The notes under the pieces are model-generated. The model did no database searches and had not been told where the DNA came from. It saw only the letters and a list, made by a program, of their open reading frames with translations. From Nitrososphaerota archaeon (GTDB lineage Archaea; Thermoproteota; Nitrososphaeria; Nitrososphaerales; Nitrosopumilaceae): a stretch of DNA of 58,164 bases. Each line of letters opens with the position of its first letter. Position 1 is the stretch's first letter. The DNA lies in contig JAJPKL010000010.1 of NCBI GenBank assembly GCA_021323705.1, forward strand, positions 1 through 58,164, given 5' to 3'. Below, in pieces: positions 1-58,164 of this stretch. A program made the position numbers and the translations under genes.

Positions 1-260
1 CCGTTGACGGTTACAACTGGTTCACCGTACTTCTGGTCCAATCTGTTTATGTTTGGATCAGATACTACGACTTGGACCACTTGTGGGCCGGCAAAGTAGT
101 TGTTGTACTGAGAGTTTTCTGCAGAGACAAACAAGTTTGGATGCGAAGCTACTTGGGCATGTACTGGTGACATAGTTGGAAAAATTAGAATAAAACTTGA
201 GGATAACAGTAGAATAAATAATGAGCAGCTCAGAAATGTTTTCAAACTTTTGTAATTCAC
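1..260 (-). CDS. Secreted surface protein, candidate S-layer protein (5' end only)
   Basis: Only the first 86 codons are in the window; the gene runs off the left edge. The start is GTG, the only plausible one because an in-frame TGA lies just five codons upstream. Residues 1-36 form a signal peptide: a Lys-containing head, a long Leu/Ser/Ile/Phe core, and a cleavage region ending in PVHAQ. The mature protein begins with a stretch reading NLFVSAENSQYNNYFAGPQ, followed by VVQVVVSDPNIN and GEPVVTV. From memory this is the N-terminal signature of the very large thaumarchaeal S-layer/cell-surface proteins. Assignment to the main S-layer protein is inference, because paralogs sharing this signature may exist and the body of the protein cannot be seen. 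Confidence 0.7.
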   Translation of the reverse strand, partial: MNYKSLKTFLSCSLFILLLSSSFILIFPTMSPVHAQVASHPNLFVSAENSQYNNYFAGPQVVQVVVSDPNINRLDQKYGEPVVTVN

Positions 261-882
261 TTTCCCATTGAGTCAATGCAGAAATGATAAAAGACTATTT
301 TTTTATTTTCAAAATTAAACCAATAAATCATCCCTTAAAAAATTCTACATAGTTGAAAATTTATGTAATTTATGATACCTAATGCTACCCGTAGAAAGAG
401 TAAGTGTAGTAAATTTGGTGCGTTATCGTTTGTTTATCTTCAGTCTATTGTCTTCAATCTTTGGACTTGAACTTTTGTTAATGCTAGGGCTGATAACATA
501 AGGTGGCTTTAGAATTGTCCGGCTTCATTAATATATGATATACCTATCTTTTACTTTCTGCATTACTGGACGTTAGTATTTATCATACCAAGCGTTTATT
601 GTTCAAGCATATCTTAATAACATTCTTACCATCGGTAGTAAAAATGCCTGAACATCAATCAAACTAGTGAATATATACACAAAGAGAGAATAGTGTTATC
701 TCTTGAGAAGATGATCAATGAATATTGAAGCCAACTAATAACTTGGGAGTTATGACTGCCATACGAATACATCTATACGTTGACTATCAATTGTTCATTT
801 ATAATTCAGTCCGTTTGATTTATTTCTCTATTTAAGGTAACCATATTTTCCCTATTATGCAATTTTTATTATTCGATGATAT
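261..882. other. Gene-free AT-rich intergenic region
   Basis: About 620 bases separate the divergently transcribed surface-protein gene and the PurE-like gene. I find no convincing coding frame, tRNA or strong hairpin here. It must contain both promoters. A region this long upstream of an abundant surface protein could also hold regulatory sites or a small RNA, but nothing in the sequence decides this. Confidence 0.5.
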
Positions 883-924
883 TTGATATTATTTGTAAAA
901 AATGTGAAATATGATTATAAGATA

Positions 925-1467
925 ATGATAAGAAGGGATGGTAATTACGAAATGAAGAATCATAAGAAAAGCGACTCCAAATCTGCGCATGTAGCTATTG
1001 CAGTTCCTTCAATAAAATTATTCAAGGACCTTAAAGAAGTAAAAACGGCATTAGAACTTTTTGAAATTCCGTATAAAATAACAATTGTAGCAGCTCATTG
1101 GGCACCTAAAAAAACCCTGAGATTCATTAGCGAACTAGAACGTAACGGAATTGAGGTCATAATAGCCGCAGCAGATGGTTCTGCACATCTGCCTGGGATG
1201 ATTGCTTCACTTACAACGTTACCTGTGATAGGAGTACCCCTCCGCAATAATTCTTTGGACGGGATGGATTCATTGCTTTCAATAGTGCAAATGCCAAAAG
1301 GTGTTCCCGTAGGCACCATGGGGGTGAATTCAGCATTCAATGCAGGAATTTATGCATGCCAGTTATTGAGCTTAAAATATGACTTTCTCAAAGAGAAACT
1401 TCGAAAACACAAAGATATGTTAGAGAAGTCCGTTGAATTTGAGGATAAGAAATTAAATAAGAGATAA
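925..1467 (+). CDS. PurE-like (AIR carboxylase family) protein, catalytically divergent
   Basis: The protein aligns end to end with the PurE fold (N5-CAIR mutase of purine synthesis). Recognisable blocks are IIAAADGSAHLPGMIA, PVIGVPLRNNSLDGMDSLLS and IVQMPKGVPVGT, and the length is near the family's ~160-180 residues. However, key active-site motifs are altered. The Gly-Ser-x-Ser-Asp loop near the N-terminus is replaced by AVPSIKLFKDL, and the Ser-Ala-His-Arg motif reads AAHW. It may therefore be a paralog with another substrate or a regulatory role rather than the purine enzyme. No purK or other purine gene is adjacent. The start is uncertain: TTG at 883, ATG at 925 and ATG at 952 are all in frame. 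The C-terminus is a charged helix. Confidence 0.8.
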   Translation: MIRRDGNYEMKNHKKSDSKSAHVAIAVPSIKLFKDLKEVKTALELFEIPYKITIVAAHWAPKKTLRFISELERNGIEVIIAAADGSAHLPGMIASLTTLPVIGVPLRNNSLDGMDSLLSIVQMPKGVPVGTMGVNSAFNAGIYACQLLSLKYDFLKEKLRKHKDMLEKSVEFEDKKLNKR

Positions 1468-1559
1468 CTTGTGCGAATAAAATTGCATTTTCCATTATCT
1501 CATTCCAATTTTAATGCAATCATAGCTTATGGATAGTAAGATTCTCGGGTATTAGATTT

Positions 1560-2465
1560 CTAGTTTTCTATTCGTACCTTATTTTTCAGAGTTCCTAACT
1601 TTTCAATTTCTACTTCGACAACATCATCATGTTTAAGATATTTGTCGCCTTTGGTAGCAGATAGGGATAATGCTGTTCCACTAGGAGTTCCTGTGGATAT
1701 GATATCACCTGGTTCTAGAGTCATAATTTGACTTATTTTTTCTATTATCTCTTCTATTTTTAACACAAGGTTTTTTGTCGAGGAATCTTGCCGTACTTCT
1801 CCATTAACTTTTGTTACTAGTTTTAGATTATCAGGATCTGATATTTCATCCGTTGTTGTTACCCACGGTCCACACGGACCAAATGTATCAAATCCTTTCG
1901 CTCTGCCATATTGATGATCAATGAATTGGATGTGGCGTGAGGATACATCATTCATGATAAAATATCCAGATATATTGCTCATTATATGGCACTTGTCTAC
2001 CTGCTTACATCTAGATCCTATAACCAATGCCAATTCGCCTTCATAATCTAGCTGTTTAACAAAGGGAGGACATATGATATCACAGTAAGGCCCTGTCAGA
2101 CTCGTTCTAGGTTTTAATGATATAACTGGTTCTTTTGGAGGTTCTTTACCAAAACGTAGCCATGTGTCCTGATCTAAGTAATTAAATGCCAAGCAGATTA
2201 TTTTATACGAATCTTTTATTGGTGGAAGCAGACGAAATTCCTTGATTTGGTGAAAATATTCAAATTTGTTCTCTAATCCTCTAACTAACTCTAAATGCTT
2301 TCCCTCATTTTTGGAAAGAAAGTCTTCTACTCTGTTTGGAAGTTTTACATCAAATTTTTTTTCTATTTCCTTTTTCAAAAGTAGTTTTTCATTTTTGCTA
2401 TCAACAATACCGTAAGTTTCAGAATTATTCATTGAAACTCGTGCTATTTTCAAAGAGACCCACAT
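1560..2465 (-). CDS. Fumarylacetoacetate hydrolase (FAH) family protein
   Basis: A 301-residue protein with the C-terminal FAH catalytic domain, a family of metal-dependent hydrolases, hydratases and decarboxylases acting on beta-diketo or 2-oxo acids. Diagnostic blocks are LDYEGELALVIG (metal-binding Glu residues), GYFIMNDVSSRH, GFDTFGPCGPWV and GDIISTGTPSGT. The N-terminal ~90 residues form the smaller domain found in ureidoglycolate-lyase-like and 2-oxohept-3-ene-dioate hydratase-like members. The substrate cannot be read from sequence. It is a single gene on this strand, followed upstream by the TFB-like gene. The ATG start used gives MWVSLKIARV; a second ATG at codon 12 is possible. Confidence 0.85.
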   Translation of the reverse strand: MWVSLKIARVSMNNSETYGIVDSKNEKLLLKKEIEKKFDVKLPNRVEDFLSKNEGKHLELVRGLENKFEYFHQIKEFRLLPPIKDSYKIICLAFNYLDQDTWLRFGKEPPKEPVISLKPRTSLTGPYCDIICPPFVKQLDYEGELALVIGSRCKQVDKCHIMSNISGYFIMNDVSSRHIQFIDHQYGRAKGFDTFGPCGPWVTTTDEISDPDNLKLVTKVNGEVRQDSSTKNLVLKIEEIIEKISQIMTLEPGDIISTGTPSGTALSLSATKGDKYLKHDDVVEVEIEKLGTLKNKVRIEN

Positions 2466-2553
2466 TAATTATGATACTCTACACTTAAAGTTTGAGATAG
2501 GTGCTTATGTGTGATTATGATTTTGTATATCATGATCAGATTTACTGAAAGTG

Positions 2554-3156
2554 TTAGTTTTCAGCATCAAATAGTTTGGAAAGATATTTTGCGTTATTTC
2601 TTATGGTAACATTGTGTATTCCCGAAACCTCTGAAATCTTCCAAAGAGGCTTCCGATCTTTGTTAATTTTACAGGAAAGGTACACTACCGATGCTGCAAT
2701 AGTGAGTGGTCTTTTTCCTACACACATTTCTTTTTCCTTTGCTTTCATCATGAGGTTTATCGCTTCCCTTCTTGATTCCTCTCGAAGACCCAATTTATCT
2801 GAAATTTTGTAAATCATGCTAGAATAATCATAAGTTCCGCAGGCCAGATCGAGTGAATGAATAAGAATCCTTGCGCAACGTGACAAGTTTTTGACTTTCA
2901 CTTCTCCTGCACATGCAATCTCATACAACGATATAGGAATCGTGGATTGTCTACAAACAATGTAAAGCGAGGACAGGAGAATAATATGTCTGCTCCGTCC
3001 TATCAGGATTCCACTTTCAATAGACTTTTCAAACAGATCAATAGTTTGAATGATACTCGATAACGGAATGCCAAGTTTCTCCGATAGTTCACGTAATGAT
3101 GCCAAGATATATTCAGAGTAAGAGCCACAAGTGCGCAGTGTGGGCTTATTATTCAT
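2554..3156 (-). CDS. TFB-like protein: TFIIB cyclin repeats without zinc ribbon
   Basis: The 200 residues match the core of archaeal transcription factor B. Two cyclin-like repeats are seen (about residues 8-100 and 105-197), the second with GKRPLTIAASVVYLSCKI and a closing helix-turn-helix (ISEVSGIHNVTIRNNAKYL), which in TFB recognises the BRE element. Full TFBs of about 300 residues begin with a Cys4 zinc ribbon and B-reader that recruit RNA polymerase; both are absent. The absence is not a start-choice artefact, because an in-frame TGA lies three codons upstream of the ATG. Thaumarchaea carry several TFBs, so this short form may be a specialised or antagonistic factor (inference). Confidence 0.85.
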   Translation of the reverse strand: MNNKPTLRTCGSYSEYILASLRELSEKLGIPLSSIIQTIDLFEKSIESGILIGRSRHIILLSSLYIVCRQSTIPISLYEIACAGEVKVKNLSRCARILIHSLDLACGTYDYSSMIYKISDKLGLREESRREAINLMMKAKEKEMCVGKRPLTIAASVVYLSCKINKDRKPLWKISEVSGIHNVTIRNNAKYLSKLFDAEN

Positions 3157-3222
3157 AATGAATCAGTTATTTCCGTAAGTCTTCATGCTATACATACACA
3201 ATTTTCCTTGAATTTTCAAGAG

Positions 3223-4110
3223 TTATTTTTCTTGAAATGCTTCTCTTACTGCCTTGTTAAATCGAATTGAATCAGAGACCCATCCAAATACCCCACCTTG
3301 CATTTTTATCTGCTTGATAGCTGCTTGATGATTACCATAATCTGTTGCCCCTGCGCAATCCTTGAGTAGAGTACACCAATACCCTCTATCATTTGCCTCT
3401 CGCATAATTGTATGAACGCAAACATCTGTTGTGATTCCAGAAATGAATACGTGTGTAATTCCCAGATTCTTTAAAATCATATCAATTTGACTGTTTCCAA
3501 AGGCACCCTTGGTAGGTTTGTCTATGATGTATTCTCCTGGATATGGATAAAGATCATCAATTATATCCCAGTTCTTTTCTCCTTGTGTCAATAATTTACC
3601 CATTCCTCCTGCGGGTTGTTCACCAATTCCTACTCCGTCACCTATTATCTTACTTCGAAGTATCTTATTGTATGGTGCGTCAGACAAGTCTGGTGCATGA
3701 CCCTCCCTTGTGTGAACTACCTTTATGTCAGTGTTATTTCGTATTGTTTCTAAAACACTTCTAATTGGTTTAATAGGTGCTGACGTGAGTCCCAAGTCGT
3801 ATCCCATTACGTCAACATAGCCTTTCGGTCCACAAAAGTCCACTTGCATATCCACGCTTATGAAAGCAGCTCTCGCAGAATCAAATTCCACGTATGCAGT
3901 ATCTCCGAATCTCGGACAATCTTCTACTTCAATTTTGATCAATTTACCTCTTGGTGATCCATATAACCAAGTTGGAAATTTGAAAATTTTTGTTTTCTTG
4001 AACTCCTCGAAATCTTGTTGTGCCCTCTTTAATATATCGTCTCGTGCCTTACTCATGAATGGTTCTAAAACTCTTAATGGATAACGTTCTGTCGACATTT
4101 CTAAGGCCAA
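3223..4110 (-). CDS. Isochorismatase-family cysteine hydrolase
   Basis: This amidohydrolase has the Asp-Lys-Cys triad of the isochorismatase/nicotinamidase superfamily: Asp87 in ISVDMQVDFC, Lys198 in IIDKPTKGAFGNS, and nucleophile Cys231 in GITTDVCVHT. About 75 extra residues precede the core, and the length of 295 is above the ~200 of nicotinamidases. That resembles members acting on carbamoyl compounds such as biuret or ureidoacrylate. The start overlaps the end of the upstream NCS1 transporter gene by ten bases, so the two are almost certainly co-transcribed and translationally coupled. Transport plus hydrolysis of an amide- or urea-type nitrogen compound is the inferred role; the actual substrate is unknown. 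Confidence 0.85.
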   Translation of the reverse strand: MALEMSTERYPLRVLEPFMSKARDDILKRAQQDFEEFKKTKIFKFPTWLYGSPRGKLIKIEVEDCPRFGDTAYVEFDSARAAFISVDMQVDFCGPKGYVDVMGYDLGLTSAPIKPIRSVLETIRNNTDIKVVHTREGHAPDLSDAPYNKILRSKIIGDGVGIGEQPAGGMGKLLTQGEKNWDIIDDLYPYPGEYIIDKPTKGAFGNSQIDMILKNLGITHVFISGITTDVCVHTIMREANDRGYWCTLLKDCAGATDYGNHQAAIKQIKMQGGVFGWVSDSIRFNKAVREAFQEK

Positions 4111-5696
4111 CCTCTAAAGCCAGATGTATTACCAGAGCCAATATCTTTCTGGAAAAATCCAGGTAACATAAACTCGGCCACTTTCCCTAGTTTTGATACG
4201 AATCTGTTTGATTTAACATTGGTGGAAATATTTACGTCATTTTCTGGATCGTTGCTAGACTGCAGGTTTGAAAAGTCAGAGGACGATTTGTCATCATAGG
4301 AATTACCCAAAGAAGAACCCGATGTACCTAACGTAGAATCGATTCCAAGCCCTTTTGTAGTAAGCTTTCCACTTAGAGTATATCCTGTGGCCTTTGCGAC
4401 AGCCGGATACACACCTATTCCTCCAATTAATCCTCCAAGGACGGGGGGGAGATCTGGACTAACTATCTGTATAATGACAGCTATTACTAATCCCGTTCCT
4501 AGTCCGATTAACGCTGGAATGTTGTATTTTTTGTCAGCTGCTTTCATGTGTTCATCAAGGGTATTCCTTCGTGCAACGATCCAGAAATGACCTATTAAGA
4601 CTCCTCCTACCAGCGGTGCCAACGTTCCTAGTAGGAGTAACCATGGGACTATGTTAGTGATAAGATTTGCAACACCGACCCCTGCTCCTATAATCATTAT
4701 GATTGCAGCCATTTTTCTCCAAGGTAGGTTAAATTTTCCTTTTGAAATGTAGTAAATTACATTTTTGAATCCTTGTGTTGCATTGTATAGACAGCCATCA
4801 CATACTGAACCATTGCTAGACATTTGCATTATCATCATAGGAATACCAAATGCTACTGCTGCAAGCCCAAAGAAAAAGTCGAGTTTTACTGCAATGGCTG
4901 TAAAAATTCCACCGATCAACAATGTGACCAAGTTACAAACGGGAAATGCTACAGCAGTAACTGCCCATGCCTGTTTTGGAGTCCGAGTCCATCTTACAAA
5001 GTCTCCTGTCATTGTGCTGCTAACGATAAATGTTCCAACTGAGGCAGTAAATCCAAGGGCAAAGCTCCACTGCTTTCCGACCACTGGGGACTCGAAGGGA
5101 TTTCCACCAGTGTGTGCTGCAACTACTGTGACAATAGTGAAAATCATCCATATTTCCAATGCTGCAACACAAAATACTGCCACTTTCCCTAACCAAGCCA
5201 TTGCCTTTATTCCTAAAACAGCAAACATGCCAAAAGCAATGGTGAAAATACCGGCCCAGAAGCTAGTAGTGCCTAGAATTCCTGGGAGACTACCATTTCC
5301 TGTGCCAGCATTAAACGATTTACCACCATAAAGCCCAACTGTTAGATCTGCTGCAAGCCAAGCTTGAAAGATAAACCAGCCAGAGACCAACCCTGCGATT
5401 AATAAAACTGGAACAAGATATCCATACTTTCCAAACGTTGCCTTGCACATCATTGAAAAATTGAGTCCAAGTTGTGAACCACGGTGTGCTATCAAACCAG
5501 AATAAACAAACAAGAATATTTGACCGCCTACAATTGCTGCGTATCCTAATGGGGCTCCAAGTCCTCCCATTATTTGACTGCCGATAAAAATACAGATGTA
5601 TGCATGAGCAAATCCTGCCCAGACCATCGCAGGTTTGAAGAATCCCAATCTTGCGCTCATGGGAACTGGTCGCTCAACATATTCTTCGTCTTCCAT
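4101..5696 (-). CDS. NCS1-family nucleobase/organonitrogen:cation symporter
   Basis: A 531-residue integral membrane protein with about twelve hydrophobic helices, of the NCS1 family (cytosine, purine, allantoin, hydantoin transporters). The N-terminal helices, with FAHAYICIFIGSQIMGG and the Gly-rich GAPLGYAAIVGGQ block, match the substrate/sodium-binding bundle. The last ~80 residues are a hydrophilic Ser/Asn/Asp-rich cytoplasmic tail, longer than usual. It is the first gene of a two-gene operon with the cysteine hydrolase, and is divergent from a PII-like gene, pointing to uptake of an organic nitrogen source under nitrogen control (inference). A TATA-like CTTATATC on the minus strand near 5730 would give a short leader. 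Confidence 0.88.
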   Translation of the reverse strand: MEDEEYVERPVPMSARLGFFKPAMVWAGFAHAYICIFIGSQIMGGLGAPLGYAAIVGGQIFLFVYSGLIAHRGSQLGLNFSMMCKATFGKYGYLVPVLLIAGLVSGWFIFQAWLAADLTVGLYGGKSFNAGTGNGSLPGILGTTSFWAGIFTIAFGMFAVLGIKAMAWLGKVAVFCVAALEIWMIFTIVTVVAAHTGGNPFESPVVGKQWSFALGFTASVGTFIVSSTMTGDFVRWTRTPKQAWAVTAVAFPVCNLVTLLIGGIFTAIAVKLDFFFGLAAVAFGIPMMIMQMSSNGSVCDGCLYNATQGFKNVIYYISKGKFNLPWRKMAAIIMIIGAGVGVANLITNIVPWLLLLGTLAPLVGGVLIGHFWIVARRNTLDEHMKAADKKYNIPALIGLGTGLVIAVIIQIVSPDLPPVLGGLIGGIGVYPAVAKATGYTLSGKLTTKGLGIDSTLGTSGSSLGNSYDDKSSSDFSNLQSSNDPENDVNISTNVKSNRFVSKLGKVAEFMLPGFFQKDIGSGNTSGFRGWP

Positions 5697-5785
5697 GAAT
5701 TTTCAAATTTTACTGAGGTTGCGCAGATATAAGCATAGTTTTGGAATCTTTCAATAAATATTTTAAATGTTTTAATTAAAAAATT

Positions 5786-5823
5786 AAGATATATGTGAAT
5801 TTTTGATTTATTTGATATATCTT
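5786..5823. promoter_or_regulatory. Inverted repeat between transporter and PII genes
   Basis: AAGATATAT and ATATATCTT form a perfect 9-base inverted repeat (10 with the flanking T/A pair), separated by 20 bases, between the divergent starts of the NCS1 and PII-like genes. It lies upstream of both TATA-like boxes, so it could be an operator. The AT richness of the region lowers certainty. Confidence 0.35.
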
Positions 5824-5850
5824 ACCATTAGTGAGTTTTTCGTCATTGTG

Positions 5851-5859
5851 TTAAATATA
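5851..5859 (+). promoter_or_regulatory. TATA box of PII-like gene
   Basis: TTAAATATA is centred about 25 bases before the ATG, the spacing at which archaeal TBP places initiation at the start codon itself. This predicts a leaderless mRNA for the PII-like gene. Confidence 0.5.
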
Positions 5860-5879
5860 TTGTAAAGAATTTTGTAATA

Positions 5880-6212
5880 ATGAAAAGAATAGAAGCTATC
5901 ATTCCCCAAAAAAAACTTACAGTGGTAGATGAAGCATTAAGCAAAAGTGGGGTGACTGGAATCACCATCTTTGAATCAAAAGGTCGCGGAAAAGAACCAA
6001 TTCAACCCATGTTTGCAGGATCTACTAGGTTTGGAATGTTTTTTCCAGAATTTAATCATAGTAATACAATAATGGTATTAGTTAGGGATCAAGATGCCGA
6101 AAAAGTTGTTGAATCTATACAAAAAACTGCTCAGGTAGGAAAAATAATAATCACAAATATCGATACAGTGATAGATATCAAGTCAAACAAAAAGGGAGAA
6201 CAAGGGCTCTAG
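5880..6212 (+). CDS. Atypical PII-family (GlnK-like) signalling protein
   Basis: The 110-residue protein begins MKRIEAIIPQKKL and shows GVTGITIFESKGRGKE, the hallmark of the PII trimer fold that senses ATP/ADP and 2-oxoglutarate and binds ammonium transporters or other partners. Two functional loops are unusual. The T-loop (about residues 37-60) reads through STRFGMFFPEFNHSNT with no uridylylation-type tyrosine. The B-loop, normally TGxxGDGKIF, is VGKIIITNID, losing the Gly-Asp-Gly nucleotide-binding turn. It probably senses differently from the canonical PII at 55.7-56.0 kb. Divergence from the transporter/hydrolase operon suggests a dedicated partner (inference). Confidence 0.85.
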   Translation: MKRIEAIIPQKKLTVVDEALSKSGVTGITIFESKGRGKEPIQPMFAGSTRFGMFFPEFNHSNTIMVLVRDQDAEKVVESIQKTAQVGKIIITNIDTVIDIKSNKKGEQGL

Positions 6213-6908
6213 ATCTTACATTTTGTTTGATTCTAACCCCATTTACAATCCAAAATTTATCTTGTTTTTTGAAAACAGTTAAGTCCTGCCCACATTTTAG
6301 ATGTCTGATTTCTTGCGCAAGGATATAACCCAATCACATTTGTGACAAAAGGTCTTTAAGGTTCTTTGATTTGATTATGTGAAATAAATTCCTCATCAGA
6401 TTTTAGCTGTTTTAATAAAGACATCTCTTTCTTTCTTTGATTCCATCTCAAATATCCAATTCAACCCAATGATACTTCATATTCCTCTTTTGTAGCATCT
6501 GAACGTGTAAATCGTTGAATAATCTATTTCTCCAAGACGTAAGGGCCCATCCCACTCTCCCCGTCAGTTATTGATAGAAACTGTTTCCTATCTCTAATGG
6601 TTCCTTCTGACTCAGACATGTGACGGTTTTGGACCAGTTTCTTCAGCGAGGTTCAGCAGTATTTCAGGTAACATTCAGCATCGTTTTCAAGTCTTTTTAG
6701 GTAAAATTTCAGGTGAGGTTGAACTGTGTTTAGGTGCTAACTGAGGTTCATTTTCAGGTAGAATGTAGTCCTTTGATCATGGAATAGTTAGAGATTCTCC
6801 CCTCATGAAAAATTAGTCTCCATCGTATCAATTCCTAGACAAATTAACATCTTTAGCTTGAATTAACTGGAAGACTAGATCTACAAACCGTAAATATTAC
6901 GACGTGTT
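6213..6908. other. Gene-free region upstream of interrupted small gene
   Basis: Nearly 700 bases with no credible coding frame. The distinctive content is the AGGT/TTTCAGGT repeat cluster at 6649-6759, listed separately. The remainder is AT-rich without clear hairpins or RNA-gene signatures. Confidence 0.5.
6649..6759. repeat. Phased TTTCAGGT / AGGT repeat cluster
   Basis: TTTCAGGT occurs exactly at 6662, 6707 and 6752, a 45-base period. A second AGGT inside the unit repeats with the same period (6699 and 6744). Further AGGT copies lie at 6649, 6716 and 6732. Most steps between copies are close to one, two or three helical turns (12, 21, 33 bases). The rest of the 45-base unit is poorly conserved, which looks more like a set of binding sites than a recent tandem duplication. 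Confidence 0.5.
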
Positions 6909-7163
6909 ATGTATGGCATGATCAAATCGGAAACTGCAAGATTAGCTTTGTACATCTCGACTATAGGTGTAGTTGCTATTGCAGGTACCAACACTGCCTT
7001 TGCACAAACACCAACATGTGGGGAGCAAGCTTATTGATACATCGGATGCACTCCACTAGCTACAGCACAAACATACGGTGCCATCTTGGTGGCAGGTGTG
7101 ATCATTCTAGCAGCAGCGTTGGGAGCCCACGGACGACAACACCATACGGTTCCATACGTATAA
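6909..7163 (+). pseudogene. Small secreted/membrane protein gene interrupted by in-frame TGA
   Basis: From ATG the frame encodes 42 residues with a signal peptide (hydrophobic core IGVVAIAGTNTAFAQ) and CGEQAY, then a TGA at 7035-7037. Beyond it the same frame continues for 41 codons: YIGCTPLATAQ, one clear transmembrane helix (YGAILVAGVIILAAALGAHG) and a His-rich tail ending in TVPYV before TAA. With Trp at the TGA the product would be an 84-residue protein with a signal sequence, a Cys pair flanking the site and a membrane anchor. A TGG-to-TGA nonsense change is the simplest reading. Recoding is possible but not supported by anything else here. The frame is followed by a good terminator hairpin, so it is probably transcribed. 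Confidence 0.55.
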
Positions 7164-7199
7164 CCCATCTGAACCTCAACGGAGGTAAATGGCTGGAGT

Positions 7200-7230
7200 A
7201 AAACATGCTTCATGTTTTGATAGTTTTTTT
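7200..7230 (+). terminator. Hairpin plus T-run terminator
   Basis: AAAACATG-CTT-CATGTTTT makes a perfect 8-base stem with a 3-base loop, followed after five bases by a run of seven T. It lies 37 bases after the end of the interrupted small gene. Confidence 0.65.
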
Positions 7231-7421
7231 GGCTAGCCCAAACATTCTCGTTACCACAACAAGGGAAGGTCATAGTTACCATAAACCGATATTTTGTGTT
7301 CGAGTCCTTGAGGACCCACTTAATCTGTTTGAATCAAATTTCGGACTCGCACAATTATTTATTTGAATCACGTATTAATTTTAAAAAATACATGATGCCA
7401 TAATTTATTATCATCAGGTGG

Positions 7422-7781
7422 ATGACCCACAATATGAAAGACATTGAATTAAAGTTAGAAAGTTTGAACATAAAACCACGTGAAATAATCAAAGCGAGAA
7501 TACAAGTTAACTATCCAGGAAGATATGACGGCATCGTGGTAAATACGCAGATATTAAATTCTAACCAGCTCATTGTTTATAGGTCATACAACAACAAAAC
7601 AATTACGCAAAACGTCTCACGCTTATTTATCAATAAAAACGACATGCCACAAAACTCTGCAGAGTTTACTGCCTCAATAGAGTTTGAGCCAAAGGAATCT
7701 CATGATGTAAAGTTCAGGGCGTCCATAATACAAGAACATAAAGAAATAGAAAGCGACATAGTATTTGCAAAATTAATTTAG
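7422..7781 (+). CDS. Hypothetical protein, 119 residues
   Basis: I do not recognise a family. The protein is soluble, with alternating short hydrophobic and polar stretches suggesting a beta-sandwich. A KPREIIKARIQVNYPGRYDG segment followed by VVNTQIL resembles the strand pattern of arrestin-like or Ig-like folds, but this is only an impression. There is no signal peptide or Cys motif. The start is ATG, with a second ATG four codons later. A T6 run just after the stop (7798-7803) could terminate it. It converges with the cupredoxin gene. Confidence 0.6.
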   Translation: MTHNMKDIELKLESLNIKPREIIKARIQVNYPGRYDGIVVNTQILNSNQLIVYRSYNNKTITQNVSRLFINKNDMPQNSAEFTASIEFEPKESHDVKFRASIIQEHKEIESDIVFAKLI

Positions 7782-7803
7782 CAGTAAAGAATGCCTGTTT
7801 TTT

Positions 7804-8277
7804 CTAGGAGGTTAGTGCTCCGTGTACTACGTCAATCTCGCCCTTCATCCATGGGTGAGGATCACAATGGTATGTAATCTGAGCCTCTTGTGTAAACAGG
7901 AATTGATATGACTTGCCAGGCAGTATAACTCCATTAGAACCAAAGTCCCCACTGTAAAGGTCTTTGAACGGCTTGTCAGGTGTAACTGTGTGTGCCGCCG
8001 AATCACTTGTGTTTTTCCATATTACCAAATTGTTTACACCAAGTTGTGATTCAATCTTTTTTGGTACAAAATTCTGCTGCTGTTGCGGGTTTTCTGCACC
8101 AGGGACTATAGTAATTGCGGTGGTTTCACCTGGGTGAAGGACTTTGTCTGGAATAATTGGCTTGGCGTTGAGTTCTGGTATGTAAAATAGTTGATAATAC
8201 GATATGCCAACTCCCGCTCCTACTATTACCGCGATTAGTGCTATTCCATATGCGTGACTTGATGTAGGAACGCTCAA
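7804..8277 (-). CDS. Membrane-anchored cupredoxin (plastocyanin-like blue copper protein)
   Basis: An N-terminal hydrophobic helix (AYGIALIAVIVGAGVGISYY) anchors a cupredoxin domain outside the membrane. The type 1 copper ligands are visible: His in SAAHTVTP, then Cys, His and Met in YHCDPHPWMKG. Such proteins replace cytochrome c as electron carriers in ammonia-oxidizing archaea. It is the third gene of a Rieske-cytochrome b-cupredoxin group on the same strand, so it likely carries electrons from the bc complex to the terminal oxidase. The start appears to be TTG, giving MSVPTSSHAYG; the gap to the cytochrome b gene is 54 bases. Confidence 0.9.
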   Translation of the reverse strand: MSVPTSSHAYGIALIAVIVGAGVGISYYQLFYIPELNAKPIIPDKVLHPGETTAITIVPGAENPQQQQNFVPKKIESQLGVNNLVIWKNTSDSAAHTVTPDKPFKDLYSGDFGSNGVILPGKSYQFLFTQEAQITYHCDPHPWMKGEIDVVHGALTS

Positions 8278-8331
8278 CTAGTCGTCATCTTTTTAATAGT
8301 CTTATAAAGTTATCATGTGGAAGTAAATTCG

Positions 8332-9894
8332 CTAGGGATTTTTCAGATCAAATTTGCCAATGACTGGATCTTTTAGATCTTCGATTCCAGCTGCTTTAAT
8401 TTCTGGTGCAACTTGTGACTCGGAGGGAGGTGTCGGCTTGCCAGATTCCTCTTTTGGCGGTACCTTCCCTGATGGCTCTGGACTTTCTAGCGCTTTTGGA
8501 GGCTCAGCTTGCGGTTGCGGTGGAGGAGGCGGTGCCTTCTTTGCCTCGTTTAACCCATGCCTATACAGATGGAAGAGCCCTGCAAACACCATAAGGCCTA
8601 ATCCTACTAGAAAGAGCGAAAAGTTCTTCATGCCAGCCAGTGCCGCATTGTAGGCTGCTATGTTGATGTATACTTGGAATACCAAGAGAGCTATTATGAG
8701 CCAGTTTATCCATTTTCCAGAGAAGTTTATCTGTGCTGATTTGTGCGGTCCTTTTGCTGCTGCAAGTTTTGCCTTCCTTTCTGCCTCCTTTGCAAGCAGT
8801 ATCATCATGTACGAGAACCCAAAGCCTATCGGTACTAGAAGCAGCATTATGAGATAGAAGAATACTGGATCTATCACAAGTCTTGCAACAAGCGGTTTTG
8901 TAGTATCAGGTGTGATGTAAAATCCCCAATAGGTTGTTACCATAACTTGAGCAATTCCGGTTATTCCAAATGCAGTAACTATTGGTCTGTCTTTCCAAGA
9001 GAACTTTTTGTACCTATCAATGAATGGAGTCATGGCTATAGCTGCAATGAATATGCCAGGCCACAATACACCAGTTACAAATTTGTCATATTGTGTCCTA
9101 AGGAAAGCATAGATTCCTGTAAGATACCATTCGGGTACAGTGATACCTGGTGGTATCGTTGGCTGGAACTTTGAGCCAAGGTCTACAGGGAATACACCAC
9201 CAGTGATGAAAATCGCTCCTGAAATTGCCATAACCATTGGCACATCAAACACCAAGAACCTCGGCAAGTGGACTGCCATCAATCCTAACATCACTATAGG
9301 CAGAACAAAGACATGCAGTGTGTAGAATCGCAGTATAAAGTCTGCAAATCCAGAACCAAACATAGCGTCTCGTATGGTCGGTCCCACCACAGGCATAGAA
9401 TTGGTAAGTGAAGCTGCAATACTAATTGCAAGCTCGGCGCGTTCACTGAAAATTATATCGTAACCTGTAAATGCTTCTAGAATGGTTACTGTACCCAGTA
9501 CAACTCCTGTTACCCATATGATCTCGTTTCTTATCTTGTACCTTCCACTAAAGTATTGGTAATACATGTGAAGTACTGCAAGTAGTACCATTGCGTTTGA
9601 TGCATGATAATGGATGTTTCTGATCATAAACCCGTATGGAACTGTGTTATTGATTTTGGCAACGCTGTCCCACGCCCTGTCCAATATGGGCTCATAGTAG
9701 AACATCAACAAGGCACCAGAGACTCCAAGTATAATGAATACCACAAAAGTAAGCATTCCAAGGAACCCAAATGGGCTCACAAACCTAGCAGGGAATGAGA
9801 ACTTGGTGCCTATGAATACAGTTCTCTCTAAGCCATCCCATATCCAGTAGCAAAAATCTACAAATCCGTTTCTACGTTTTAAGGAAACGACCAT
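8332..9894 (-). CDS. Cytochrome b (cytochrome bc complex, b6/subunit IV fused type)
   Basis: The 520-residue membrane subunit oxidises quinol in the thaumarchaeal complex III. The N-terminal half carries the four-helix b-heme bundle: paired histidines lie in the second helix (IHYHASNAMVLLAVLHMYY) and the fourth (LHVFVLPIVMLGLMAVHLPR). The C-terminal half has the Qo-site PEWY motif (TVPEWYLTGIYAFLR) and further helices. A Pro/Glu-rich cytoplasmic tail of about 65 residues (PPPPPQPQAEPP region) follows and is not a general family feature. The gene overlaps the end of the Rieske gene by 23 bases, indicating an operon. Confidence 0.92.
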   Translation of the reverse strand: MVVSLKRRNGFVDFCYWIWDGLERTVFIGTKFSFPARFVSPFGFLGMLTFVVFIILGVSGALLMFYYEPILDRAWDSVAKINNTVPYGFMIRNIHYHASNAMVLLAVLHMYYQYFSGRYKIRNEIIWVTGVVLGTVTILEAFTGYDIIFSERAELAISIAASLTNSMPVVGPTIRDAMFGSGFADFILRFYTLHVFVLPIVMLGLMAVHLPRFLVFDVPMVMAISGAIFITGGVFPVDLGSKFQPTIPPGITVPEWYLTGIYAFLRTQYDKFVTGVLWPGIFIAAIAMTPFIDRYKKFSWKDRPIVTAFGITGIAQVMVTTYWGFYITPDTTKPLVARLVIDPVFFYLIMLLLVPIGFGFSYMMILLAKEAERKAKLAAAKGPHKSAQINFSGKWINWLIIALLVFQVYINIAAYNAALAGMKNFSLFLVGLGLMVFAGLFHLYRHGLNEAKKAPPPPPQPQAEPPKALESPEPSGKVPPKEESGKPTPPSESQVAPEIKAAGIEDLKDPVIGKFDLKNP

Positions 9895-10477
9895 ATCCCA
9901 CTATTCCATTTTCGTTGACGTTCCATACTGCTGGCTTTATCCACAGGTCTCCCTTCTCGTCAGCTTCAAGATAAAGTGTTGCCAGTACATTTGACGGAGG
10001 AGCTTGAAGAGATGCAGGGCCTGCAAATGCTTTGCCTGTCAGAGGATTGTACATGCTACCATGACATGGGCATTCGCCTCTTTTTCTGCCATCCTGTGGC
10101 CAGTATTTCCATAAACACCATAAATGTAAACACACCATACTGTAAACACGAAAAGCGCTAACATCTTGTACTTCACCACCCAGTTCTGAAGGTAGTCGGA
10201 TAAACTGCCATTTTTTGAATGCCTCTTGATCAAGAACTGGATCCCCACTAGATGGGTAGGTTATGACCTCAGAGCTATTCACTGGAAATGTCTTGACGTT
10301 TGCCACCGTTCCATCTGGTAGTGTAACTTGTACTTTGGAAGGCACGATGTTTGAGGGGTTTGGCATAAATTGTCCCCATGGAACAAAAGGTGCAAAAGTG
10401 GTTGCAACACCTGCAGCTCCCAAAAGTCTAAGAAAGTCTCGCCTAGTTACTGTACCCCTAGTATCTTGCTCAGACAT
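9872..10477 (-). CDS. Rieske iron-sulfur protein of the cytochrome bc complex
   Basis: A 201-residue protein starting with a Tat-type signal/anchor (TRRDFLRLLGAAG), as usual for Rieske proteins exported folded. The [2Fe-2S] ligands are in CLHLWC and CPCHGS, about 20 residues apart, with the conserved Gly/Pro-containing loop FAGPA behind. It accepts electrons from quinol at cytochrome b and passes them to the cupredoxin encoded two genes downstream. It starts 39 bases after the subtilase gene ends on the same strand, so read-through transcription is possible though functionally unrelated. Confidence 0.93.
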   Translation of the reverse strand: MSEQDTRGTVTRRDFLRLLGAAGVATTFAPFVPWGQFMPNPSNIVPSKVQVTLPDGTVANVKTFPVNSSEVITYPSSGDPVLDQEAFKKWQFIRLPSELGGEVQDVSAFRVYSMVCLHLWCLWKYWPQDGRKRGECPCHGSMYNPLTGKAFAGPASLQAPPSNVLATLYLEADEKGDLWIKPAVWNVNENGIVGYGRFLKT

Positions 10478-10516
10478 CCAAAGCTCCGTGATTGAAAAAT
10501 TGCATATAAACCTTGT

Positions 10517-13500
10517 CTAAGTTCTTCCAGAAAATCTAAATTTTTTAAAAGTAATAACTGATATCGCAGATGCTATTGCAATTCCAACCAATATTTCGAT
10601 CAAAGTTATAAAATTCTGATCGCTTGTACCCAAAATGGAACTAGAACTTAGGACTGAATTGTTCACAGTAATTGAGATCTTTTCATCATCTGCATTTCCT
10701 GCCCTGTCTTTGGCTATGGCTTCAATGTTATACAGACCATTTTGAAGTGATCTGGTGTCGTAACGTAGTGTCGAGTTATCAAATACCGTCTGTGTTGGAA
10801 GTTTTACTGTAAGCCAGTTCTTTTCTAGCGGATTTGTCTCATTTATGCTCAAATTGACATTTATCACACCTGAAACAGTAGAACCGTTTACTGGAGATTC
10901 AAAGATGATCTTTGGAGGAGTGTTGTCAACAACAAACGTATAGTCTTTTGAAACAACGTGACCAACTGCGTCCGATACGACAATCTGCAGATCATGTTGA
11001 CCTTCTGAGAGATTTTGAGTTGCGTTTGGAAATGTAGCGTTTCCCATTATCTGCATACTTGAAGAATCTATGGAATATTTCTTCTCCTGAATATTTTCAC
11101 CAGTTATTTTGGGAATTATTTTGTAAGTATTATTAATGAATTGTGGAATTTTCAGAGTTATCTGCGGTGGGATCTCGTTTGGTAGAATTGTTGAAAACTT
11201 TGCCATCATTGTTAGTGGTTCTGCAACCGACTTTCCTCCAAACAAAGTGGTGTGAACTAACACAGAGTATACTCCCGTCTGGTTTATCGGAGCGTAGACT
11301 TCTGTTGATGTGGCATCTTTATTTTTTACAGGATAAAATCCTCCACCCTCACCAAATGGAGTACTTGGCCCCAGCCAGTCTCCGCTTGGCCACCCTTGGA
11401 ATTGTCCCAATACTCCTGGAGGCACATTTGTCTGAATGATATTTCCTTTCGGATCAACTACAAAGACAGACAGATTGGTATCTGGGTCTTTCCATGAAAA
11501 GAATATTGTCCCCGTGTTAATTGTCTTGTCCTCAATATCAAAATAATATTCTCTCCAGTCGCCGGCGTTATACCTATTGGACATGTCAAATCCTCCACCA
11601 ACGTATCCGTTTCCAAAAATAGTGTTTCCTTGTGTTCCTTGTATGACAGTAGGCAGATCCTTTGGCTGTAATTTTTTAAGAACTACGTATGACACCGGTA
11701 TATCAACAGTATGTGATTTGTCACTAAAGGAGATGAATCCCTGATAGACCCCTGACTTTGCGTCAGATGGAACTACTAGCGTTGCATTTAGCGTAGCCTT
11801 GCTGTGTGGGCCCAGTTGTATGCTGTTTGAATCAAGCCACACTTCTTTCCATTTGGTTTTTTCGTAAAAACTGGCAGTTATGGTATAATTAATTGAGGTA
11901 GAGTTTTTCTTGGTGTCACCAGACCAATATGAGTATCGGGTTGGAACTGGATATACGCCTACCAAGGGAACGTGTTCAAATTTTGAACTTGGATGAGATA
12001 TTCTAACTTCTTGGGCTGTCCCCCACGAACCCCCCCTATTTACAAGTGAGAGGTCTTGATATGTCGGTGTGGTATCATTATGCTTATTCCAATCGTACAA
12101 GTAGAGTGAGGATATCTTCATGTCATCAGCGTATGATTTAGCAGATGAATTCATGAACTCTGAAAATGGAAATGTTATGTCAAGCACCATAAGGGAGGTA
12201 TTAGGTGGTATAGGGTTTGTTTTTTGGAAAAATGATAGCAGGTTGGTATGATTTGTTATCTGAGCAAGTGGCACATAGTTTGGCCTGTAAACTCCCTGCT
12301 TTTTGATTAGAGGATCTTGCATACGAGGTTCTGTTGTTCCGTTATATTGCGAGAGTTTTATGAGATCAAGTTTTTGAGGTTCCACATTTACCTCTATGGC
12401 ATTATCTGCAGGGTTTTCTATGGTAAAAGCAGCAGTGGTTCTTTCTCCTGGATACAGCCTTCCAACAAACCAAGGAGTCTCAGGAAGTGAAGTGTTGCCA
12501 AGTTGAAATGTTTTCAATCCAAAAGCAGACGAATTAATTGAATTGATTGCTGGTTCGAGTACTTTCTGGGTGTTAGAATAAGTTGCGTTGTTGTAAACTA
12601 CAAAAGTATTTTCTTTTCCCAAAACGTAGTTAATCGCACTTGTAACATTAACTAGACCGGAGCCTTGCGCAAAAGGATCGTTGCCAAGGTCTTGTGCAGT
12701 TGACATTAGTATGTTTTTTATTGTAAAGGGATTATACGGAATTCCCTTTTCATGTAATGCCTGCATTACTATGGCAGCTGACCCAGCAGTCAGTGGAGCG
12801 GCAAGGCTTGTTCCTCCAAATAGTGTAAATGGTCCAGTTGAGTTTTTGTTATACTTTGTAACTGAAGTTGGGGTAAATCCATATTCCCCTACTCCCATTA
12901 TGTCAGGTTTTGGATCACCTATCACGGATGGGCCTTTACTTGAAAATCCAGATATGTCGCCATAGTAAAGTGTGCTATTGCCAAATCGCGGTTGTCCTTT
13001 GAAGGGACCATAACCAACAAAGATGTTATCTGTTGCAGCTCCTACCGTAAGTCCAAATGGTGCAGCATCTGGACTTCCTATTGTTCCGTATCCCGGTCCA
13101 GCATTACCAGAACTACTAACAGTTAGCACTCCTGGATATTTTGGATCAAGCGAACCTGGTACATTGAGTGCGCTAAGTAAAAGTGATCCGGCATCAAGCC
13201 CTGGAACGGCTCCAAGCGCAGGAAAAGTTGAGATTCCCCAGCTGTTAGATAAAATGTCTACCCGTGGAGTTCCTGAGAACTTCCAGCCTTTACCATCTTG
13301 ATCAAATCCGGCAGCCCACAGCCAACCATAGATTGCATCGCCAAGCCATAATGCCTTTATTGGGACAATCTTGGAACCGGGAGCTATTCCCCGAATTACA
13401 TATTTTGTAGAGTTGCCATAGACATCATACTGCTGTTTACCTTGAGATGTGATAGATCCTGCAGTGGCTGTGCCATGGCCCTGATAATCATACATGACAC

Positions 13501-14770
13501 CAAAAAAATTTCCGTGCGGATCAAGCGGAGGAAGTAGTGTACCATTCACGGCCCCAACTTTTTTATCTATATTGGGAGGATGTGAAAAGATCCCATACAG
13601 GTCAAGGACGCGCGCGCCCACCGTACCAGCACTATAGTCTGGGATACCATCATTGTCTTTATTATATACAAGATATTCTTTGCCGTTTCCTAGTATAATT
13701 GGGGTTTGAGTTGTGAAATCAAAGTCATATTTTGGCGGTGTTGGGCTTGTAATTCTTATAAAATCTTTGTATGAATCAGACATGTCAGGGATTATGGTAT
13801 CATATACACCTGCTGTTTTTGAATCAACTACAAGGACTGGAACTAGTTGTAGTAAAGAAAGCTGCCCCTGTGAGACGCTTTCGTATACCATTCCAAAGTG
13901 ATACATACCGCTTTTTGAGACAATAAAATGTCGTGCGTCCTTGCCTATCTTATAATCACTTGATACGGTTCCGTTAATTACTGGTGTTCCACCCTTTGGA
14001 TACTGTGAGTTGTACACTGGAATGGTAGTTCCTTTTCCTCCCTTACTCAGATCAAGAAAGACTCCTTTGGAGTTTACATATACAGAAGATGTCACATTCT
14101 TTGGTATAGGATGTGTATAATTTTGGATGACTCCAGTGTTGCTAATTTGTGCTACAAATGTAGCGTTTGTTAACACAATCCCCTGCCCATCTGCATCAAT
14201 CATAATTGGCACATTGTTTTTGTCTCTGGCAAGCGAGTTTTTTACATCAGGATTTGAAAAATCTGTTCCAGTGTCAACTATTCCTATCTTGATTCCGTTG
14301 CCAGTGTAGTTGTACTGTTGAATTACTTTGCTTGATCCCAAGATATCATCAATTCGGGAAACATCAGTTGGGCTCTGAGAGGTTGTTGGTGTAGAATCAA
14401 ATTCCAAAGGGAGATCTTCAATCACCTTATATCCAGCAAGCCTCAAATCTGAAACTGCATTTTGATCAAACAGTCCCACTGCAAAGGAACCATGGTCAGA
14501 GTCTAATCCGTAAATTAAATTGTGAGCCCTCTGAGATATATCCGAGACTGAACCCAAACCAAAAACAAGATATCTTTTTACAGGATTTTCGTATTGTACA
14601 GATTGAAAAGTTACAAGACCAGAAGTCTGTTCTGTGGTCTTGATTTGTTGATTTCTTGGGACATCCACATCATAGTATCCACTGATTGGCTTTGGAATTA
14701 TAGATATGAGTAGAAGGGCCATTAGAAAAAATGAAACTTGCATCATGGTATGCGATTTGGTCTTTACCAT
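10517..14770 (-). CDS. Giant secreted subtilisin-like (S8) serine protease with membrane anchor
   Basis: The protein has 1417 residues. A signal peptide (about 1-31) is followed by a propeptide-like region and the S8 domain. Catalytic residues are Asp166 (GIVDTGTD), His432 (GHGTATAGS), the oxyanion Asn556 (SSGNAGPG) and Ser655 (FGGTSLAAPL). The Asp-to-His distance of 266 residues is far more than the ~30-60 of ordinary subtilases, so a domain is inserted there. Several Ig-like beta domains fill roughly 750-1370, including a VDNTPPKIIFESPVNGS repeat type. A C-terminal helix (LIEILVGIAIASAIS) plus a basic tail anchors it to the membrane. It lies five bases downstream of the next gene on this strand. 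The likely role is surface proteolysis or maturation of envelope proteins. Confidence 0.9.
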   Translation of the reverse strand: MVKTKSHTMMQVSFFLMALLLISIIPKPISGYYDVDVPRNQQIKTTEQTSGLVTFQSVQYENPVKRYLVFGLGSVSDISQRAHNLIYGLDSDHGSFAVGLFDQNAVSDLRLAGYKVIEDLPLEFDSTPTTSQSPTDVSRIDDILGSSKVIQQYNYTGNGIKIGIVDTGTDFSNPDVKNSLARDKNNVPIMIDADGQGIVLTNATFVAQISNTGVIQNYTHPIPKNVTSSVYVNSKGVFLDLSKGGKGTTIPVYNSQYPKGGTPVINGTVSSDYKIGKDARHFIVSKSGMYHFGMVYESVSQGQLSLLQLVPVLVVDSKTAGVYDTIIPDMSDSYKDFIRITSPTPPKYDFDFTTQTPIILGNGKEYLVYNKDNDGIPDYSAGTVGARVLDLYGIFSHPPNIDKKVGAVNGTLLPPLDPHGNFFGVMYDYQGHGTATAGSITSQGKQQYDVYGNSTKYVIRGIAPGSKIVPIKALWLGDAIYGWLWAAGFDQDGKGWKFSGTPRVDILSNSWGISTFPALGAVPGLDAGSLLLSALNVPGSLDPKYPGVLTVSSSGNAGPGYGTIGSPDAAPFGLTVGAATDNIFVGYGPFKGQPRFGNSTLYYGDISGFSSKGPSVIGDPKPDIMGVGEYGFTPTSVTKYNKNSTGPFTLFGGTSLAAPLTAGSAAIVMQALHEKGIPYNPFTIKNILMSTAQDLGNDPFAQGSGLVNVTSAINYVLGKENTFVVYNNATYSNTQKVLEPAINSINSSAFGLKTFQLGNTSLPETPWFVGRLYPGERTTAAFTIENPADNAIEVNVEPQKLDLIKLSQYNGTTEPRMQDPLIKKQGVYRPNYVPLAQITNHTNLLSFFQKTNPIPPNTSLMVLDITFPFSEFMNSSAKSYADDMKISSLYLYDWNKHNDTTPTYQDLSLVNRGGSWGTAQEVRISHPSSKFEHVPLVGVYPVPTRYSYWSGDTKKNSTSINYTITASFYEKTKWKEVWLDSNSIQLGPHSKATLNATLVVPSDAKSGVYQGFISFSDKSHTVDIPVSYVVLKKLQPKDLPTVIQGTQGNTIFGNGYVGGGFDMSNRYNAGDWREYYFDIEDKTINTGTIFFSWKDPDTNLSVFVVDPKGNIIQTNVPPGVLGQFQGWPSGDWLGPSTPFGEGGGFYPVKNKDATSTEVYAPINQTGVYSVLVHTTLFGGKSVAEPLTMMAKFSTILPNEIPPQITLKIPQFINNTYKIIPKITGENIQEKKYSIDSSSMQIMGNATFPNATQNLSEGQHDLQIVVSDAVGHVVSKDYTFVVDNTPPKIIFESPVNGSTVSGVINVNLSINETNPLEKNWLTVKLPTQTVFDNSTLRYDTRSLQNGLYNIEAIAKDRAGNADDEKISITVNNSVLSSSSILGTSDQNFITLIEILVGIAIASAISVITFKKFRFSGRT

Positions 14771-14775
14771 GATCG

Positions 14776-15774
14776 TTATCTTCGCCTAGCAAGAATTGTT
14801 ATCTGCAGTGCAATGATTATAGCAATCAAGGCAACTACCGGTAGGAATAAGGAGTTGACCTGCCCCGATGCAGACTCGAGGCTCTGTACTGATTGAGACA
14901 TCGAGGTGACTGTCTTGTTCATGTTTGCATTTGCTTGCGATATTGAATTTTGGCTTGTGTTCAATACATATCCAAAGTTTTGAACTTCATTTTTCATCTT
15001 ATCAAGCTCGTTTGATGTTGATACCAGTGCAGAGTTTAATTGTATTAGTTGAGTATAGACGGAGGCTAGGGTTTGTTTTTGCACTAACGTGGCAAAAGAT
15101 CCGTTACCTTCGGTACCTTGGCTGTATGCAACTATAACAAAGATATAGGTGCCTTCTTGGGTAGGCGTGAGATCTACATAATAAAGTCCAGGATTTATCA
15201 TAACAAAATTGTTAAGAAGAACTATGTTGCCGTTTGGTTCGTGTACATACGAATTGGCAAGGAGTTTTGAAGGGTCTCCTGCAACTAACAGACCATCGCT
15301 TGTTACTTGAACAAAGACACGAAGTGTTTGGTTAACAGCAGCAGTTTGTGGTGCGTAAACTGATACCTGCACATTTCTTTGTATTGGGACTGGAATGACT
15401 GTTGAGGATGACGCAAATTTTACATCGACTTTTTGTGAATATCCTTGTTCTTTTGGAAGAATTCCTTCCACGGAATAAGTTCCATATGGATAGTTTGTTG
15501 TTGCATTAGGCCATCTTATCAGTATTTGATTAAAGTTTCCTTGGTTATCAGATGTAATTTGGTTAAATTGTTTTATCGTACCATCTGGTGCAAACAACCT
15601 TAGAATCACAGTCTCGTTTGCAAAGGCTGTCTTTCCATATGCAAGAAGTGGCTGACCCTCAGAGTATACTTGAGAATCAGTATACAGTTGCAACGGTATT
15701 GAAGCGGCATTAGCCTGGGACAGGACACCATTTGCGATAACAAATAGCATGAGACTTGTTATCAATAATTTCAA
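14776..15774 (-). CDS. Secreted membrane-anchored protein with beta domains and coiled coil
   Basis: I do not recognise a named family. A signal peptide (1-23, ending SQANA) precedes two or three beta-rich domains of the macroglobulin/Ig type (for example the YTDSQVYSEGQPLLAYGKTA and TIKQFNQITSDNQGNF stretches). A predicted coiled coil (about 235-300, LNSALVSTSNELDKMKNEV) follows, then a C-terminal transmembrane helix and ARRR. The overall design, one anchor at the C-terminus with the bulk outside, mirrors the subtilase, whose gene begins only five bases downstream. They are probably co-expressed, and this protein may be its partner or substrate (inference). Confidence 0.75.
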   Translation of the reverse strand: MKLLITSLMLFVIANGVLSQANAASIPLQLYTDSQVYSEGQPLLAYGKTAFANETVILRLFAPDGTIKQFNQITSDNQGNFNQILIRWPNATTNYPYGTYSVEGILPKEQGYSQKVDVKFASSSTVIPVPIQRNVQVSVYAPQTAAVNQTLRVFVQVTSDGLLVAGDPSKLLANSYVHEPNGNIVLLNNFVMINPGLYYVDLTPTQEGTYIFVIVAYSQGTEGNGSFATLVQKQTLASVYTQLIQLNSALVSTSNELDKMKNEVQNFGYVLNTSQNSISQANANMNKTVTSMSQSVQSLESASGQVNSLFLPVVALIAIIIALQITILARRR

Positions 15775-15884
15775 TCTATTCGTGATGATTACTACCCATA
15801 GATATTGGTTCTGTTAAAAAGAATCATGTTAGTTAGTTAAAACGCCTTGAGACGGATTTAATATGGAAAACAATTTTGCTTCCC

Positions 15885-16499
15885 TTATTCCTGAAGATAG
15901 CGTTCTGGGCACATAGAATTGATTGAGATTACAGAAAGATTCCCTTGTTCTTTTTTAAACATAGTAAGTGATGCATTTCTAATTATCAATTCATACAAGG
16001 ACTCTGGTTTCAGTTGCATTACAGTAGAAAGCATAGATTTTATCGGATCCATATGTGTGACAAACAAAACGTCTTCTTCGTTGTGCTTTTTTGAACAGTG
16101 TTCTACCAGATCTATGACTCTTTTTTTAATACTGGCAAATGTTTCGATTCTGTTTTCTTCTATTATTGGATGGCCCTCGTAAAATTTAAGAAAAATGTTT
16201 CCATGTTTTGCAAACATTTCTTCATAAGGCATTCCCGACAAAAGCCCCATGTCAATTTCGGTTAGCCTTTCGTCCACTTTGTATCGTAGACCTAATTTTT
16301 TTGCAACTATACCAGCAGTCTGTTCAGCTCTTTCCACTGGACTGCAATAGATAGTCGATATGTTAAATGGTTCAAGAAAATCACCTATTTTTTCTGCCTG
16401 TTTGACGCCCAGATCCGTAAGAGGATATCCGGTTGAACGACCTGCCAATATTCTCTCCACATTATTTCTTGCCTGTCCATGACGTAAAAAAAGAAACAA
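15885..16499 (-). CDS. Histidine phosphatase family protein (phosphoglycerate mutase-like)
   Basis: The 204 residues contain the catalytic RHG at residues 6-8 (FLFLRHGQARNN), an Arg in the next helix region, the TEIDMGLLSGM loop with the acid/base position, and a second histidine in FVTHMDP. These define the branch that phosphorylates the N-terminal histidine transiently to dephosphorylate or isomerise small molecules. Members with this spacing include cofactor-dependent mutases, alpha-ribazole phosphatases and sugar phosphatases, so the substrate is open. It is divergent from the F420:NADP oxidoreductase-like gene. Confidence 0.88.
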   Translation of the reverse strand: MFLFLRHGQARNNVERILAGRSTGYPLTDLGVKQAEKIGDFLEPFNISTIYCSPVERAEQTAGIVAKKLGLRYKVDERLTEIDMGLLSGMPYEEMFAKHGNIFLKFYEGHPIIEENRIETFASIKKRVIDLVEHCSKKHNEEDVLFVTHMDPIKSMLSTVMQLKPESLYELIIRNASLTMFKKEQGNLSVISINSMCPERYLQE

Positions 16500-16560
16500 G
16501 ATCTATTCTGAAACGACTAGTTGAATAAAGATAATAATAAGATTGTCAGAGCAAAAAGTC

Positions 16561-17232
16561 ATGAAAGTGGGAATCATAGGAGGCACTGGAGGAATGGGAA
16601 AGGGTTTTGCTCTACGTTGGTGTGTTAATCATGATGTGTTAATTGGTTCCAGAGATTCTGCAAGGGCTGAAGAGGCAGCTCGCGAGTATGCTTCAAGTTA
16701 TGATAAAGAACACGCGTCTCCAAAAGGTAAGATAGTTGGAAAGGACAATCTTTCGGTTGCAAAAGAAAGCGATGTGTTGGTGCTTTCCATTCCATATGAA
16801 AACATTGATTCAATATGTTCTCAATTACTTCCAAACATCAAAGACAGTTGTGTTGTGATCTCCCCAATAGTTCCACTCACAAAAACTGACGCTGGATTTG
16901 AATTGATTTCATTTAGAGAAGGAAAACCCTCTGCCTTTGAACTAGTACAGAAACATATGAAAAACAGGCACAATCTTGTTTCCGCATTCCACACCATTTC
17001 AGAAAAGAAGCTCATTGATACAAAACTTGTTTTAGACTCGGACATATTTGTTTGCGGGGACAACGAAGATTCAGTAAATGTGGTAAATGGCCTAATACAC
17101 GAAATAAAAAATCTACGACCTATTTTTCTAGGACCGGGGTCTCTCTCATATCTTGCTGAAAGTGCAACGCCAATTCTTATTAATGCAATGATAAAGAACA
17201 AGATGAAAAATCCCGGCATAAAGATAATTTAA
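16561..17232 (+). CDS. npdG: F420H2:NADP+ oxidoreductase-like protein (NpdG/Fno type)
   Basis: The N-terminal Rossmann motif GIIGGTGGMGKGFALRW and the following GSRDSARAEEAA, which recognises the NADP phosphate, match archaeal NADPH-dependent F420 reductases. The rest follows the short 220-residue form of this family (LVSAFHTISEKKL, FVCGDNEDS, GPGSLSYLAES). The enzyme moves hydride between coenzyme F420 and NADP+, and thaumarchaea are known to make F420. An in-frame TTG at 16543 would add six residues; the ATG fits the family better. A pyridoxamine-oxidase-fold protein that could also use flavin or F420 lies two genes downstream. Confidence 0.82.
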   Translation: MKVGIIGGTGGMGKGFALRWCVNHDVLIGSRDSARAEEAAREYASSYDKEHASPKGKIVGKDNLSVAKESDVLVLSIPYENIDSICSQLLPNIKDSCVVISPIVPLTKTDAGFELISFREGKPSAFELVQKHMKNRHNLVSAFHTISEKKLIDTKLVLDSDIFVCGDNEDSVNVVNGLIHEIKNLRPIFLGPGSLSYLAESATPILINAMIKNKMKNPGIKII

Positions 17233-17254
17233 TTAGTATTTACAAGAATAAAGG

Positions 17255-17479
17255 ATGAGACACAACCCAAGAAAAAATTGGTTCACAGCCATGGGCGTAC
17301 TATTCATAGTGGTGGCAATAATTCCCATCATAAGGGACTTGCTGATTTTTGGGCCTGATTTTGTGTTAGATTTTTTTACTTCCCAAGATATTACTAGCGA
17401 AAAAGTCTCTACTGCCATGTTTGGAATTGGAGGATTTTTAATTATTCTTGGCCTAAGGGTTGGAAATTATGAAGGATAG
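17255..17479 (+). CDS. Small two-helix membrane protein
   Basis: A 74-residue protein of unknown function. A basic head (MRHNPRKNW) is followed by two hydrophobic helices (about 12-30 and 52-69) separated by an acidic loop. No family is recognised. The start lies 22 bases after the F420-reductase-like gene, and the end overlaps the next gene, so all three probably form an operon. Confidence 0.6.
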   Translation: MRHNPRKNWFTAMGVLFIVVAIIPIIRDLLIFGPDFVLDFFTSQDITSEKVSTAMFGIGGFLIILGLRVGNYEG

Positions 17480-17867
17480 GACCTTCATAAAAACACAGAA
17501 AATTTTGAGGATTGCTACAATAGACCGCAAAGGCAATCCACACATTGTTCCAGTCTGGTACAATTATGTAAGTAACAAGTTCTACATAGGCACCAATACT
17601 AGAACTGCAAAGGCGAAAAATATCAAGTACAATTCAAAAGTTTCATTTTGTATAGATGTAGGAATAAATTCTCCAGAAATTTTTGGTGTGATGGGCATTG
17701 GAAAGGCAAAACTAATTTTAGAAAATGAACAGGTAAAATCTATTGCCAAAAAAATTCTTCGCAGGTATTTTAAGAGTTTAGAAAACAAGTCAGCCCAAGA
17801 ACTGTTAAGTGATACTGACTGTGTTATCGAGATAACACCAAAAAAGATGGTTACTTGGAAATTTTAG
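17469..17867 (+). CDS. Pyridoxamine 5'-phosphate oxidase-fold flavin/F420-binding protein
   Basis: The 132 residues show the split-barrel flavoprotein pattern: IATIDRKGNPHIVPVWY, FYIGTNTRTAKAKNI and VSFCIDV. This is the FMN/F420-binding class related to PNP oxidase and F420-dependent reductases. A missing C-terminal PNPOx dimerisation motif argues against true pyridoxal synthesis. Overlap with the upstream small membrane gene, and an F420-reductase-like gene two places upstream, favour an F420 or flavin redox role (inference). An in-frame TTG three codons upstream is the alternative start. The stop overlaps that of the convergent aminotransferase gene by four bases. Confidence 0.8.
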   Translation: MKDRTFIKTQKILRIATIDRKGNPHIVPVWYNYVSNKFYIGTNTRTAKAKNIKYNSKVSFCIDVGINSPEIFGVMGIGKAKLILENEQVKSIAKKILRRYFKSLENKSAQELLSDTDCVIEITPKKMVTWKF

Positions 17868-19036
17868 CCGATAAATTCTTCGATTTTGTCAAGTGCGCTT
17901 TCTAACACAGGAATATCTGGAAGGAAGACCATTCTGAAATGTCCGCTTCCATATTGTGTTCCAAAACCGGAACCGTGTACTGTAAGAATTCCTTTTGATT
18001 TGAGCAGTCCTAAGACAAATTCCTTATCAGAACCATATCGGTTATTCTCAATTTTTGGAAAGGCGTAGAAGGCACCTTTGGGGTTTGAACAACTAAGACC
18101 ATTCATCCCGTTTAGTCTTTTTATGGTGTAATCTCTCCGTTTCTTCAAGTCCGATACAAATTTTGGTATGTAATTTTGTGGTCCTTTGAGAGATTCTAGG
18201 GCTGCATATTGAACAGGAAGGTTGGTAGCAATTCTCACTCTTGCAAGTTTGGGTACGTTTTCTCTCAAAGCTTCTAGTTTTTTTGATTGGTTAAATGAGA
18301 TATAGCCAATTCTCCATCCTGACATGAGATGAACTTTGGAAAATCCATTTAGGAGCACTATTGGAGAGTCTCCACTTACTTTTCCTATTCCCACAAATTT
18401 TTCATCAAACACAATCTGATCATATATCTCATCACAGATGATGTAGAGGTCATGTTCGTTTGCAATGTCAACCAGATCTTTTAGCGATTTTTCGCTAAAT
18501 ACAGCACCGGTAGGATTGTTTGGACTTATCAAACAAATGGCGACTGTCCTGGATGAGATCTTTTTTCTAATATCATCAAGGTCAGGCGTTGAGTTGTGCA
18601 GATCAACTGAAAATTCAATCGGGATTCCACCAAATAACCTAACATAGGAAGCATATGGCGGATAATATGGTCCGGGTATGAGTACTTCGTCCCCTGGCTC
18701 CACTATTGATGCAGTAATCATTTCAAGTGCCTCGGAGACACCATTTGTTACAAGAACATCGTCATCAGTTACTGCCAGACCTTTTCTCTTTTCTTTTTTT
18801 GCAATCTCTTCACGCAACTCTGACAATCCCTCTGAAACGGCATAGTAGTTTTGGCCCTCTTTTACTGCCCTAGTCAATGCTTCCTTGACGTTTTCAGGCG
18901 GCTGAAAACCATATTGTAAGGGATCTCCAATGTTGAGGTAGGTTATTTCCTTGCCCTGTTTTTGCAGCTTTCGTGCCTCAAGTGCAATATCGCGTATAGC
19001 ATATTCGACACCTGCTACTCTTTGTGATATTTTCAA
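17864..19036 (-). CDS. Class I/II aminotransferase (alanine/aspartate aminotransferase-like)
   Basis: A 390-residue PLP enzyme of fold type I. The Schiff-base lysine is Lys234 in GFSKVHLMSGWRIGY. Other conserved points are SPNNPTGAVF (Asn contacting PLP), CDEIYDQIVF (Asp and Tyr) and the carboxylate-binding Arg in GSGFGTQYGSGHFRMVF. It resembles the archaeal group annotated as alanine or aspartate aminotransferase, transferring amino groups between amino acids and 2-oxo acids. Substrate choice cannot be fixed from sequence alone. Confidence 0.9.
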   Translation of the reverse strand: MKISQRVAGVEYAIRDIALEARKLQKQGKEITYLNIGDPLQYGFQPPENVKEALTRAVKEGQNYYAVSEGLSELREEIAKKEKRKGLAVTDDDVLVTNGVSEALEMITASIVEPGDEVLIPGPYYPPYASYVRLFGGIPIEFSVDLHNSTPDLDDIRKKISSRTVAICLISPNNPTGAVFSEKSLKDLVDIANEHDLYIICDEIYDQIVFDEKFVGIGKVSGDSPIVLLNGFSKVHLMSGWRIGYISFNQSKKLEALRENVPKLARVRIATNLPVQYAALESLKGPQNYIPKFVSDLKKRRDYTIKRLNGMNGLSCSNPKGAFYAFPKIENNRYGSDKEFVLGLLKSKGILTVHGSGFGTQYGSGHFRMVFLPDIPVLESALDKIEEFIG

Positions 19037-19079
19037 TTACCTAGACAGATATTTAGCCCTGTTAAATTCTTACTTGATT

Positions 19080-19154
19080 GGACCCGTTGCATAGCCAGGA
19101 TAGTGCGGGTGGCTTCGGACCACCAGGTCGAGGGTTCGAATCCCTCCGGGCCCT
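19080..19154 (+). tRNA. tRNA-Arg (anticodon TCG)
   Basis: A full cloverleaf can be drawn. The D-arm is GCAT/GTGC with A14, G18G19 and A21. The anticodon stem is GGTGG/CCACC around CTTCGGA (anticodon TCG), the variable loop is AGGTC, and the T-arm is GAGGG-TTCGAAT-CCCTC. The acceptor strands are GGACCCG and CGGGCCC, so position 3-70 is A-C instead of a pair. CCA is not encoded, the discriminator base would be T, and there is no intron at the anticodon. A TATA-like ATATTTAG lies about 30 bases upstream. Confidence 0.9.
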
Positions 19155-19192
19155 TAGAAATAAATAGATACGATCTGTTCCATCAGTAAACC

Positions 19193-19675
19193 GTGTACAA
19201 GGGGTTATCTGTATTTAGAATCAGCCTCATAGTAATAGCAATTGGTTCTATTTGGACAGGCATAGTTTTTTCATCATCTATAAAGAGTTCAGAAAAATTC
19301 GACCTTGACAAGATGAGTTCTGTTAGCATGTCTTTACCGCTTGATGGCAAAGGCATAGGATTCTACAAAATATTCTCTGACCAGTACAACAACTCAATTC
19401 TTGTAAAGATACTAGATATGCACGGCAACTATCTTGATATGAAGACTATAACTAACAAAGAAACTGTCAACTACTTTATCTTTGATCGTACAGGAGAATA
19501 CACCCTTGAATTGACCAACCTTTCTACAAATCCTGTGCAGTTAACTGTGGAATTTGGAGATACCAGATACCAAGGGTTTGGCATCTCGTCTTCCATAGTT
19601 TTAGTCGGAGTATGCTTGTTGATACTAGTTGGATACATGAAATTGAAAAATCACATTACTGCACAGCCAGAGTAA
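19193..19675 (+). CDS. Hypothetical membrane protein with extracellular domain
   Basis: A 160-residue protein starting at GTG. A hydrophobic helix at 8-26, a ~100-residue extracellular beta-rich domain and a second helix near 135-152 give an in-out-in topology. The domain contains DRTGEYTLELTNLSTNPVQL, the kind of strand pattern found in emp24/GOLD-like or PPC-like domains. No named family is recognised. It converges with, and overlaps by 25 bases, the polytopic membrane protein gene on the other strand. Confidence 0.6.
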   Translation: MYKGLSVFRISLIVIAIGSIWTGIVFSSSIKSSEKFDLDKMSSVSMSLPLDGKGIGFYKIFSDQYNNSILVKILDMHGNYLDMKTITNKETVNYFIFDRTGEYTLELTNLSTNPVQLTVEFGDTRYQGFGISSSIVLVGVCLLILVGYMKLKNHITAQPE

Positions 19676-20241
19676 AACAGCTGGAATACTGGAACACACA
19701 GTACAACAGACCCAACCAGCAAGACTAGATTGAACCCTATCCATGATGCAGACGAGAGAATACACATGATGGATATGGGAGCCATCTTCAGCAGGATGTG
19801 GTTTTGAGACTTGGACAGTAAAATGAAACTTCCAGCTGCGCTAAGTAACAGACCTGATTCTACTGAGAGATGTGAAGGGGTAACAAGGCCATCTATTCCA
19901 TAGACCTCATGAAAGTTATAGTCCGCGTATCCTCCCCCCAGCTGCAGTATTGCCCCAAGCAAGATCATCACCATGCCCTTTTTCATTGTGTTATGTTTAC
20001 AGTGTTTTATGACTAGCACCGCAGCAATTGCAGAGCAAGCAACCATTGATGCACCACTATAGATTGTAACATGTTGGATTGTCCAAAACGTCTCTGGAAT
20101 TCTCATCTCATGGGACGCTGAATCCCAGACACCACCCAGCAGCATTATTACTGTTCCACAGATGGCAAGAAGAGATGAGAGTTCTGTAATCTTTCTAGTT
20201 CGCGAAAGAACGGATACAGAAAATCTGTTCGATAGATACAT
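19651..20241 (-). CDS. Polytopic membrane protein with duplicated Asp/His motif
   Basis: A 196-residue protein with about six transmembrane helices. Two loops carry a related motif: WDSASHEMRIPETFW then QHVTIYSG, and ADYNFHEVYGIDGL then SHLSVESG. Each has Asp, His-Glu, a second His and Ser-Gly at matching spacing, implying an internal duplication of a three-helix unit. Paired conserved histidines near membrane edges could bind heme or a metal, but no known cofactor family is recognised. Confidence 0.65.
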   Translation of the reverse strand: MYLSNRFSVSVLSRTRKITELSSLLAICGTVIMLLGGVWDSASHEMRIPETFWTIQHVTIYSGASMVACSAIAAVLVIKHCKHNTMKKGMVMILLGAILQLGGGYADYNFHEVYGIDGLVTPSHLSVESGLLLSAAGSFILLSKSQNHILLKMAPISIMCILSSASWIGFNLVLLVGSVVLCVPVFQLFYSGCAVM

Positions 20242-20404
20242 GTTGAAAAATACGTTAATCTATGCTATATAGAATTTTGTTTGATATTCTTTAGCTTGTG
20301 GTTTTTGAATGAGACTGCGATTATTGATTTTAGATTTTTGAAAATTTAAACTAGAAATAATGACTCATGAGATAATTATTATACTCGTATAATGTAGTTG
20401 CATC

Positions 20405-20644
20405 ATGAGTCCTGGAATTGGATTAATGAAAAGAAGACTTCCAACAGAGAAAGAGGCAATACCAGTAGCAGTATCAGGAATAGTTCAAAAGTATAACGTG
20501 AGTGCGGGAGATGTCAAAACTCTTGAAACAAAATATGATGACGATGGAGGAGATTGGTATGTTGCTTTGGGATTTGGAGGGAAAAAAGCCATTGTGAAGA
20601 TGGATTCTGTGCAAGGTACAATAACTGAAATTACAGAAATTTAG
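20405..20644 (+). CDS. Small conserved-looking protein, 79 residues
   Basis: No family is recognised. The sequence is a compact alpha/beta unit: a helix-forming KEAIPVAVSGIVQKYNV, then DVKTLETKYDDDGGDWYVALGF and KAIVKMDSVQGTITEI, two strands ending the protein. This helix-then-sheet layout resembles PepSY-like inhibitors, but the similarity is only structural intuition. Its stop is three bases from the stop of the convergent MIP18-PqqD gene. Confidence 0.6.
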   Translation: MSPGIGLMKRRLPTEKEAIPVAVSGIVQKYNVSAGDVKTLETKYDDDGGDWYVALGFGGKKAIVKMDSVQGTITEITEI

Positions 20645-20647
20645 AAT

Positions 20648-21298
20648 TTATTTTTTGAATTGTACATTAGAGACTTCGGGTTCTTTTATTGTAATCAAAC
20701 CCCCATCTCGCAGTTGTTGGATAAGTTGTAGAACTTCTTTTTCCACCTGTTCTCGTTTCAAGCCCATTTTTTGCGCAAACGTGTCTACAAGTTCTGTTAT
20801 CTTCCTCTTTCCATTACAAAGCTGCCAAAAGTCCACTATGGCTTGATTTACCATAAAGCCTTGCTGGCTTTCATTCATCAATATAAGGGAACCATCCTCT
20901 TGTTTTACTACAGAGCCTACTCCTTGCGGTAATGCAATTTCATAGTTTATTGGAGCAACTGTTTTTTGTTTTCCATAATTGATTAGCTTCTTTCCTTCAT
21001 CTGACATCTTTTCTGGAGTCCACGGAGGGTCCCATACTATTTCTACATTGATGCCTGTAACCCCCGGCACCTTGTTAACATATCTTTTAACATCATTTAC
21101 AAGTGTATCATGAAGAGGACAGCCTCGTGTTGTCATCGTCATTTTTATATCGACTTTGTTATCTTCAGAAATGTTTACGCCGTATATCAAGCCCATATCT
21201 ACCACACTAATTGGAATTTCAGGATCCATACATTGTTTAAGAGATTCTAATACTTGGGCAGCAGTCACTGTAGCCATGGACTGACTTGATCTAACCAT
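20648..21298 (-). CDS. MIP18/DUF59 iron-sulfur assembly domain fused to a PqqD-like domain
   Basis: Residues 10-105 are a MIP18 (DUF59, SufT/PaaD-type) domain: LKQCMDPEIPISVVDMGLIY, MTMTTRGCPLHDTL with its conserved Cys, and VEIVWDPPWTPEKMS. These proteins help insert iron-sulfur clusters. Residues 125-210 look like PqqD, the winged-helix peptide-recognition (RRE) fold: DGSLILMNESQQGFMVN, AIVDFWQLCNGKRKITELV and LIQQLRDGGLITI. I know of no standard role for this pairing. It might deliver clusters to a target recognised by the PqqD part (inference). The mtnA gene lies upstream, 12 bases away on the same strand. Confidence 0.85.
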   Translation of the reverse strand: MVRSSQSMATVTAAQVLESLKQCMDPEIPISVVDMGLIYGVNISEDNKVDIKMTMTTRGCPLHDTLVNDVKRYVNKVPGVTGINVEIVWDPPWTPEKMSDEGKKLINYGKQKTVAPINYEIALPQGVGSVVKQEDGSLILMNESQQGFMVNQAIVDFWQLCNGKRKITELVDTFAQKMGLKREQVEKEVLQLIQQLRDGGLITIKEPEVSNVQFKK

Positions 21299-21310
21299 AA
21301 AATAAAAACC

Positions 21311-22366
21311 TTACAGCTTCGAGTCGAATAATTTTTTGATTGATTCCTCAAAAGGAGGTTTTGCCACGCCGGCTTCGGTTATTATACCAGTTATGAGTTC
21401 GGGTGGAGTCATATCAAAAGCTGGGTTTATTACATTGATGTCATCAGGCGCAGTCTTTTTTCCAGCAACTCCTGTAACTTCAGTTGCTTTTCGCTGTTCA
21501 ATTATAACATCTTTTGGAGTGCTCTTCATGTCAAATGTAGAAAGTGGTGCTGCTACATAGAATGGTATGCCGTGTTGCTTTGCCATCATTGCTACCTGAT
21601 ACGTTCCAATCTTATTGTACACATGACCAGTACGTAATATTCTGTCAGCTCCCACAATTACTTTTGACACCAATCCATTTGCCATGGAATATCCTACTGC
21701 GGTATCAGGGATCAAGCTAACATCTATTCCGTCATGTTTTAGCTCAAACGCAGTAAGTCTGGAGCCTTGCATTACAGGTCTCGTCTCTGTAGCAATTACC
21801 TTGATCTTCTTGCCGCTCTCTTTTGTAGCCCTTATCACTCCAAGGGCAGTACCATAAGCTACAGTAGCTAAAGCTCCAGCATTGCAGTGGGTCATTATTG
21901 TATCATTGTCATTGAATAATTGAGAGCCGTGTTTGCCCATGCGCATGTTCATCTCAACATCTTCTTCTGCCATTTTCTTTGCCTCTTTTATGACATTATT
22001 TCTTATTTCAGAGGCATCTTTTCCTGACCTTGCAATATTCATTATCCTTTCCAATCCCCACTCCAGATTAATTGCTGTAGGCCTTGTTTCAAAAAGAATT
22101 TTTTTTGCCTGTTCTAGATCTTTGATAAGACTTTCTTTGGTTTCTGCCTTACTTTGCAATGCAGCCAAGGCAAGTCCAAAAGCTCCTGAGACTCCTATTG
22201 CAGGAGCTCCTCGCACCACAAGATTTCGTATTGCGTCTGCAACGTCATTGTAATTGGTATATTTTACGTAGACTAGTTCATTTGGCAATTTAGTTTGATC
22301 AATCATTACTACTGCATTATCTCTCCATTCTACAGTTCTAAGACTAGAATGAATTCTAGTTTCCAT
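21311..22366 (-). CDS. mtnA: S-methyl-5-thioribose-1-phosphate isomerase (MtnA)
   Basis: A 351-residue member of the aldose-1-phosphate isomerase/eIF2B-like family. It matches MtnA through VVRGAPAIGVSGAFGLALA, ETRPTAINLEWGLERI, the catalytic Cys in THCNAGALATVAYGT, ETRPVMQGSRLTAFEL and the catalytic Asp in KVIVGADRILRTG. It converts methylthioribose-1-phosphate to the ribulose form in the methionine salvage pathway. A related archaeal function is ribose-1,5-bisphosphate isomerase, but the N-terminal ~60 residues (RTVEWRDNAVVMIDQTKLP) are MtnA-like. Confidence 0.88.
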   Translation of the reverse strand: METRIHSSLRTVEWRDNAVVMIDQTKLPNELVYVKYTNYNDVADAIRNLVVRGAPAIGVSGAFGLALAALQSKAETKESLIKDLEQAKKILFETRPTAINLEWGLERIMNIARSGKDASEIRNNVIKEAKKMAEEDVEMNMRMGKHGSQLFNDNDTIMTHCNAGALATVAYGTALGVIRATKESGKKIKVIATETRPVMQGSRLTAFELKHDGIDVSLIPDTAVGYSMANGLVSKVIVGADRILRTGHVYNKIGTYQVAMMAKQHGIPFYVAAPLSTFDMKSTPKDVIIEQRKATEVTGVAGKKTAPDDINVINPAFDMTPPELITGIITEAGVAKPPFEESIKKLFDSKL

Positions 22367-22487
22367 AAGTGAAATTTATGAACACTGTATATGATTCAAG
22401 CGGTGAAGGGATTCCGATGTATTTTATGGTTTTTGCATATATCTTGGTTGAGTATTTTTTGCGCTGCTCTAATAAGTGCAATTTATG

Positions 22488-23849
22488 TTAACGTAAACCA
22501 ATTGTTAAAAATGAAGAGTTCTTAAAATTATTTTTATCCAAAATGTTTCTGCCGTCAAAAATCAACAATGGTTTTTTAGCAACTGAAAAGGATTTTGAGT
22601 TTAATTTTGAATATAACTTGTGATCTGACGATATGAAAATCATAGAGGCGTTTTTAATTACTTCGTTCAAGTTAGAACTTAGTTTTACCGACTTTGGAAG
22701 GTCGCCGTCCTCAAATATGTATGGATCGTGTACTTGGACATTACAGCCTTTTGCAATAAATTCTTTGACAACAGTATAGGTAGGAGATAGCCTAGAATCT
22801 ACAACTTCTCCTCTAAAGCCTAAACCCAAGACAGCGATTTTTTTCCCTTTTGGATTTATCTTGTGTTTATCAAATAGAGTCAGCGCATCGGCAACGCATT
22901 TTTTTGGCATAAAATCATTTATCTTTCTTGCAGATTCAATCATTTTCAGACTCATTCCCATCTCCTTGGCTGCATCAATTACAAATCTAGGATATACCGG
23001 GATGCATAGACCTCCAACACCGGTTCCAGGATAATGCAAATGACAGAAGGGCTGTGAGTTTGCTCCTTTTCTTGCCTCCCAATAATTAACTCCCGACTTT
23101 TCGCAAAAGTCTGCAAGTTCATTTGCAAGTGCAATGTTGACATCCCTGTAAACCCCTTCAAAGAGTTTTTCGGCTTCTGCATTAGCAATTGAGGACAAGA
23201 CGAGTACACCTTTTTTTGATATAATCGCTAGTAATTCTTTTCCAAAGGCGAGGCTTTTTTTTCCAAGGCCTGATACTATTGCAGGATAGTTTTCTTCAAT
23301 GTCTTTTAGTGCCCTTCCTTCAAAAATTCTTTCAGGATTGTAAATAAGATGAAAATCTCTTTCTCCTTTGAGCCTACTTCGTTTTTCCAAGATAGGCAGA
23401 ATTACTTTTTCACATGTGCCAGGAGGTAACGATGGAGAGATCAATACAGCATCACCTTTTTTCAGTCCTGCGCTAATGTCCTTTGCCACTGAGACTAGCG
23501 CTCTTAGATCTATACTCTTATTTTGTAGGCCTACTGGTACTGCCACAATTTTTATGTTAGATTTTTTCGAGGCACTGATTCCATCAGAGGTAACGCTAAA
23601 TTTTTTGTTTCGAAGTCCGTTTGAGAAGGCCTCTGAGACAAATGGTTCTTTTTCATGCGATTTTCCTTTTTGTATATTCGCAAGTAATTTCTTAGATATA
23701 TCCACACCAATAACAGTAGCACCCCCGCGAAGCCATGCTGCTGCAATTGGCCCACCTACATTACCCAAGCCGTAAACGGCAATAACTCTGTGGTTTAATA
23801 TCGATGATTTCAGATTTGCAGACAAGTGATGGTTTTGATTCTTAGACAC
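22488..23849 (-). CDS. UDP-sugar 6-dehydrogenase (UDP-glucose/UDP-ManNAc dehydrogenase family)
   Basis: A 453-residue NAD-dependent enzyme that oxidises a nucleotide sugar to its uronic acid. It has the N-terminal Rossmann VYGLGNVGGPIAAAWL, then NPERIFEGRALKDI, the central AEAEKLFEGVYRDVNIALAN with the conserved Lys, and the catalytic Cys282 in TGVGGLCIPVYP. The C-terminal domain shows VLGLGFRGEVVDSR. It pairs with the epimerase gene 42 bases upstream and lies at the edge of the glycan locus, so it supplies a uronic acid for a surface glycan. The substrate (UDP-Glc, UDP-GlcNAc or UDP-ManNAc) is not decidable here. Confidence 0.9.
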   Translation of the reverse strand: MSKNQNHHLSANLKSSILNHRVIAVYGLGNVGGPIAAAWLRGGATVIGVDISKKLLANIQKGKSHEKEPFVSEAFSNGLRNKKFSVTSDGISASKKSNIKIVAVPVGLQNKSIDLRALVSVAKDISAGLKKGDAVLISPSLPPGTCEKVILPILEKRSRLKGERDFHLIYNPERIFEGRALKDIEENYPAIVSGLGKKSLAFGKELLAIISKKGVLVLSSIANAEAEKLFEGVYRDVNIALANELADFCEKSGVNYWEARKGANSQPFCHLHYPGTGVGGLCIPVYPRFVIDAAKEMGMSLKMIESARKINDFMPKKCVADALTLFDKHKINPKGKKIAVLGLGFRGEVVDSRLSPTYTVVKEFIAKGCNVQVHDPYIFEDGDLPKSVKLSSNLNEVIKNASMIFISSDHKLYSKLNSKSFSVAKKPLLIFDGRNILDKNNFKNSSFLTIGLR

Positions 23850-23891
23850 TTCTAATTTAATTTAATGATTTTATATGATACGACGTTCCAA

Positions 23892-24776
23892 TTAATTATT
23901 TTTTAGCCATGCTATGGTTCTCTTCAAACCATTTTCTAGAGATGTTTGAGGAGTCATGTTAAAAATAGAGTTTAACAAGGTGACGTCCGCTACAAAATTT
24001 CCAATTTCGCCAGGTCTGTTTGGTTTAAAGTCTATTTTTGGTTTAATGTTGAGGATTTTTGAGAGATTATCCAGAACTTCCATTATAGTACTGCCATTTC
24101 CCGTACCCATGTTTAGAATCAAATTATTAGCCATATTGGTGGAAATAGCTTTTTCAAAAAATGGAATCACGTCTTCTATGTATACATAATCACGTATTTG
24201 ATCTCCTTTACCAAATATGGTGACAGGTTGTTCATTTATTATTCTTGAATATAAGGATGGAATTAGGCCATTTTTTTGATGCGGTCCATATATGTTAAAG
24301 AATCTAAAGATAACATAGTCAATTCCATACATTTCATTGTAAAGCCTCAGATAATGCTCTGATGCCATTTTTGTCAAACCATATGCTGTCTTTGGAGTAA
24401 CAGGGTGCTTTTCTGAAACTTTGAATGATTGTGGTTCTCCCACAATCGACGAAGCTGAGGTGAATATTATTTTCTTGACATTATTTTTCCTGCATGCTTC
24501 TAATACATTCAATAAACCGATGATATTGACTTGAGCGTTCTGGATAAAATCGCTTAAAGAGGACACTAATGTATGAGCTACTAGATTGATGACAACATCA
24601 ACATCTCTTACAATTTTTTCGACGTTTTCTTGGTCGATTATGTTTAATTTTGAATAATTTTTCTCATGGCCTACTTCTAACTGGTCTGCAGTTAAAACTT
24701 GGTGTGAAGTTTTGAGACCTTGAACCAAATTGTGACCCACAAAACCTTCAGAGCCTAGTATAAGGACTTTCATCAT
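23892..24776 (-). CDS. NAD-dependent nucleotide-sugar epimerase/dehydratase (GalE-like)
   Basis: An extended short-chain dehydrogenase of 294 residues. The NAD-binding motif is LGSEGFVGHNL, followed by the acidic DQ after strand 2. The catalytic Ser region is FTSASSIVGE and the Tyr-x-x-x-Lys is YGLTKMASEHY. RDYVYIEDVIPFF is the usual sugar-binding feature of UDP-glucose/GlcNAc 4-epimerases and dTDP-glucose dehydratases. The first two codons are both Met, so the start may be one codon later. Grouping with the 6-dehydrogenase, and divergence from the DegT aminotransferase, point to synthesis of a modified sugar. Confidence 0.9.
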   Translation of the reverse strand: MMKVLILGSEGFVGHNLVQGLKTSHQVLTADQLEVGHEKNYSKLNIIDQENVEKIVRDVDVVINLVAHTLVSSLSDFIQNAQVNIIGLLNVLEACRKNNVKKIIFTSASSIVGEPQSFKVSEKHPVTPKTAYGLTKMASEHYLRLYNEMYGIDYVIFRFFNIYGPHQKNGLIPSLYSRIINEQPVTIFGKGDQIRDYVYIEDVIPFFEKAISTNMANNLILNMGTGNGSTIMEVLDNLSKILNIKPKIDFKPNRPGEIGNFVADVTLLNSIFNMTPQTSLENGLKRTIAWLKNN

Positions 24777-24814
24777 CGAGGCTTTGACGTTAGCTATAAA
24801 AAATCTTGCTTATG

Positions 24815-24823
24815 TTTAATAAA
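24815..24823 (+). promoter_or_regulatory. TATA box for DegT aminotransferase gene
   Basis: TTTAATAAA is centred about 27 bases before the TTG at 24846. This supports that TTG as the start of a nearly leaderless transcript rather than the downstream ATG at 24870. Confidence 0.4.
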
Positions 24824-24845
24824 CCCATATCAGTCTACGCATTCA

Positions 24846-25937
24846 TTGGAAAAAAAGGTTGTACCTTTGATGGTACCAGATGTGGGAGACGAGGAACTAA
24901 ATACAATAAGAGAAGTTTTTTCCACTGGGTTTCTCACAGAAGGAGTCACTACTCAGAATTTTGAAAAAGCAATTGCCGAGTATGTTGGAGTTAAACATGC
25001 TATTGCAGTGACATCATGTACTACTGCGCTCCATACAGTTTTGGAGTGTTTGGATGTAAGAGGTCAAGAGGTAATAATTCCAGATTATACTTATCCTGCA
25101 ACTGCAGAAGCGGTCATCCTAGCTGGCGGAAAACCTGTTCTAGCAGATGTAGACTTGGAAATCATGAACATGACAGAGAATATTCTGGATGAGGCATATG
25201 ATGAAGCTATGAGCGTTTTTATTCCTGTTTCTTGGGCAGGAGTGCCTTTGGAACGTGGAATCTATAAAAAAGCTAAGGAATTAGGATTGGAATGTCTTGA
25301 AGACGCAGCCTGCAGTCTTGGTGCAAAAATAGACTCGGATTATGTTGGAAAGTTAGCGGATTACTCATGTTTTAGTTTTCATCCGCGAAAAGTGATTACA
25401 ACAGGAGAGGGGGGGATGATAACTACGGATGATGACGAAATGGCTGAAAAATGTCATTCCTTCAAACATTTTGGCATGAAAGGATCATCATTTGAGACCA
25501 TTGGGACCAACTACAAGCTTTCCAATGTTCTTTCAGCCATTGGATTAGTTCAAATGAAAAAAATAGAAAAAATAATAGCCTCTAGAATTGAAAAGGCAAA
25601 AATTTACCACGACTTGTTATCAAAGATAGGCGGCATAAAGCCAGCATATGTAGGTAAGGGAACTAGACAGACTTTCCAGTCATATACTTGCTATGTAGAA
25701 AAAGATAACTATCGTGACAAGATAAGAAATGCACTGAGCGAGAACAACATACAAAGTCAGATAGGCACTTATGCCTTACATCTGGAACCGGCATATAAAC
25801 AACTTAGAAAAGTGGGCTCACTGAAAAACTCAGAATTGTTATTTAAGAATGGTTTGACTCTACCGCTTCATAAAGATCTAACACTAGAGGATCAAGAAAG
25901 AGTATGCCACATTATTGCATCTACATTGTCATCATAA
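24846..25937 (+). CDS. DegT/DnrJ/EryC1 sugar aminotransferase
   Basis: A 363-residue PLP enzyme that aminates a keto nucleotide sugar. The motifs are VTSCTTALHTVLECLD (phosphate binding), EVIIPDYTYPATAEAV, LEDAACSLGAKID and the PLP lysine Lys182 in FSFHPRKVITTGEGG. Together with an adjacent epimerase/dehydratase and a hexapeptide acyltransferase, it makes up the classic trio for N-acylated amino sugars. TTG is taken as the start because of the upstream TATA box; otherwise ATG at 24870. It is divergent from the epimerase. Confidence 0.92.
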   Translation: MEKKVVPLMVPDVGDEELNTIREVFSTGFLTEGVTTQNFEKAIAEYVGVKHAIAVTSCTTALHTVLECLDVRGQEVIIPDYTYPATAEAVILAGGKPVLADVDLEIMNMTENILDEAYDEAMSVFIPVSWAGVPLERGIYKKAKELGLECLEDAACSLGAKIDSDYVGKLADYSCFSFHPRKVITTGEGGMITTDDDEMAEKCHSFKHFGMKGSSFETIGTNYKLSNVLSAIGLVQMKKIEKIIASRIEKAKIYHDLLSKIGGIKPAYVGKGTRQTFQSYTCYVEKDNYRDKIRNALSENNIQSQIGTYALHLEPAYKQLRKVGSLKNSELLFKNGLTLPLHKDLTLEDQERVCHIIASTLSS

Positions 25938-25968
25938 AATAAAAGAAAGCTAGGTCGAAAACGAAGTT

Positions 25969-26547
25969 TTATTTTTTTGCAAAATATTTGAATGAAACAT
26001 TTTTTCCTTTGATCTGTATTTTTCCTACAACTTTTGCAGGAATTCCAAACGCGATAGAGAACGGTGGGATTCTATTATTGACCAAGCTATGAGCACCAAT
26101 TACAGAACATTTGCCAATTGTAGAACCCATAGTAACAATGGAATATGGTCCGAGATAACAAAAATCTCCAATTGTTGTTCTTGCCTTTTCATATGGGGCT
26201 TTTCCTCCTGTGAGAGCCCATTTGACAGTTTGATGTGTGTATATTTGTACACCGCTGCTTATACTGCAAAAATTACCAATCTTTAATTTTCCTCCGCTTC
26301 CATCAAGCAAAGTGTAAGGTCCTATCCACGTATTTTCTCCAACTTCGACATGGCCATACACATAATTATTATGATAAACATTGGCGTCTTTTTTTGTTTT
26401 CAAAAAGTTAGCCTTTTCCCATCTATCAAATAACAATTCTTCAAATGGAAGTATTCGCTTCCATTTTTTCCATGTTTTTTCTCTTAATTCTTTGTGAAGT
26501 TTTATTAAATCATCGTGCAAATTGACAGCGTTATTTCTTTTTGCCAA
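25969..26547 (-). CDS. Left-handed beta-helix (hexapeptide) acyltransferase
   Basis: The 192 residues have the hexapeptide pattern from about 60 on: VEVGENTWIGPYTLLDGSGG, KIGNFCSISSGVQIYTHQTV and TIGDFCYLGPYSIV, the trimeric left-handed helix of sugar O-/N-acetyltransferases. The catalytic His is likely in IYTHQTVKW. The basic C-terminus (KGKNVSFKYFAKK) is typical. It probably acylates the amino group made by the DegT enzyme, whose gene ends 31 bases away on the opposite strand. Confidence 0.88.
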   Translation of the reverse strand: MAKRNNAVNLHDDLIKLHKELREKTWKKWKRILPFEELLFDRWEKANFLKTKKDANVYHNNYVYGHVEVGENTWIGPYTLLDGSGGKLKIGNFCSISSGVQIYTHQTVKWALTGGKAPYEKARTTIGDFCYLGPYSIVTMGSTIGKCSVIGAHSLVNNRIPPFSIAFGIPAKVVGKIQIKGKNVSFKYFAKK

Positions 26548-26658
26548 TTTAGCAACTACCGATCCTTTGGATTTTAAGGTAACTAATATTTAGTGTTAAA
26601 TTTACTCTATATTCCCTATACTTTGTACGTTCTTTCACACGGTAGATATCAATTTTCT

Positions 26659-27660
26659 CTATGATAGTTTTTTTACTAAACACGTATATCCTGACTCAGA
26701 TTCCTTGACATATTTTGTTTCCAGATTCAGTTCTTTGCACCAGTCTTGTATTTCTTTTTCAGTATGTCTCCAAGCAAACTTTGGATGATACCAGTCATAA
26801 TTTGTTAGATTAGAATATTCAAACCCCCATGAATCATTCCAAAAACATTTGAAAAAAAATTGGTAGATAAAACGTTGCAAATCATATTCTCCCTTTTTTA
26901 TCCCAAGGATTTCAACATCATTTGGAACTTGAATTTTAATTGATTGTTCGTGAAGTGATTTGGCAAAATTAGTAATTGGTTTCATGGCTTCCATTGCCAA
27001 ATCATGTGGAAGATCACTTACTTTAGATCTAATATAGTCGTCAGCAAATTCTCGCAGTGGAGCTTTTTTCTTATAGATATAGAACAGGCATAATCCACCT
27101 ATCTTCAGTTTTTTGATGCAATTTTTTAAAGCATTTTTGGTATTTGGCGTGTGATGAAATACGCCGTTGCTTACAATGATGTCGAAACTTTCATCCCTGT
27201 AAGGAAGTGCGTTAAGATCTGCCTGTGCCAAAATAGGCTCTTTTCCAGAGGATTTTAGTGCATTTTTGGCACGATAGACAGCTATTGAAATATCAATTCC
27301 ATGGAATTCTTTAGCTTGTAGAGCCCAGAGTCTTGCAGAGGAACCACTACCAATTCCTGCATCTAAGACAACTTTATCTTGAAATATAGAAAGATCGCTT
27401 TCGTTTAAATTCATCATTTCCAACATTACATCTTTTATCTTTGGAAAGTCACTATCATCCTGACCAAATTGGCTTTTTGTCCATTTGTTACCAAATGATA
27501 TTTGAACTTGTTCTTGTAATGGATCATTTAATTTTGTGACAAAATTCGGTATTCCGTCATGAAGTGCATATTTTCCAGTAGAACTTATTAAGAAACCATT
27601 TTCTTCCAAAAGAGGTTCGTTTGTATATGGATCAACCCATTGTACAATTCTTTGCATCAA
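26659..27660 (-). CDS. SAM-dependent methyltransferase with N-terminal zinc-ribbon-like (Trm112-type) segment
   Basis: Residues 1-40 (TNEPLLEENGFLISSTGKYA, DGIPNFV) resemble the Trm112/YcaR segment found before many glycan-locus methyltransferases, although its cysteines are missing. The class I fold follows: VVLDAGIGSGSSARLW (SAM-binding loop I), FHGIDIS (acidic end of strand 2), and DIIVSNGVFHHT (motif IV). It is probably a sugar- or aglycone-modifying enzyme of the surface glycan, judged only by context. Confidence 0.85.
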   Translation of the reverse strand: MMQRIVQWVDPYTNEPLLEENGFLISSTGKYALHDGIPNFVTKLNDPLQEQVQISFGNKWTKSQFGQDDSDFPKIKDVMLEMMNLNESDLSIFQDKVVLDAGIGSGSSARLWALQAKEFHGIDISIAVYRAKNALKSSGKEPILAQADLNALPYRDESFDIIVSNGVFHHTPNTKNALKNCIKKLKIGGLCLFYIYKKKAPLREFADDYIRSKVSDLPHDLAMEAMKPITNFAKSLHEQSIKIQVPNDVEILGIKKGEYDLQRFIYQFFFKCFWNDSWGFEYSNLTNYDWYHPKFAWRHTEKEIQDWCKELNLETKYVKESESGYTCLVKKLS

Positions 27661-27781
27661 GTAATCACCCTGACTACCTAATTTAAGTAATCATAGAATC
27701 AATGGATGTATAGAAATATTAGGCACATACAGTTTTGTTTTTAATTTTTCTAGAGATGTTATCACTTGATCAATGTTAGAC

Positions 27782-29017
27782 TTACAGCCTCATTGTTGCA
27801 TTCATTTCTTTTGTTACAAATATCCTATGCCAAATTTCGAGTGCAAATATTGAGATCAATCTATTTAGGTATCGCACATCTCCATCATTTTCAACACGTT
27901 CAAAAGAACGTAAAACCCAATTGTAGTTTATTATCTTTCTTTTGAAGATTTGACTATTTTTTTCCATCAGATATGTCTGACATATTTTTTTCCCATGATC
28001 TTTCCAATCTAGCCACAAAGAGGGAGAAAACCCCTTCTTTTCATCAATGTGTTCTATGCCTAGACGTTTGGCTATTTTGCGCAGAACAATCTTACCCTTT
28101 TGATTGACCCGATCATATTTTTGTATAATGGGTAGGTGTAGAGCAAAATCAATGACTTTTTTGTCACGAAATGGCTGAAAGCCATCTATTTTGTAATGTT
28201 CAAAAATAGATAAAGATGTAGGTAGAAAGTCGTACAGTAATTTTCCGTTATAATCTGCCAATATTACTTGCTCAAGAGGATCCAGACGATTTGAGAAATA
28301 AGATCTGAAATATCCATAGATCTCATTCCAATCAAATTTTATTGCAGAGCCAAAAAGATATTCTTGATCAGGGACCCAGTCCCTATTATGACATTCTAGA
28401 TAGTTTATTGCCTTTATCCTCCAATTGTCTTTGGGCTGCAGTAAATTCAAAAATTTGTTATACCTAAAAGTATACCCTCCAAAGATCTCATCTGCACCAT
28501 CTCCTGTAATGAGAATGTTGCCGTGTTTTTTTGCTTCTCTTGCAATTACATGTTGATATGTATTCCACCTCGGTTTTCTTGAAATTGAAATTATTTCAGG
28601 CATGTTTGTAAAAATTGAATCCATATAGATTACCTTAAAATCTGCATCAAATTTAGTGGCAATTTCTCTTGCTATCTTAGATTCATCATGACCTTCTCCA
28701 AATACACCACATATTGCAACAATTTTTTCCTTAGGAAATGCTTTACGCAGTAGTGCTAGACACAGCGTAGAATCTATTCCGCTACTAAGCGATACAACAA
28801 AGCTACCCTTTTTAGCTACGGGAATTTTTAGAAATGCATTTGTTAGTAGTTTTTCGGTTTGATGTCCATTAGGATCGGATGTATTGTTTAGAAAGTTTTT
28901 TTGTGTTATGGGTTTGCTAATTGTTTTTTCTAGAGGGTTGTATCTAATTGTCAAAAAATTACGCATAGATAATAAGTCAACATTCGGTTTCAAGTATTGT
29001 ACTCTAACATGCCTCAA
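27782..29017 (-). CDS. Asparagine synthase-like amidotransferase lacking the glutaminase domain
   Basis: Residues 70-400 correspond to the AsnB synthetase domain. The PP-loop is SLSSGIDSTL at 76-85, and GDGADEIFGGYTFRYN is the second signature. AsnB proteins normally begin Met-Cys with a ~200-residue glutaminase; here only ~65 unrelated residues precede the synthetase domain, so it would need free ammonia or a partner subunit. In glycan loci such proteins form uronamides by amidating sugar carboxylates, and a uronate-making 6-dehydrogenase is encoded nearby. True asparagine synthesis is the alternative. ATG at codon 18 is another start. Confidence 0.82.
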   Translation of the reverse strand: MRHVRVQYLKPNVDLLSMRNFLTIRYNPLEKTISKPITQKNFLNNTSDPNGHQTEKLLTNAFLKIPVAKKGSFVVSLSSGIDSTLCLALLRKAFPKEKIVAICGVFGEGHDESKIAREIATKFDADFKVIYMDSIFTNMPEIISISRKPRWNTYQHVIAREAKKHGNILITGDGADEIFGGYTFRYNKFLNLLQPKDNWRIKAINYLECHNRDWVPDQEYLFGSAIKFDWNEIYGYFRSYFSNRLDPLEQVILADYNGKLLYDFLPTSLSIFEHYKIDGFQPFRDKKVIDFALHLPIIQKYDRVNQKGKIVLRKIAKRLGIEHIDEKKGFSPSLWLDWKDHGKKICQTYLMEKNSQIFKRKIINYNWVLRSFERVENDGDVRYLNRLISIFALEIWHRIFVTKEMNATMRL

Positions 29018-29174
29018 TAAATAACGGTTTATCTACCTCCAATATGCTTCAAGATAATTAAAAAAGTATTTTTAAGTACATGATGAATGAAAATTTTGGC
29101 CTTTTCATGACTTATCACTTTTGCGTTTAATGTAACATGTATGCGGCTTAGAGGTTATCGTCTTAAGACTAGAA

Positions 29175-30284
29175 TTAGGTTATCTTTAATAATTTATCAT
29201 TAATTTGATTGATTTTTTCACTATTCAGAATTGCTTCCGAAATGCATTTAATTTTTTTTGAAATTATTTCCGGAGAGTGATATTTTACTAGCCACTCCTT
29301 TCCTTTTTTGCCAATTTCTTTCCTAATTTTTTCATCTTTCACATATTCTAATTGTTTTTGTACCTCGGTGGGAGTGGATGCGTTAAGAGCAGGTGGAGGT
29401 TGACCATACAAATCGCGGTATCCCTTTTCATCATAATGAGTCACGAGTGGTTTTTCTGAAAGAAGAGCTTCTCTACCAATCCCTCCGAGTTCAGGTGTTA
29501 TGAATTGGTCTGCTACAACGTCACAGATATGATAGTATTTCCGCATTTCTTCAGCCGTAAGTGGCCCTTTTATAAATCGAATATTAGATTGAATCCCTAA
29601 CGAAGTCACCAATTGGTGTATTTTTGCTGAATCTGGACCGCGATCTACAATCAATAGAATTGCAGACGGATTTTCCTTTACAAATTTGGCAAATCCTTCA
29701 ACAAGTATACTATTGCCTTTTTCACTCCACAGGTTTGTGGGGTGAAAGATGACAAAGTTATTGCTAAATTCACCTTTAGGGACATCACCGTGTTTGGATG
29801 TGGAAAAATCTAAGAAAATAGGCAAAAAGATAATGTTCTTGAGTTTTAATTTGTTCAATAATTGGTATTGTTCTGGTCCTGTGAACAGTATTGCCTTGGC
29901 CCTTTTGTATGCTAGCCTCATAAGAATCCCACGTATTGACTTTTCAAAGGCTACTGTCCTAAGATCATTACCAAGGGGTTGTGCAATAAATGGTCGTCTA
30001 GACAGATATGCAAAAATCACCAATCCATAATGAGCATAAATTAATTTGTAATTTTTATCTCTCATTTTTTTTATTACATCTAGTCTCCATGTTGGAAGTG
30101 TTTTATCATAAAAATGAATCCATGTGGGATAACTATTCTTTAACTCAGGATCTTGTTTGTTTGGATCTTGTTCTATAACGGGATTTTTGTGCATCAACAA
30201 ATCCACATCCACACCAATTTTTCTCATTTCTTTTGCCACCATGTATCCAACATTAGCTACATTTCCAACATAAAGAATTCTCAT
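29175..30284 (-). CDS. Glycosyltransferase family 1/4 (GT-B fold)
   Basis: The 369 residues show two Rossmann-like halves. The N-terminal half begins ILYVGNVANVGYMVAKEM and contains AQPLGNDLR. The C-terminal half has FHPTNLWSEKGNSILVEGFA, RFIKGPLTAEEM (loop before the nucleotide site) and ELGGIGREALLSEKPLV, the Glu-x7-Glu motif of retaining GT4-type enzymes. It transfers a sugar to a lipid- or protein-linked glycan on the cytoplasmic face. No signal peptide is seen. Confidence 0.88.
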   Translation of the reverse strand: MRILYVGNVANVGYMVAKEMRKIGVDVDLLMHKNPVIEQDPNKQDPELKNSYPTWIHFYDKTLPTWRLDVIKKMRDKNYKLIYAHYGLVIFAYLSRRPFIAQPLGNDLRTVAFEKSIRGILMRLAYKRAKAILFTGPEQYQLLNKLKLKNIIFLPIFLDFSTSKHGDVPKGEFSNNFVIFHPTNLWSEKGNSILVEGFAKFVKENPSAILLIVDRGPDSAKIHQLVTSLGIQSNIRFIKGPLTAEEMRKYYHICDVVADQFITPELGGIGREALLSEKPLVTHYDEKGYRDLYGQPPPALNASTPTEVQKQLEYVKDEKIRKEIGKKGKEWLVKYHSPEIISKKIKCISEAILNSEKINQINDKLLKIT

Positions 30285-30453
30285 GCAGATAACCCCGGTG
30301 ACAATTTTTTCACTATATAATTCAACTTGCTAGGTATCCGAAGATTTACTTGTCCGAAATTGATTCATAAGTGTCACTTTTCTATCAACTATTTGTGAAA
30401 TAAACCAAATGATTATTTAGAAATAACAAATACTACAATACAAATCGCTACTT

Positions 30454-31950
30454 ATGACAAATACACGACTCAGATACTCCGGTTTAGTTGTTTTTGGGGC
30501 CAGGATTGCAAGTCTTCTTACAGGATTTATGTTTACTGCCATTGTTACAAACAAGCTCTCTGAGACTGATTTTGGCATATGGCAAGCCGTTCAAACTGCT
30601 CAGAATTATCCAAGTTTTTTGATTCCTGTGGTTTCATACTGGACAGTCAGGTATTTTGCTAGAGGTACAGATGTTGGAAGAACTGGCCTCATCTCATCCA
30701 TCATCTTGGCTGCTCCAGCATCACTCATCTATATCGTTACCTCACTATTCTTTGTAGCATCGTTAAAGACATTGTTTCTTTATTTTTTGATAGGATGGAT
30801 CCAAATTCCGCTTTTCTTTATGGTAGGTTTCTTAGAATCCGTATCACAAGCAACCAAACCGCCAATACAAAGCTACGCTTTTCTCTCTGCTGAAATTGCA
30901 AAGTTAGTTTTTGCCGTACCCTTACTTATCTTTCTCAAACAAGGGCTGGAAACAGTGATCATAGTAATAGTCCTAACTCAGATTGTGCAGGTCACTATGC
31001 TTTTAGTTCTAAATAGGAAACATCTTGTCAGCAAGTTTGACTTCAAATTGGTCAAGCACTGGCTGAAGCTTTCATGGATACCAATAACTGCCACAGTACC
31101 ATCTGTAATATACACTATAGATGTAGCTGTTGTCACATACCTTACCAAATCGGCAACATCTATTGCATACTACAAAGCAGCATATCTACTATCCAATATG
31201 ATAACATATAGTCAGTATCTTGCGATTGCACTATATCCAAAAATTCTCAAGGGTGGAGATTCTAAAGATGTCGAATCTATCCTGAAAATGATATTGATGT
31301 TTATCATACCTATTTCTCTTGGAGTATACTTTGTTTCTGATCAGCTTCTCTATCTTTTAAAATCAAGCTATATGCAATCTAGACCCGTTTTAGAATTTTT
31401 GATTCCAAGTTCCTTCATTTCCGTGTTTTACTTTTTCTTTGATTCAATTCTTAGCGGAACGGTACACTCTGAACTAGACAAGGATGTTTCTTTCTATAAA
31501 CTCTTAAAAAGCCGCTTGCTTTTAGCACCCAAAATAGGAATTGCGTATTCAGTTTCCTATGTGATATGTCTATATCTCCTTCTTTATTTCTTTAACGAGA
31601 AAAGTGACGATTATGCTACAACCATTATCCTATGGTCAATTGCAACCTTGATTGTAGTAATTCCATTTTCTATCTATAAGGCAATTATAGCAAGACGTAT
31701 TTTGCATTTCAGGATCCCAAGTACTAGCATCCTCAAGTATTTGATTTCAAGCATAGCAATGATTTTGATAATAGTTGTTCTCAAAATATTTGTCCCAATC
31801 GGACTACCTAAAGCTACTTACGCCATCATGTTAGGCGGAGAGTGTTTAGTCGCAATTTTGACTTATTTTTCCTTCTTGTATGGAATTGATTCAGAATTTA
31901 GAAGCATAATTAAAAATGTAGTTTCATCCAAGATGAAAGATTCTAACTAA
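30454..31950 (+). CDS. Polysaccharide flippase (Wzx/MOP superfamily)
   Basis: A 498-residue polytopic protein with about 12-14 hydrophobic helices and basic cytoplasmic loops. The N-terminal GLVVFGARIASLLTGFMF and KLSETDFGIWQAVQT are typical of Wzx-like lipid-linked oligosaccharide translocases. It sits in the middle of the glycosyltransferase genes and would move the assembled glycan outside for attachment to S-layer or other surface proteins (the final step is inference, since no AglB oligosaccharyltransferase is in the window). Confidence 0.88.
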   Translation: MTNTRLRYSGLVVFGARIASLLTGFMFTAIVTNKLSETDFGIWQAVQTAQNYPSFLIPVVSYWTVRYFARGTDVGRTGLISSIILAAPASLIYIVTSLFFVASLKTLFLYFLIGWIQIPLFFMVGFLESVSQATKPPIQSYAFLSAEIAKLVFAVPLLIFLKQGLETVIIVIVLTQIVQVTMLLVLNRKHLVSKFDFKLVKHWLKLSWIPITATVPSVIYTIDVAVVTYLTKSATSIAYYKAAYLLSNMITYSQYLAIALYPKILKGGDSKDVESILKMILMFIIPISLGVYFVSDQLLYLLKSSYMQSRPVLEFLIPSSFISVFYFFFDSILSGTVHSELDKDVSFYKLLKSRLLLAPKIGIAYSVSYVICLYLLLYFFNEKSDDYATTIILWSIATLIVVIPFSIYKAIIARRILHFRIPSTSILKYLISSIAMILIIVVLKIFVPIGLPKATYAIMLGGECLVAILTYFSFLYGIDSEFRSIIKNVVSSKMKDSN

Positions 31951-32075
31951 AATTTGTGGTAGTTGATTTTATTCCATACTAAATTTATCCATGCGTCATT
32001 TCTATTTCATCGTCAGAAATTATTATCCATAAAGTATATGTTATCAGATAGCAAAATCAAGTTGCGATTAAATTC

Positions 32076-32924
32076 ATGGGTACCTATTTTTCCATCGTAA
32101 CATGTAGAAATTCAGAGAACAATATAGAGTCTGCTTTGCTATCTCTTAAAAATCAAACACTGCGACCCGAATACGTTATTGTAGTAAATGATGGTTCTAC
32201 GGATAAAACGTCAGAAATATTGGAAAGAATGCAGAAAGACTGGCAAAACTTACACATAATCACCAATCCTGATTTAGGATACGATATAGGAAGAGTGGTA
32301 AATAACTGGAACAAAGCAATAAAGTTTGTTTCAGAGTCAAAACTGAAAGAGACGGATTATCATATGATTTGTACCGATGATACAGAGTACGAGAGTGGTT
32401 ATGCTGCAAAGATTGTTTCGTACATGGATTCCAATCCAGAGATCGCCATAGTCTCTGGAGTTCCTGATAATTTAAAATACAAATTGCCACGCGGGGCAGG
32501 CAGATTTGTACGAAATTCATTTTTCATAACAAAATGTGGCTATTATCCAGAAAAGATGGGATATGAATCTGCAGTACTATACATTGCAGATAAGTCTGGT
32601 TTAAAATCAAAGGTTTTGGATAATGCAAGGTTCAAACACACAAGGGAACTTGGCAAGAGTCATCATTTCTATGAATTTGGGGCTGGCATGAGAGCACTTG
32701 GATATCACGAATTGTATGTGTTTGGAAGATTTCTTCTTTATTTTATCACAGGAAAACCCATTGGAAGACTAGGAGCAGCATACATGCTATACTACTATCT
32801 TACCTATTCACCAAAGAAAAATGGTTACAACAGTTTGCATGATAAAGAAATACGAGATTTTATCAGGAAGAAGCAATTAGACTCGATCAAAAATGTATTA
32901 AAAGGCAAGCCATCCGAAAATTAA
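32076..32924 (+). CDS. Glycosyltransferase family 2
   Basis: The 282-residue GT-A enzyme begins FSIVTCRNSENNIESALLSL and has VIVVNDGSTDKTSEIL, the nucleotide-binding signature of GT2. Its DxD region reads MICTDDTEYE. The C-terminal half contains short hydrophobic segments (YVFGRFLLYFITGKPIG) that may associate with the membrane. It is 125 bases downstream of the flippase on the same strand, and ends the main glycan locus. Confidence 0.88.
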   Translation: MGTYFSIVTCRNSENNIESALLSLKNQTLRPEYVIVVNDGSTDKTSEILERMQKDWQNLHIITNPDLGYDIGRVVNNWNKAIKFVSESKLKETDYHMICTDDTEYESGYAAKIVSYMDSNPEIAIVSGVPDNLKYKLPRGAGRFVRNSFFITKCGYYPEKMGYESAVLYIADKSGLKSKVLDNARFKHTRELGKSHHFYEFGAGMRALGYHELYVFGRFLLYFITGKPIGRLGAAYMLYYYLTYSPKKNGYNSLHDKEIRDFIRKKQLDSIKNVLKGKPSEN

Positions 32925-33024
32925 TCGTCCAAGTCAAGGATCTTAAAATTGCTGATAAATCGACAGAATACCAATCAAAACTTCTCAGTAAGATTGGATA
33001 GATAGGTAGATTTACAGTTAGAAA

Positions 33025-34689
33025 TTACATCAGGGCTTGTGATGCTTCGTGGAACATCTGGCTCTTTGCACATCCTGCGGCAAGCTCATCGCCTGCTCCC
33101 CTTCTCATGATGCCTCGGTACAAGCCATCTTCGAGTTTAGCGCCCACTCTTTGCTCCCATTCTTCTACTGTTGTTGAATATTTCTTTTGAATTCTGTCTC
33201 TGTACCATTCCGGGATTACATTAAACGCACAGAATGGAATGATTCTAAGGTCTGGTGTCAAGTAGTGAATATCACATCGCTGCAGTCTTTCAAGGTCTTC
33301 ATTGTACTTGTCTTGGAAGTGCATCATGCCCAAGAAGAGTCCTTTGACATGCCATGAGCCAACTGCATCAAATGATCTTTTCATCAATATATTGCCAAAC
33401 ATCTTTGCCAAGTCGAGCCCTGCCGGCTGTTTCTTTTTATCAACAAAGCTTGAAAGTTTTCTTACCACTTCAAGCATTGTAAAGTACTTGTTCTTGCCAG
33501 AGCGAATCTCTTCTGCCTTGTCTTCAAAGAGTTCCAGCATTCCCTGAATATCTGCAAATCTGGTCAGCGGAACAAACTTTTTGGTTTCTTGGTCCTCAAA
33601 GATATAGGTTCCTGCACCGCAGGCAAAGTGAATTGATAACTCATATTTTGGCTTGCTTGAGAATGCCTCGATTACATTTGTTAGTGGCATGCAGCTTGGA
33701 ACTGGGAACCAGTCATCCACTGTTACTTCGGCACCTGTTTGTTCCTCAATTCTTTGTATGCAATCAGGTATTGTGATTCTGTATTTCTCGCGTTCTTTCT
33801 TACCCATTCTTCCTGTTAAGGAGACCGGCTGGAAGTTGACCGCATGTACAACATCAAGGTTCTTTTGCGCATATCTGATAATGCCACCTAGTTCATGATC
33901 ATTAATTGACTTGATAACTGTTGGTACAAAGACTACAGTAGTTCCTGTCTTTCTTGCACTTTCTAGTGCGTATGGTATCTCCCAATGATTTTTTGGATTT
34001 GTTCTTGGGGTTACACCATCGAAGCTAAGATAGAGGTTGTTTACACCAGCAAGTCGCACTTCGCGCATTGCTTCTGGATCGAGTGCAAATCTAATTCCGT
34101 TGGTATTCATCTGAATGTGGTCTACACCCTCTTCTTTCATTATTTTGATAACGTCAGCGATGTCTTCTCTTAGCATTGGTTCACCGCCAGTAATCTGTAT
34201 CGAATTTCCTGGGATTGGTCTTTCTGCCTTGAGAGTCTTCATCATTGCTCTTACTTGATCTTGTGTTGGTTCATACATGTATGCACCTTCAAGACCTTTC
34301 TTTACATAGAAGAAGCAGTACCAGCAAGTCAGATCACATCTGTTTGTAACTATCATATTTGCAAGCCCGCTGTGTGAAAGGTGGTTAGAACACAGCCCAC
34401 AGTTATTTGGACATGAGCACTTGTCGATCATTACATTTGGAGCATGGGCACCTTTTCCATCCATCCAGTAGGTGCTAAACTTCCTGTACATCTCATATGA
34501 GCCAAAGTATAGCTCCTCACACTCTCCATGTGTAGGACAGGTCTTTGTCATGAACACCTTGCCGTCTCTCTCAAAGACCTCGGCGTCAAGTATCATGTTA
34601 CAATCTGGGCATATACTCTGAGTAAATCGTATAGTAGACTTCTTCCCTAATGTAGGGGTCTTTAGATTAGATATCTGAATTAGTTCCAT
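33025..34689 (-). CDS. Radical SAM protein, candidate tetraether lipid synthase (Tes/MJ0619-like)
   Basis: A 554-residue protein. The SAM-cluster cysteines are C118, C122 and C125 (NRCDLTCWYCFF), and the Gly-Glu loop is IQITGGEPML. Before the radical SAM core there is a Cys-rich region: CPDC at 27-30, KTCPTHGEC near 49-57, and CSCPNNCGLC at 91-100. C-terminal cysteines (HFACGAG, RCDIHY, PFCAF) could bind further clusters. This arrangement of auxiliary clusters is that of MJ0619-type proteins, which join archaeal lipid tails head to head into tetraethers. Thaumarchaea make GDGT lipids, so the function is plausible, but related pterin- or RNA-modifying members exist. It is divergent from a TrmB regulator. 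Confidence 0.75.
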   Translation of the reverse strand: MELIQISNLKTPTLGKKSTIRFTQSICPDCNMILDAEVFERDGKVFMTKTCPTHGECEELYFGSYEMYRKFSTYWMDGKGAHAPNVMIDKCSCPNNCGLCSNHLSHSGLANMIVTNRCDLTCWYCFFYVKKGLEGAYMYEPTQDQVRAMMKTLKAERPIPGNSIQITGGEPMLREDIADVIKIMKEEGVDHIQMNTNGIRFALDPEAMREVRLAGVNNLYLSFDGVTPRTNPKNHWEIPYALESARKTGTTVVFVPTVIKSINDHELGGIIRYAQKNLDVVHAVNFQPVSLTGRMGKKEREKYRITIPDCIQRIEEQTGAEVTVDDWFPVPSCMPLTNVIEAFSSKPKYELSIHFACGAGTYIFEDQETKKFVPLTRFADIQGMLELFEDKAEEIRSGKNKYFTMLEVVRKLSSFVDKKKQPAGLDLAKMFGNILMKRSFDAVGSWHVKGLFLGMMHFQDKYNEDLERLQRCDIHYLTPDLRIIPFCAFNVIPEWYRDRIQKKYSTTVEEWEQRVGAKLEDGLYRGIMRRGAGDELAAGCAKSQMFHEASQALM

Positions 34690-34793
34690 ACTATTATTGG
34701 CATATCTTAAGAATTAGTATTTAATCCATTTCCAACAAGACACCAGATGAATAGGTAGAACTACGTGCCTAGTGTACGAACGCTTAATCCTAG

Positions 34794-34803
34794 ACATATA
34801 TAC
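34794..34803 (+). promoter_or_regulatory. TATA box for TrmB-like regulator
   Basis: CATATATACC is centred about 28 bases before the ATG of the regulator, so initiation would fall within a few bases of the start codon. Confidence 0.45.
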
Positions 34804-34826
34804 CTTGGATTCTCGATTGATATGGA

Positions 34827-35597
34827 ATGAGCCTCTCTGACAAGACTAGAAAGGCCCTAGAGAGGGTTGGACTGACTAGTTATGAGATAAAGACGTACGC
34901 CTCACTTCTCAAGACAGGCCCAATAACTGCCTCAGATCTCAGTCAAAAGTCAGGAGTGCCATACTCAAAGATATACGAAGTGCTCGGTACCTTGGAGGAG
35001 AAGGGATGGATAGGCTCAGACGATTCACGTCCCACGCAATATTTTGCAAAGTCTCCCGCTACTGCCATGCAGACATCAAGACAGCAGTTTGAAACAGATT
35101 TTAGCAGTAATGAGAATACAATACTAAAGGAACTCACTCCACTTTACGAACAAAGCGGAACAAGTGAGAGGCCAGACATTTGGATAATTTCCGGTGTAAT
35201 GAACATAGCAACCAAGATTCTAGAGATGGTTGATTCCTGCAGAAATGAGGTGCTCATAGCAATACCCAAAGTTGCAGAGGCCCTGGCAAAGGAGGCACTG
35301 CCAAAGCTTAGATTGCTGCACGACAGAGGAGTTGATATTACTATACTGGTATCAGAAGATGTTGACAGCGACACGCTCAAGTCCTTGTCCCGTCTATCCA
35401 AGGTCAAATTGAAAAAGGGACTTTTTGGAGGTGGCATAATATCAGACAAAAGGTATGTAGTTTTATTACTTGGCGAGGAACTTGGAACATCCGGTTCAAA
35501 GGAAGCTGTTGCCATATGGGCTGATCATTCTGGCCTTGCAGGCTTTGCACGCGAATACTTTGAATATCTATTGAGAGAATCAAAAGACGTAAAGTGA
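34827..35597 (+). CDS. TrmB-family transcriptional regulator
   Basis: The 256 residues open with an archaeal TrmB-type winged helix (GLTSYEIKTYASLLKTGPIT then ASDLSQKSGVPYSKIYEVL), followed by a coiled linker and a C-terminal domain of the phospholipase-D-like TrmB type (about 120-250: EVLIAIPKVAEALAKEALPK, RGVDITILVSEDV). Such regulators sense sugars or other small ligands and bind palindromes near promoters. The position, head to head with the radical SAM gene, makes that gene a possible target. The DtxR-family gene follows after 21 bases on the same strand. Confidence 0.88.
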   Translation: MSLSDKTRKALERVGLTSYEIKTYASLLKTGPITASDLSQKSGVPYSKIYEVLGTLEEKGWIGSDDSRPTQYFAKSPATAMQTSRQQFETDFSSNENTILKELTPLYEQSGTSERPDIWIISGVMNIATKILEMVDSCRNEVLIAIPKVAEALAKEALPKLRLLHDRGVDITILVSEDVDSDTLKSLSRLSKVKLKKGLFGGGIISDKRYVVLLLGEELGTSGSKEAVAIWADHSGLAGFAREYFEYLLRESKDVK

Positions 35598-35618
35598 GGA
35601 TAGGAGATAGAACATATC

Positions 35619-36059
35619 ATGAAGGATCAGGAAGTCCTGTTTGTTGGAACTGCAGAAGCAGAGCATGTTGAGATGTACCTAAAAGCTATTTGGCACATAA
35701 AGGAGGGAGGAGATCCTGTAAAGATAAGCACCATAGCAAAGATGCTAAACGTTAGACAGCCAAGCGTGGTGCAGATGTTGAAAAAGTTGAACGACACGAA
35801 ACTTGTAAACTATACCAAAGGCGGTGTATCTCTGACCAAAAACGGAGAGCAGATTGGTTCCAACATGATGCGAAATAGCAGATTGCTTGAGGTTTTGATG
35901 GACAGTGCCCTTAAGGTGGACATTGACGAAGAAATGGTTTGCGGTATTGAGCATCACATGAATGAACAGTTTACAGATGCACTCTGCACCATGTTAAAGC
36001 ATCCAAGAAAATGCCCTCATGGACACGACATTCCGCGTGGAAAGTGCTGCAAAAACTAG
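35619..36059 (+). CDS. DtxR/MntR-family metal-dependent regulator
   Basis: A 146-residue repressor-type protein. The winged helix covers residues 12-75 (KISTIAKMLNVRQPSVVQML is recognition-helix territory), followed by the dimerisation/metal domain with EEMVCGIEHHMNEQFTDALC and HPRKCPHGHDIP. The Cys-Pro-His-Gly-x-x-Ile-Pro motif is typical of DtxR/MntR proteins sensing Fe or Mn. No SH3-like third domain is present. The extra C-terminal GKCCKN adds cysteines. It is probably in one operon with the TrmB gene and perhaps the next tiny Cys-rich gene. Confidence 0.9.
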   Translation: MKDQEVLFVGTAEAEHVEMYLKAIWHIKEGGDPVKISTIAKMLNVRQPSVVQMLKKLNDTKLVNYTKGGVSLTKNGEQIGSNMMRNSRLLEVLMDSALKVDIDEEMVCGIEHHMNEQFTDALCTMLKHPRKCPHGHDIPRGKCCKN

Positions 36060-36089
36060 TTTTATATCACGGATAATAGCTGAAAAAAC

Positions 36090-36245
36090 ATGGCATGTTT
36101 TTGTGGCTGTGAGACCTATGTAAAGGACTCTAATGGTTTCAAAGTCGGCTGTGTTAAATGCAGCCACGGTCCCCAAAATCACGAAGAGAGTTTCAAGATC
36201 AAACCAAATACAGAAGGAAGCCAAAAACGAGGCTCCCTAAGTTAG
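36090..36245 (+). CDS. Tiny Cys-rich protein, 51 residues
   Basis: ATG to TAG encodes MACFCGCETYVKDSNGFKV and GCVKCSHGPQNHEES, then a polar Lys/Ser tail. Five cysteines and nearby histidines (C3, C5, C7, C21, C24, H26) form a likely single zinc- or iron-binding site. It starts 30 bases after the DtxR-family gene, has good spacing from a TTTATATC box, and its stop abuts the stop of the YjbQ gene on the other strand. Codon structure and Cys pattern make it a likely real gene; function unknown, perhaps metal handling. Confidence 0.6.
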   Translation: MACFCGCETYVKDSNGFKVGCVKCSHGPQNHEESFKIKPNTEGSQKRGSLS

Positions 36246-36665
36246 TCATTCTCCTATAACTTTTACAAGTACACGTTTTGGTCTTCTACCATCGAACTCA
36301 CCGTAGAATATTTGCTCCCACGGTCCAAAGTCTAGCTGCCCATTTGTTATTGCAACTACAACTTCTCTTCCCATGATTTGTCTTTTGAGATGAGCGTCTG
36401 CATTGTCTTCTCCTGTATTGTTGTGTTCATATTGTGAAATTGGTTCGTGTGGAGCCAAATGTTCAAGCCATCTATCATAGTCTTTATGCAAACCGCTTTC
36501 GTTATCATTTATGAATACGCTGGCAGTTATATGCATGGCATTAACTAGACACAGTCCATCTTTGATCTTGCTCTTCTGTACTATTTTTCGCACTTCGGGA
36601 GTGATATTTACAAATCCCCGTCTTGATGGGACGTTGAATGTCAGATATTCAGTGAGCGATTTCAC
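36246..36665 (-). CDS. YjbQ/UPF0047 family protein
   Basis: The 139 residues match the UPF0047 (YjbQ) family over their full length: [24 protein letters not shown]-type N-terminus ([19 protein letters not shown]), [20 protein letters not shown] and [19 protein letters not shown]. Conserved His and Asp residues cluster in a trimer interface, and weak thiamine-phosphate synthase activity has been reported for bacterial members. The physiological role is unclear. Confidence 0.9.
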
Positions 36666-36836
36666 AATATGATAGAATTTCTTATTTCATAAAAATCAAG
36701 TGCAGGCTCAGAACTCAAGATCCTTCTCATCAAATCAAAGGGATTTGGTCATCAACGCCTGCATCAAGTAATTTTTCTTGTTCCTAATTGAGTCTTTCAA
36801 GAAGCTTGATAAAAGGCGAATGCAACAACCAGATAA

Positions 36837-37259
36837 ATGGTAACAATAGATGCAGCCTGTTCACTTGAAAGTTTCAGGAAATTCATTATTCTAAGTACTT
36901 GTAATTCATTTATTCCTGAGAGTTACTTTGAGGATTATGAAGTATTCCCAGAACGCGAGACCTCCCCTGGCCTAATCTATGTTGAGGCTGCAGACAAGGT
37001 AACGCTCAAGAAAATCCGCGATATGACTTTTGTAAACGCAAAAGAGGTGCTTGGTATAATCTATTCATCAAAGAGCGGCAATACGAACCTAAAGTGGAGA
37101 CAGGTAAGACGCGCAATGGGAAAGGTAACTGGCGAAGCATCAACCAATACACTAGTAAACTTGACCGAGGCTGGCGTATTAACCCAAGAATGGGTTCAAA
37201 ACTATCTGAGGAAAAAAGCAGAAGAGAAGCAGGTTAATGCAGACGAACTAACAAACTAG
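36837..37259 (+). CDS. Hypothetical protein, 140 residues
   Basis: No family is recognised. It appears soluble, with an N-terminal alpha/beta part (AACSLESFRKFIILSTCNSF, SPGLIYVEAADKVTLKKIRD) and a C-terminal helical part (WRQVRRAMGKVTGEASTNTL, LTEAGVLTQEWVQNYLRKKA). The last part could be a small DNA-binding helical bundle. It precedes Pelota by 43 bases on the same strand, so a translation-related role is possible but unproven. Confidence 0.6.
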   Translation: MVTIDAACSLESFRKFIILSTCNSFIPESYFEDYEVFPERETSPGLIYVEAADKVTLKKIRDMTFVNAKEVLGIIYSSKSGNTNLKWRQVRRAMGKVTGEASTNTLVNLTEAGVLTQEWVQNYLRKKAEEKQVNADELTN

Positions 37260-37302
37260 ATTACTCTTCTTTTTTATTATTGTAAATTCCTATAGATGTA
37301 AG

Positions 37303-38355
37303 TTGATTACAAAAAAGATTGACGAAAATACAATAGCTCTCATACCTGAAGAATCAGATGACCTCTTTACATTACGCAGAGTCATACGAAAAGGAGATAG
37401 AATTGTAGGAGACACTACTAGAGTAATAAAACAAGATAAAGATTTTGCAAGACCTGACAGGGGGGAGAGAATCAAGATTCGAATCGCATTTGATATCGAA
37501 AAGATATCTATCGATGATGTTGTGGATAGATTAAAAATTCAGGGAATTATAGCAGAATCAGACAACGAGTCTGTAAGCAAGGGCTCGCATCATTCTATGA
37601 CTATGAAAATTGGAGAACCAGCTACTCTTATCAAAAGAAATTGGAATGATATTGAGAAAAAATTGCTTTTTGGAAGAAAAGACACCGGCAGTTTCTTGCT
37701 TGTTGCAATAGATACAAGCGATTGTGGAATAGGGAGGCTTACTGGGACTCATCTTAAACTAATGCCCAATCTGTATTCAGGTGCAAGTGGTAAAAGATAC
37801 AAATCAAAATTCAACATTGAAGACTTTTTCTCAGACGTCCAAAGTGCAATATCATCATCCATAAGAGAAAATGACGAGATCATAATATTTGGTCCCGGGG
37901 AGACAAAAAGGAGATTAGGTAATTTTCTTTCCGAGTTGCCATCTGTAAAAGAACACGGAATACGTGTAATTGACGGTATTGATTCAAGTGGAGAGGATGG
38001 GATATACACATTCATCAAATCTGATACTATGAGACAGGCATTGACCAAAAGCAAGATTGCCAAAGTGTCTGCTATATTAGATGAGATAATGCTAATGGTG
38101 AATAAAAAAATTAACAAGTTCAGTATGGGCTTTGAAGAAACTGTACGGGCAAGTGAAGCAGGGGCAGTGCAATCGCTGGTGTTTTCAGATAAGATTTTTG
38201 AGAATCAAGATGAGGACAAGGTTATCGCTTTCTTGAATCACGCTGAGGGCAAAGGGGCGGAAGTGTACGCTGTTGATTCAACTACAGATGTTGGACTCAG
38301 AGTCTCATCTCTTGGCGGAGTCGTTTCGCTTCTTAGATTTGCCCTTACTGGTTGA
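37303..38355 (+). CDS. pelA: Pelota, ribosome rescue factor (aPelota)
   Basis: A 350-residue archaeal Pelota (Dom34). The N-terminal Sm-like domain (DDLFTLRRVIRKGDRIVGDT, RIKIRIAFDIEKI) is followed by the central and C-terminal eRF1-like domains (VAIDTSDCGIGRL, IIIFGPGETKRRLGNFL, GMEETVRASEAGAVQSLV-type region). No GGQ motif is present, as expected for Pelota, which recognises stalled ribosomes together with an EF1A-like GTPase. The start is TTG. Its 3' end overlaps the convergent cutA gene by 51 bases. Confidence 0.93.
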   Translation: MITKKIDENTIALIPEESDDLFTLRRVIRKGDRIVGDTTRVIKQDKDFARPDRGERIKIRIAFDIEKISIDDVVDRLKIQGIIAESDNESVSKGSHHSMTMKIGEPATLIKRNWNDIEKKLLFGRKDTGSFLLVAIDTSDCGIGRLTGTHLKLMPNLYSGASGKRYKSKFNIEDFFSDVQSAISSSIRENDEIIIFGPGETKRRLGNFLSELPSVKEHGIRVIDGIDSSGEDGIYTFIKSDTMRQALTKSKIAKVSAILDEIMLMVNKKINKFSMGFEETVRASEAGAVQSLVFSDKIFENQDEDKVIAFLNHAEGKGAEVYAVDSTTDVGLRVSSLGGVVSLLRFALTG

Positions 38356-38652
38356 ATCCACAAGCCAATTCTGATATGCTGCATTTACAGAACTCATTTG
38401 TAGTTCTACAATTTCTGGAACTTGGTATGGATGAGTTTTTGCTATCTCTTCTTTGAGTTGTTTTTTTGCTTTTGTGGTAGTCTTGAAGAGGGCCAAAAAC
38501 TCTCCCGTATTTTCCACCTTTCCTTTCCATGTGTATACAGAATTGATTTTTGTGTAATTGACACATGCCGCTAGTCTCTTATTTACAACAGCGTCTGCAA
38601 TTTTAGCGATGGATTTTTTGTCAGGATATATCGAAACTATCACTATTCCCAT
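38305..38652 (-). CDS. cutA: CutA1 divalent-ion tolerance protein
   Basis: The 115 residues match the trimeric CutA1 fold: VIVSIYPDKKSIAKIADAVV, RLAACVNYTKINSVYTWKGK, and AKTHPYQVPEIVELQM, with the conserved Cys and His. Usual length is 100-115; a basic Lys/Ser tail is extra. The ATG chosen leaves out 13 residues that an upstream ATG would add and that do not look like the family. It converges with Pelota. CutA1 is implicated in metal tolerance, though its molecular role is debated. Confidence 0.92.
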   Translation of the reverse strand: MGIVIVSIYPDKKSIAKIADAVVNKRLAACVNYTKINSVYTWKGKVENTGEFLALFKTTTKAKKQLKEEIAKTHPYQVPEIVELQMSSVNAAYQNWLVDSTSKGKSKKRNDSAKR

Positions 38653-38696
38653 AGCAACTGATAAATTTGCCTGACTAAAAAGAATATTCAATTAAT

Positions 38697-39899
38697 TTGG
38701 CACTTGGATTTTTGCAGCAAAATTCTATTATTTACGTATTAATCGCATGGTTTATCATATTTGCAATTGCAAAAATATCAAAACTAGACAAGCGCGGTTT
38801 TGAGATCAAGCCGTACAGCCTGACCTACAAGAATCAAAATGTTCAGTTGCTTTTGACCAGACTTCTTGGCAGAACAGAGCGTGCGACAAGAATTTTTTCA
38901 AATACAAGCGTAGTCCTAGGATTTATAATGATGGGTGCCGGCTTTTGGTACCTAATTTCTAATCTATCCAACTTTTTTGTAAAGCCAGAATCGTTTGCAG
39001 AGATGACCGTCCTCATACCAGGAGTTACTATTCAATCAAGTGCAAATATCGCATATTTTCTTTTGGCAGTTCCAATCGTGCTTGTTATGCATGAAGGTGC
39101 GCACGGAATAGTTGCAACCCTTGAAAAGATAAAGATCAAGACAGGTGGGTTTGCAGTCTTTATTGCACTTTTTGCAGGCTTTGTTGAGCCAGACGAAGAA
39201 GAATTTGCCAAAGCCAAAAAAATATCCAGACTTAGAGTGATAGGAGCTGGGGCAACATCAAATGTCATATTCTCGTTCATAATTGCAGGCCTTCTTCTCT
39301 TCAACCCATCATTTGCTTTGATAATGCCAGACGGAATACGAAATATGTTGTATAGTGAGCCACTAGGTGTGCCAATCATTTCCGTAGAACCTGGTTCAGG
39401 CGCTGAAAAAGCAGGGTTGCAAAAAGATGATGTGATAACTGAGATCAACGGAGTTCACATATCCCTCCCGCAGGATTTTGCCAAAGTCAAGCTAAAGCCA
39501 GGAGAGACTGCAGCTGTAACAATTACAAGATCAGGTCAGACCCTGCAAATACCAGTGGTTACAACACCTTCAAAAGATGATCCACAGAAAGGAATGCTTG
39601 GAATCATGCGCGCTGCATTACCTTCCTACCAACCTATCGTACCCTACTACATACACTGGAGCCCGGAAGTTTTCATGTTCTTGTTGTGGCTATGGATGTT
39701 ATCATTTTTCATAGGTATATTCAACATGCTGCCTCTGCCTATACTAGATGGAGGAAAATTCGTTCATAGTATAATCGAAAAGAAAATGTCAGAGCGAGCT
39801 CTAAAAGGCACCATGCTAGGACTGTATGTCTTTACTTTTGTATTATTTGGACTAAACATAGCACTATCTGCAGTCAAGTCTGGTTTCATCACAATTTAA
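38697..39899 (+). CDS. Site-2 protease-like membrane metalloprotease with PDZ domain
   Basis: A 400-residue intramembrane protease. Zinc ligands are H132 and H136 with E133 (VMHEGAHGIVA), and the third ligand is in LPLPILDGGKFVHS near residue 345. A PDZ domain lies at about 225-295 (SVEPGSGAEKAGLQKDDVIT, VTITRSGQTLQIPV). At least five transmembrane helices flank the active site. Such enzymes release membrane-bound regulators or degrade membrane remnants. TTG is the apparent start. Confidence 0.9.
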   Translation: MALGFLQQNSIIYVLIAWFIIFAIAKISKLDKRGFEIKPYSLTYKNQNVQLLLTRLLGRTERATRIFSNTSVVLGFIMMGAGFWYLISNLSNFFVKPESFAEMTVLIPGVTIQSSANIAYFLLAVPIVLVMHEGAHGIVATLEKIKIKTGGFAVFIALFAGFVEPDEEEFAKAKKISRLRVIGAGATSNVIFSFIIAGLLLFNPSFALIMPDGIRNMLYSEPLGVPIISVEPGSGAEKAGLQKDDVITEINGVHISLPQDFAKVKLKPGETAAVTITRSGQTLQIPVVTTPSKDDPQKGMLGIMRAALPSYQPIVPYYIHWSPEVFMFLLWLWMLSFFIGIFNMLPLPILDGGKFVHSIIEKKMSERALKGTMLGLYVFTFVLFGLNIALSAVKSGFITI

Positions 39900-39947
39900 A
39901 CAACACTGTTAAAATAAGGCTAAATTAAGGAATGAAAAAACAGGTCC

Positions 39948-40856
39948 ATGAAGTGTAGCTATTGTGACAATGCAGTAGTTTATTCTAGGAAGTATGCTGG
40001 AGAAAATCTTTGTTCCAATTGCTTCTCAAAATCAATCATAAGAAAGACTGCAAAGACCATCTCAAAATACAAAATGATTCAGTCAGGAGATGTGGTAGGG
40101 GTTGCAGTTTCGGGTGGAAAAGATTCTCTGTCCCTCTTATATGTTTTAAAACAAATTTCATTGAATCACAATTTTACGCTTCAAGCAATTACAATAGATG
40201 AAGGAATTCCAGGATACAGGGATGAAGCACTAGAACTAGTACGCACTTTTTGTAGCAAGATAGGAATAAAGCACAATGTTTATTCATACAAAAAACTTTT
40301 TGGTACAACTTTGGAACAGTCACTTGAGCTACGACAAGGAGAAAAAATTTCCTCTTGTTCCATATGCGGCATATTAAGAAGACGGGCCATTGATTTTGGT
40401 GCAAAGGAATTAGGAGTAGATACGGTGGCAACAGGCCATAACCTAGATGATTTCATTCAGACGTTTATCATCAACCTTCTCTCAGGTGATACAAATAAGA
40501 TAGGATGGATGGATCCAGAGCCAACTGATAGAAAAGCAAGAAGAATCAAGCCATTTTGCGAAATTTATGAAAATGAGATTGTCTTTTATGCTTTTACAAA
40601 TGAGATTCCATTTCAATCGGAAGAATGCCCTCACATGAATGAAGGGATAAGAACCGAGATACGAAATTTTCTCAACTTGTTGGAAAAAAATCATATTGGT
40701 ATCAAGAACAACATGTACAAATCAATTTTGAAGGTTTCTTCCAAGACAAGAGATGAATCAGGCAAAAAGTGGAGGACTTGCTCAAGTTGTGGCTCAGAGT
40801 GTACAGGCAATAGGTGTGCTGTATGCAATACGTTATTAAATTTAGGATTGGGCTGA
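39948..40856 (+). CDS. tRNA thiolation ATP-dependent enzyme (TtuA/NcsA family)
   Basis: The 302 residues contain an N-terminal zinc finger (C3, C6, C22, C25), the PP-loop VAVSGGKDSLSLLY (residues 52-65), candidate cluster cysteines C137 and C140 (SSCSICGILRRRA) with a third in EECPHMNEG, and a C-terminal zinc finger (CSSCGSECTGNRCAVC). This is the layout of TtuA/Ncs6-type enzymes that thiolate tRNA uridines, at position 34 or 54, using a ubiquitin-like sulfur carrier. Which position cannot be told apart safely here. Confidence 0.9.
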   Translation: MKCSYCDNAVVYSRKYAGENLCSNCFSKSIIRKTAKTISKYKMIQSGDVVGVAVSGGKDSLSLLYVLKQISLNHNFTLQAITIDEGIPGYRDEALELVRTFCSKIGIKHNVYSYKKLFGTTLEQSLELRQGEKISSCSICGILRRRAIDFGAKELGVDTVATGHNLDDFIQTFIINLLSGDTNKIGWMDPEPTDRKARRIKPFCEIYENEIVFYAFTNEIPFQSEECPHMNEGIRTEIRNFLNLLEKNHIGIKNNMYKSILKVSSKTRDESGKKWRTCSSCGSECTGNRCAVCNTLLNLGLG

Positions 40857-40894
40857 CCCTAATGCACATAAGGATCTTATCATAACGGTATAAT

Positions 40895-41211
40895 GGTAGC
40901 AGGGAAGATCGGGGCGCTAGCCGTGCCCTGTCTCTGAAACCGGCTATATGCAGAGATCGGTAACTGCTGGGTAAATCTCTAGATGGATGATACTCGCTTG
41001 ACTTGCGGAAATGAAATCACGCCGAAGCGGGTGGATGCAGGACCGAGACTGTCCGAAGGGATGGTTCTCAAGTTCTAACTGCCGAAAGGGATGAGGTCCG
41101 GGAGGGAGCAATCCTAAGGTAGAGCATCCACGCTGCGTCGTCTACGTGGCGGATCTTGCAGGACTTGGGATGAGGTCATCTGCCTAGACTGGAACCAGCA
41201 GAGCTGCTACC
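40895..41211 (+). ncRNA. Signal recognition particle 7S RNA
   Basis: The ends pair: GGTAGCAG at the 5' side with CTGCTACC at the 3' side, the terminal helix 1 of archaeal SRP RNA. The Alu-domain signature CTGAAACCGGCTATATGC follows. The S-domain helix 8 signature is GAGGTCCGGGAGGGAGCA, with a GGGA tetraloop, close to the universal GGTCCGGAAGGAAGCA. Length about 317 fits the archaeal size. It binds SRP19 and SRP54 and targets secretory proteins. The exact ends are set from helix 1 and may extend a few bases. Confidence 0.85.
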
Positions 41212-41231
41212 TCTAAATATTGCGTGACAAA

Positions 41232-41570
41232 ATGAAATGCGTGGATAGTTTAATTTCTGGCCATAAAAGAACGTACGATGATTTCAAGAAACAATTGTCA
41301 CCTCAGGTAAGGTAGTTGTTTGATGATATACGAAGATATTGCTTCTCACTTGGCAGCAACATCTTAGAAGATGTACGCATGCACAGGATAGTATTTTGCA
41401 AATCCATGACATTTAGGTACTTTGCAGATATCGAGCCCCAACGGGAATCAGTAATTGCAAAAATAAGAAGGGATAGGAAGGAACCGATGAAAGAGATTGA
41501 GATAAAACCAGAACAAAGTCTTGCCGAGCTCAAAAGTCTTCTCTTGGACGCTTACTCAAACATACGCTAG
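41232..41570 (+). pseudogene. Small DUF5655-like protein gene interrupted by in-frame TAG
   Basis: From ATG the frame reads 27 codons (including GHKRTYDDFKKQLSPQVR), meets TAG at 41313-41315, then continues with LFDDIRRYCFSLGSNILED, RMHRIVFCKSMTFRYFADIE and a C-terminal helix, to a TAG stop at 41568. The two halves read as one compact alpha/beta domain, with the stop at a helix position where Glu or Lys would fit. This resembles DUF5655-type domains. Alternatively translation starts at the TTG right after the stop, giving an 84-residue protein. Its 3' end overlaps the convergent acylphosphatase by four bases. Confidence 0.55.
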
Positions 41571-41845
41571 AGAAGAATCTCAAAGTCATTCAGACTTTCA
41601 GAATTATTTTCATCTACTACCTTCAATTCTTCTACTACTGCCCCGGGTGGACCAAAAGCACTCCAGTCTATTACAGCATCAACGTTAGATTCTTCGCCTT
41701 CCAAGATGGCTTCAACTCTTTTGTCTGGAAGATTTCGAACCCATCCTAGTACATTATTTTTCTCTGCAGTTTCCTTCATCCCCTGTCGAAAGTAAACTCC
41801 TTGAACCTTTCCGCTTACATAGAGATGAACTCTTTTTCTTGCCAC
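41567..41845 (-). CDS. acyP: Acylphosphatase
   Basis: The 92 residues match the family along their length. The catalytic Arg20 lies in SGKVQGVYFRQGM and Asn38 in GWVRNLPDKRVEAILEG. It hydrolyses acyl phosphates such as carbamoyl or 1,3-bisphosphoglycerate. Ribosomal protein L2 is encoded 40 bases upstream on the same strand. Confidence 0.93.
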   Translation of the reverse strand: MARKRVHLYVSGKVQGVYFRQGMKETAEKNNVLGWVRNLPDKRVEAILEGEESNVDAVIDWSAFGPPGAVVEELKVVDENNSESLNDFEILL

Positions 41846-41885
41846 AGATTTAGTTTTGTTTCAACTATTAATTAGCTTTAAGAAA

Positions 41886-42617
41886 CTAGTCTCTTTCTTT
41901 TACTCTAGCTCTTCCAGTCTTTCTTGCAGCTATGCTACCAACTTTGCGTCCAGGAGGTGCGTTTCTTGAAACAGTAGAGCTCCTACCAACGTGTTGGTGT
42001 CTACCACCACCATGTGGGTGTACATAGACAGCTTGTGCAACACCTCTTACTATCGGATACTTGTGACCCTTTGATCTCATTCTTCGCCAAGCCACTCCTG
42101 CTCTCATAAAAGGTCTGTCGCCTGCGCCGCCACCAGCGAGGACTCCTATCATGGCTCTGTTCTGAGGATGTAGCGTGGTAAACTTGCCTGACGGTAGTTT
42201 TATTGTTACACCCTCATTGCCGTGAGAAAAGACCGTTGCATATGCTCCAGCAGATTTTACTAGAGAACCTCCATCCCCAAAGTGTCGCTCTACATTACAC
42301 ACCAAAGTGCCGTCTGGAATGTTTTGTATGCTGATTACATTTCCGGAAGAAATTTCTGACTTTAATCCAAATTGAAATTTTGAGCCTATCTTAGTACCTA
42401 AAACAGATGGAACAAGAGACAATCGACCATTCTCAAATCTAACTCTGGCAAGAGGAGCATCTCGACCTGTCTCATGGACTAGATCAACTACCTCAGCCTC
42501 ATGTTGTTCTGAGAGAGCAAACCTTGGATATTTTGCTGGAGCCAACTTTCCAGTAGATGCTGCACGAAATTGCATCCCGCCTCTACCCCGTCTTCTCACT
42601 AGTGGTCTTTTACCCAA
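41886..42617 (-). CDS. rpl2: 50S ribosomal protein L2 (uL2)
   Basis: The 243 residues are the archaeal/eukaryotic L8e form: MGKRPLVRRRGRGG start, GNVISIQNIPDGTLVCNVER, MIGVLAGGGAGDRPFMRAG and the peptidyl-transferase-proximal HPHGGGRHQHVGRSSTVSRN with the conserved histidine. The C-terminus is the usual Arg/Lys-rich tail. It stands apart from the S10-type operon here, being divergent from CDC48, with only the acylphosphatase gene behind it. Confidence 0.97.
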   Translation of the reverse strand: MGKRPLVRRRGRGGMQFRAASTGKLAPAKYPRFALSEQHEAEVVDLVHETGRDAPLARVRFENGRLSLVPSVLGTKIGSKFQFGLKSEISSGNVISIQNIPDGTLVCNVERHFGDGGSLVKSAGAYATVFSHGNEGVTIKLPSGKFTTLHPQNRAMIGVLAGGGAGDRPFMRAGVAWRRMRSKGHKYPIVRGVAQAVYVHPHGGGRHQHVGRSSTVSRNAPPGRKVGSIAARKTGRARVKERD

Positions 42618-42689
42618 AGCATCGAATGTGCCCTTTCTTGTAAATTTTAATCTTCTGATCTATTTGTCCTAGATCAAAGACAACAAAGG

Positions 42690-42697
42690 TATAAAAA
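42690..42697 (+). promoter_or_regulatory. TATA box of CDC48 gene
   Basis: TATAAAAA is centred about 26 bases before the ATG, consistent with a leaderless transcript. Confidence 0.5.
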
Positions 42698-42719
42698 TTA
42701 GTTTGAGGGTGTTTAAACT

Positions 42720-44921
42720 ATGAGCCAGAACACGCTTTCCCTTAAGGTACTTGAGGCATATACACGTGATGTGGGAAGGGGTGTAGCTCGTATTGATTAT
42801 GACTCTATGGATTCGCTTGGCGCATCCACTGGAGATGTTATTGAGATAAAGGGCAAGAGAAGAACAGTAGCGAAATGTCTTCCGCTCTATCCATCCGATG
42901 AGGGCAAGGGAATAATCAGAGTGGATGGACTTGTAAGGAATAACGCAGGTATTGCAATTGGTGATACGGTTGCAGTACGCAAGATAAAAGCGGTTGCTGC
43001 CGAAAAGGTGGTAGTTGCACCGCTTGAAGCAATACCACCAATTGATGAGAGATATTTGGCAGATGCTTTAGAGAGCGTTCCTCTGATAAAGGGAGACAAT
43101 GTCATGGTACCATATTTTGGTGGAAGGCTCACTTTTCAAGTAATAGGTGTAACACCAGCAGCCGATGCAGTGCTTGTGACCCAAAAGACCGTATTTCATA
43201 TTGCTGAAAAGGGAGAGACCTTACGCGGTGTTCCGCAGGTAACCTATGAAGATATTGGAGGACTCACCGACGAGATCAAAAAAGTCCGTGAAATGATAGA
43301 ACTCCCGCTAAGACATCCAGAAATATTTGAAAAATTAGGTATCGAAGCTCCAAAAGGCGTGCTCTTGTATGGACCTCCAGGAACTGGAAAGACGCTACTT
43401 GCAAAAGCTGTTGCAAATGAAAGTAATGCTCACTTTATCAGCATCTCAGGCCCGGAAATAATGAGCAAGTTCTACGGTGAAAGCGAAGCTAGACTAAGAG
43501 AGATTTTCAAAGAAGCAAAGGAAAAATCACCATCAATAATATTCATTGATGAAATTGATTCAATAGCACCAAAAAGAGAAGAAGTGACAGGAGAGGTAGA
43601 AAGAAGAGTAGTGTCACAATTGTTATCTCTTATGGATGGATTGGAAGCGAGAGGTAAGGTCATAGTAATTTCTGCCACAAACAGACCCAACGCAATAGAT
43701 CCTGCGCTTAGAAGACCTGGCAGGTTTGATAGAGAAATTGAGATAAAGGTACCAGACAAGAAAGGCAGGAAAGACATTCTCATGATTCACACAAGAAACA
43801 TGCCTCTCAGCGATGACGTAAACTTGGATAAGATTGCCGCAATAAGCCATGGTTATGTTGGTGCAGACCTGGAATACTTGTGTAAGGAAGCTGCAATGAA
43901 ATGTTTGCGAAGACTATTGCCAGAACTCAACTTGGAAGATGAAAAGCTCCCTCCAGAAACCCTCGACAAGTTGGTTGTAAACGATGAAGATTATCAGAAC
44001 GCCCTCAAGGAGGTAACACCTTCTGGAATGCGTGAAGTCTTTATTGAAAATCCAGATGTAAGCTGGGAAGAAGTAGGAGGGCTAGAGACGGTCAAGCGTG
44101 AACTGCAAGAGGCAGTCGAATGGCCAATGAAATATCCAATGCTATATTCAAAACTCGGTCACAGAATGCCAAGAGGAATATTGTTACACGGACCAAGCGG
44201 AACTGGAAAGACGCTACTTGCAAAAGCTGTCGCTACTGAAAGTGAGGCCAACTTCATATCAGTAAGAGGTCCTGAATTGTTATCAAAATGGGTAGGAGAA
44301 TCAGAACGCGGAATAAGGGAGATATTTAGAAGAGCAAGGCAGGCATCACCCTGTGTAATATTTTTTGACGAAATTGATTCGATAGCACCAGTCAGAGGAG
44401 TGGGAGGAGAAACAGCAGTAACAGAGAGGGTTGTAAGTCAGCTATTAACAGAACTTGATGGAATAGAGAGCCTACGCGGAGTAGTGGTCTTGGCTGCCAC
44501 AAACAGAGCAGACATGATTGATACAGCACTACTAAGACCAGGCAGATTTGACAAGATAATTTTGGTACCTCTACCTGACAAAGAAGGAAGAAAGAAGATA
44601 TTGGAAATTAATGCAAAGGATATCCCAGTTGTAAGGGAAGCTACCATAGACGGAGTAAAGAACCCAGACTATGTAGATCTAGACAAGATTGCAGAATCAA
44701 GCGATGGAATGAGCGGAGCAGATGTAGCATCCATTGCAAATACAGCCGTCTCACTTGTCATACATGAATTTCTTGCCAAATATCCAGACCAGAAAGAAGC
44801 AGAAAAGCAGGCAGCAGATGCCAAAGTAACCATGAGACACTTTGAGGAAGCTGTTCGAAAGGTAAAAACCCAAAAAGAACTAAAGATAGGCGAGAAGGTA
44901 GCTGTGCCCTACTACAGATAA
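42720..44921 (+). CDS. CDC48/VAT-type AAA+ ATPase
   Basis: A 733-residue p97-type unfoldase. The N domain (1-185) is a double-psi barrel ([20 protein letters not shown]). D1 has Walker A GPPGTGKT near 218 and Walker [14 protein letters not shown]2 has GPSGTGKT near 490, with the usual Pro replaced by Ser, and Walker [13 protein letters not shown]. Both second regions of homology ([20 protein letters not shown] type) are intact. It extracts and unfolds proteins for degradation. It is transcribed alone, divergent from rpl2. CDC48 paralogs occur in thaumarchaea alongside CdvABC. Confidence 0.95.
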
Positions 44922-44972
44922 TTATAAGCTATAAAAATCCTTATTAAAAATAACTGTTTCAATGAGGCTATA

Positions 44973-45263
44973 TCAAAAGTTGTCGCTAAAGTTTCTTGTG
45001 TGCTTGTCTACCTCATCTTGAGGTAAAAGTGACTTGTTTTCGTGCTTGTGTTCCGACTTGTGTATACGTTTTTCCATCTTTTCCTCATGTTCTTTTCTTA
45101 CATGGTGAAGCCTGTCTGCCTCGTGGATAAACTCTTTTCCGCATCCTGTACACTTTACAATTTCATGGTGGTGTACGTGCCTAGCATGGCTTATCAGTTC
45201 TTCATATTCTGAAAACTTTGATTTGCATTGCTCACACTTGAATTTGTTGCCAAAAAATTTCAT
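44973..45263 (-). CDS. Two-finger C2H2 zinc-finger protein
   Basis: A 96-residue protein with two C2H2 fingers, FKCEQCKSKFSEYEELISHA followed by His residues, and VKCTGCGKEFIHEADRLHHV with KEH. The fingers occupy residues 7-60; the rest is Lys/His/Glu-rich. Small C2H2 proteins are frequent in archaea and usually bind nucleic acid or protein. Two AACATGT sites lie upstream (45270 and 45301), 31 bases apart. The tiny Cys/His-rich gene lies next upstream on the same strand. Confidence 0.8.
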   Translation of the reverse strand: MKFFGNKFKCEQCKSKFSEYEELISHARHVHHHEIVKCTGCGKEFIHEADRLHHVRKEHEEKMEKRIHKSEHKHENKSLLPQDEVDKHTRNFSDNF

Positions 45264-45372
45264 ATTTACAACATGTTATGATTGGATGGATAAGAATGTT
45301 AACATGTAGACAGGAATTGTAGCATACCTTGCAGGTAGTTCTTTTCGGTTTGGGTTTGTAATAATCCCATAG

Positions 45373-45492
45373 TTATTTTTTGTGTATCTTGTGCTTTACA
45401 CCGTCTGGATGTATGCATTGGTCATTCTCATGTTTGTGGTTCTTTTTATCGTCACCTTTGCAATGTTTTGGATCGCAATTACATTTTGACAT
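45373..45492 (-). CDS. Tiny Cys/His-rich protein, 39 residues
   Basis: ATG to TAA encodes MSKCNCDPKHCKGDDKKN followed by HKHENDQCIHPDG and a basic VKHKIHKK tail. Four cysteines and six histidines in 39 residues, with Lys and Asp in between, suggest a metal-binding peptide of metallothionein or zinc-knuckle type. It has no homolog I recognise. It stands between the zinc-finger gene and the H+-ATPase on the same strand. Confidence 0.5.
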   Translation of the reverse strand: MSKCNCDPKHCKGDDKKNHKHENDQCIHPDGVKHKIHKK

Positions 45493-45606
45493 GCAGATGA
45501 ATCAAGCGTTTGTTGTATTATAATAATTCGTAGATTCTCAATCTTGACAACCATCAATCGAAGGAAAAGTATCAGATTGGATTTTGAACTATGAGAACAT
45601 AGTACT

Positions 45607-48051
45607 TCATCTACGCAATTTCACATTCTCTAAGAGCTTGTAGATCGATCCCTTTGCAAAGTCAGTTACCACAAACCATGCCAAGGCATAGATCCAGACA
45701 AACAGAGCATTATACCATCCTATCGCTGGTACTATAATCCCCTGAGCAGTAATTATAGTTGCGATTGATTGTGTAGCTATAATTGCTAAAAATAGACGCA
45801 AAGCTGGCTTGACAGTCCAGAAATGACCACGTGTTCGAGCAATAAAGAACAAGAGATGTCCAGCCACTGATAATTTCAGGTAAATTAGTGATTGCAGAGG
45901 TCCTGTTTTCAAGTCGAGAATATTCATTCCTATGTAAAGTAGACTAAATGATGAAACCACACCTATCAATCCAAGTCCTGTAGCTATTCCCAGAACCTTC
46001 CGCATTTCCCATCGTTCAGGATTGTTGGATATGCGTACATTGTCATAAGCAATAGTCATGATAGGAATATCATTTAGGATAGCTAATAGGACAATCATAA
46101 GTGGCGTTATAGGGTAGAAACTGAAGATCAGTATTGAGGAAATCAGGAAGAAGAGGATCCTAATTGTCTCGCTAATGCGATATATTGCATAGTTGTTCAT
46201 TCTTTGAAATATTTTACGGCTTTCCCTGATTGCATCAATTATTACGGAAAGACCTGGTTGTGTCAGAACAATGTGTGCTGCTGATTTTGCTACATCTGTT
46301 GCACCAAAAACTGCAATTCCGACATCTGCCTTTTTTAATGCAGGTGCGTCGTTGACTCCATCTCCCGTCATTCCTACAATATGGCCTTTTGACTGTAGTA
46401 ATCCTACTATCTTGTACTTGTGTTCTGGAAAGACTTGGGCAAAGCCATCAGACCTTTCAACTATACTTTGTATTTCTTCATCGCTCTTGTCAATTATTTG
46501 CGAGGCAGCAAGTATGTTGGTGCCAAGGTTCAGTTCTCTTGCAATCTCCTTTGCAATTTCGATATGATCGCCAGTAACCATCTTGATGCTGATTCCCATC
46601 TTCTTGGCAACATTGACGGTGTCTTTGGAATCTTCTCGTGGAGGGTCGTAGAGAGAAACAATGCCCACAAATTCCCAGTTGCCTTCTAAATTTGTCTTTG
46701 CCACGCCTAGGGAACGAAATCCTTTGGACGCAAGATTGCGTACGCTTTCTTCTAATCTTTCGGACATGTGATCTTTCTTCAATACAAGCTCAAGAATTAC
46801 CTGCGGTGCACCTTTTGAGACCATAAACTCGCTTCCTGACACATCCTCTATCACTGCTTCAACTCTTTTTATTAATGGATCAAATGGCTTGAAGGAGATC
46901 TTTTTGTAAGATTTTGTTTGATTGTATACATTCGAATCTTTGGATTTTGCAATTATTGCGTTGTCTATGTGATCCCTGTCTTCTCCTCTTGATGCTAGAG
47001 TTGCAAACAATAGAACGTCAGATTCTGTGAATTTGTCAAATGTTACCAGTTCAGCTACGCTGAGATCATTTTTAGTTAAAGTTCCAGTCTTGTCTGCACA
47101 TAAAATGTCAACTCCTGCCATCTCCTCGATTGCTACAAGCTTGCTAACAAGCGCCTGTTTTTTTGCAAGCACAGTAGCACCAACTGCCATGGTCACCGAA
47201 AGTACTGCAGGTAGGGCTGCAGGAATTGCGGCAATCATCAATACCAAGGCAAATTGGAGGGTTTCAGGGATGCTTTCCTGCCTAAACATCGCAGCAAGAA
47301 AGACAACAACAATTAGTGCGGTTGCTAACGCAATTAGATAATTTCCTATTTTTATCAGGGCTTTTTGAAAATGGCTTTTTGTCTTTGCCTCTTCAACAAG
47401 TTTTGCAGTCTTGCCAAAATAGGTCTTCATGCCAGTTGATACTGTCAACGCAGTCATCTCGCCTTTTTGGACCACCGAACCAGAGTATGCTACGTCAGAT
47501 ACAAGCTTCTCGACAGGAAATGACTCTCCTGTAAGTGCAGACTCGTCAACAAGAAGATACTCACCTTCGAAGAGCTTAACGTCTGCAGGAATGATATCTC
47601 CAAGCCTAACTCTTATTACATCTCCTGGAACTAGCTCTTTTGCTGGTATCTCCCCCCATGTGTTGTCCCTAATTGTTCTAACTTGCAGGGCTAGCTTTTT
47701 CTTTAAGAGGTTGATAGCATCATCTGCTTTGTGTTCTTGGAAGAATGCCACAGCTCCGTTTATAGACAGCAGTGAGATTATTACCCAGAAATCTTCCCAG
47801 TGAGAAATCAGAGCTGAAAGTATAGCAGCTATTTCTATCATAAATGGTATGGGTCCCCAAAAGTATCCGAGAAGCTTTCGTACGGGATTTACTCTTTTTT
47901 CTTCTATCTCGTTGTAACCGTACTCTTGTAATCTTTTTTTTGCCTCTTGAGAGCTTATGCCTTCTTTATTTGTAGAAAAGTTCAAAAAAAGATCTTCAAT
48001 TTTGGCTTTTTTTATCTCTTCTACTGTAAAAGATCTAATCTGATTTGCCAT
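45607..48051 (-). CDS. Plasma-membrane-type proton-translocating P-type ATPase (P3A)
   Basis: The 814-residue pump has the actuator TGES in ALTGESFPVEK, the phosphorylated Asp in ILCADKTGTLTKND (about residue 317), and the hinge GDGVNDAPALKKADVGIAV. The lengths and the short N-terminus without a metal-binding domain fit P3A H+-ATPases; the last six helices end in KLRR. It would expel protons at the cost of ATP. Few ammonia-oxidizing archaea have one, and it is associated with acidophilic or acid-tolerant lineages (from memory). Confidence 0.9.
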   Translation of the reverse strand: MANQIRSFTVEEIKKAKIEDLFLNFSTNKEGISSQEAKKRLQEYGYNEIEEKRVNPVRKLLGYFWGPIPFMIEIAAILSALISHWEDFWVIISLLSINGAVAFFQEHKADDAINLLKKKLALQVRTIRDNTWGEIPAKELVPGDVIRVRLGDIIPADVKLFEGEYLLVDESALTGESFPVEKLVSDVAYSGSVVQKGEMTALTVSTGMKTYFGKTAKLVEEAKTKSHFQKALIKIGNYLIALATALIVVVFLAAMFRQESIPETLQFALVLMIAAIPAALPAVLSVTMAVGATVLAKKQALVSKLVAIEEMAGVDILCADKTGTLTKNDLSVAELVTFDKFTESDVLLFATLASRGEDRDHIDNAIIAKSKDSNVYNQTKSYKKISFKPFDPLIKRVEAVIEDVSGSEFMVSKGAPQVILELVLKKDHMSERLEESVRNLASKGFRSLGVAKTNLEGNWEFVGIVSLYDPPREDSKDTVNVAKKMGISIKMVTGDHIEIAKEIARELNLGTNILAASQIIDKSDEEIQSIVERSDGFAQVFPEHKYKIVGLLQSKGHIVGMTGDGVNDAPALKKADVGIAVFGATDVAKSAAHIVLTQPGLSVIIDAIRESRKIFQRMNNYAIYRISETIRILFFLISSILIFSFYPITPLMIVLLAILNDIPIMTIAYDNVRISNNPERWEMRKVLGIATGLGLIGVVSSFSLLYIGMNILDLKTGPLQSLIYLKLSVAGHLLFFIARTRGHFWTVKPALRLFLAIIATQSIATIITAQGIIVPAIGWYNALFVWIYALAWFVVTDFAKGSIYKLLENVKLRR

Positions 48052-48331
48052 AATTCCTCATTATTTTTTGAAAAGAAATCATAAAGATTTATCCTGTATT
48101 GGACTAGTCAAGACTGAAGTCATTGCAGGGCTTAGATTTGTTGCCTATGTTCATCTACCAGATGAGTAATCTTTCTTACTAGTGTTATTGGGCTAATGTC
48201 CTTGTTTATTATAACAAGCATTCTTGAGAATTTCGTATCTGTTTTCACAAGAAATCAATTAAGATCATTTTATTAAAACCGATTTGTAAATTTCAAATCT
48301 GATAATCATTGTGCCATTTTAATAATTTTAA
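48052..48331. other. Intergenic region upstream of the H+-ATPase
   Basis: About 280 AT-rich bases between the divergent H+-ATPase and small membrane gene. I see no RNA gene or coding frame in it; it should hold both promoters. Confidence 0.4.
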
Positions 48332-48574
48332 TTGATAAAAATATGCGATCTAAATATTTCCCCACAAAGAAAGCGAACTCTAACGGTTGTTGTAGGTCTT
48401 TCTCTAGTGTGGTTTTTTATTGCCTTGCCTGTCCAATTTCTATGGATGTTCCCATCAATACAAAAATCAGAGGAATACCAGACAATTGTAGTAATAGTGG
48501 CCTTACTATCTATTCCATTAGCAGTAAGGGGAATTTTATGGATAAGAGAACCAACGAATTCCGTCAGTCGATAA
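48332..48574 (+). CDS. Small two-helix membrane protein
   Basis: About 80 residues with two hydrophobic segments, TVVVGLSLVWFFIALPVQFL and IVVIVALLSIPLAVRGIL, and basic ends. No family is recognised. The start is doubtful: the only early in-frame option is TTG. It lies head to head with the H+-ATPase gene and could be related to it, but this is only position. Confidence 0.45.
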   Translation: MIKICDLNISPQRKRTLTVVVGLSLVWFFIALPVQFLWMFPSIQKSEEYQTIVVIVALLSIPLAVRGILWIREPTNSVSR

Positions 48575-48660
48575 ACAATCTAAATTCACAAGCCGTGAAT
48601 GTTCATTAGATTTAGTTGATCAAGTATATCAAATGTAAAAGACAGATGATTATAGCAAAA

Positions 48661-49176
48661 TCATTTTACTACCATTACTGGACATCTGGCGTATCTTACG
48701 ACATCTCCTGACACGCTACCAAGCAATAGTTTCTTGAAGCCAGATCTCCCAGTACCTCCAACTACAATTACATCAGCTTTCTCTTGTTCTGCATACTTGA
48801 TGATTGCACCTGGTATGGAATAAATCTCCTCCACCGTCTCTGTCCTAAGAGGTACTCCGACTTCGGTAGCTTTTTTTCTAATTGTATCAAACCAGTTGTC
48901 TGTGTCTTCCTTACACTTTTTTAGAAATTCTCTAAAGTTTTTTTCAGTGGCATATATCAATATAGATGCGGGGGTATGAATTACACTCATAACAATAAGA
49001 TCTTTCACTTCCATTGGATGTGAAGTTTCTGTATATATGGTATGAATTACACTCATAACAATAAGATCGGCATTGTCCTTCTTTGCCATGGAAATACCAT
49101 GTTCTGCAGCTTCAATAGATTGTGGAGAACCATCTATTGCCACTAAGATCCTTGAGAATTTTTTGAGCTTGTACAA
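48661..49176 (-). CDS. Universal stress protein (UspA family) with internal repeat
   Basis: The 171-residue protein has the Usp fold: ILVAIDGSPQSIEAAEHG (strand 1, ATP-site Asp) and VIVVGGTGRSGFKKLLLGS followed by VSGDVVRYARCPVMVVK (Gly-x2-Gly-x9-Gly-Ser/Thr ATP-binding motif). The central part contains the segment DLIVMSVIHT twice, 22 residues apart, so about 22 residues have been inserted by duplication between strand 2 and the next helix. This is not seen in ordinary Usp proteins of 140-150 residues. Confidence 0.9.
   Translation of the reverse strand: MYKLKKFSRILVAIDGSPQSIEAAEHGISMAKKDNADLIVMSVIHTIYTETSHPMEVKDLIVMSVIHTPASILIYATEKNFREFLKKCKEDTDNWFDTIRKKATEVGVPLRTETVEEIYSIPGAIIKYAEQEKADVIVVGGTGRSGFKKLLLGSVSGDVVRYARCPVMVVK
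48973..49068. repeat. 30-base direct repeat inside the Usp gene
   Basis: GGTATGAATTACACTCATAA and the ten bases after it are present identically at 48973-49002 and 49039-49068, a 66-base offset that keeps the reading frame. Identity over all 30 bases, including wobble positions, implies a recent event. Confidence 0.85.
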
Positions 49177-49263
49177 GAATAAAAACTCCTACTTTTCCTT
49201 TTTCGAAATTTTAAATTTTAAGCTAGAAAGTTTCTTTTGGTAACAAAATGAAAGTATGGGCAA

Positions 49264-49617
49264 TTACTCACCCAGTCCAGGATCTGCCTTGCCTGAAATT
49301 TTTACAACATCGTGGTCCTTGGAAATCTCTTGGATTTTGCTTACTTTCATGCGACCCATAGCGTGCAGAACATTATTAGAATCTCCATGTTCCACTTCCA
49401 ATGAATATTTTTCACGCAGCCCATTCACCTTGTTATCCACGTCCACACCTGGCTTGTATTCTATAATTGCACTCACATCAGGTTCGGAAACATCTTGCTC
49501 CGAGATCTTTCTTTCAAGAAAGATAATTCGATGTACTAAATTGGGATCTACGTTTGGCATGGCCTGTCTTAGTTTTGAGATGTATTCGTCGTATATTGAC
49601 TCAACATCTAGCGTCAT
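49264..49617 (-). CDS. Hypothetical protein, 117 residues
   Basis: No firm family. Residues 45-115 read AIIEYKPGVDVDNKVNGLRE, then LHAMGRMKVSKIQEISKDHD and VVKISGKADPGLGE, a ferredoxin-like pattern reminiscent of subtilisin propeptides (inhibitor I9). The N-terminal ~40 residues are helical and acidic. There is no signal peptide, so a cytoplasmic protein is expected. It is divergent from the next gene. Confidence 0.55.
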   Translation of the reverse strand: MTLDVESIYDEYISKLRQAMPNVDPNLVHRIIFLERKISEQDVSEPDVSAIIEYKPGVDVDNKVNGLREKYSLEVEHGDSNNVLHAMGRMKVSKIQEISKDHDVVKISGKADPGLGE

Positions 49618-49734
49618 GTCTCAAATGTAGTCATGATCTTATTTAAAAAAGGAACATGAATATCATTTGTGATAACCAAAATCATGTTTGATAATTTCCC
49701 AGTTCCTTTTATTTGATGGATTATTTACGGAGCT

Positions 49735-50235
49735 ATGTTCCAAATTGAGAAATTAAAAAATGACCTCAAAGATTGGCTGACAGAAGACGAGATAAAGGCT
49801 TCAGAGGTTACTGCTAAATTTACTGATTTTCATTTACAGTTATCAAATGCTTTTGGATTAGGTTTGCAGGTTGACATATCAAAACTAACAGGCAAATCCA
49901 TCATTGTTTTTGGTACCAAGCTTCGTAACTCTCCACCAATTCAACAAGCCTTTATGTCATTTGCTGAGACGGAAAAAATCAAGATTCTTGAGGAATTAAA
50001 AAGAGATCTAATAAGGCTTGGCGTAGAGTACAGTATTTCGGGTAATTTTTCTGATATGGTAATTGTCAAGGAGCTTTACATCCAAGATTTGACAAGGACA
50101 TCTTTTATGGAATCACTAAAAATGGTTCGTAATGCTTCCATATTTGTAATATCTATTTTGTCTGAAAAGCTTGCTATCAAACAGATTGCAACACCACCGC
50201 ATTCTCATAGTGAATTGCCTTCGCCATACGGTTAA
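49735..50235 (+). CDS. Hypothetical protein, 166 residues (DUF2299-like)
   Basis: A soluble alpha/beta protein. LKNDLKDWLTEDEIKASEV is an N-terminal helix pair, followed by DFHLQLSNAFGLGLQVDISK and KRDLIRLGVEYSISGNFSDM. This resembles the DUF2299-type archaeal proteins (low certainty). It is 17 bases upstream of the amino-acid permease gene on the same strand and probably co-transcribed. Confidence 0.55.
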   Translation: MFQIEKLKNDLKDWLTEDEIKASEVTAKFTDFHLQLSNAFGLGLQVDISKLTGKSIIVFGTKLRNSPPIQQAFMSFAETEKIKILEELKRDLIRLGVEYSISGNFSDMVIVKELYIQDLTRTSFMESLKMVRNASIFVISILSEKLAIKQIATPPHSHSELPSPYG

Positions 50236-50252
50236 GAAGTGATCAAATAGCA

Positions 50253-51578
50253 ATGACAGAATCACCTCCTCAGCTAAAGAGGAATTTGGGCCTCTTAGCT
50301 GTGACATCGCTTGGAATTGCCAACATAATAGGTGCTGGAATTTTTGTGATAAGCGGTGTTGCGGCAGGTTTAGCTGGGCCCTCTGTCATTTTTTCATTTC
50401 TGATCGCTGGGACCATTGCTTTGTTGGCTGCTCTCTCTTATGCTGAACTCTCTTCTTTCGTACACGAAACTGGTGCTTCCTATGCATTTACAAAAAGGGC
50501 ATTTGGAAGATTTTGGAGCTTTGTTGTTGGCTGGTTTAATTACTTTGATTATATTGTTGGTGCTGCCGCAGTCTCAATTGGTTTTGCGGCGTATTTTACG
50601 GAACTTTTAGGATTGGAAGGAGGTACTGCCTTGATTCTTTCCGCAATTGGACTCCCCATAGTCTTGACTGCATTGAACTTGATTGGAGTAAAAGAAGCAA
50701 CTCATACTACAATGATAATGGTGTTCATCAAGATTTTTGCATTGGTTCTGTTGATAATGCTTGGCGGATTTTATCTCTCGACGCATCTAGGTTTGACACA
50801 CTTTCACCCATTTTTCCCAAACGGTTTTGGCGGTACACTTAACGGCGCAGCCATAATCTTCTTTGCCTTTTTGGGATTCAATACTGTCTCCATGATGTCA
50901 GAAGAAACAAAAAATCCGCAAAAAACTATACCAAAGGCTCTACTACTAGCTTTCTTTGTAAGTTTTGTACTTTACATTGCCATAGCAATAATATTAGTTG
51001 GAATGTTGGACTGGAAGACAATTGGAAACAACCCGTCACCATTGTCAGAGCTTGCTTCAAGCATTTCAAAAAATAGGATTTTTCTAGACATCGTATCCTT
51101 TTCTGCAGTTGTTGCAACTGGATCGGTAGTCCTAAGTTCCATAATTGGTGGTACAAGGGCGAGTTTTGTCATGGGAAGGGACAAAGTTTTACCTAGGCAA
51201 CTAGATCTAATCAGCAGAAAGTTTGGAACCCCTTATGTTTCAATCCTAATCGGAGGAACTGCCATTGCTGTTCTCGCCGGAATTTTTTTCAAAAATATTG
51301 GCGAGATTGCATCCATTTACAATTTTGGAAGCCTGTTAACTTACATCTTTGTTCACATGTCTCTTATGAAACTAAGAAAAAAGGAACCAAAAACAGACAG
51401 ACCTTTCAAGGTACCACTCTACCCAGTTCTTCCTATTATAGGACTGGTATGCTGCGTTGTGCTGATTTACTATCTCAGTAACACTGCAAAGATTGCCTCA
51501 TTATTATGGGGAGCAATTGGATTGGCGGTATACTTTGTCATTACAAGGATCTACAAAACAAAAATGCCAAAAACCTAA
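50253..51578 (+). CDS. APC-family amino acid permease
   Basis: The 441-residue, twelve-helix transporter carries the APC motif GIANIIGAGIFVISGVAAGL in helix 1, with the unwound Gly-x-Gly substrate site, and SYAELSSFVHETGASYAFTK in helix 3. The length and the GPSVIFSFLIAGTIALLAAL helix fit the APA/cationic amino acid group. It takes up an amino acid or amine; the specificity is unknown. Confidence 0.9.
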   Translation: MTESPPQLKRNLGLLAVTSLGIANIIGAGIFVISGVAAGLAGPSVIFSFLIAGTIALLAALSYAELSSFVHETGASYAFTKRAFGRFWSFVVGWFNYFDYIVGAAAVSIGFAAYFTELLGLEGGTALILSAIGLPIVLTALNLIGVKEATHTTMIMVFIKIFALVLLIMLGGFYLSTHLGLTHFHPFFPNGFGGTLNGAAIIFFAFLGFNTVSMMSEETKNPQKTIPKALLLAFFVSFVLYIAIAIILVGMLDWKTIGNNPSPLSELASSISKNRIFLDIVSFSAVVATGSVVLSSIIGGTRASFVMGRDKVLPRQLDLISRKFGTPYVSILIGGTAIAVLAGIFFKNIGEIASIYNFGSLLTYIFVHMSLMKLRKKEPKTDRPFKVPLYPVLPIIGLVCCVVLIYYLSNTAKIASLLWGAIGLAVYFVITRIYKTKMPKT

Positions 51579-51654
51579 TCCATTTTACAAAGTTTCTTGC
51601 GTATACTCACATCTTATCTTTTTTAACACGTTTATCTCAATGCTAAATGGGTAA

Positions 51655-52398
51655 ATGGTCAATTTTCTAACACCTTCAAGAAATGAAAAAACCGAGGTAG
51701 GGTTGCTTGTGAATAAATCAAAAAAGAGACTCGAGTCTCTTTTTAAGGAAGAATTTGAATATCACCATTTAGCCGTACATAGGTCAAATGCCTTTCTTAG
51801 ACGTCACAGCGATAAGAAAATTGAGATGTTTGTTCTCTTTGTGGACCTTGGCAAGTCTACCATCATGAGTTCAGATTTGACGCAAGAAGACTTTGCGAAA
51901 ATAATCAGGATGTTTTCACAAGAGATGGCATACGTTATAGAGCATTATGGGGGGCTTGTCTTAAAATTCGTCGGGGATGCGGTTATAGGATATTTTCCTT
52001 CAGATGGAAAATCGAATAAAACTGCCACGAAGGTAGCTTGCTGTGCCTATGCAATGAATCATGTAATCAGCGATTCCGTAAATCCGCTGTTAGAAAAAGA
52101 AATGCTTCCTGCCTTACAGATAAAAATTAGTGCGGATTTTGGAATTAATAACGTAGTGAGATATGGATCTGACAAGGTCAAGTCCCATGTAGACATAATC
52201 GGTCTACCAATTAATCTTGCGGCAAAAATGCAAATACTTGGGAATTCTGGAATTTTTGTCGTAGGAGAATTGGTTTACCGCCAACTTCCACAACGATTAA
52301 GGGCTTGTTTTAAGAGGATACGAATTAATTCAAACAAGTGGCCATATCACGAAATCCATACAACCAAGATCTATCCTGTATTTTTAGCCAAAATCTAG
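51655..52398 (+). CDS. Class III adenylate/guanylate cyclase-like protein
   Basis: A single catalytic CHD domain occupies residues 55-235. Metal-binding Asp64 is in LFVDLGKSTIMSSDL and Asp108 in LVLKFVGDAVIGYF. The transition-state Asn187 is in LPINLAAKM, but the partner Arg four residues later is Lys191. The protein has no membrane or sensor domain, only a short helical N-terminus, and would work as a homodimer. Reduced activity or a changed product is possible because of the Arg-to-Lys change. Nothing nearby suggests the receptor. Confidence 0.82.
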   Translation: MVNFLTPSRNEKTEVGLLVNKSKKRLESLFKEEFEYHHLAVHRSNAFLRRHSDKKIEMFVLFVDLGKSTIMSSDLTQEDFAKIIRMFSQEMAYVIEHYGGLVLKFVGDAVIGYFPSDGKSNKTATKVACCAYAMNHVISDSVNPLLEKEMLPALQIKISADFGINNVVRYGSDKVKSHVDIIGLPINLAAKMQILGNSGIFVVGELVYRQLPQRLRACFKRIRINSNKWPYHEIHTTKIYPVFLAKI

Positions 52399-52448
52399 TT
52401 TAATCATAATAGGTAATTTTAATAAAATAACACTTCTAATCCTAGCAA

Positions 52449-53732
52449 ATGTCTTATAGCGGCTACTGGGGAAAGAGCCTCGAATTTCTAAAGAAGAATG
52501 AGATAGAGGTAGGCACGCTTATCAAGGTTCAGGCAGATGTCAAATATTCAGGAATTGTAATGCCAAGATACGAGCACAGTGATGACCGTCACATTGTTCT
52601 CAAACTAAAAAATGGTTACAACATAGGATTGGAGATTGAAAAAATATCCCAAATTGAAATAGAATCACGACCTCCTACAAAAAAGGAAACTAATTTGCAG
52701 CCACATGCAGATCCAAAATTACCAAAGATTTTATTGATATCAACAGGTGGCACTATCGCGAGCAGGATAGACTACAGAACAGGAGGAGTAACACCGGCAT
52801 TAACAGCTGCAGAACTTAATGCAAGCGTGCCAGAACTATCAAAAATAGCTAACATAGACACCGAAGTATTATTTTCAGAGTATTCTGAAAATCTTTTGCC
52901 AGAACACTGGACAAAGATTGCAGAAAAACTTGATTCATGTTCTAGATCAGAATACAAGGGAATCATAGTTGCGCATGGAACTGATACAATGCAGTATACT
53001 GCAGCAGCACTTTCGTTCTCCCTGTCTGGTTTTCCAAAGCCTGTAGCTCTTGTCGGTTCACAGAGATCGTCTGACAGACCTTCTTCGGATGCCGCACTAA
53101 ACCTAATATCGGCAGCTAGGTTTTTGGTCAAAACTGATGCCACTGGAGTTTTTGTTGTAATGCACAATTCTACAAGTGATGATGAAATTGCTTGTCATTG
53201 GGGAACTCGAGTAAGAAAGAACCACACAAGCAAAAGAAATGCGTTTCAGACAGTAGGAGGAATGCCTGCCTTCATAGTAAAAAAAGAAAATATTGAGAAA
53301 AACCCATCATTTAACCCTCTAAAAAAGGCATATACCCCCAAGATTAATTTCAACAGCAAAGTGCTTCTAATGAAATACTATCCAGGACTTGACCCCATCT
53401 TGGTTGATAATGCAATCAGCACAGGTTACAAGGCAATCATTTTTGAGGGAACTGGTCTTGGACATGTAGGTAAGGTGATGTATGATTCTATACAGCATGC
53501 AAAAAGAAAAGGATTGTTTGTTGGTATGACATCTCAGTGCATAGACGGAATGGTACGTATGACAGTATACGATAGTGGGAGGGACCTGCTAAGCCTTGGC
53601 GTAATCCCGCTTGGAAACATGGTGCCAGAAACCGCCCTTGTTAAAGCCATGTGGGCTTTGGCCAATACTAAAGACGTCAATGAAATGGAAAAAGTAATGA
53701 CTGAGAATGTTGCTCAAGAAATTTCAGACTAA
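52449..53732 (+). CDS. gatD: Glutamyl-tRNA(Gln) amidotransferase subunit D (GatD)
   Basis: A 427-residue archaeal GatD. Residues 1-80 form the N-terminal Sm-like domain; from 92 the L-asparaginase fold begins. The active-site threonines are in LLISTGGTIASR and IVAHGTDTMQYT, with the Asp next to the second Thr and Lys in RKNHTSKRNAF. It releases ammonia from glutamine for GatE, which amidates Glu-tRNA(Gln). The gatE start is 14 bases after the stop, so the two form an operon. Confidence 0.96.
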   Translation: MSYSGYWGKSLEFLKKNEIEVGTLIKVQADVKYSGIVMPRYEHSDDRHIVLKLKNGYNIGLEIEKISQIEIESRPPTKKETNLQPHADPKLPKILLISTGGTIASRIDYRTGGVTPALTAAELNASVPELSKIANIDTEVLFSEYSENLLPEHWTKIAEKLDSCSRSEYKGIIVAHGTDTMQYTAAALSFSLSGFPKPVALVGSQRSSDRPSSDAALNLISAARFLVKTDATGVFVVMHNSTSDDEIACHWGTRVRKNHTSKRNAFQTVGGMPAFIVKKENIEKNPSFNPLKKAYTPKINFNSKVLLMKYYPGLDPILVDNAISTGYKAIIFEGTGLGHVGKVMYDSIQHAKRKGLFVGMTSQCIDGMVRMTVYDSGRDLLSLGVIPLGNMVPETALVKAMWALANTKDVNEMEKVMTENVAQEISD

Positions 53733-53746
53733 GATTTAAAACAAGT

Positions 53747-55681
53747 ATGACGATAAAATTACAAGTGTCTGAGATTCAGATAGATAAGATTGGCCTCAAG
53801 GTAGGACTGGAAATACATCAACAGCTCGGAACTGGAAAAAAATTGTTCTGTAATTGCGCCTCAATAGAGTCAACAGACTATCCCATCAAATTCACTCGAA
53901 GACTACGAATTACAAAAAGCGAACTTGGAGAACTTGATCCCAGTGCGCTATTTGAAACCAGCAAACAGAAAACCATATTATACTATGCAAATCCTGAAAG
54001 CAGTTGCCTCGTAGAACAAGACGAAGAACCGCCACATGACCTAAGTCCTGACGCAAAAGAGACTACTCTGGTAATAGCTTCTGCATTGAAGACAAACATT
54101 TTCAGTGAGGTTTATGTGATGAGAAAGTTGGTCATAGACGGCTCAAACACCTCGGGATTTCAAAGAACTATGCTAGTAGGCCTTGGAGGAAATCTGGAGG
54201 TAGATGGAAGAAATGTAGGCGTTCAAAGCATCTGCCTAGAAGAAGATGCTGCAAAACTCCTCAACGACTCGGCTGAGCTCAGAGAGTATACCTTAGATAG
54301 ACTAGGAATTCCGTTAGTAGAGATAGCGCTTGAACCTGTAAGTGGTACACCTCAAGAAATCAAAAAAATTGCGTTGACTATAGGCCGTTTGTTGCGTGCA
54401 ACCAAGCGAGTTCAAAGAGGACTTGGGTCAATAAGACAAGATGTTAACGTCTCAATTGAGGGCGGCGGGGTCGTCGAAGTCAAAGGGGTTCAAAAGCTTG
54501 AACAGCTTGAAAAAGTAGTAGAGTATGAAGCTAAAAGACAACACGGCCTCAAGATAATTCAGGAAAAATTACAAAAGATAGACACTGAACGAATCGCCAA
54601 GGAGAGGGATGTAAAAGATGTAACCGAAGCCTTTAGAAATTGCAAATCAAAGACCATACAGAAAGCACTCGATAGCGGTGCAGTCGTAAAGGCAATAAAA
54701 GTAAAAAATTTTGCAGGCATGTTTGGTTTTGAACCGTATCCAGGCATCAGGCTTGGTAAACAACTTGGAGAATTGGTCAGGTTTTTTGGTTTGGGCGGTG
54801 TCTTTCATTCAGATGAACTTCCAAATTATGGAATAGAAGAAACAGAGATGCAGCAAGTAAAAAAGATTCTTGACATACAGCAAAGTGATGGTTTTTTGGT
54901 TCTTGCAGGAGAGCCGTGGAAACTAGATGTAGTAATAGAATCAATAATCAGAAGAATAGAGGAGGCAAAAATTGGTATACCGGCAGAGACAAGAGCTGCC
55001 ACACTCAGTGGAGAGACAGTTTACCTCAGACCCAGACCAGGTGCTTCAAGAATGTATCCAGAAACAGACATACCTCCAATTATTGTAGCCAAAAATGAGA
55101 TAGAAGAAGCAAAAAAGAAGGTGCCAAAATCATGGGAAGAGAGCTTGCTTGACCTTCAGAAACAGTACGAGTTGAATCCACAGCTTGCTTTGCAAATATT
55201 TGATTCTGAATACCTAGATTTGTTTGAATCCATATGTAGAGACAAAAGAGCTTCTCCCAATTTTGTGGCATCAGTTCTTTGTGGAACCATCACTAATCTT
55301 GAAAGGCGTGGTCTGGATTCCAAATTATTGAAAAATTCTGATATCACAAAAGCATTTGAATTTTTGGCAGAAGGAAAGGTTGCAAAGGAATCAATTGAGA
55401 TAATCTTTGAGAGCATAATGAGCGGTAAGACATGCACCATTGAAGATGCGATTCAAGAAAATGCAATAACATCCATAGATGATAATGAACTAAACGGTAT
55501 GTTGGACAAATTGGTGTTGTCAAACATCAAAATCATAGAGCAACAAGGCGAGAGGGCCATAGGTCCTTTGATGGGGCTTGCTATGAAAAATCTTCGAGGA
55601 AAGGCTGACGGTCAGAGAATAAGTCAAATGTTGGAAGACAAGATAAGATCGCAAATTGCTACAAGTTCAAAAGGAAACTAG
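53747..55681 (+). CDS. gatE: Glutamyl-tRNA(Gln) amidotransferase subunit E (GatE)
   Basis: The 644-residue protein begins with the GatB/GatE cradle (KVGLEIHQQLGTGKKLFCNC, binding a zinc with later Cys residues) and includes the archaeal signature IRQDVNVSIEGGGVVEVKGV. An inserted GAD domain of the AspRS type covers about 310-430 (MFGFEPYPGIRLGKQLGEL). The C-terminal helical YqeY-like tail (ISQMLEDKIRSQI) binds the tRNA. It phosphorylates and amidates Glu-tRNA(Gln). The stop lies two bases from the stop of the convergent PII gene. Confidence 0.97.
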   Translation: MTIKLQVSEIQIDKIGLKVGLEIHQQLGTGKKLFCNCASIESTDYPIKFTRRLRITKSELGELDPSALFETSKQKTILYYANPESSCLVEQDEEPPHDLSPDAKETTLVIASALKTNIFSEVYVMRKLVIDGSNTSGFQRTMLVGLGGNLEVDGRNVGVQSICLEEDAAKLLNDSAELREYTLDRLGIPLVEIALEPVSGTPQEIKKIALTIGRLLRATKRVQRGLGSIRQDVNVSIEGGGVVEVKGVQKLEQLEKVVEYEAKRQHGLKIIQEKLQKIDTERIAKERDVKDVTEAFRNCKSKTIQKALDSGAVVKAIKVKNFAGMFGFEPYPGIRLGKQLGELVRFFGLGGVFHSDELPNYGIEETEMQQVKKILDIQQSDGFLVLAGEPWKLDVVIESIIRRIEEAKIGIPAETRAATLSGETVYLRPRPGASRMYPETDIPPIIVAKNEIEEAKKKVPKSWEESLLDLQKQYELNPQLALQIFDSEYLDLFESICRDKRASPNFVASVLCGTITNLERRGLDSKLLKNSDITKAFEFLAEGKVAKESIEIIFESIMSGKTCTIEDAIQENAITSIDDNELNGMLDKLVLSNIKIIEQQGERAIGPLMGLAMKNLRGKADGQRISQMLEDKIRSQIATSSKGN

Positions 55682-55683
55682 CA

Positions 55684-56025
55684 TCATATTGCAAGTACTC
55701 CCTTTTGGCCACTCCCTATGTCTACTGCTGTGTCTATGTTGTCAATGAAAATTTTTCCATCGCCCACAGATCCAGTACTTGCAGTATCCAGAATAGCACT
55801 GACCACTTTGTCAACAATAGAATCATCGACTACGGTAAGCACATAGCTTTTCACGTTGAATTTTTCGTATGATGTTGGAGATTTTTTAGAATCTCTTGTC
55901 ATCTTGCTTGCTCGCCCCCATCCTTTTGCGTCAAAAATGGTAATACCACCAACCCCAATCTTTTGTAGAGCTTCAACTACTGCGCTGAGTTTATCTTTGG
56001 ATACAACAGCCTCTACCCTTTTCAT
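55684..56025 (-). CDS. Canonical PII-family nitrogen regulator (GlnK-like)
   Basis: The 113-residue protein starts MKRVEAVVSKDKLSAV and has GVGGITIFDAKGWGR. Its B-loop STGSVGDGKIFI is intact, so ATP/ADP and 2-oxoglutarate binding should be normal. The T-loop (about 38-54: SKMTRDSKKSPTSYEKF) lacks the usual uridylylation context, as in many archaeal PII proteins. The start is set at the ATG at 56025 because the frame upstream runs into tRNA-Leu. It contrasts with the degenerate PII near the NCS1 transporter. No amt gene is adjacent. Confidence 0.92.
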   Translation of the reverse strand: MKRVEAVVSKDKLSAVVEALQKIGVGGITIFDAKGWGRASKMTRDSKKSPTSYEKFNVKSYVLTVVDDSIVDKVVSAILDTASTGSVGDGKIFIDNIDTAVDIGSGQKGVLAI

Positions 56026-56084
56026 GAAGCCAACAATTGAACAATGGATTATAAATTTTTCATTAATTTGCAGAAATTTGTTAA

Positions 56085-56169
56085 TGCGGGAGGTGGGATT
56101 TGAACCCACGAACTCCTAAGAGATAAGGTTCTGAGCCTTACGCCGTTGACCAGGCTAGGCGACCCCCGC
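56085..56169 (-). tRNA. tRNA-Leu (anticodon CAG)
   Basis: On the minus strand the acceptor GCGGGGG pairs with CTCCCGC (one G-T), followed by discriminator A. The D-arm is GCC/GGC, the anticodon stem is TAAGG/CCTTA around CTCAGAA (anticodon CAG), and the T-arm is GTGGG-TTCAAAT-CCCAC. A long variable arm (TCTCTTAGGAGTTC) marks it as a class II tRNA. There is no intron at the anticodon, and CCA is not encoded. Confidence 0.95.
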
Positions 56170-56236
56170 AACGTGGAAATTAAAGCTCCAGAGTATTAAC
56201 TTATTGAATAATCAAGCACCATTATAGATGCATAAC

Positions 56237-57256
56237 TCATTTTGTTAGTTTAATTATATCGTTATGAAGTTTATTGTTGGGGTACTTTTCATAATGTCGT
56301 TTTATTATACTTTTTATCTGATTTTTAAAATTTACCGACTCTAGAATCATGCCTGCTTTAATTTTAGTTCTAAAACGATCTGGTACTGTAGAATAACTTT
56401 CTATTAAAAGAAAACCATTTCCTGTTTGTATTAAAAGATCACCTCCGACAAATATTTTGACAATTTGACCTGCCTTAAATTTAGAATTATTTTGTATTTT
56501 AAATGGCCTTGTCCTCCAGACAATAATCTTTGAATTCATTATCCTGCTAAATGCTCCAGGATATGGATGCGATAGCGCTCTTACAAAGTTATGAATTTCA
56601 GTAGTATTACGTTTCCAATCAATTGCGCCATCTTCAGGTATTCTTTGCGGCAAATACCTAGCATGTTTTTTTTGCGGAATTGTCTTTTTGCTTTCTATAT
56701 TTCTATTCTTGATATTCTTAACTATCATTGCAGAAGTGAGTATACCGACTTTGTGATATGAACTCTTGATATCATCAAATTGGTCCAGTTCAAATGTGGC
56801 GGTATCAATAATATCTCCTGAATCTATACCCTCATCAATACGAAAAATCGATATGTGAAATTTTTTCTTCCCTAGCATAAGAGCCCAATTTTGTGGAGAA
56901 CGTCCTCTCCCCATAGTTATTCCATACGGACTTCCATGTACACCAATAGCACAAATCTTACACTTTTTTATTAGCCAGCTAGGAATAAGACGTTGCCAGC
57001 CTAGAACTAGAAGAGTATCTAGTTCCAATGATTCTAATCTTTTCCTATCACTCTCATTTTTCAATCCATACGTTTGCACTGGAATAAAATCAAATCCATT
57101 TTCCTTGCAAAATTTCCTCATAAAGATATAGCCAGATATCCCCTCGTCAGATTCTCTTTCCGCAAGTCCTATAATTCCTTTAATTTTTATATGATTTTTG
57201 AGTGAGTTTATTGTATCAATACCGGCAATCAAAGTATTTAGTATGTAAACATTCAT
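56237..57256 (-). CDS. Formyltransferase-family protein (sugar N-formyltransferase-like)
   Basis: Residues 75-235 resemble the formyltransferase fold of Fmt/ArnA: VLGWQRLIPSWLIKKC, GVHGSPYGITMGRGRSPQNW, FRIDEGIDSGDIIDTATFEL. The catalytic His107 and Asp145 are present. The Asn of the usual Asn-x-His pair is Gly105, so the standard triad is broken. A C-terminal OB-like domain (about 245-310) and HPYPGAFSR make it look like sugar N-formyltransferases rather than methionyl-tRNA formyltransferase. Its start overlaps the deacetylase-like gene by four bases (ATGA), so they are translated together. Confidence 0.75.
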   Translation of the reverse strand: MNVYILNTLIAGIDTINSLKNHIKIKGIIGLAERESDEGISGYIFMRKFCKENGFDFIPVQTYGLKNESDRKRLESLELDTLLVLGWQRLIPSWLIKKCKICAIGVHGSPYGITMGRGRSPQNWALMLGKKKFHISIFRIDEGIDSGDIIDTATFELDQFDDIKSSYHKVGILTSAMIVKNIKNRNIESKKTIPQKKHARYLPQRIPEDGAIDWKRNTTEIHNFVRALSHPYPGAFSRIMNSKIIVWRTRPFKIQNNSKFKAGQIVKIFVGGDLLIQTGNGFLLIESYSTVPDRFRTKIKAGMILESVNFKNQIKSIIKRHYEKYPNNKLHNDIIKLTK

Positions 57257-57999
57257 CGTTTTTCTTCAATAGTTTTTTTTGTAATGTGAGTTAAAAGATC
57301 ATCGGCCATTAATTCACGATATGTAGAGTTAACCCTATAATTGCTATCCACCTGATTTACAAATTTGCAAATAAAATTGTAAAAAATATCTGGCATATTT
57401 TTACCTTCAGGGGTATAGTACATAGGGTGAAGCAGAATTTGTATCGGATGTTCTTTCACCTTTTCTACAAATTGATAAATATCAGTTGGAAATTTCATTC
57501 TAGAATCAGATATGTATCGGCCATTTGCAAATATTTTTTCATCATAGGCATTACGGTACCCTTTGAAAAAAGGGAATTTACCGTGAACAGAGGGGTTATG
57601 AATGCTAATAGACTTGATTTTATCATTTATTACAGAAGATAGAACTTTTGTTTCTTCATTTAATTTTGTTTCAAGTTGCGCATCGTTGATATGTCCATAT
57701 ATGGATGGATCAAAATGTAAACCGATTTCAAAACCCCATTCGTTAATAGACGCTATCATACTTCTGTTTTCAACAGATAATGGATTGTATGTATAACTTG
57801 TTACCATCAGAAAAAAAGTAGATTTTATCTCATTGTCTTTTTCAAGCTTTGCCAAATCATATGCTGCCTTGATATCAAAATCTACATCATGTCGTAAGAT
57901 GATAGAGTTAGATCCATCCCAATCTCCCAAATTGGTGACGGTGTATCGCTCTTTTATAAACTTGAAAAACTTTTCAAGTTCAGAATATTTGAATATCAC
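57253..57999 (-). CDS. Polysaccharide deacetylase-like (NodB-type) protein
   Basis: The 248 residues have a carbohydrate-esterase 4 outline: IILRHDVDFD gives the catalytic/metal Asp pair (D38, D40), EIGLHFDPSIYGH gives the two zinc histidines (H95, H103), and LLHPMYY gives a late conserved His. CE4 enzymes remove N-acetyl groups from sugars. The gene is directly upstream of the formyltransferase-like gene with overlapping codons. Deacetylation followed by N-formylation of an amino sugar is a sensible pathway, though this is inference. No signal peptide is seen, so it would act in the cytoplasm. Confidence 0.8.
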   Translation of the reverse strand: MIFKYSELEKFFKFIKERYTVTNLGDWDGSNSIILRHDVDFDIKAAYDLAKLEKDNEIKSTFFLMVTSYTYNPLSVENRSMIASINEWGFEIGLHFDPSIYGHINDAQLETKLNEETKVLSSVINDKIKSISIHNPSVHGKFPFFKGYRNAYDEKIFANGRYISDSRMKFPTDIYQFVEKVKEHPIQILLHPMYYTPEGKNMPDIFYNFICKFVNQVDSNYRVNSTYRELMADDLLTHITKKTIEEKR

Positions 58000-58060
58000 G
58001 GAATGTTAAAATTTTATGACAGCATTTAACCTCTTCGAATAGAGCATTGCGTATAAACGA

Positions 58061-58082
58061 GGGTTGGGCACAATTCCAACCC
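58061..58082. terminator. Hairpin at the right end of the window
   Basis: GGGTTGG and CCAACCC form a perfect 7-base stem with an 8-base loop in the gap before the deacetylase-like gene. It is followed only by ATTTT on the plus strand, so a terminator role is possible but weak. It could also be a regulatory structure. Confidence 0.3.
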
Positions 58083-58164
58083 ATTTTACCATAGTGACAA
58101 GTTGAGTTAATAGAAAAAGCTAAGGATCACTTCTTGGAAATATATCTACCACAATGCATTCCAC

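Follow-up and report, generated by a model that had tools for sequence, protein, structure and literature searches.

Biuret is an impurity of urea fertilizer and a breakdown product, and nitrification would gain a further source of nitrogen from archaea that import it and free its ammonia. Among the closest described enzymes are the biuret hydrolase (BiuH) of Rhizobium leguminosarum and its relative TrtA, for which the roles of individual residues have been assigned from published structures (PMC5806882, PMC7948467). Rhizobium clusters, unlike the one described below, also contain AtzD and an allophanate hydrolase. For ammonia-oxidizing archaea, Rasmussen et al. (2025, PMC12625717) already report biuH together with codB, purE, and a gene of the FAH family, and Nitrososphaera viennensis is a reported carrier of biuH. 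The cluster analyzed here holds the same set (biuH, cytosine permease, purE, and FAH) and is therefore not new, but the accessible part of that report makes no mention of a PII neighbor, a short transcription factor B (TFB)-like protein, or a change in the PurE motif.

We analyzed a 58,164-nucleotide stretch of DNA from an ammonia-oxidizing archaeon (the window), in which the cluster occupies the positions given in Table 1. The original prediction had described a nitrogen-scavenging locus of an NCS1 transporter and a cysteine hydrolase facing a dedicated PII protein, and the coordinates, strands, and families of these three open reading frames (ORFs) were all as claimed. So was the divergent orientation of the PII gene, which is separated from the transporter by an AT-rich gap of 183 bp (20.8% GC). 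A ten-base overlap between the transporter and hydrolase genes, in contrast, exists only with a TTG start at 4110 and is probably not real; the likelier hydrolase start is the in-frame ATG at 4098, separated from the transporter stop by 2 nt. Because the distance from transporter stop to hydrolase ATG or GTG is 0–4 nt in six of seven orthologous loci (139 nt in the seventh), the tight coupling of the two genes is real even though the overlap is doubtful. The further claim that no known pathway gene adjoins them was wrong, since the adjacent genes for FAH and for a PurE paralogue are both found repeatedly at biuH loci and belong to the cluster. Co-directional and between biuH and FAH lies the gene for the short TFB-like protein, which aligns only to positions 128–307 of the TFIIB model and lacks the N-terminal zinc ribbon; none was found at the other biuH loci, where neighbor clustering left it a singleton, and it is possibly a local regulator.

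Table 1. Positions and family matches of the genes in and beside the biuH-like cluster of the window
Feature	Position	Strand	Family match
PurE2, second AIRC-family paralogue, altered substrate loop	883-1467	+	PF00731 5.1e-48
FAH-family protein, recurrent biuH neighbor	1560-2465	-	PF01557 1.2e-63
Short TFB-like protein, cyclin repeats only	2554-3156	-	PF00382 9.7e-22
Isochorismatase-fold cysteine hydrolase, BiuH-like, long N-terminal form	3223-4110	-	PF00857 2.7e-33
CodB-like NCS1 transporter, proposed biuret importer	4101-5696	-	PF02133 1.3e-20
Divergent PII protein	5880-6212	+	PF00543 1.1e-17

Among solved structures, the hydrolase is matched best by Rhizobium BiuH (6azo, 2.1e-73), followed by RhdBiuH (6xjm), also a close match, and, far behind, by TrtA (6xix, 1.5e-42) and RutB (1.5e-23). 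Its best NCBIfam family is the BiuH model NF050097, but the score of 279.3 bits lies below the equivalog cutoff of 370, and we therefore name the protein BiuH-like. When its residues were placed by alignment to the published BiuH and TrtA structures, the catalytic triad (D87, K198, and C231, corresponding to BiuH Asp36, Lys142, and Cys175) and the biuret-binding residues (K201, T227, Q271, and F92, corresponding to Lys145, Thr171, Gln215, and Phe41) were found to be kept, and the second-shell residues Y98, Y104, D229, and V274 (BiuH Y47, Y53, D173, and V218) are of the BiuH type rather than the TrtA type. The triad, Lys145, Gln215, and the biuret pocket are thus common to the R. leguminosarum enzyme (PMC5806882) and the window hydrolase, from which the former differs by the lack of a conserved N-terminal extension of about 70 residues; the identity of the hydrolase to characterized BiuH is moderate. 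The catalytic residues, the substrate contacts Lys145 and Thr171, and the four BiuH-type discriminating residues are present in all 37 members of the clade with the long N-terminus, in which the Gln215 position is occupied by Gln in 35 and by Glu in 2. The 88 shorter relatives, which served as internal control, fall into two halves, one of the BiuH type and one with the F/N/E/I pattern of TrtA (42 with F/N/I at positions 47/53/218 and 40 with E at 173). Nicotinamidase, RutB, and TrtA identities were rejected on their weaker matches and the wrong discriminating residues, and judged by its residues the hydrolase is best read as a biuret hydrolase.

The transporter matches the structure of the cytosine carrier CodB (7qoa, 2.3e-16), with which it has in common the NCS1 fold and the stacking residues Trp108 and Phe204, but the cytosine-binding Gln105 and the Na-site Thr279 of CodB (PMC9379551) are both replaced by Val. 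The Gln105/Trp108/Phe204 set of the CodB substrate site is thus incomplete in the window carrier, for which cytosine transport was rejected because of the replacement of Gln105; Val at this position is common to the biuH-linked carriers of ammonia-oxidizing archaea and haloarchaea. Of 300 genomes of the order, 11 encode the transporter. Eleven of its 12 copies are located immediately upstream of biuH in the same orientation, and the remaining one is on a short contig with a PurE match and without a biuH match. The linkage expected between transporter and hydrolase is hence strongly conserved in orthologous neighborhoods, and the co-occurrence of both genes across the 300 genomes has a hypergeometric P of about 9e-12, a value that ignores shared ancestry. 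We propose that the carrier is a putative biuret importer.

Relatives that share the N-terminal extension (62–78% identity) were found in ammonia-oxidizing archaea, Clostridia, other Bacillota, haloarchaea, and Nitrosospira, as well as in metagenome-assembled genomes labeled Dehalococcoidia, Bathyarchaeota, Desulfovibrio, and Acholeplasmataceae. Their gene neighbors include the cyanuric acid hydrolase AtzD (540.8 bits, cutoff 360), urea-carboxylase-type proteins, AtzE/GatA-like amidases, AllFG, and carbamate kinase. On a Natronorubrum plasmid, a hydrolase 67% identical to that of the window is followed without a gap by an annotated atzF, with a cytosine permease (a related transporter) nearby, and the known cyanurate/biuret cluster of a Rhizobium plasmid was recovered as a positive control. 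In ammonia-oxidizing archaea the recurring neighbors of biuH are the PurE paralogue, FAH, the NCS1 carrier, and a GatA-like amidase; FAH is present at 14 of 36 other biuH loci, archaeal in every case. At two loci, the cluster of the long BiuH includes a further isochorismatase-like hydrolase of shorter length near carbamate kinase (L061 17172-17840 and L064 8593-9324).

Residues, genomic contexts, and the conserved transporter/hydrolase linkage lend good support to the predicted import and amide hydrolysis of an organic nitrogen compound, and the cluster probably serves biuret scavenging by this ammonia-oxidizing archaeon. The compound had been suggested to be new for these organisms, which is not evidently the case, as residues and contexts indicate biuret and a cluster of this kind in ammonia-oxidizing archaea is already described (PMC12625717). 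Two other substrate ranges have to be weighed against biuret. The hydrolase could be a generalist acting on both triuret and biuret, with PurE2 or FAH handling carboxybiuret, as the lone Rhodococcus BiuH hydrolyzes both compounds (PMC7948467), RhdBiuH is a close match, and this genome likewise holds a single copy; with all four discriminating residues of the BiuH type, however, we consider such a breadth improbable. The recurrence of AllFGHK, NCS1/NCS2 carriers, FAH, and PurE at biuH loci fits instead a different carbamoyl substrate, for example a ureide, that arises when purines or pyrimidines are broken down, and purine products are raised in PMC12625717. While the presence of AllFGHK at many loci makes another carbamoyl substrate possible, the full set of biuret-binding residues is kept, including Gln271, the position that is Gln throughout nearly the whole clade, and the AtzD and AtzF neighbors indicate biuret, so that a substrate other than biuret seems quite unlikely for the window enzyme.

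If biuret is the substrate, the NCS1 transporter would import it and the Asp87/Lys198/Cys231 triad of the hydrolase would cleave it to allophanate and NH3, as residues and context suggest. This genome yielded no allophanate hydrolase candidate and, unlike the loci in PMC12625717, no GatA-like candidate: its one amidase adjoins GatB, and the GatA-like amidase of relatives, used as query, recovered only this true GatA. AllG was not found in the genome either, and urease and its accessory genes are present, which makes a route from allophanate through urea to ammonia the simplest completion. Allophanate would most likely lose CO2, spontaneously or with the help of PurE2, to give urea, which urease would turn into ammonia that feeds ammonia oxidation. 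A genome that lacks allophanate hydrolase candidates but has urease is a new element, and it suggests the sequence biuret, allophanate, urea, ammonia.

The PurE copy of the cluster is a second paralogue, the biosynthetic PurE being encoded elsewhere by a separate gene beside purK (G000:C27). The active site of human PAICS is lined by the MGSTSD residues, with the histidine as general base (PMC9376930). PurE2 retains the AIRC fold and the universally conserved catalytic histidine of PurE/AIR carboxylases but has lost the MGSxSD substrate loop, in place of which it reads VPSIKL, and Ser-Ala-His-Arg is changed to Ala-Ala-His-Trp (AAHW). A cluster PurE without this loop but with the catalytic histidine is likewise new; the same combination was seen in all PurE copies that could be read at biuH loci, and the canonical PurE sequences aligned keep MGSxSD, one of them in the near form MGSETD. 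Among the matches listed in a plasmid search for PurE2, all carried ordinary purE annotations except one unannotated record. Loss of the loop with retention of the histidine suggests, from the sequence, that PurE2 acts on a different, smaller substrate, and our guess that it decarboxylates allophanate or carboxybiuret would be consistent with PurE chemistry. A speculative extension, which we regard as rather unlikely, is that the PurE2 clade has left purine synthesis and now decarboxylates N-carboxylated ureides (allophanate or carboxybiuret), joining biuret hydrolysis to urease without allophanate hydrolase.

Canonical PII proteins (GlnB/GlnK) carry Gln39 and a GDGK B-loop, the ATP/2-oxoglutarate residues, together with Tyr51. 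The window PII departs from all three, with Glu at 39, Phe at 51, and a shortened B-loop; the short B-loop also occurs in the tandem pair of PII proteins that these archaea commonly have and is thus not special to the window protein. A model search found no PII ORF at 37 other biuH loci, many of them on contigs short on one side, and recovered 48 PII ORFs in a control set, part of which had built the model. The dedicated PII of the original prediction is therefore not conserved, and the protein is an accessory neighbor rather than a conserved part of the cluster. Its closest relative, 49% identical, is encoded in genome G165, where the gene follows closely on ureABC and is flanked by an SSF symporter on either side; a search of 300 genomes with this relative gave only G165 and the present genome at E <1e-19, so that the subgroup was found in 2 of the 300. 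The symporter and urease context in G165 makes a lineage-specific transporter role possible. A role of the PII as dedicated gate of the NCS1 carrier, which concerns regulation and is compatible with any substrate, would agree with this context, with the divergent position beside the transporter, and with the fact that sister genomes lack, next to their cytochrome b block, the very stretch to which the PII gene belongs, but the empty record at the other biuH loci, the shortened B-loop and replaced Q39 (changes common to other PII proteins of these archaea), and the small sample of two subgroup members render it doubtful. The window contains a second PII gene (55684-56109, - strand) with an intact GDGK B-loop. 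Beside purE/purK (L184 5530-6807, G000:C27), a PII domain is apparently fused, judged from its sequence, to a C-terminal region resembling class III nucleotide cyclases, and genomes of the same genus repeatedly contain comparable open frames (about 430 aa) with a PII match.

The distribution of biuH is patchy, with the gene in 23 of 300 genomes of the order and in none of 19 other same-genus genomes among those listed. Recent horizontal transfer is possible in view of this patchiness, but the hydrolase tree gives the window sequence no supported position and GC content and codon use are ordinary. Sister genomes have other genes or none beside the cytochrome b block, and a reading of this position as an empty site is only suggestive because the gene at the left edge has the orientation opposite to that in G087. 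In the sister genome G248 (L188 2-7006), the region close to the cytochrome b block resembles a Cas operon in its sequence.
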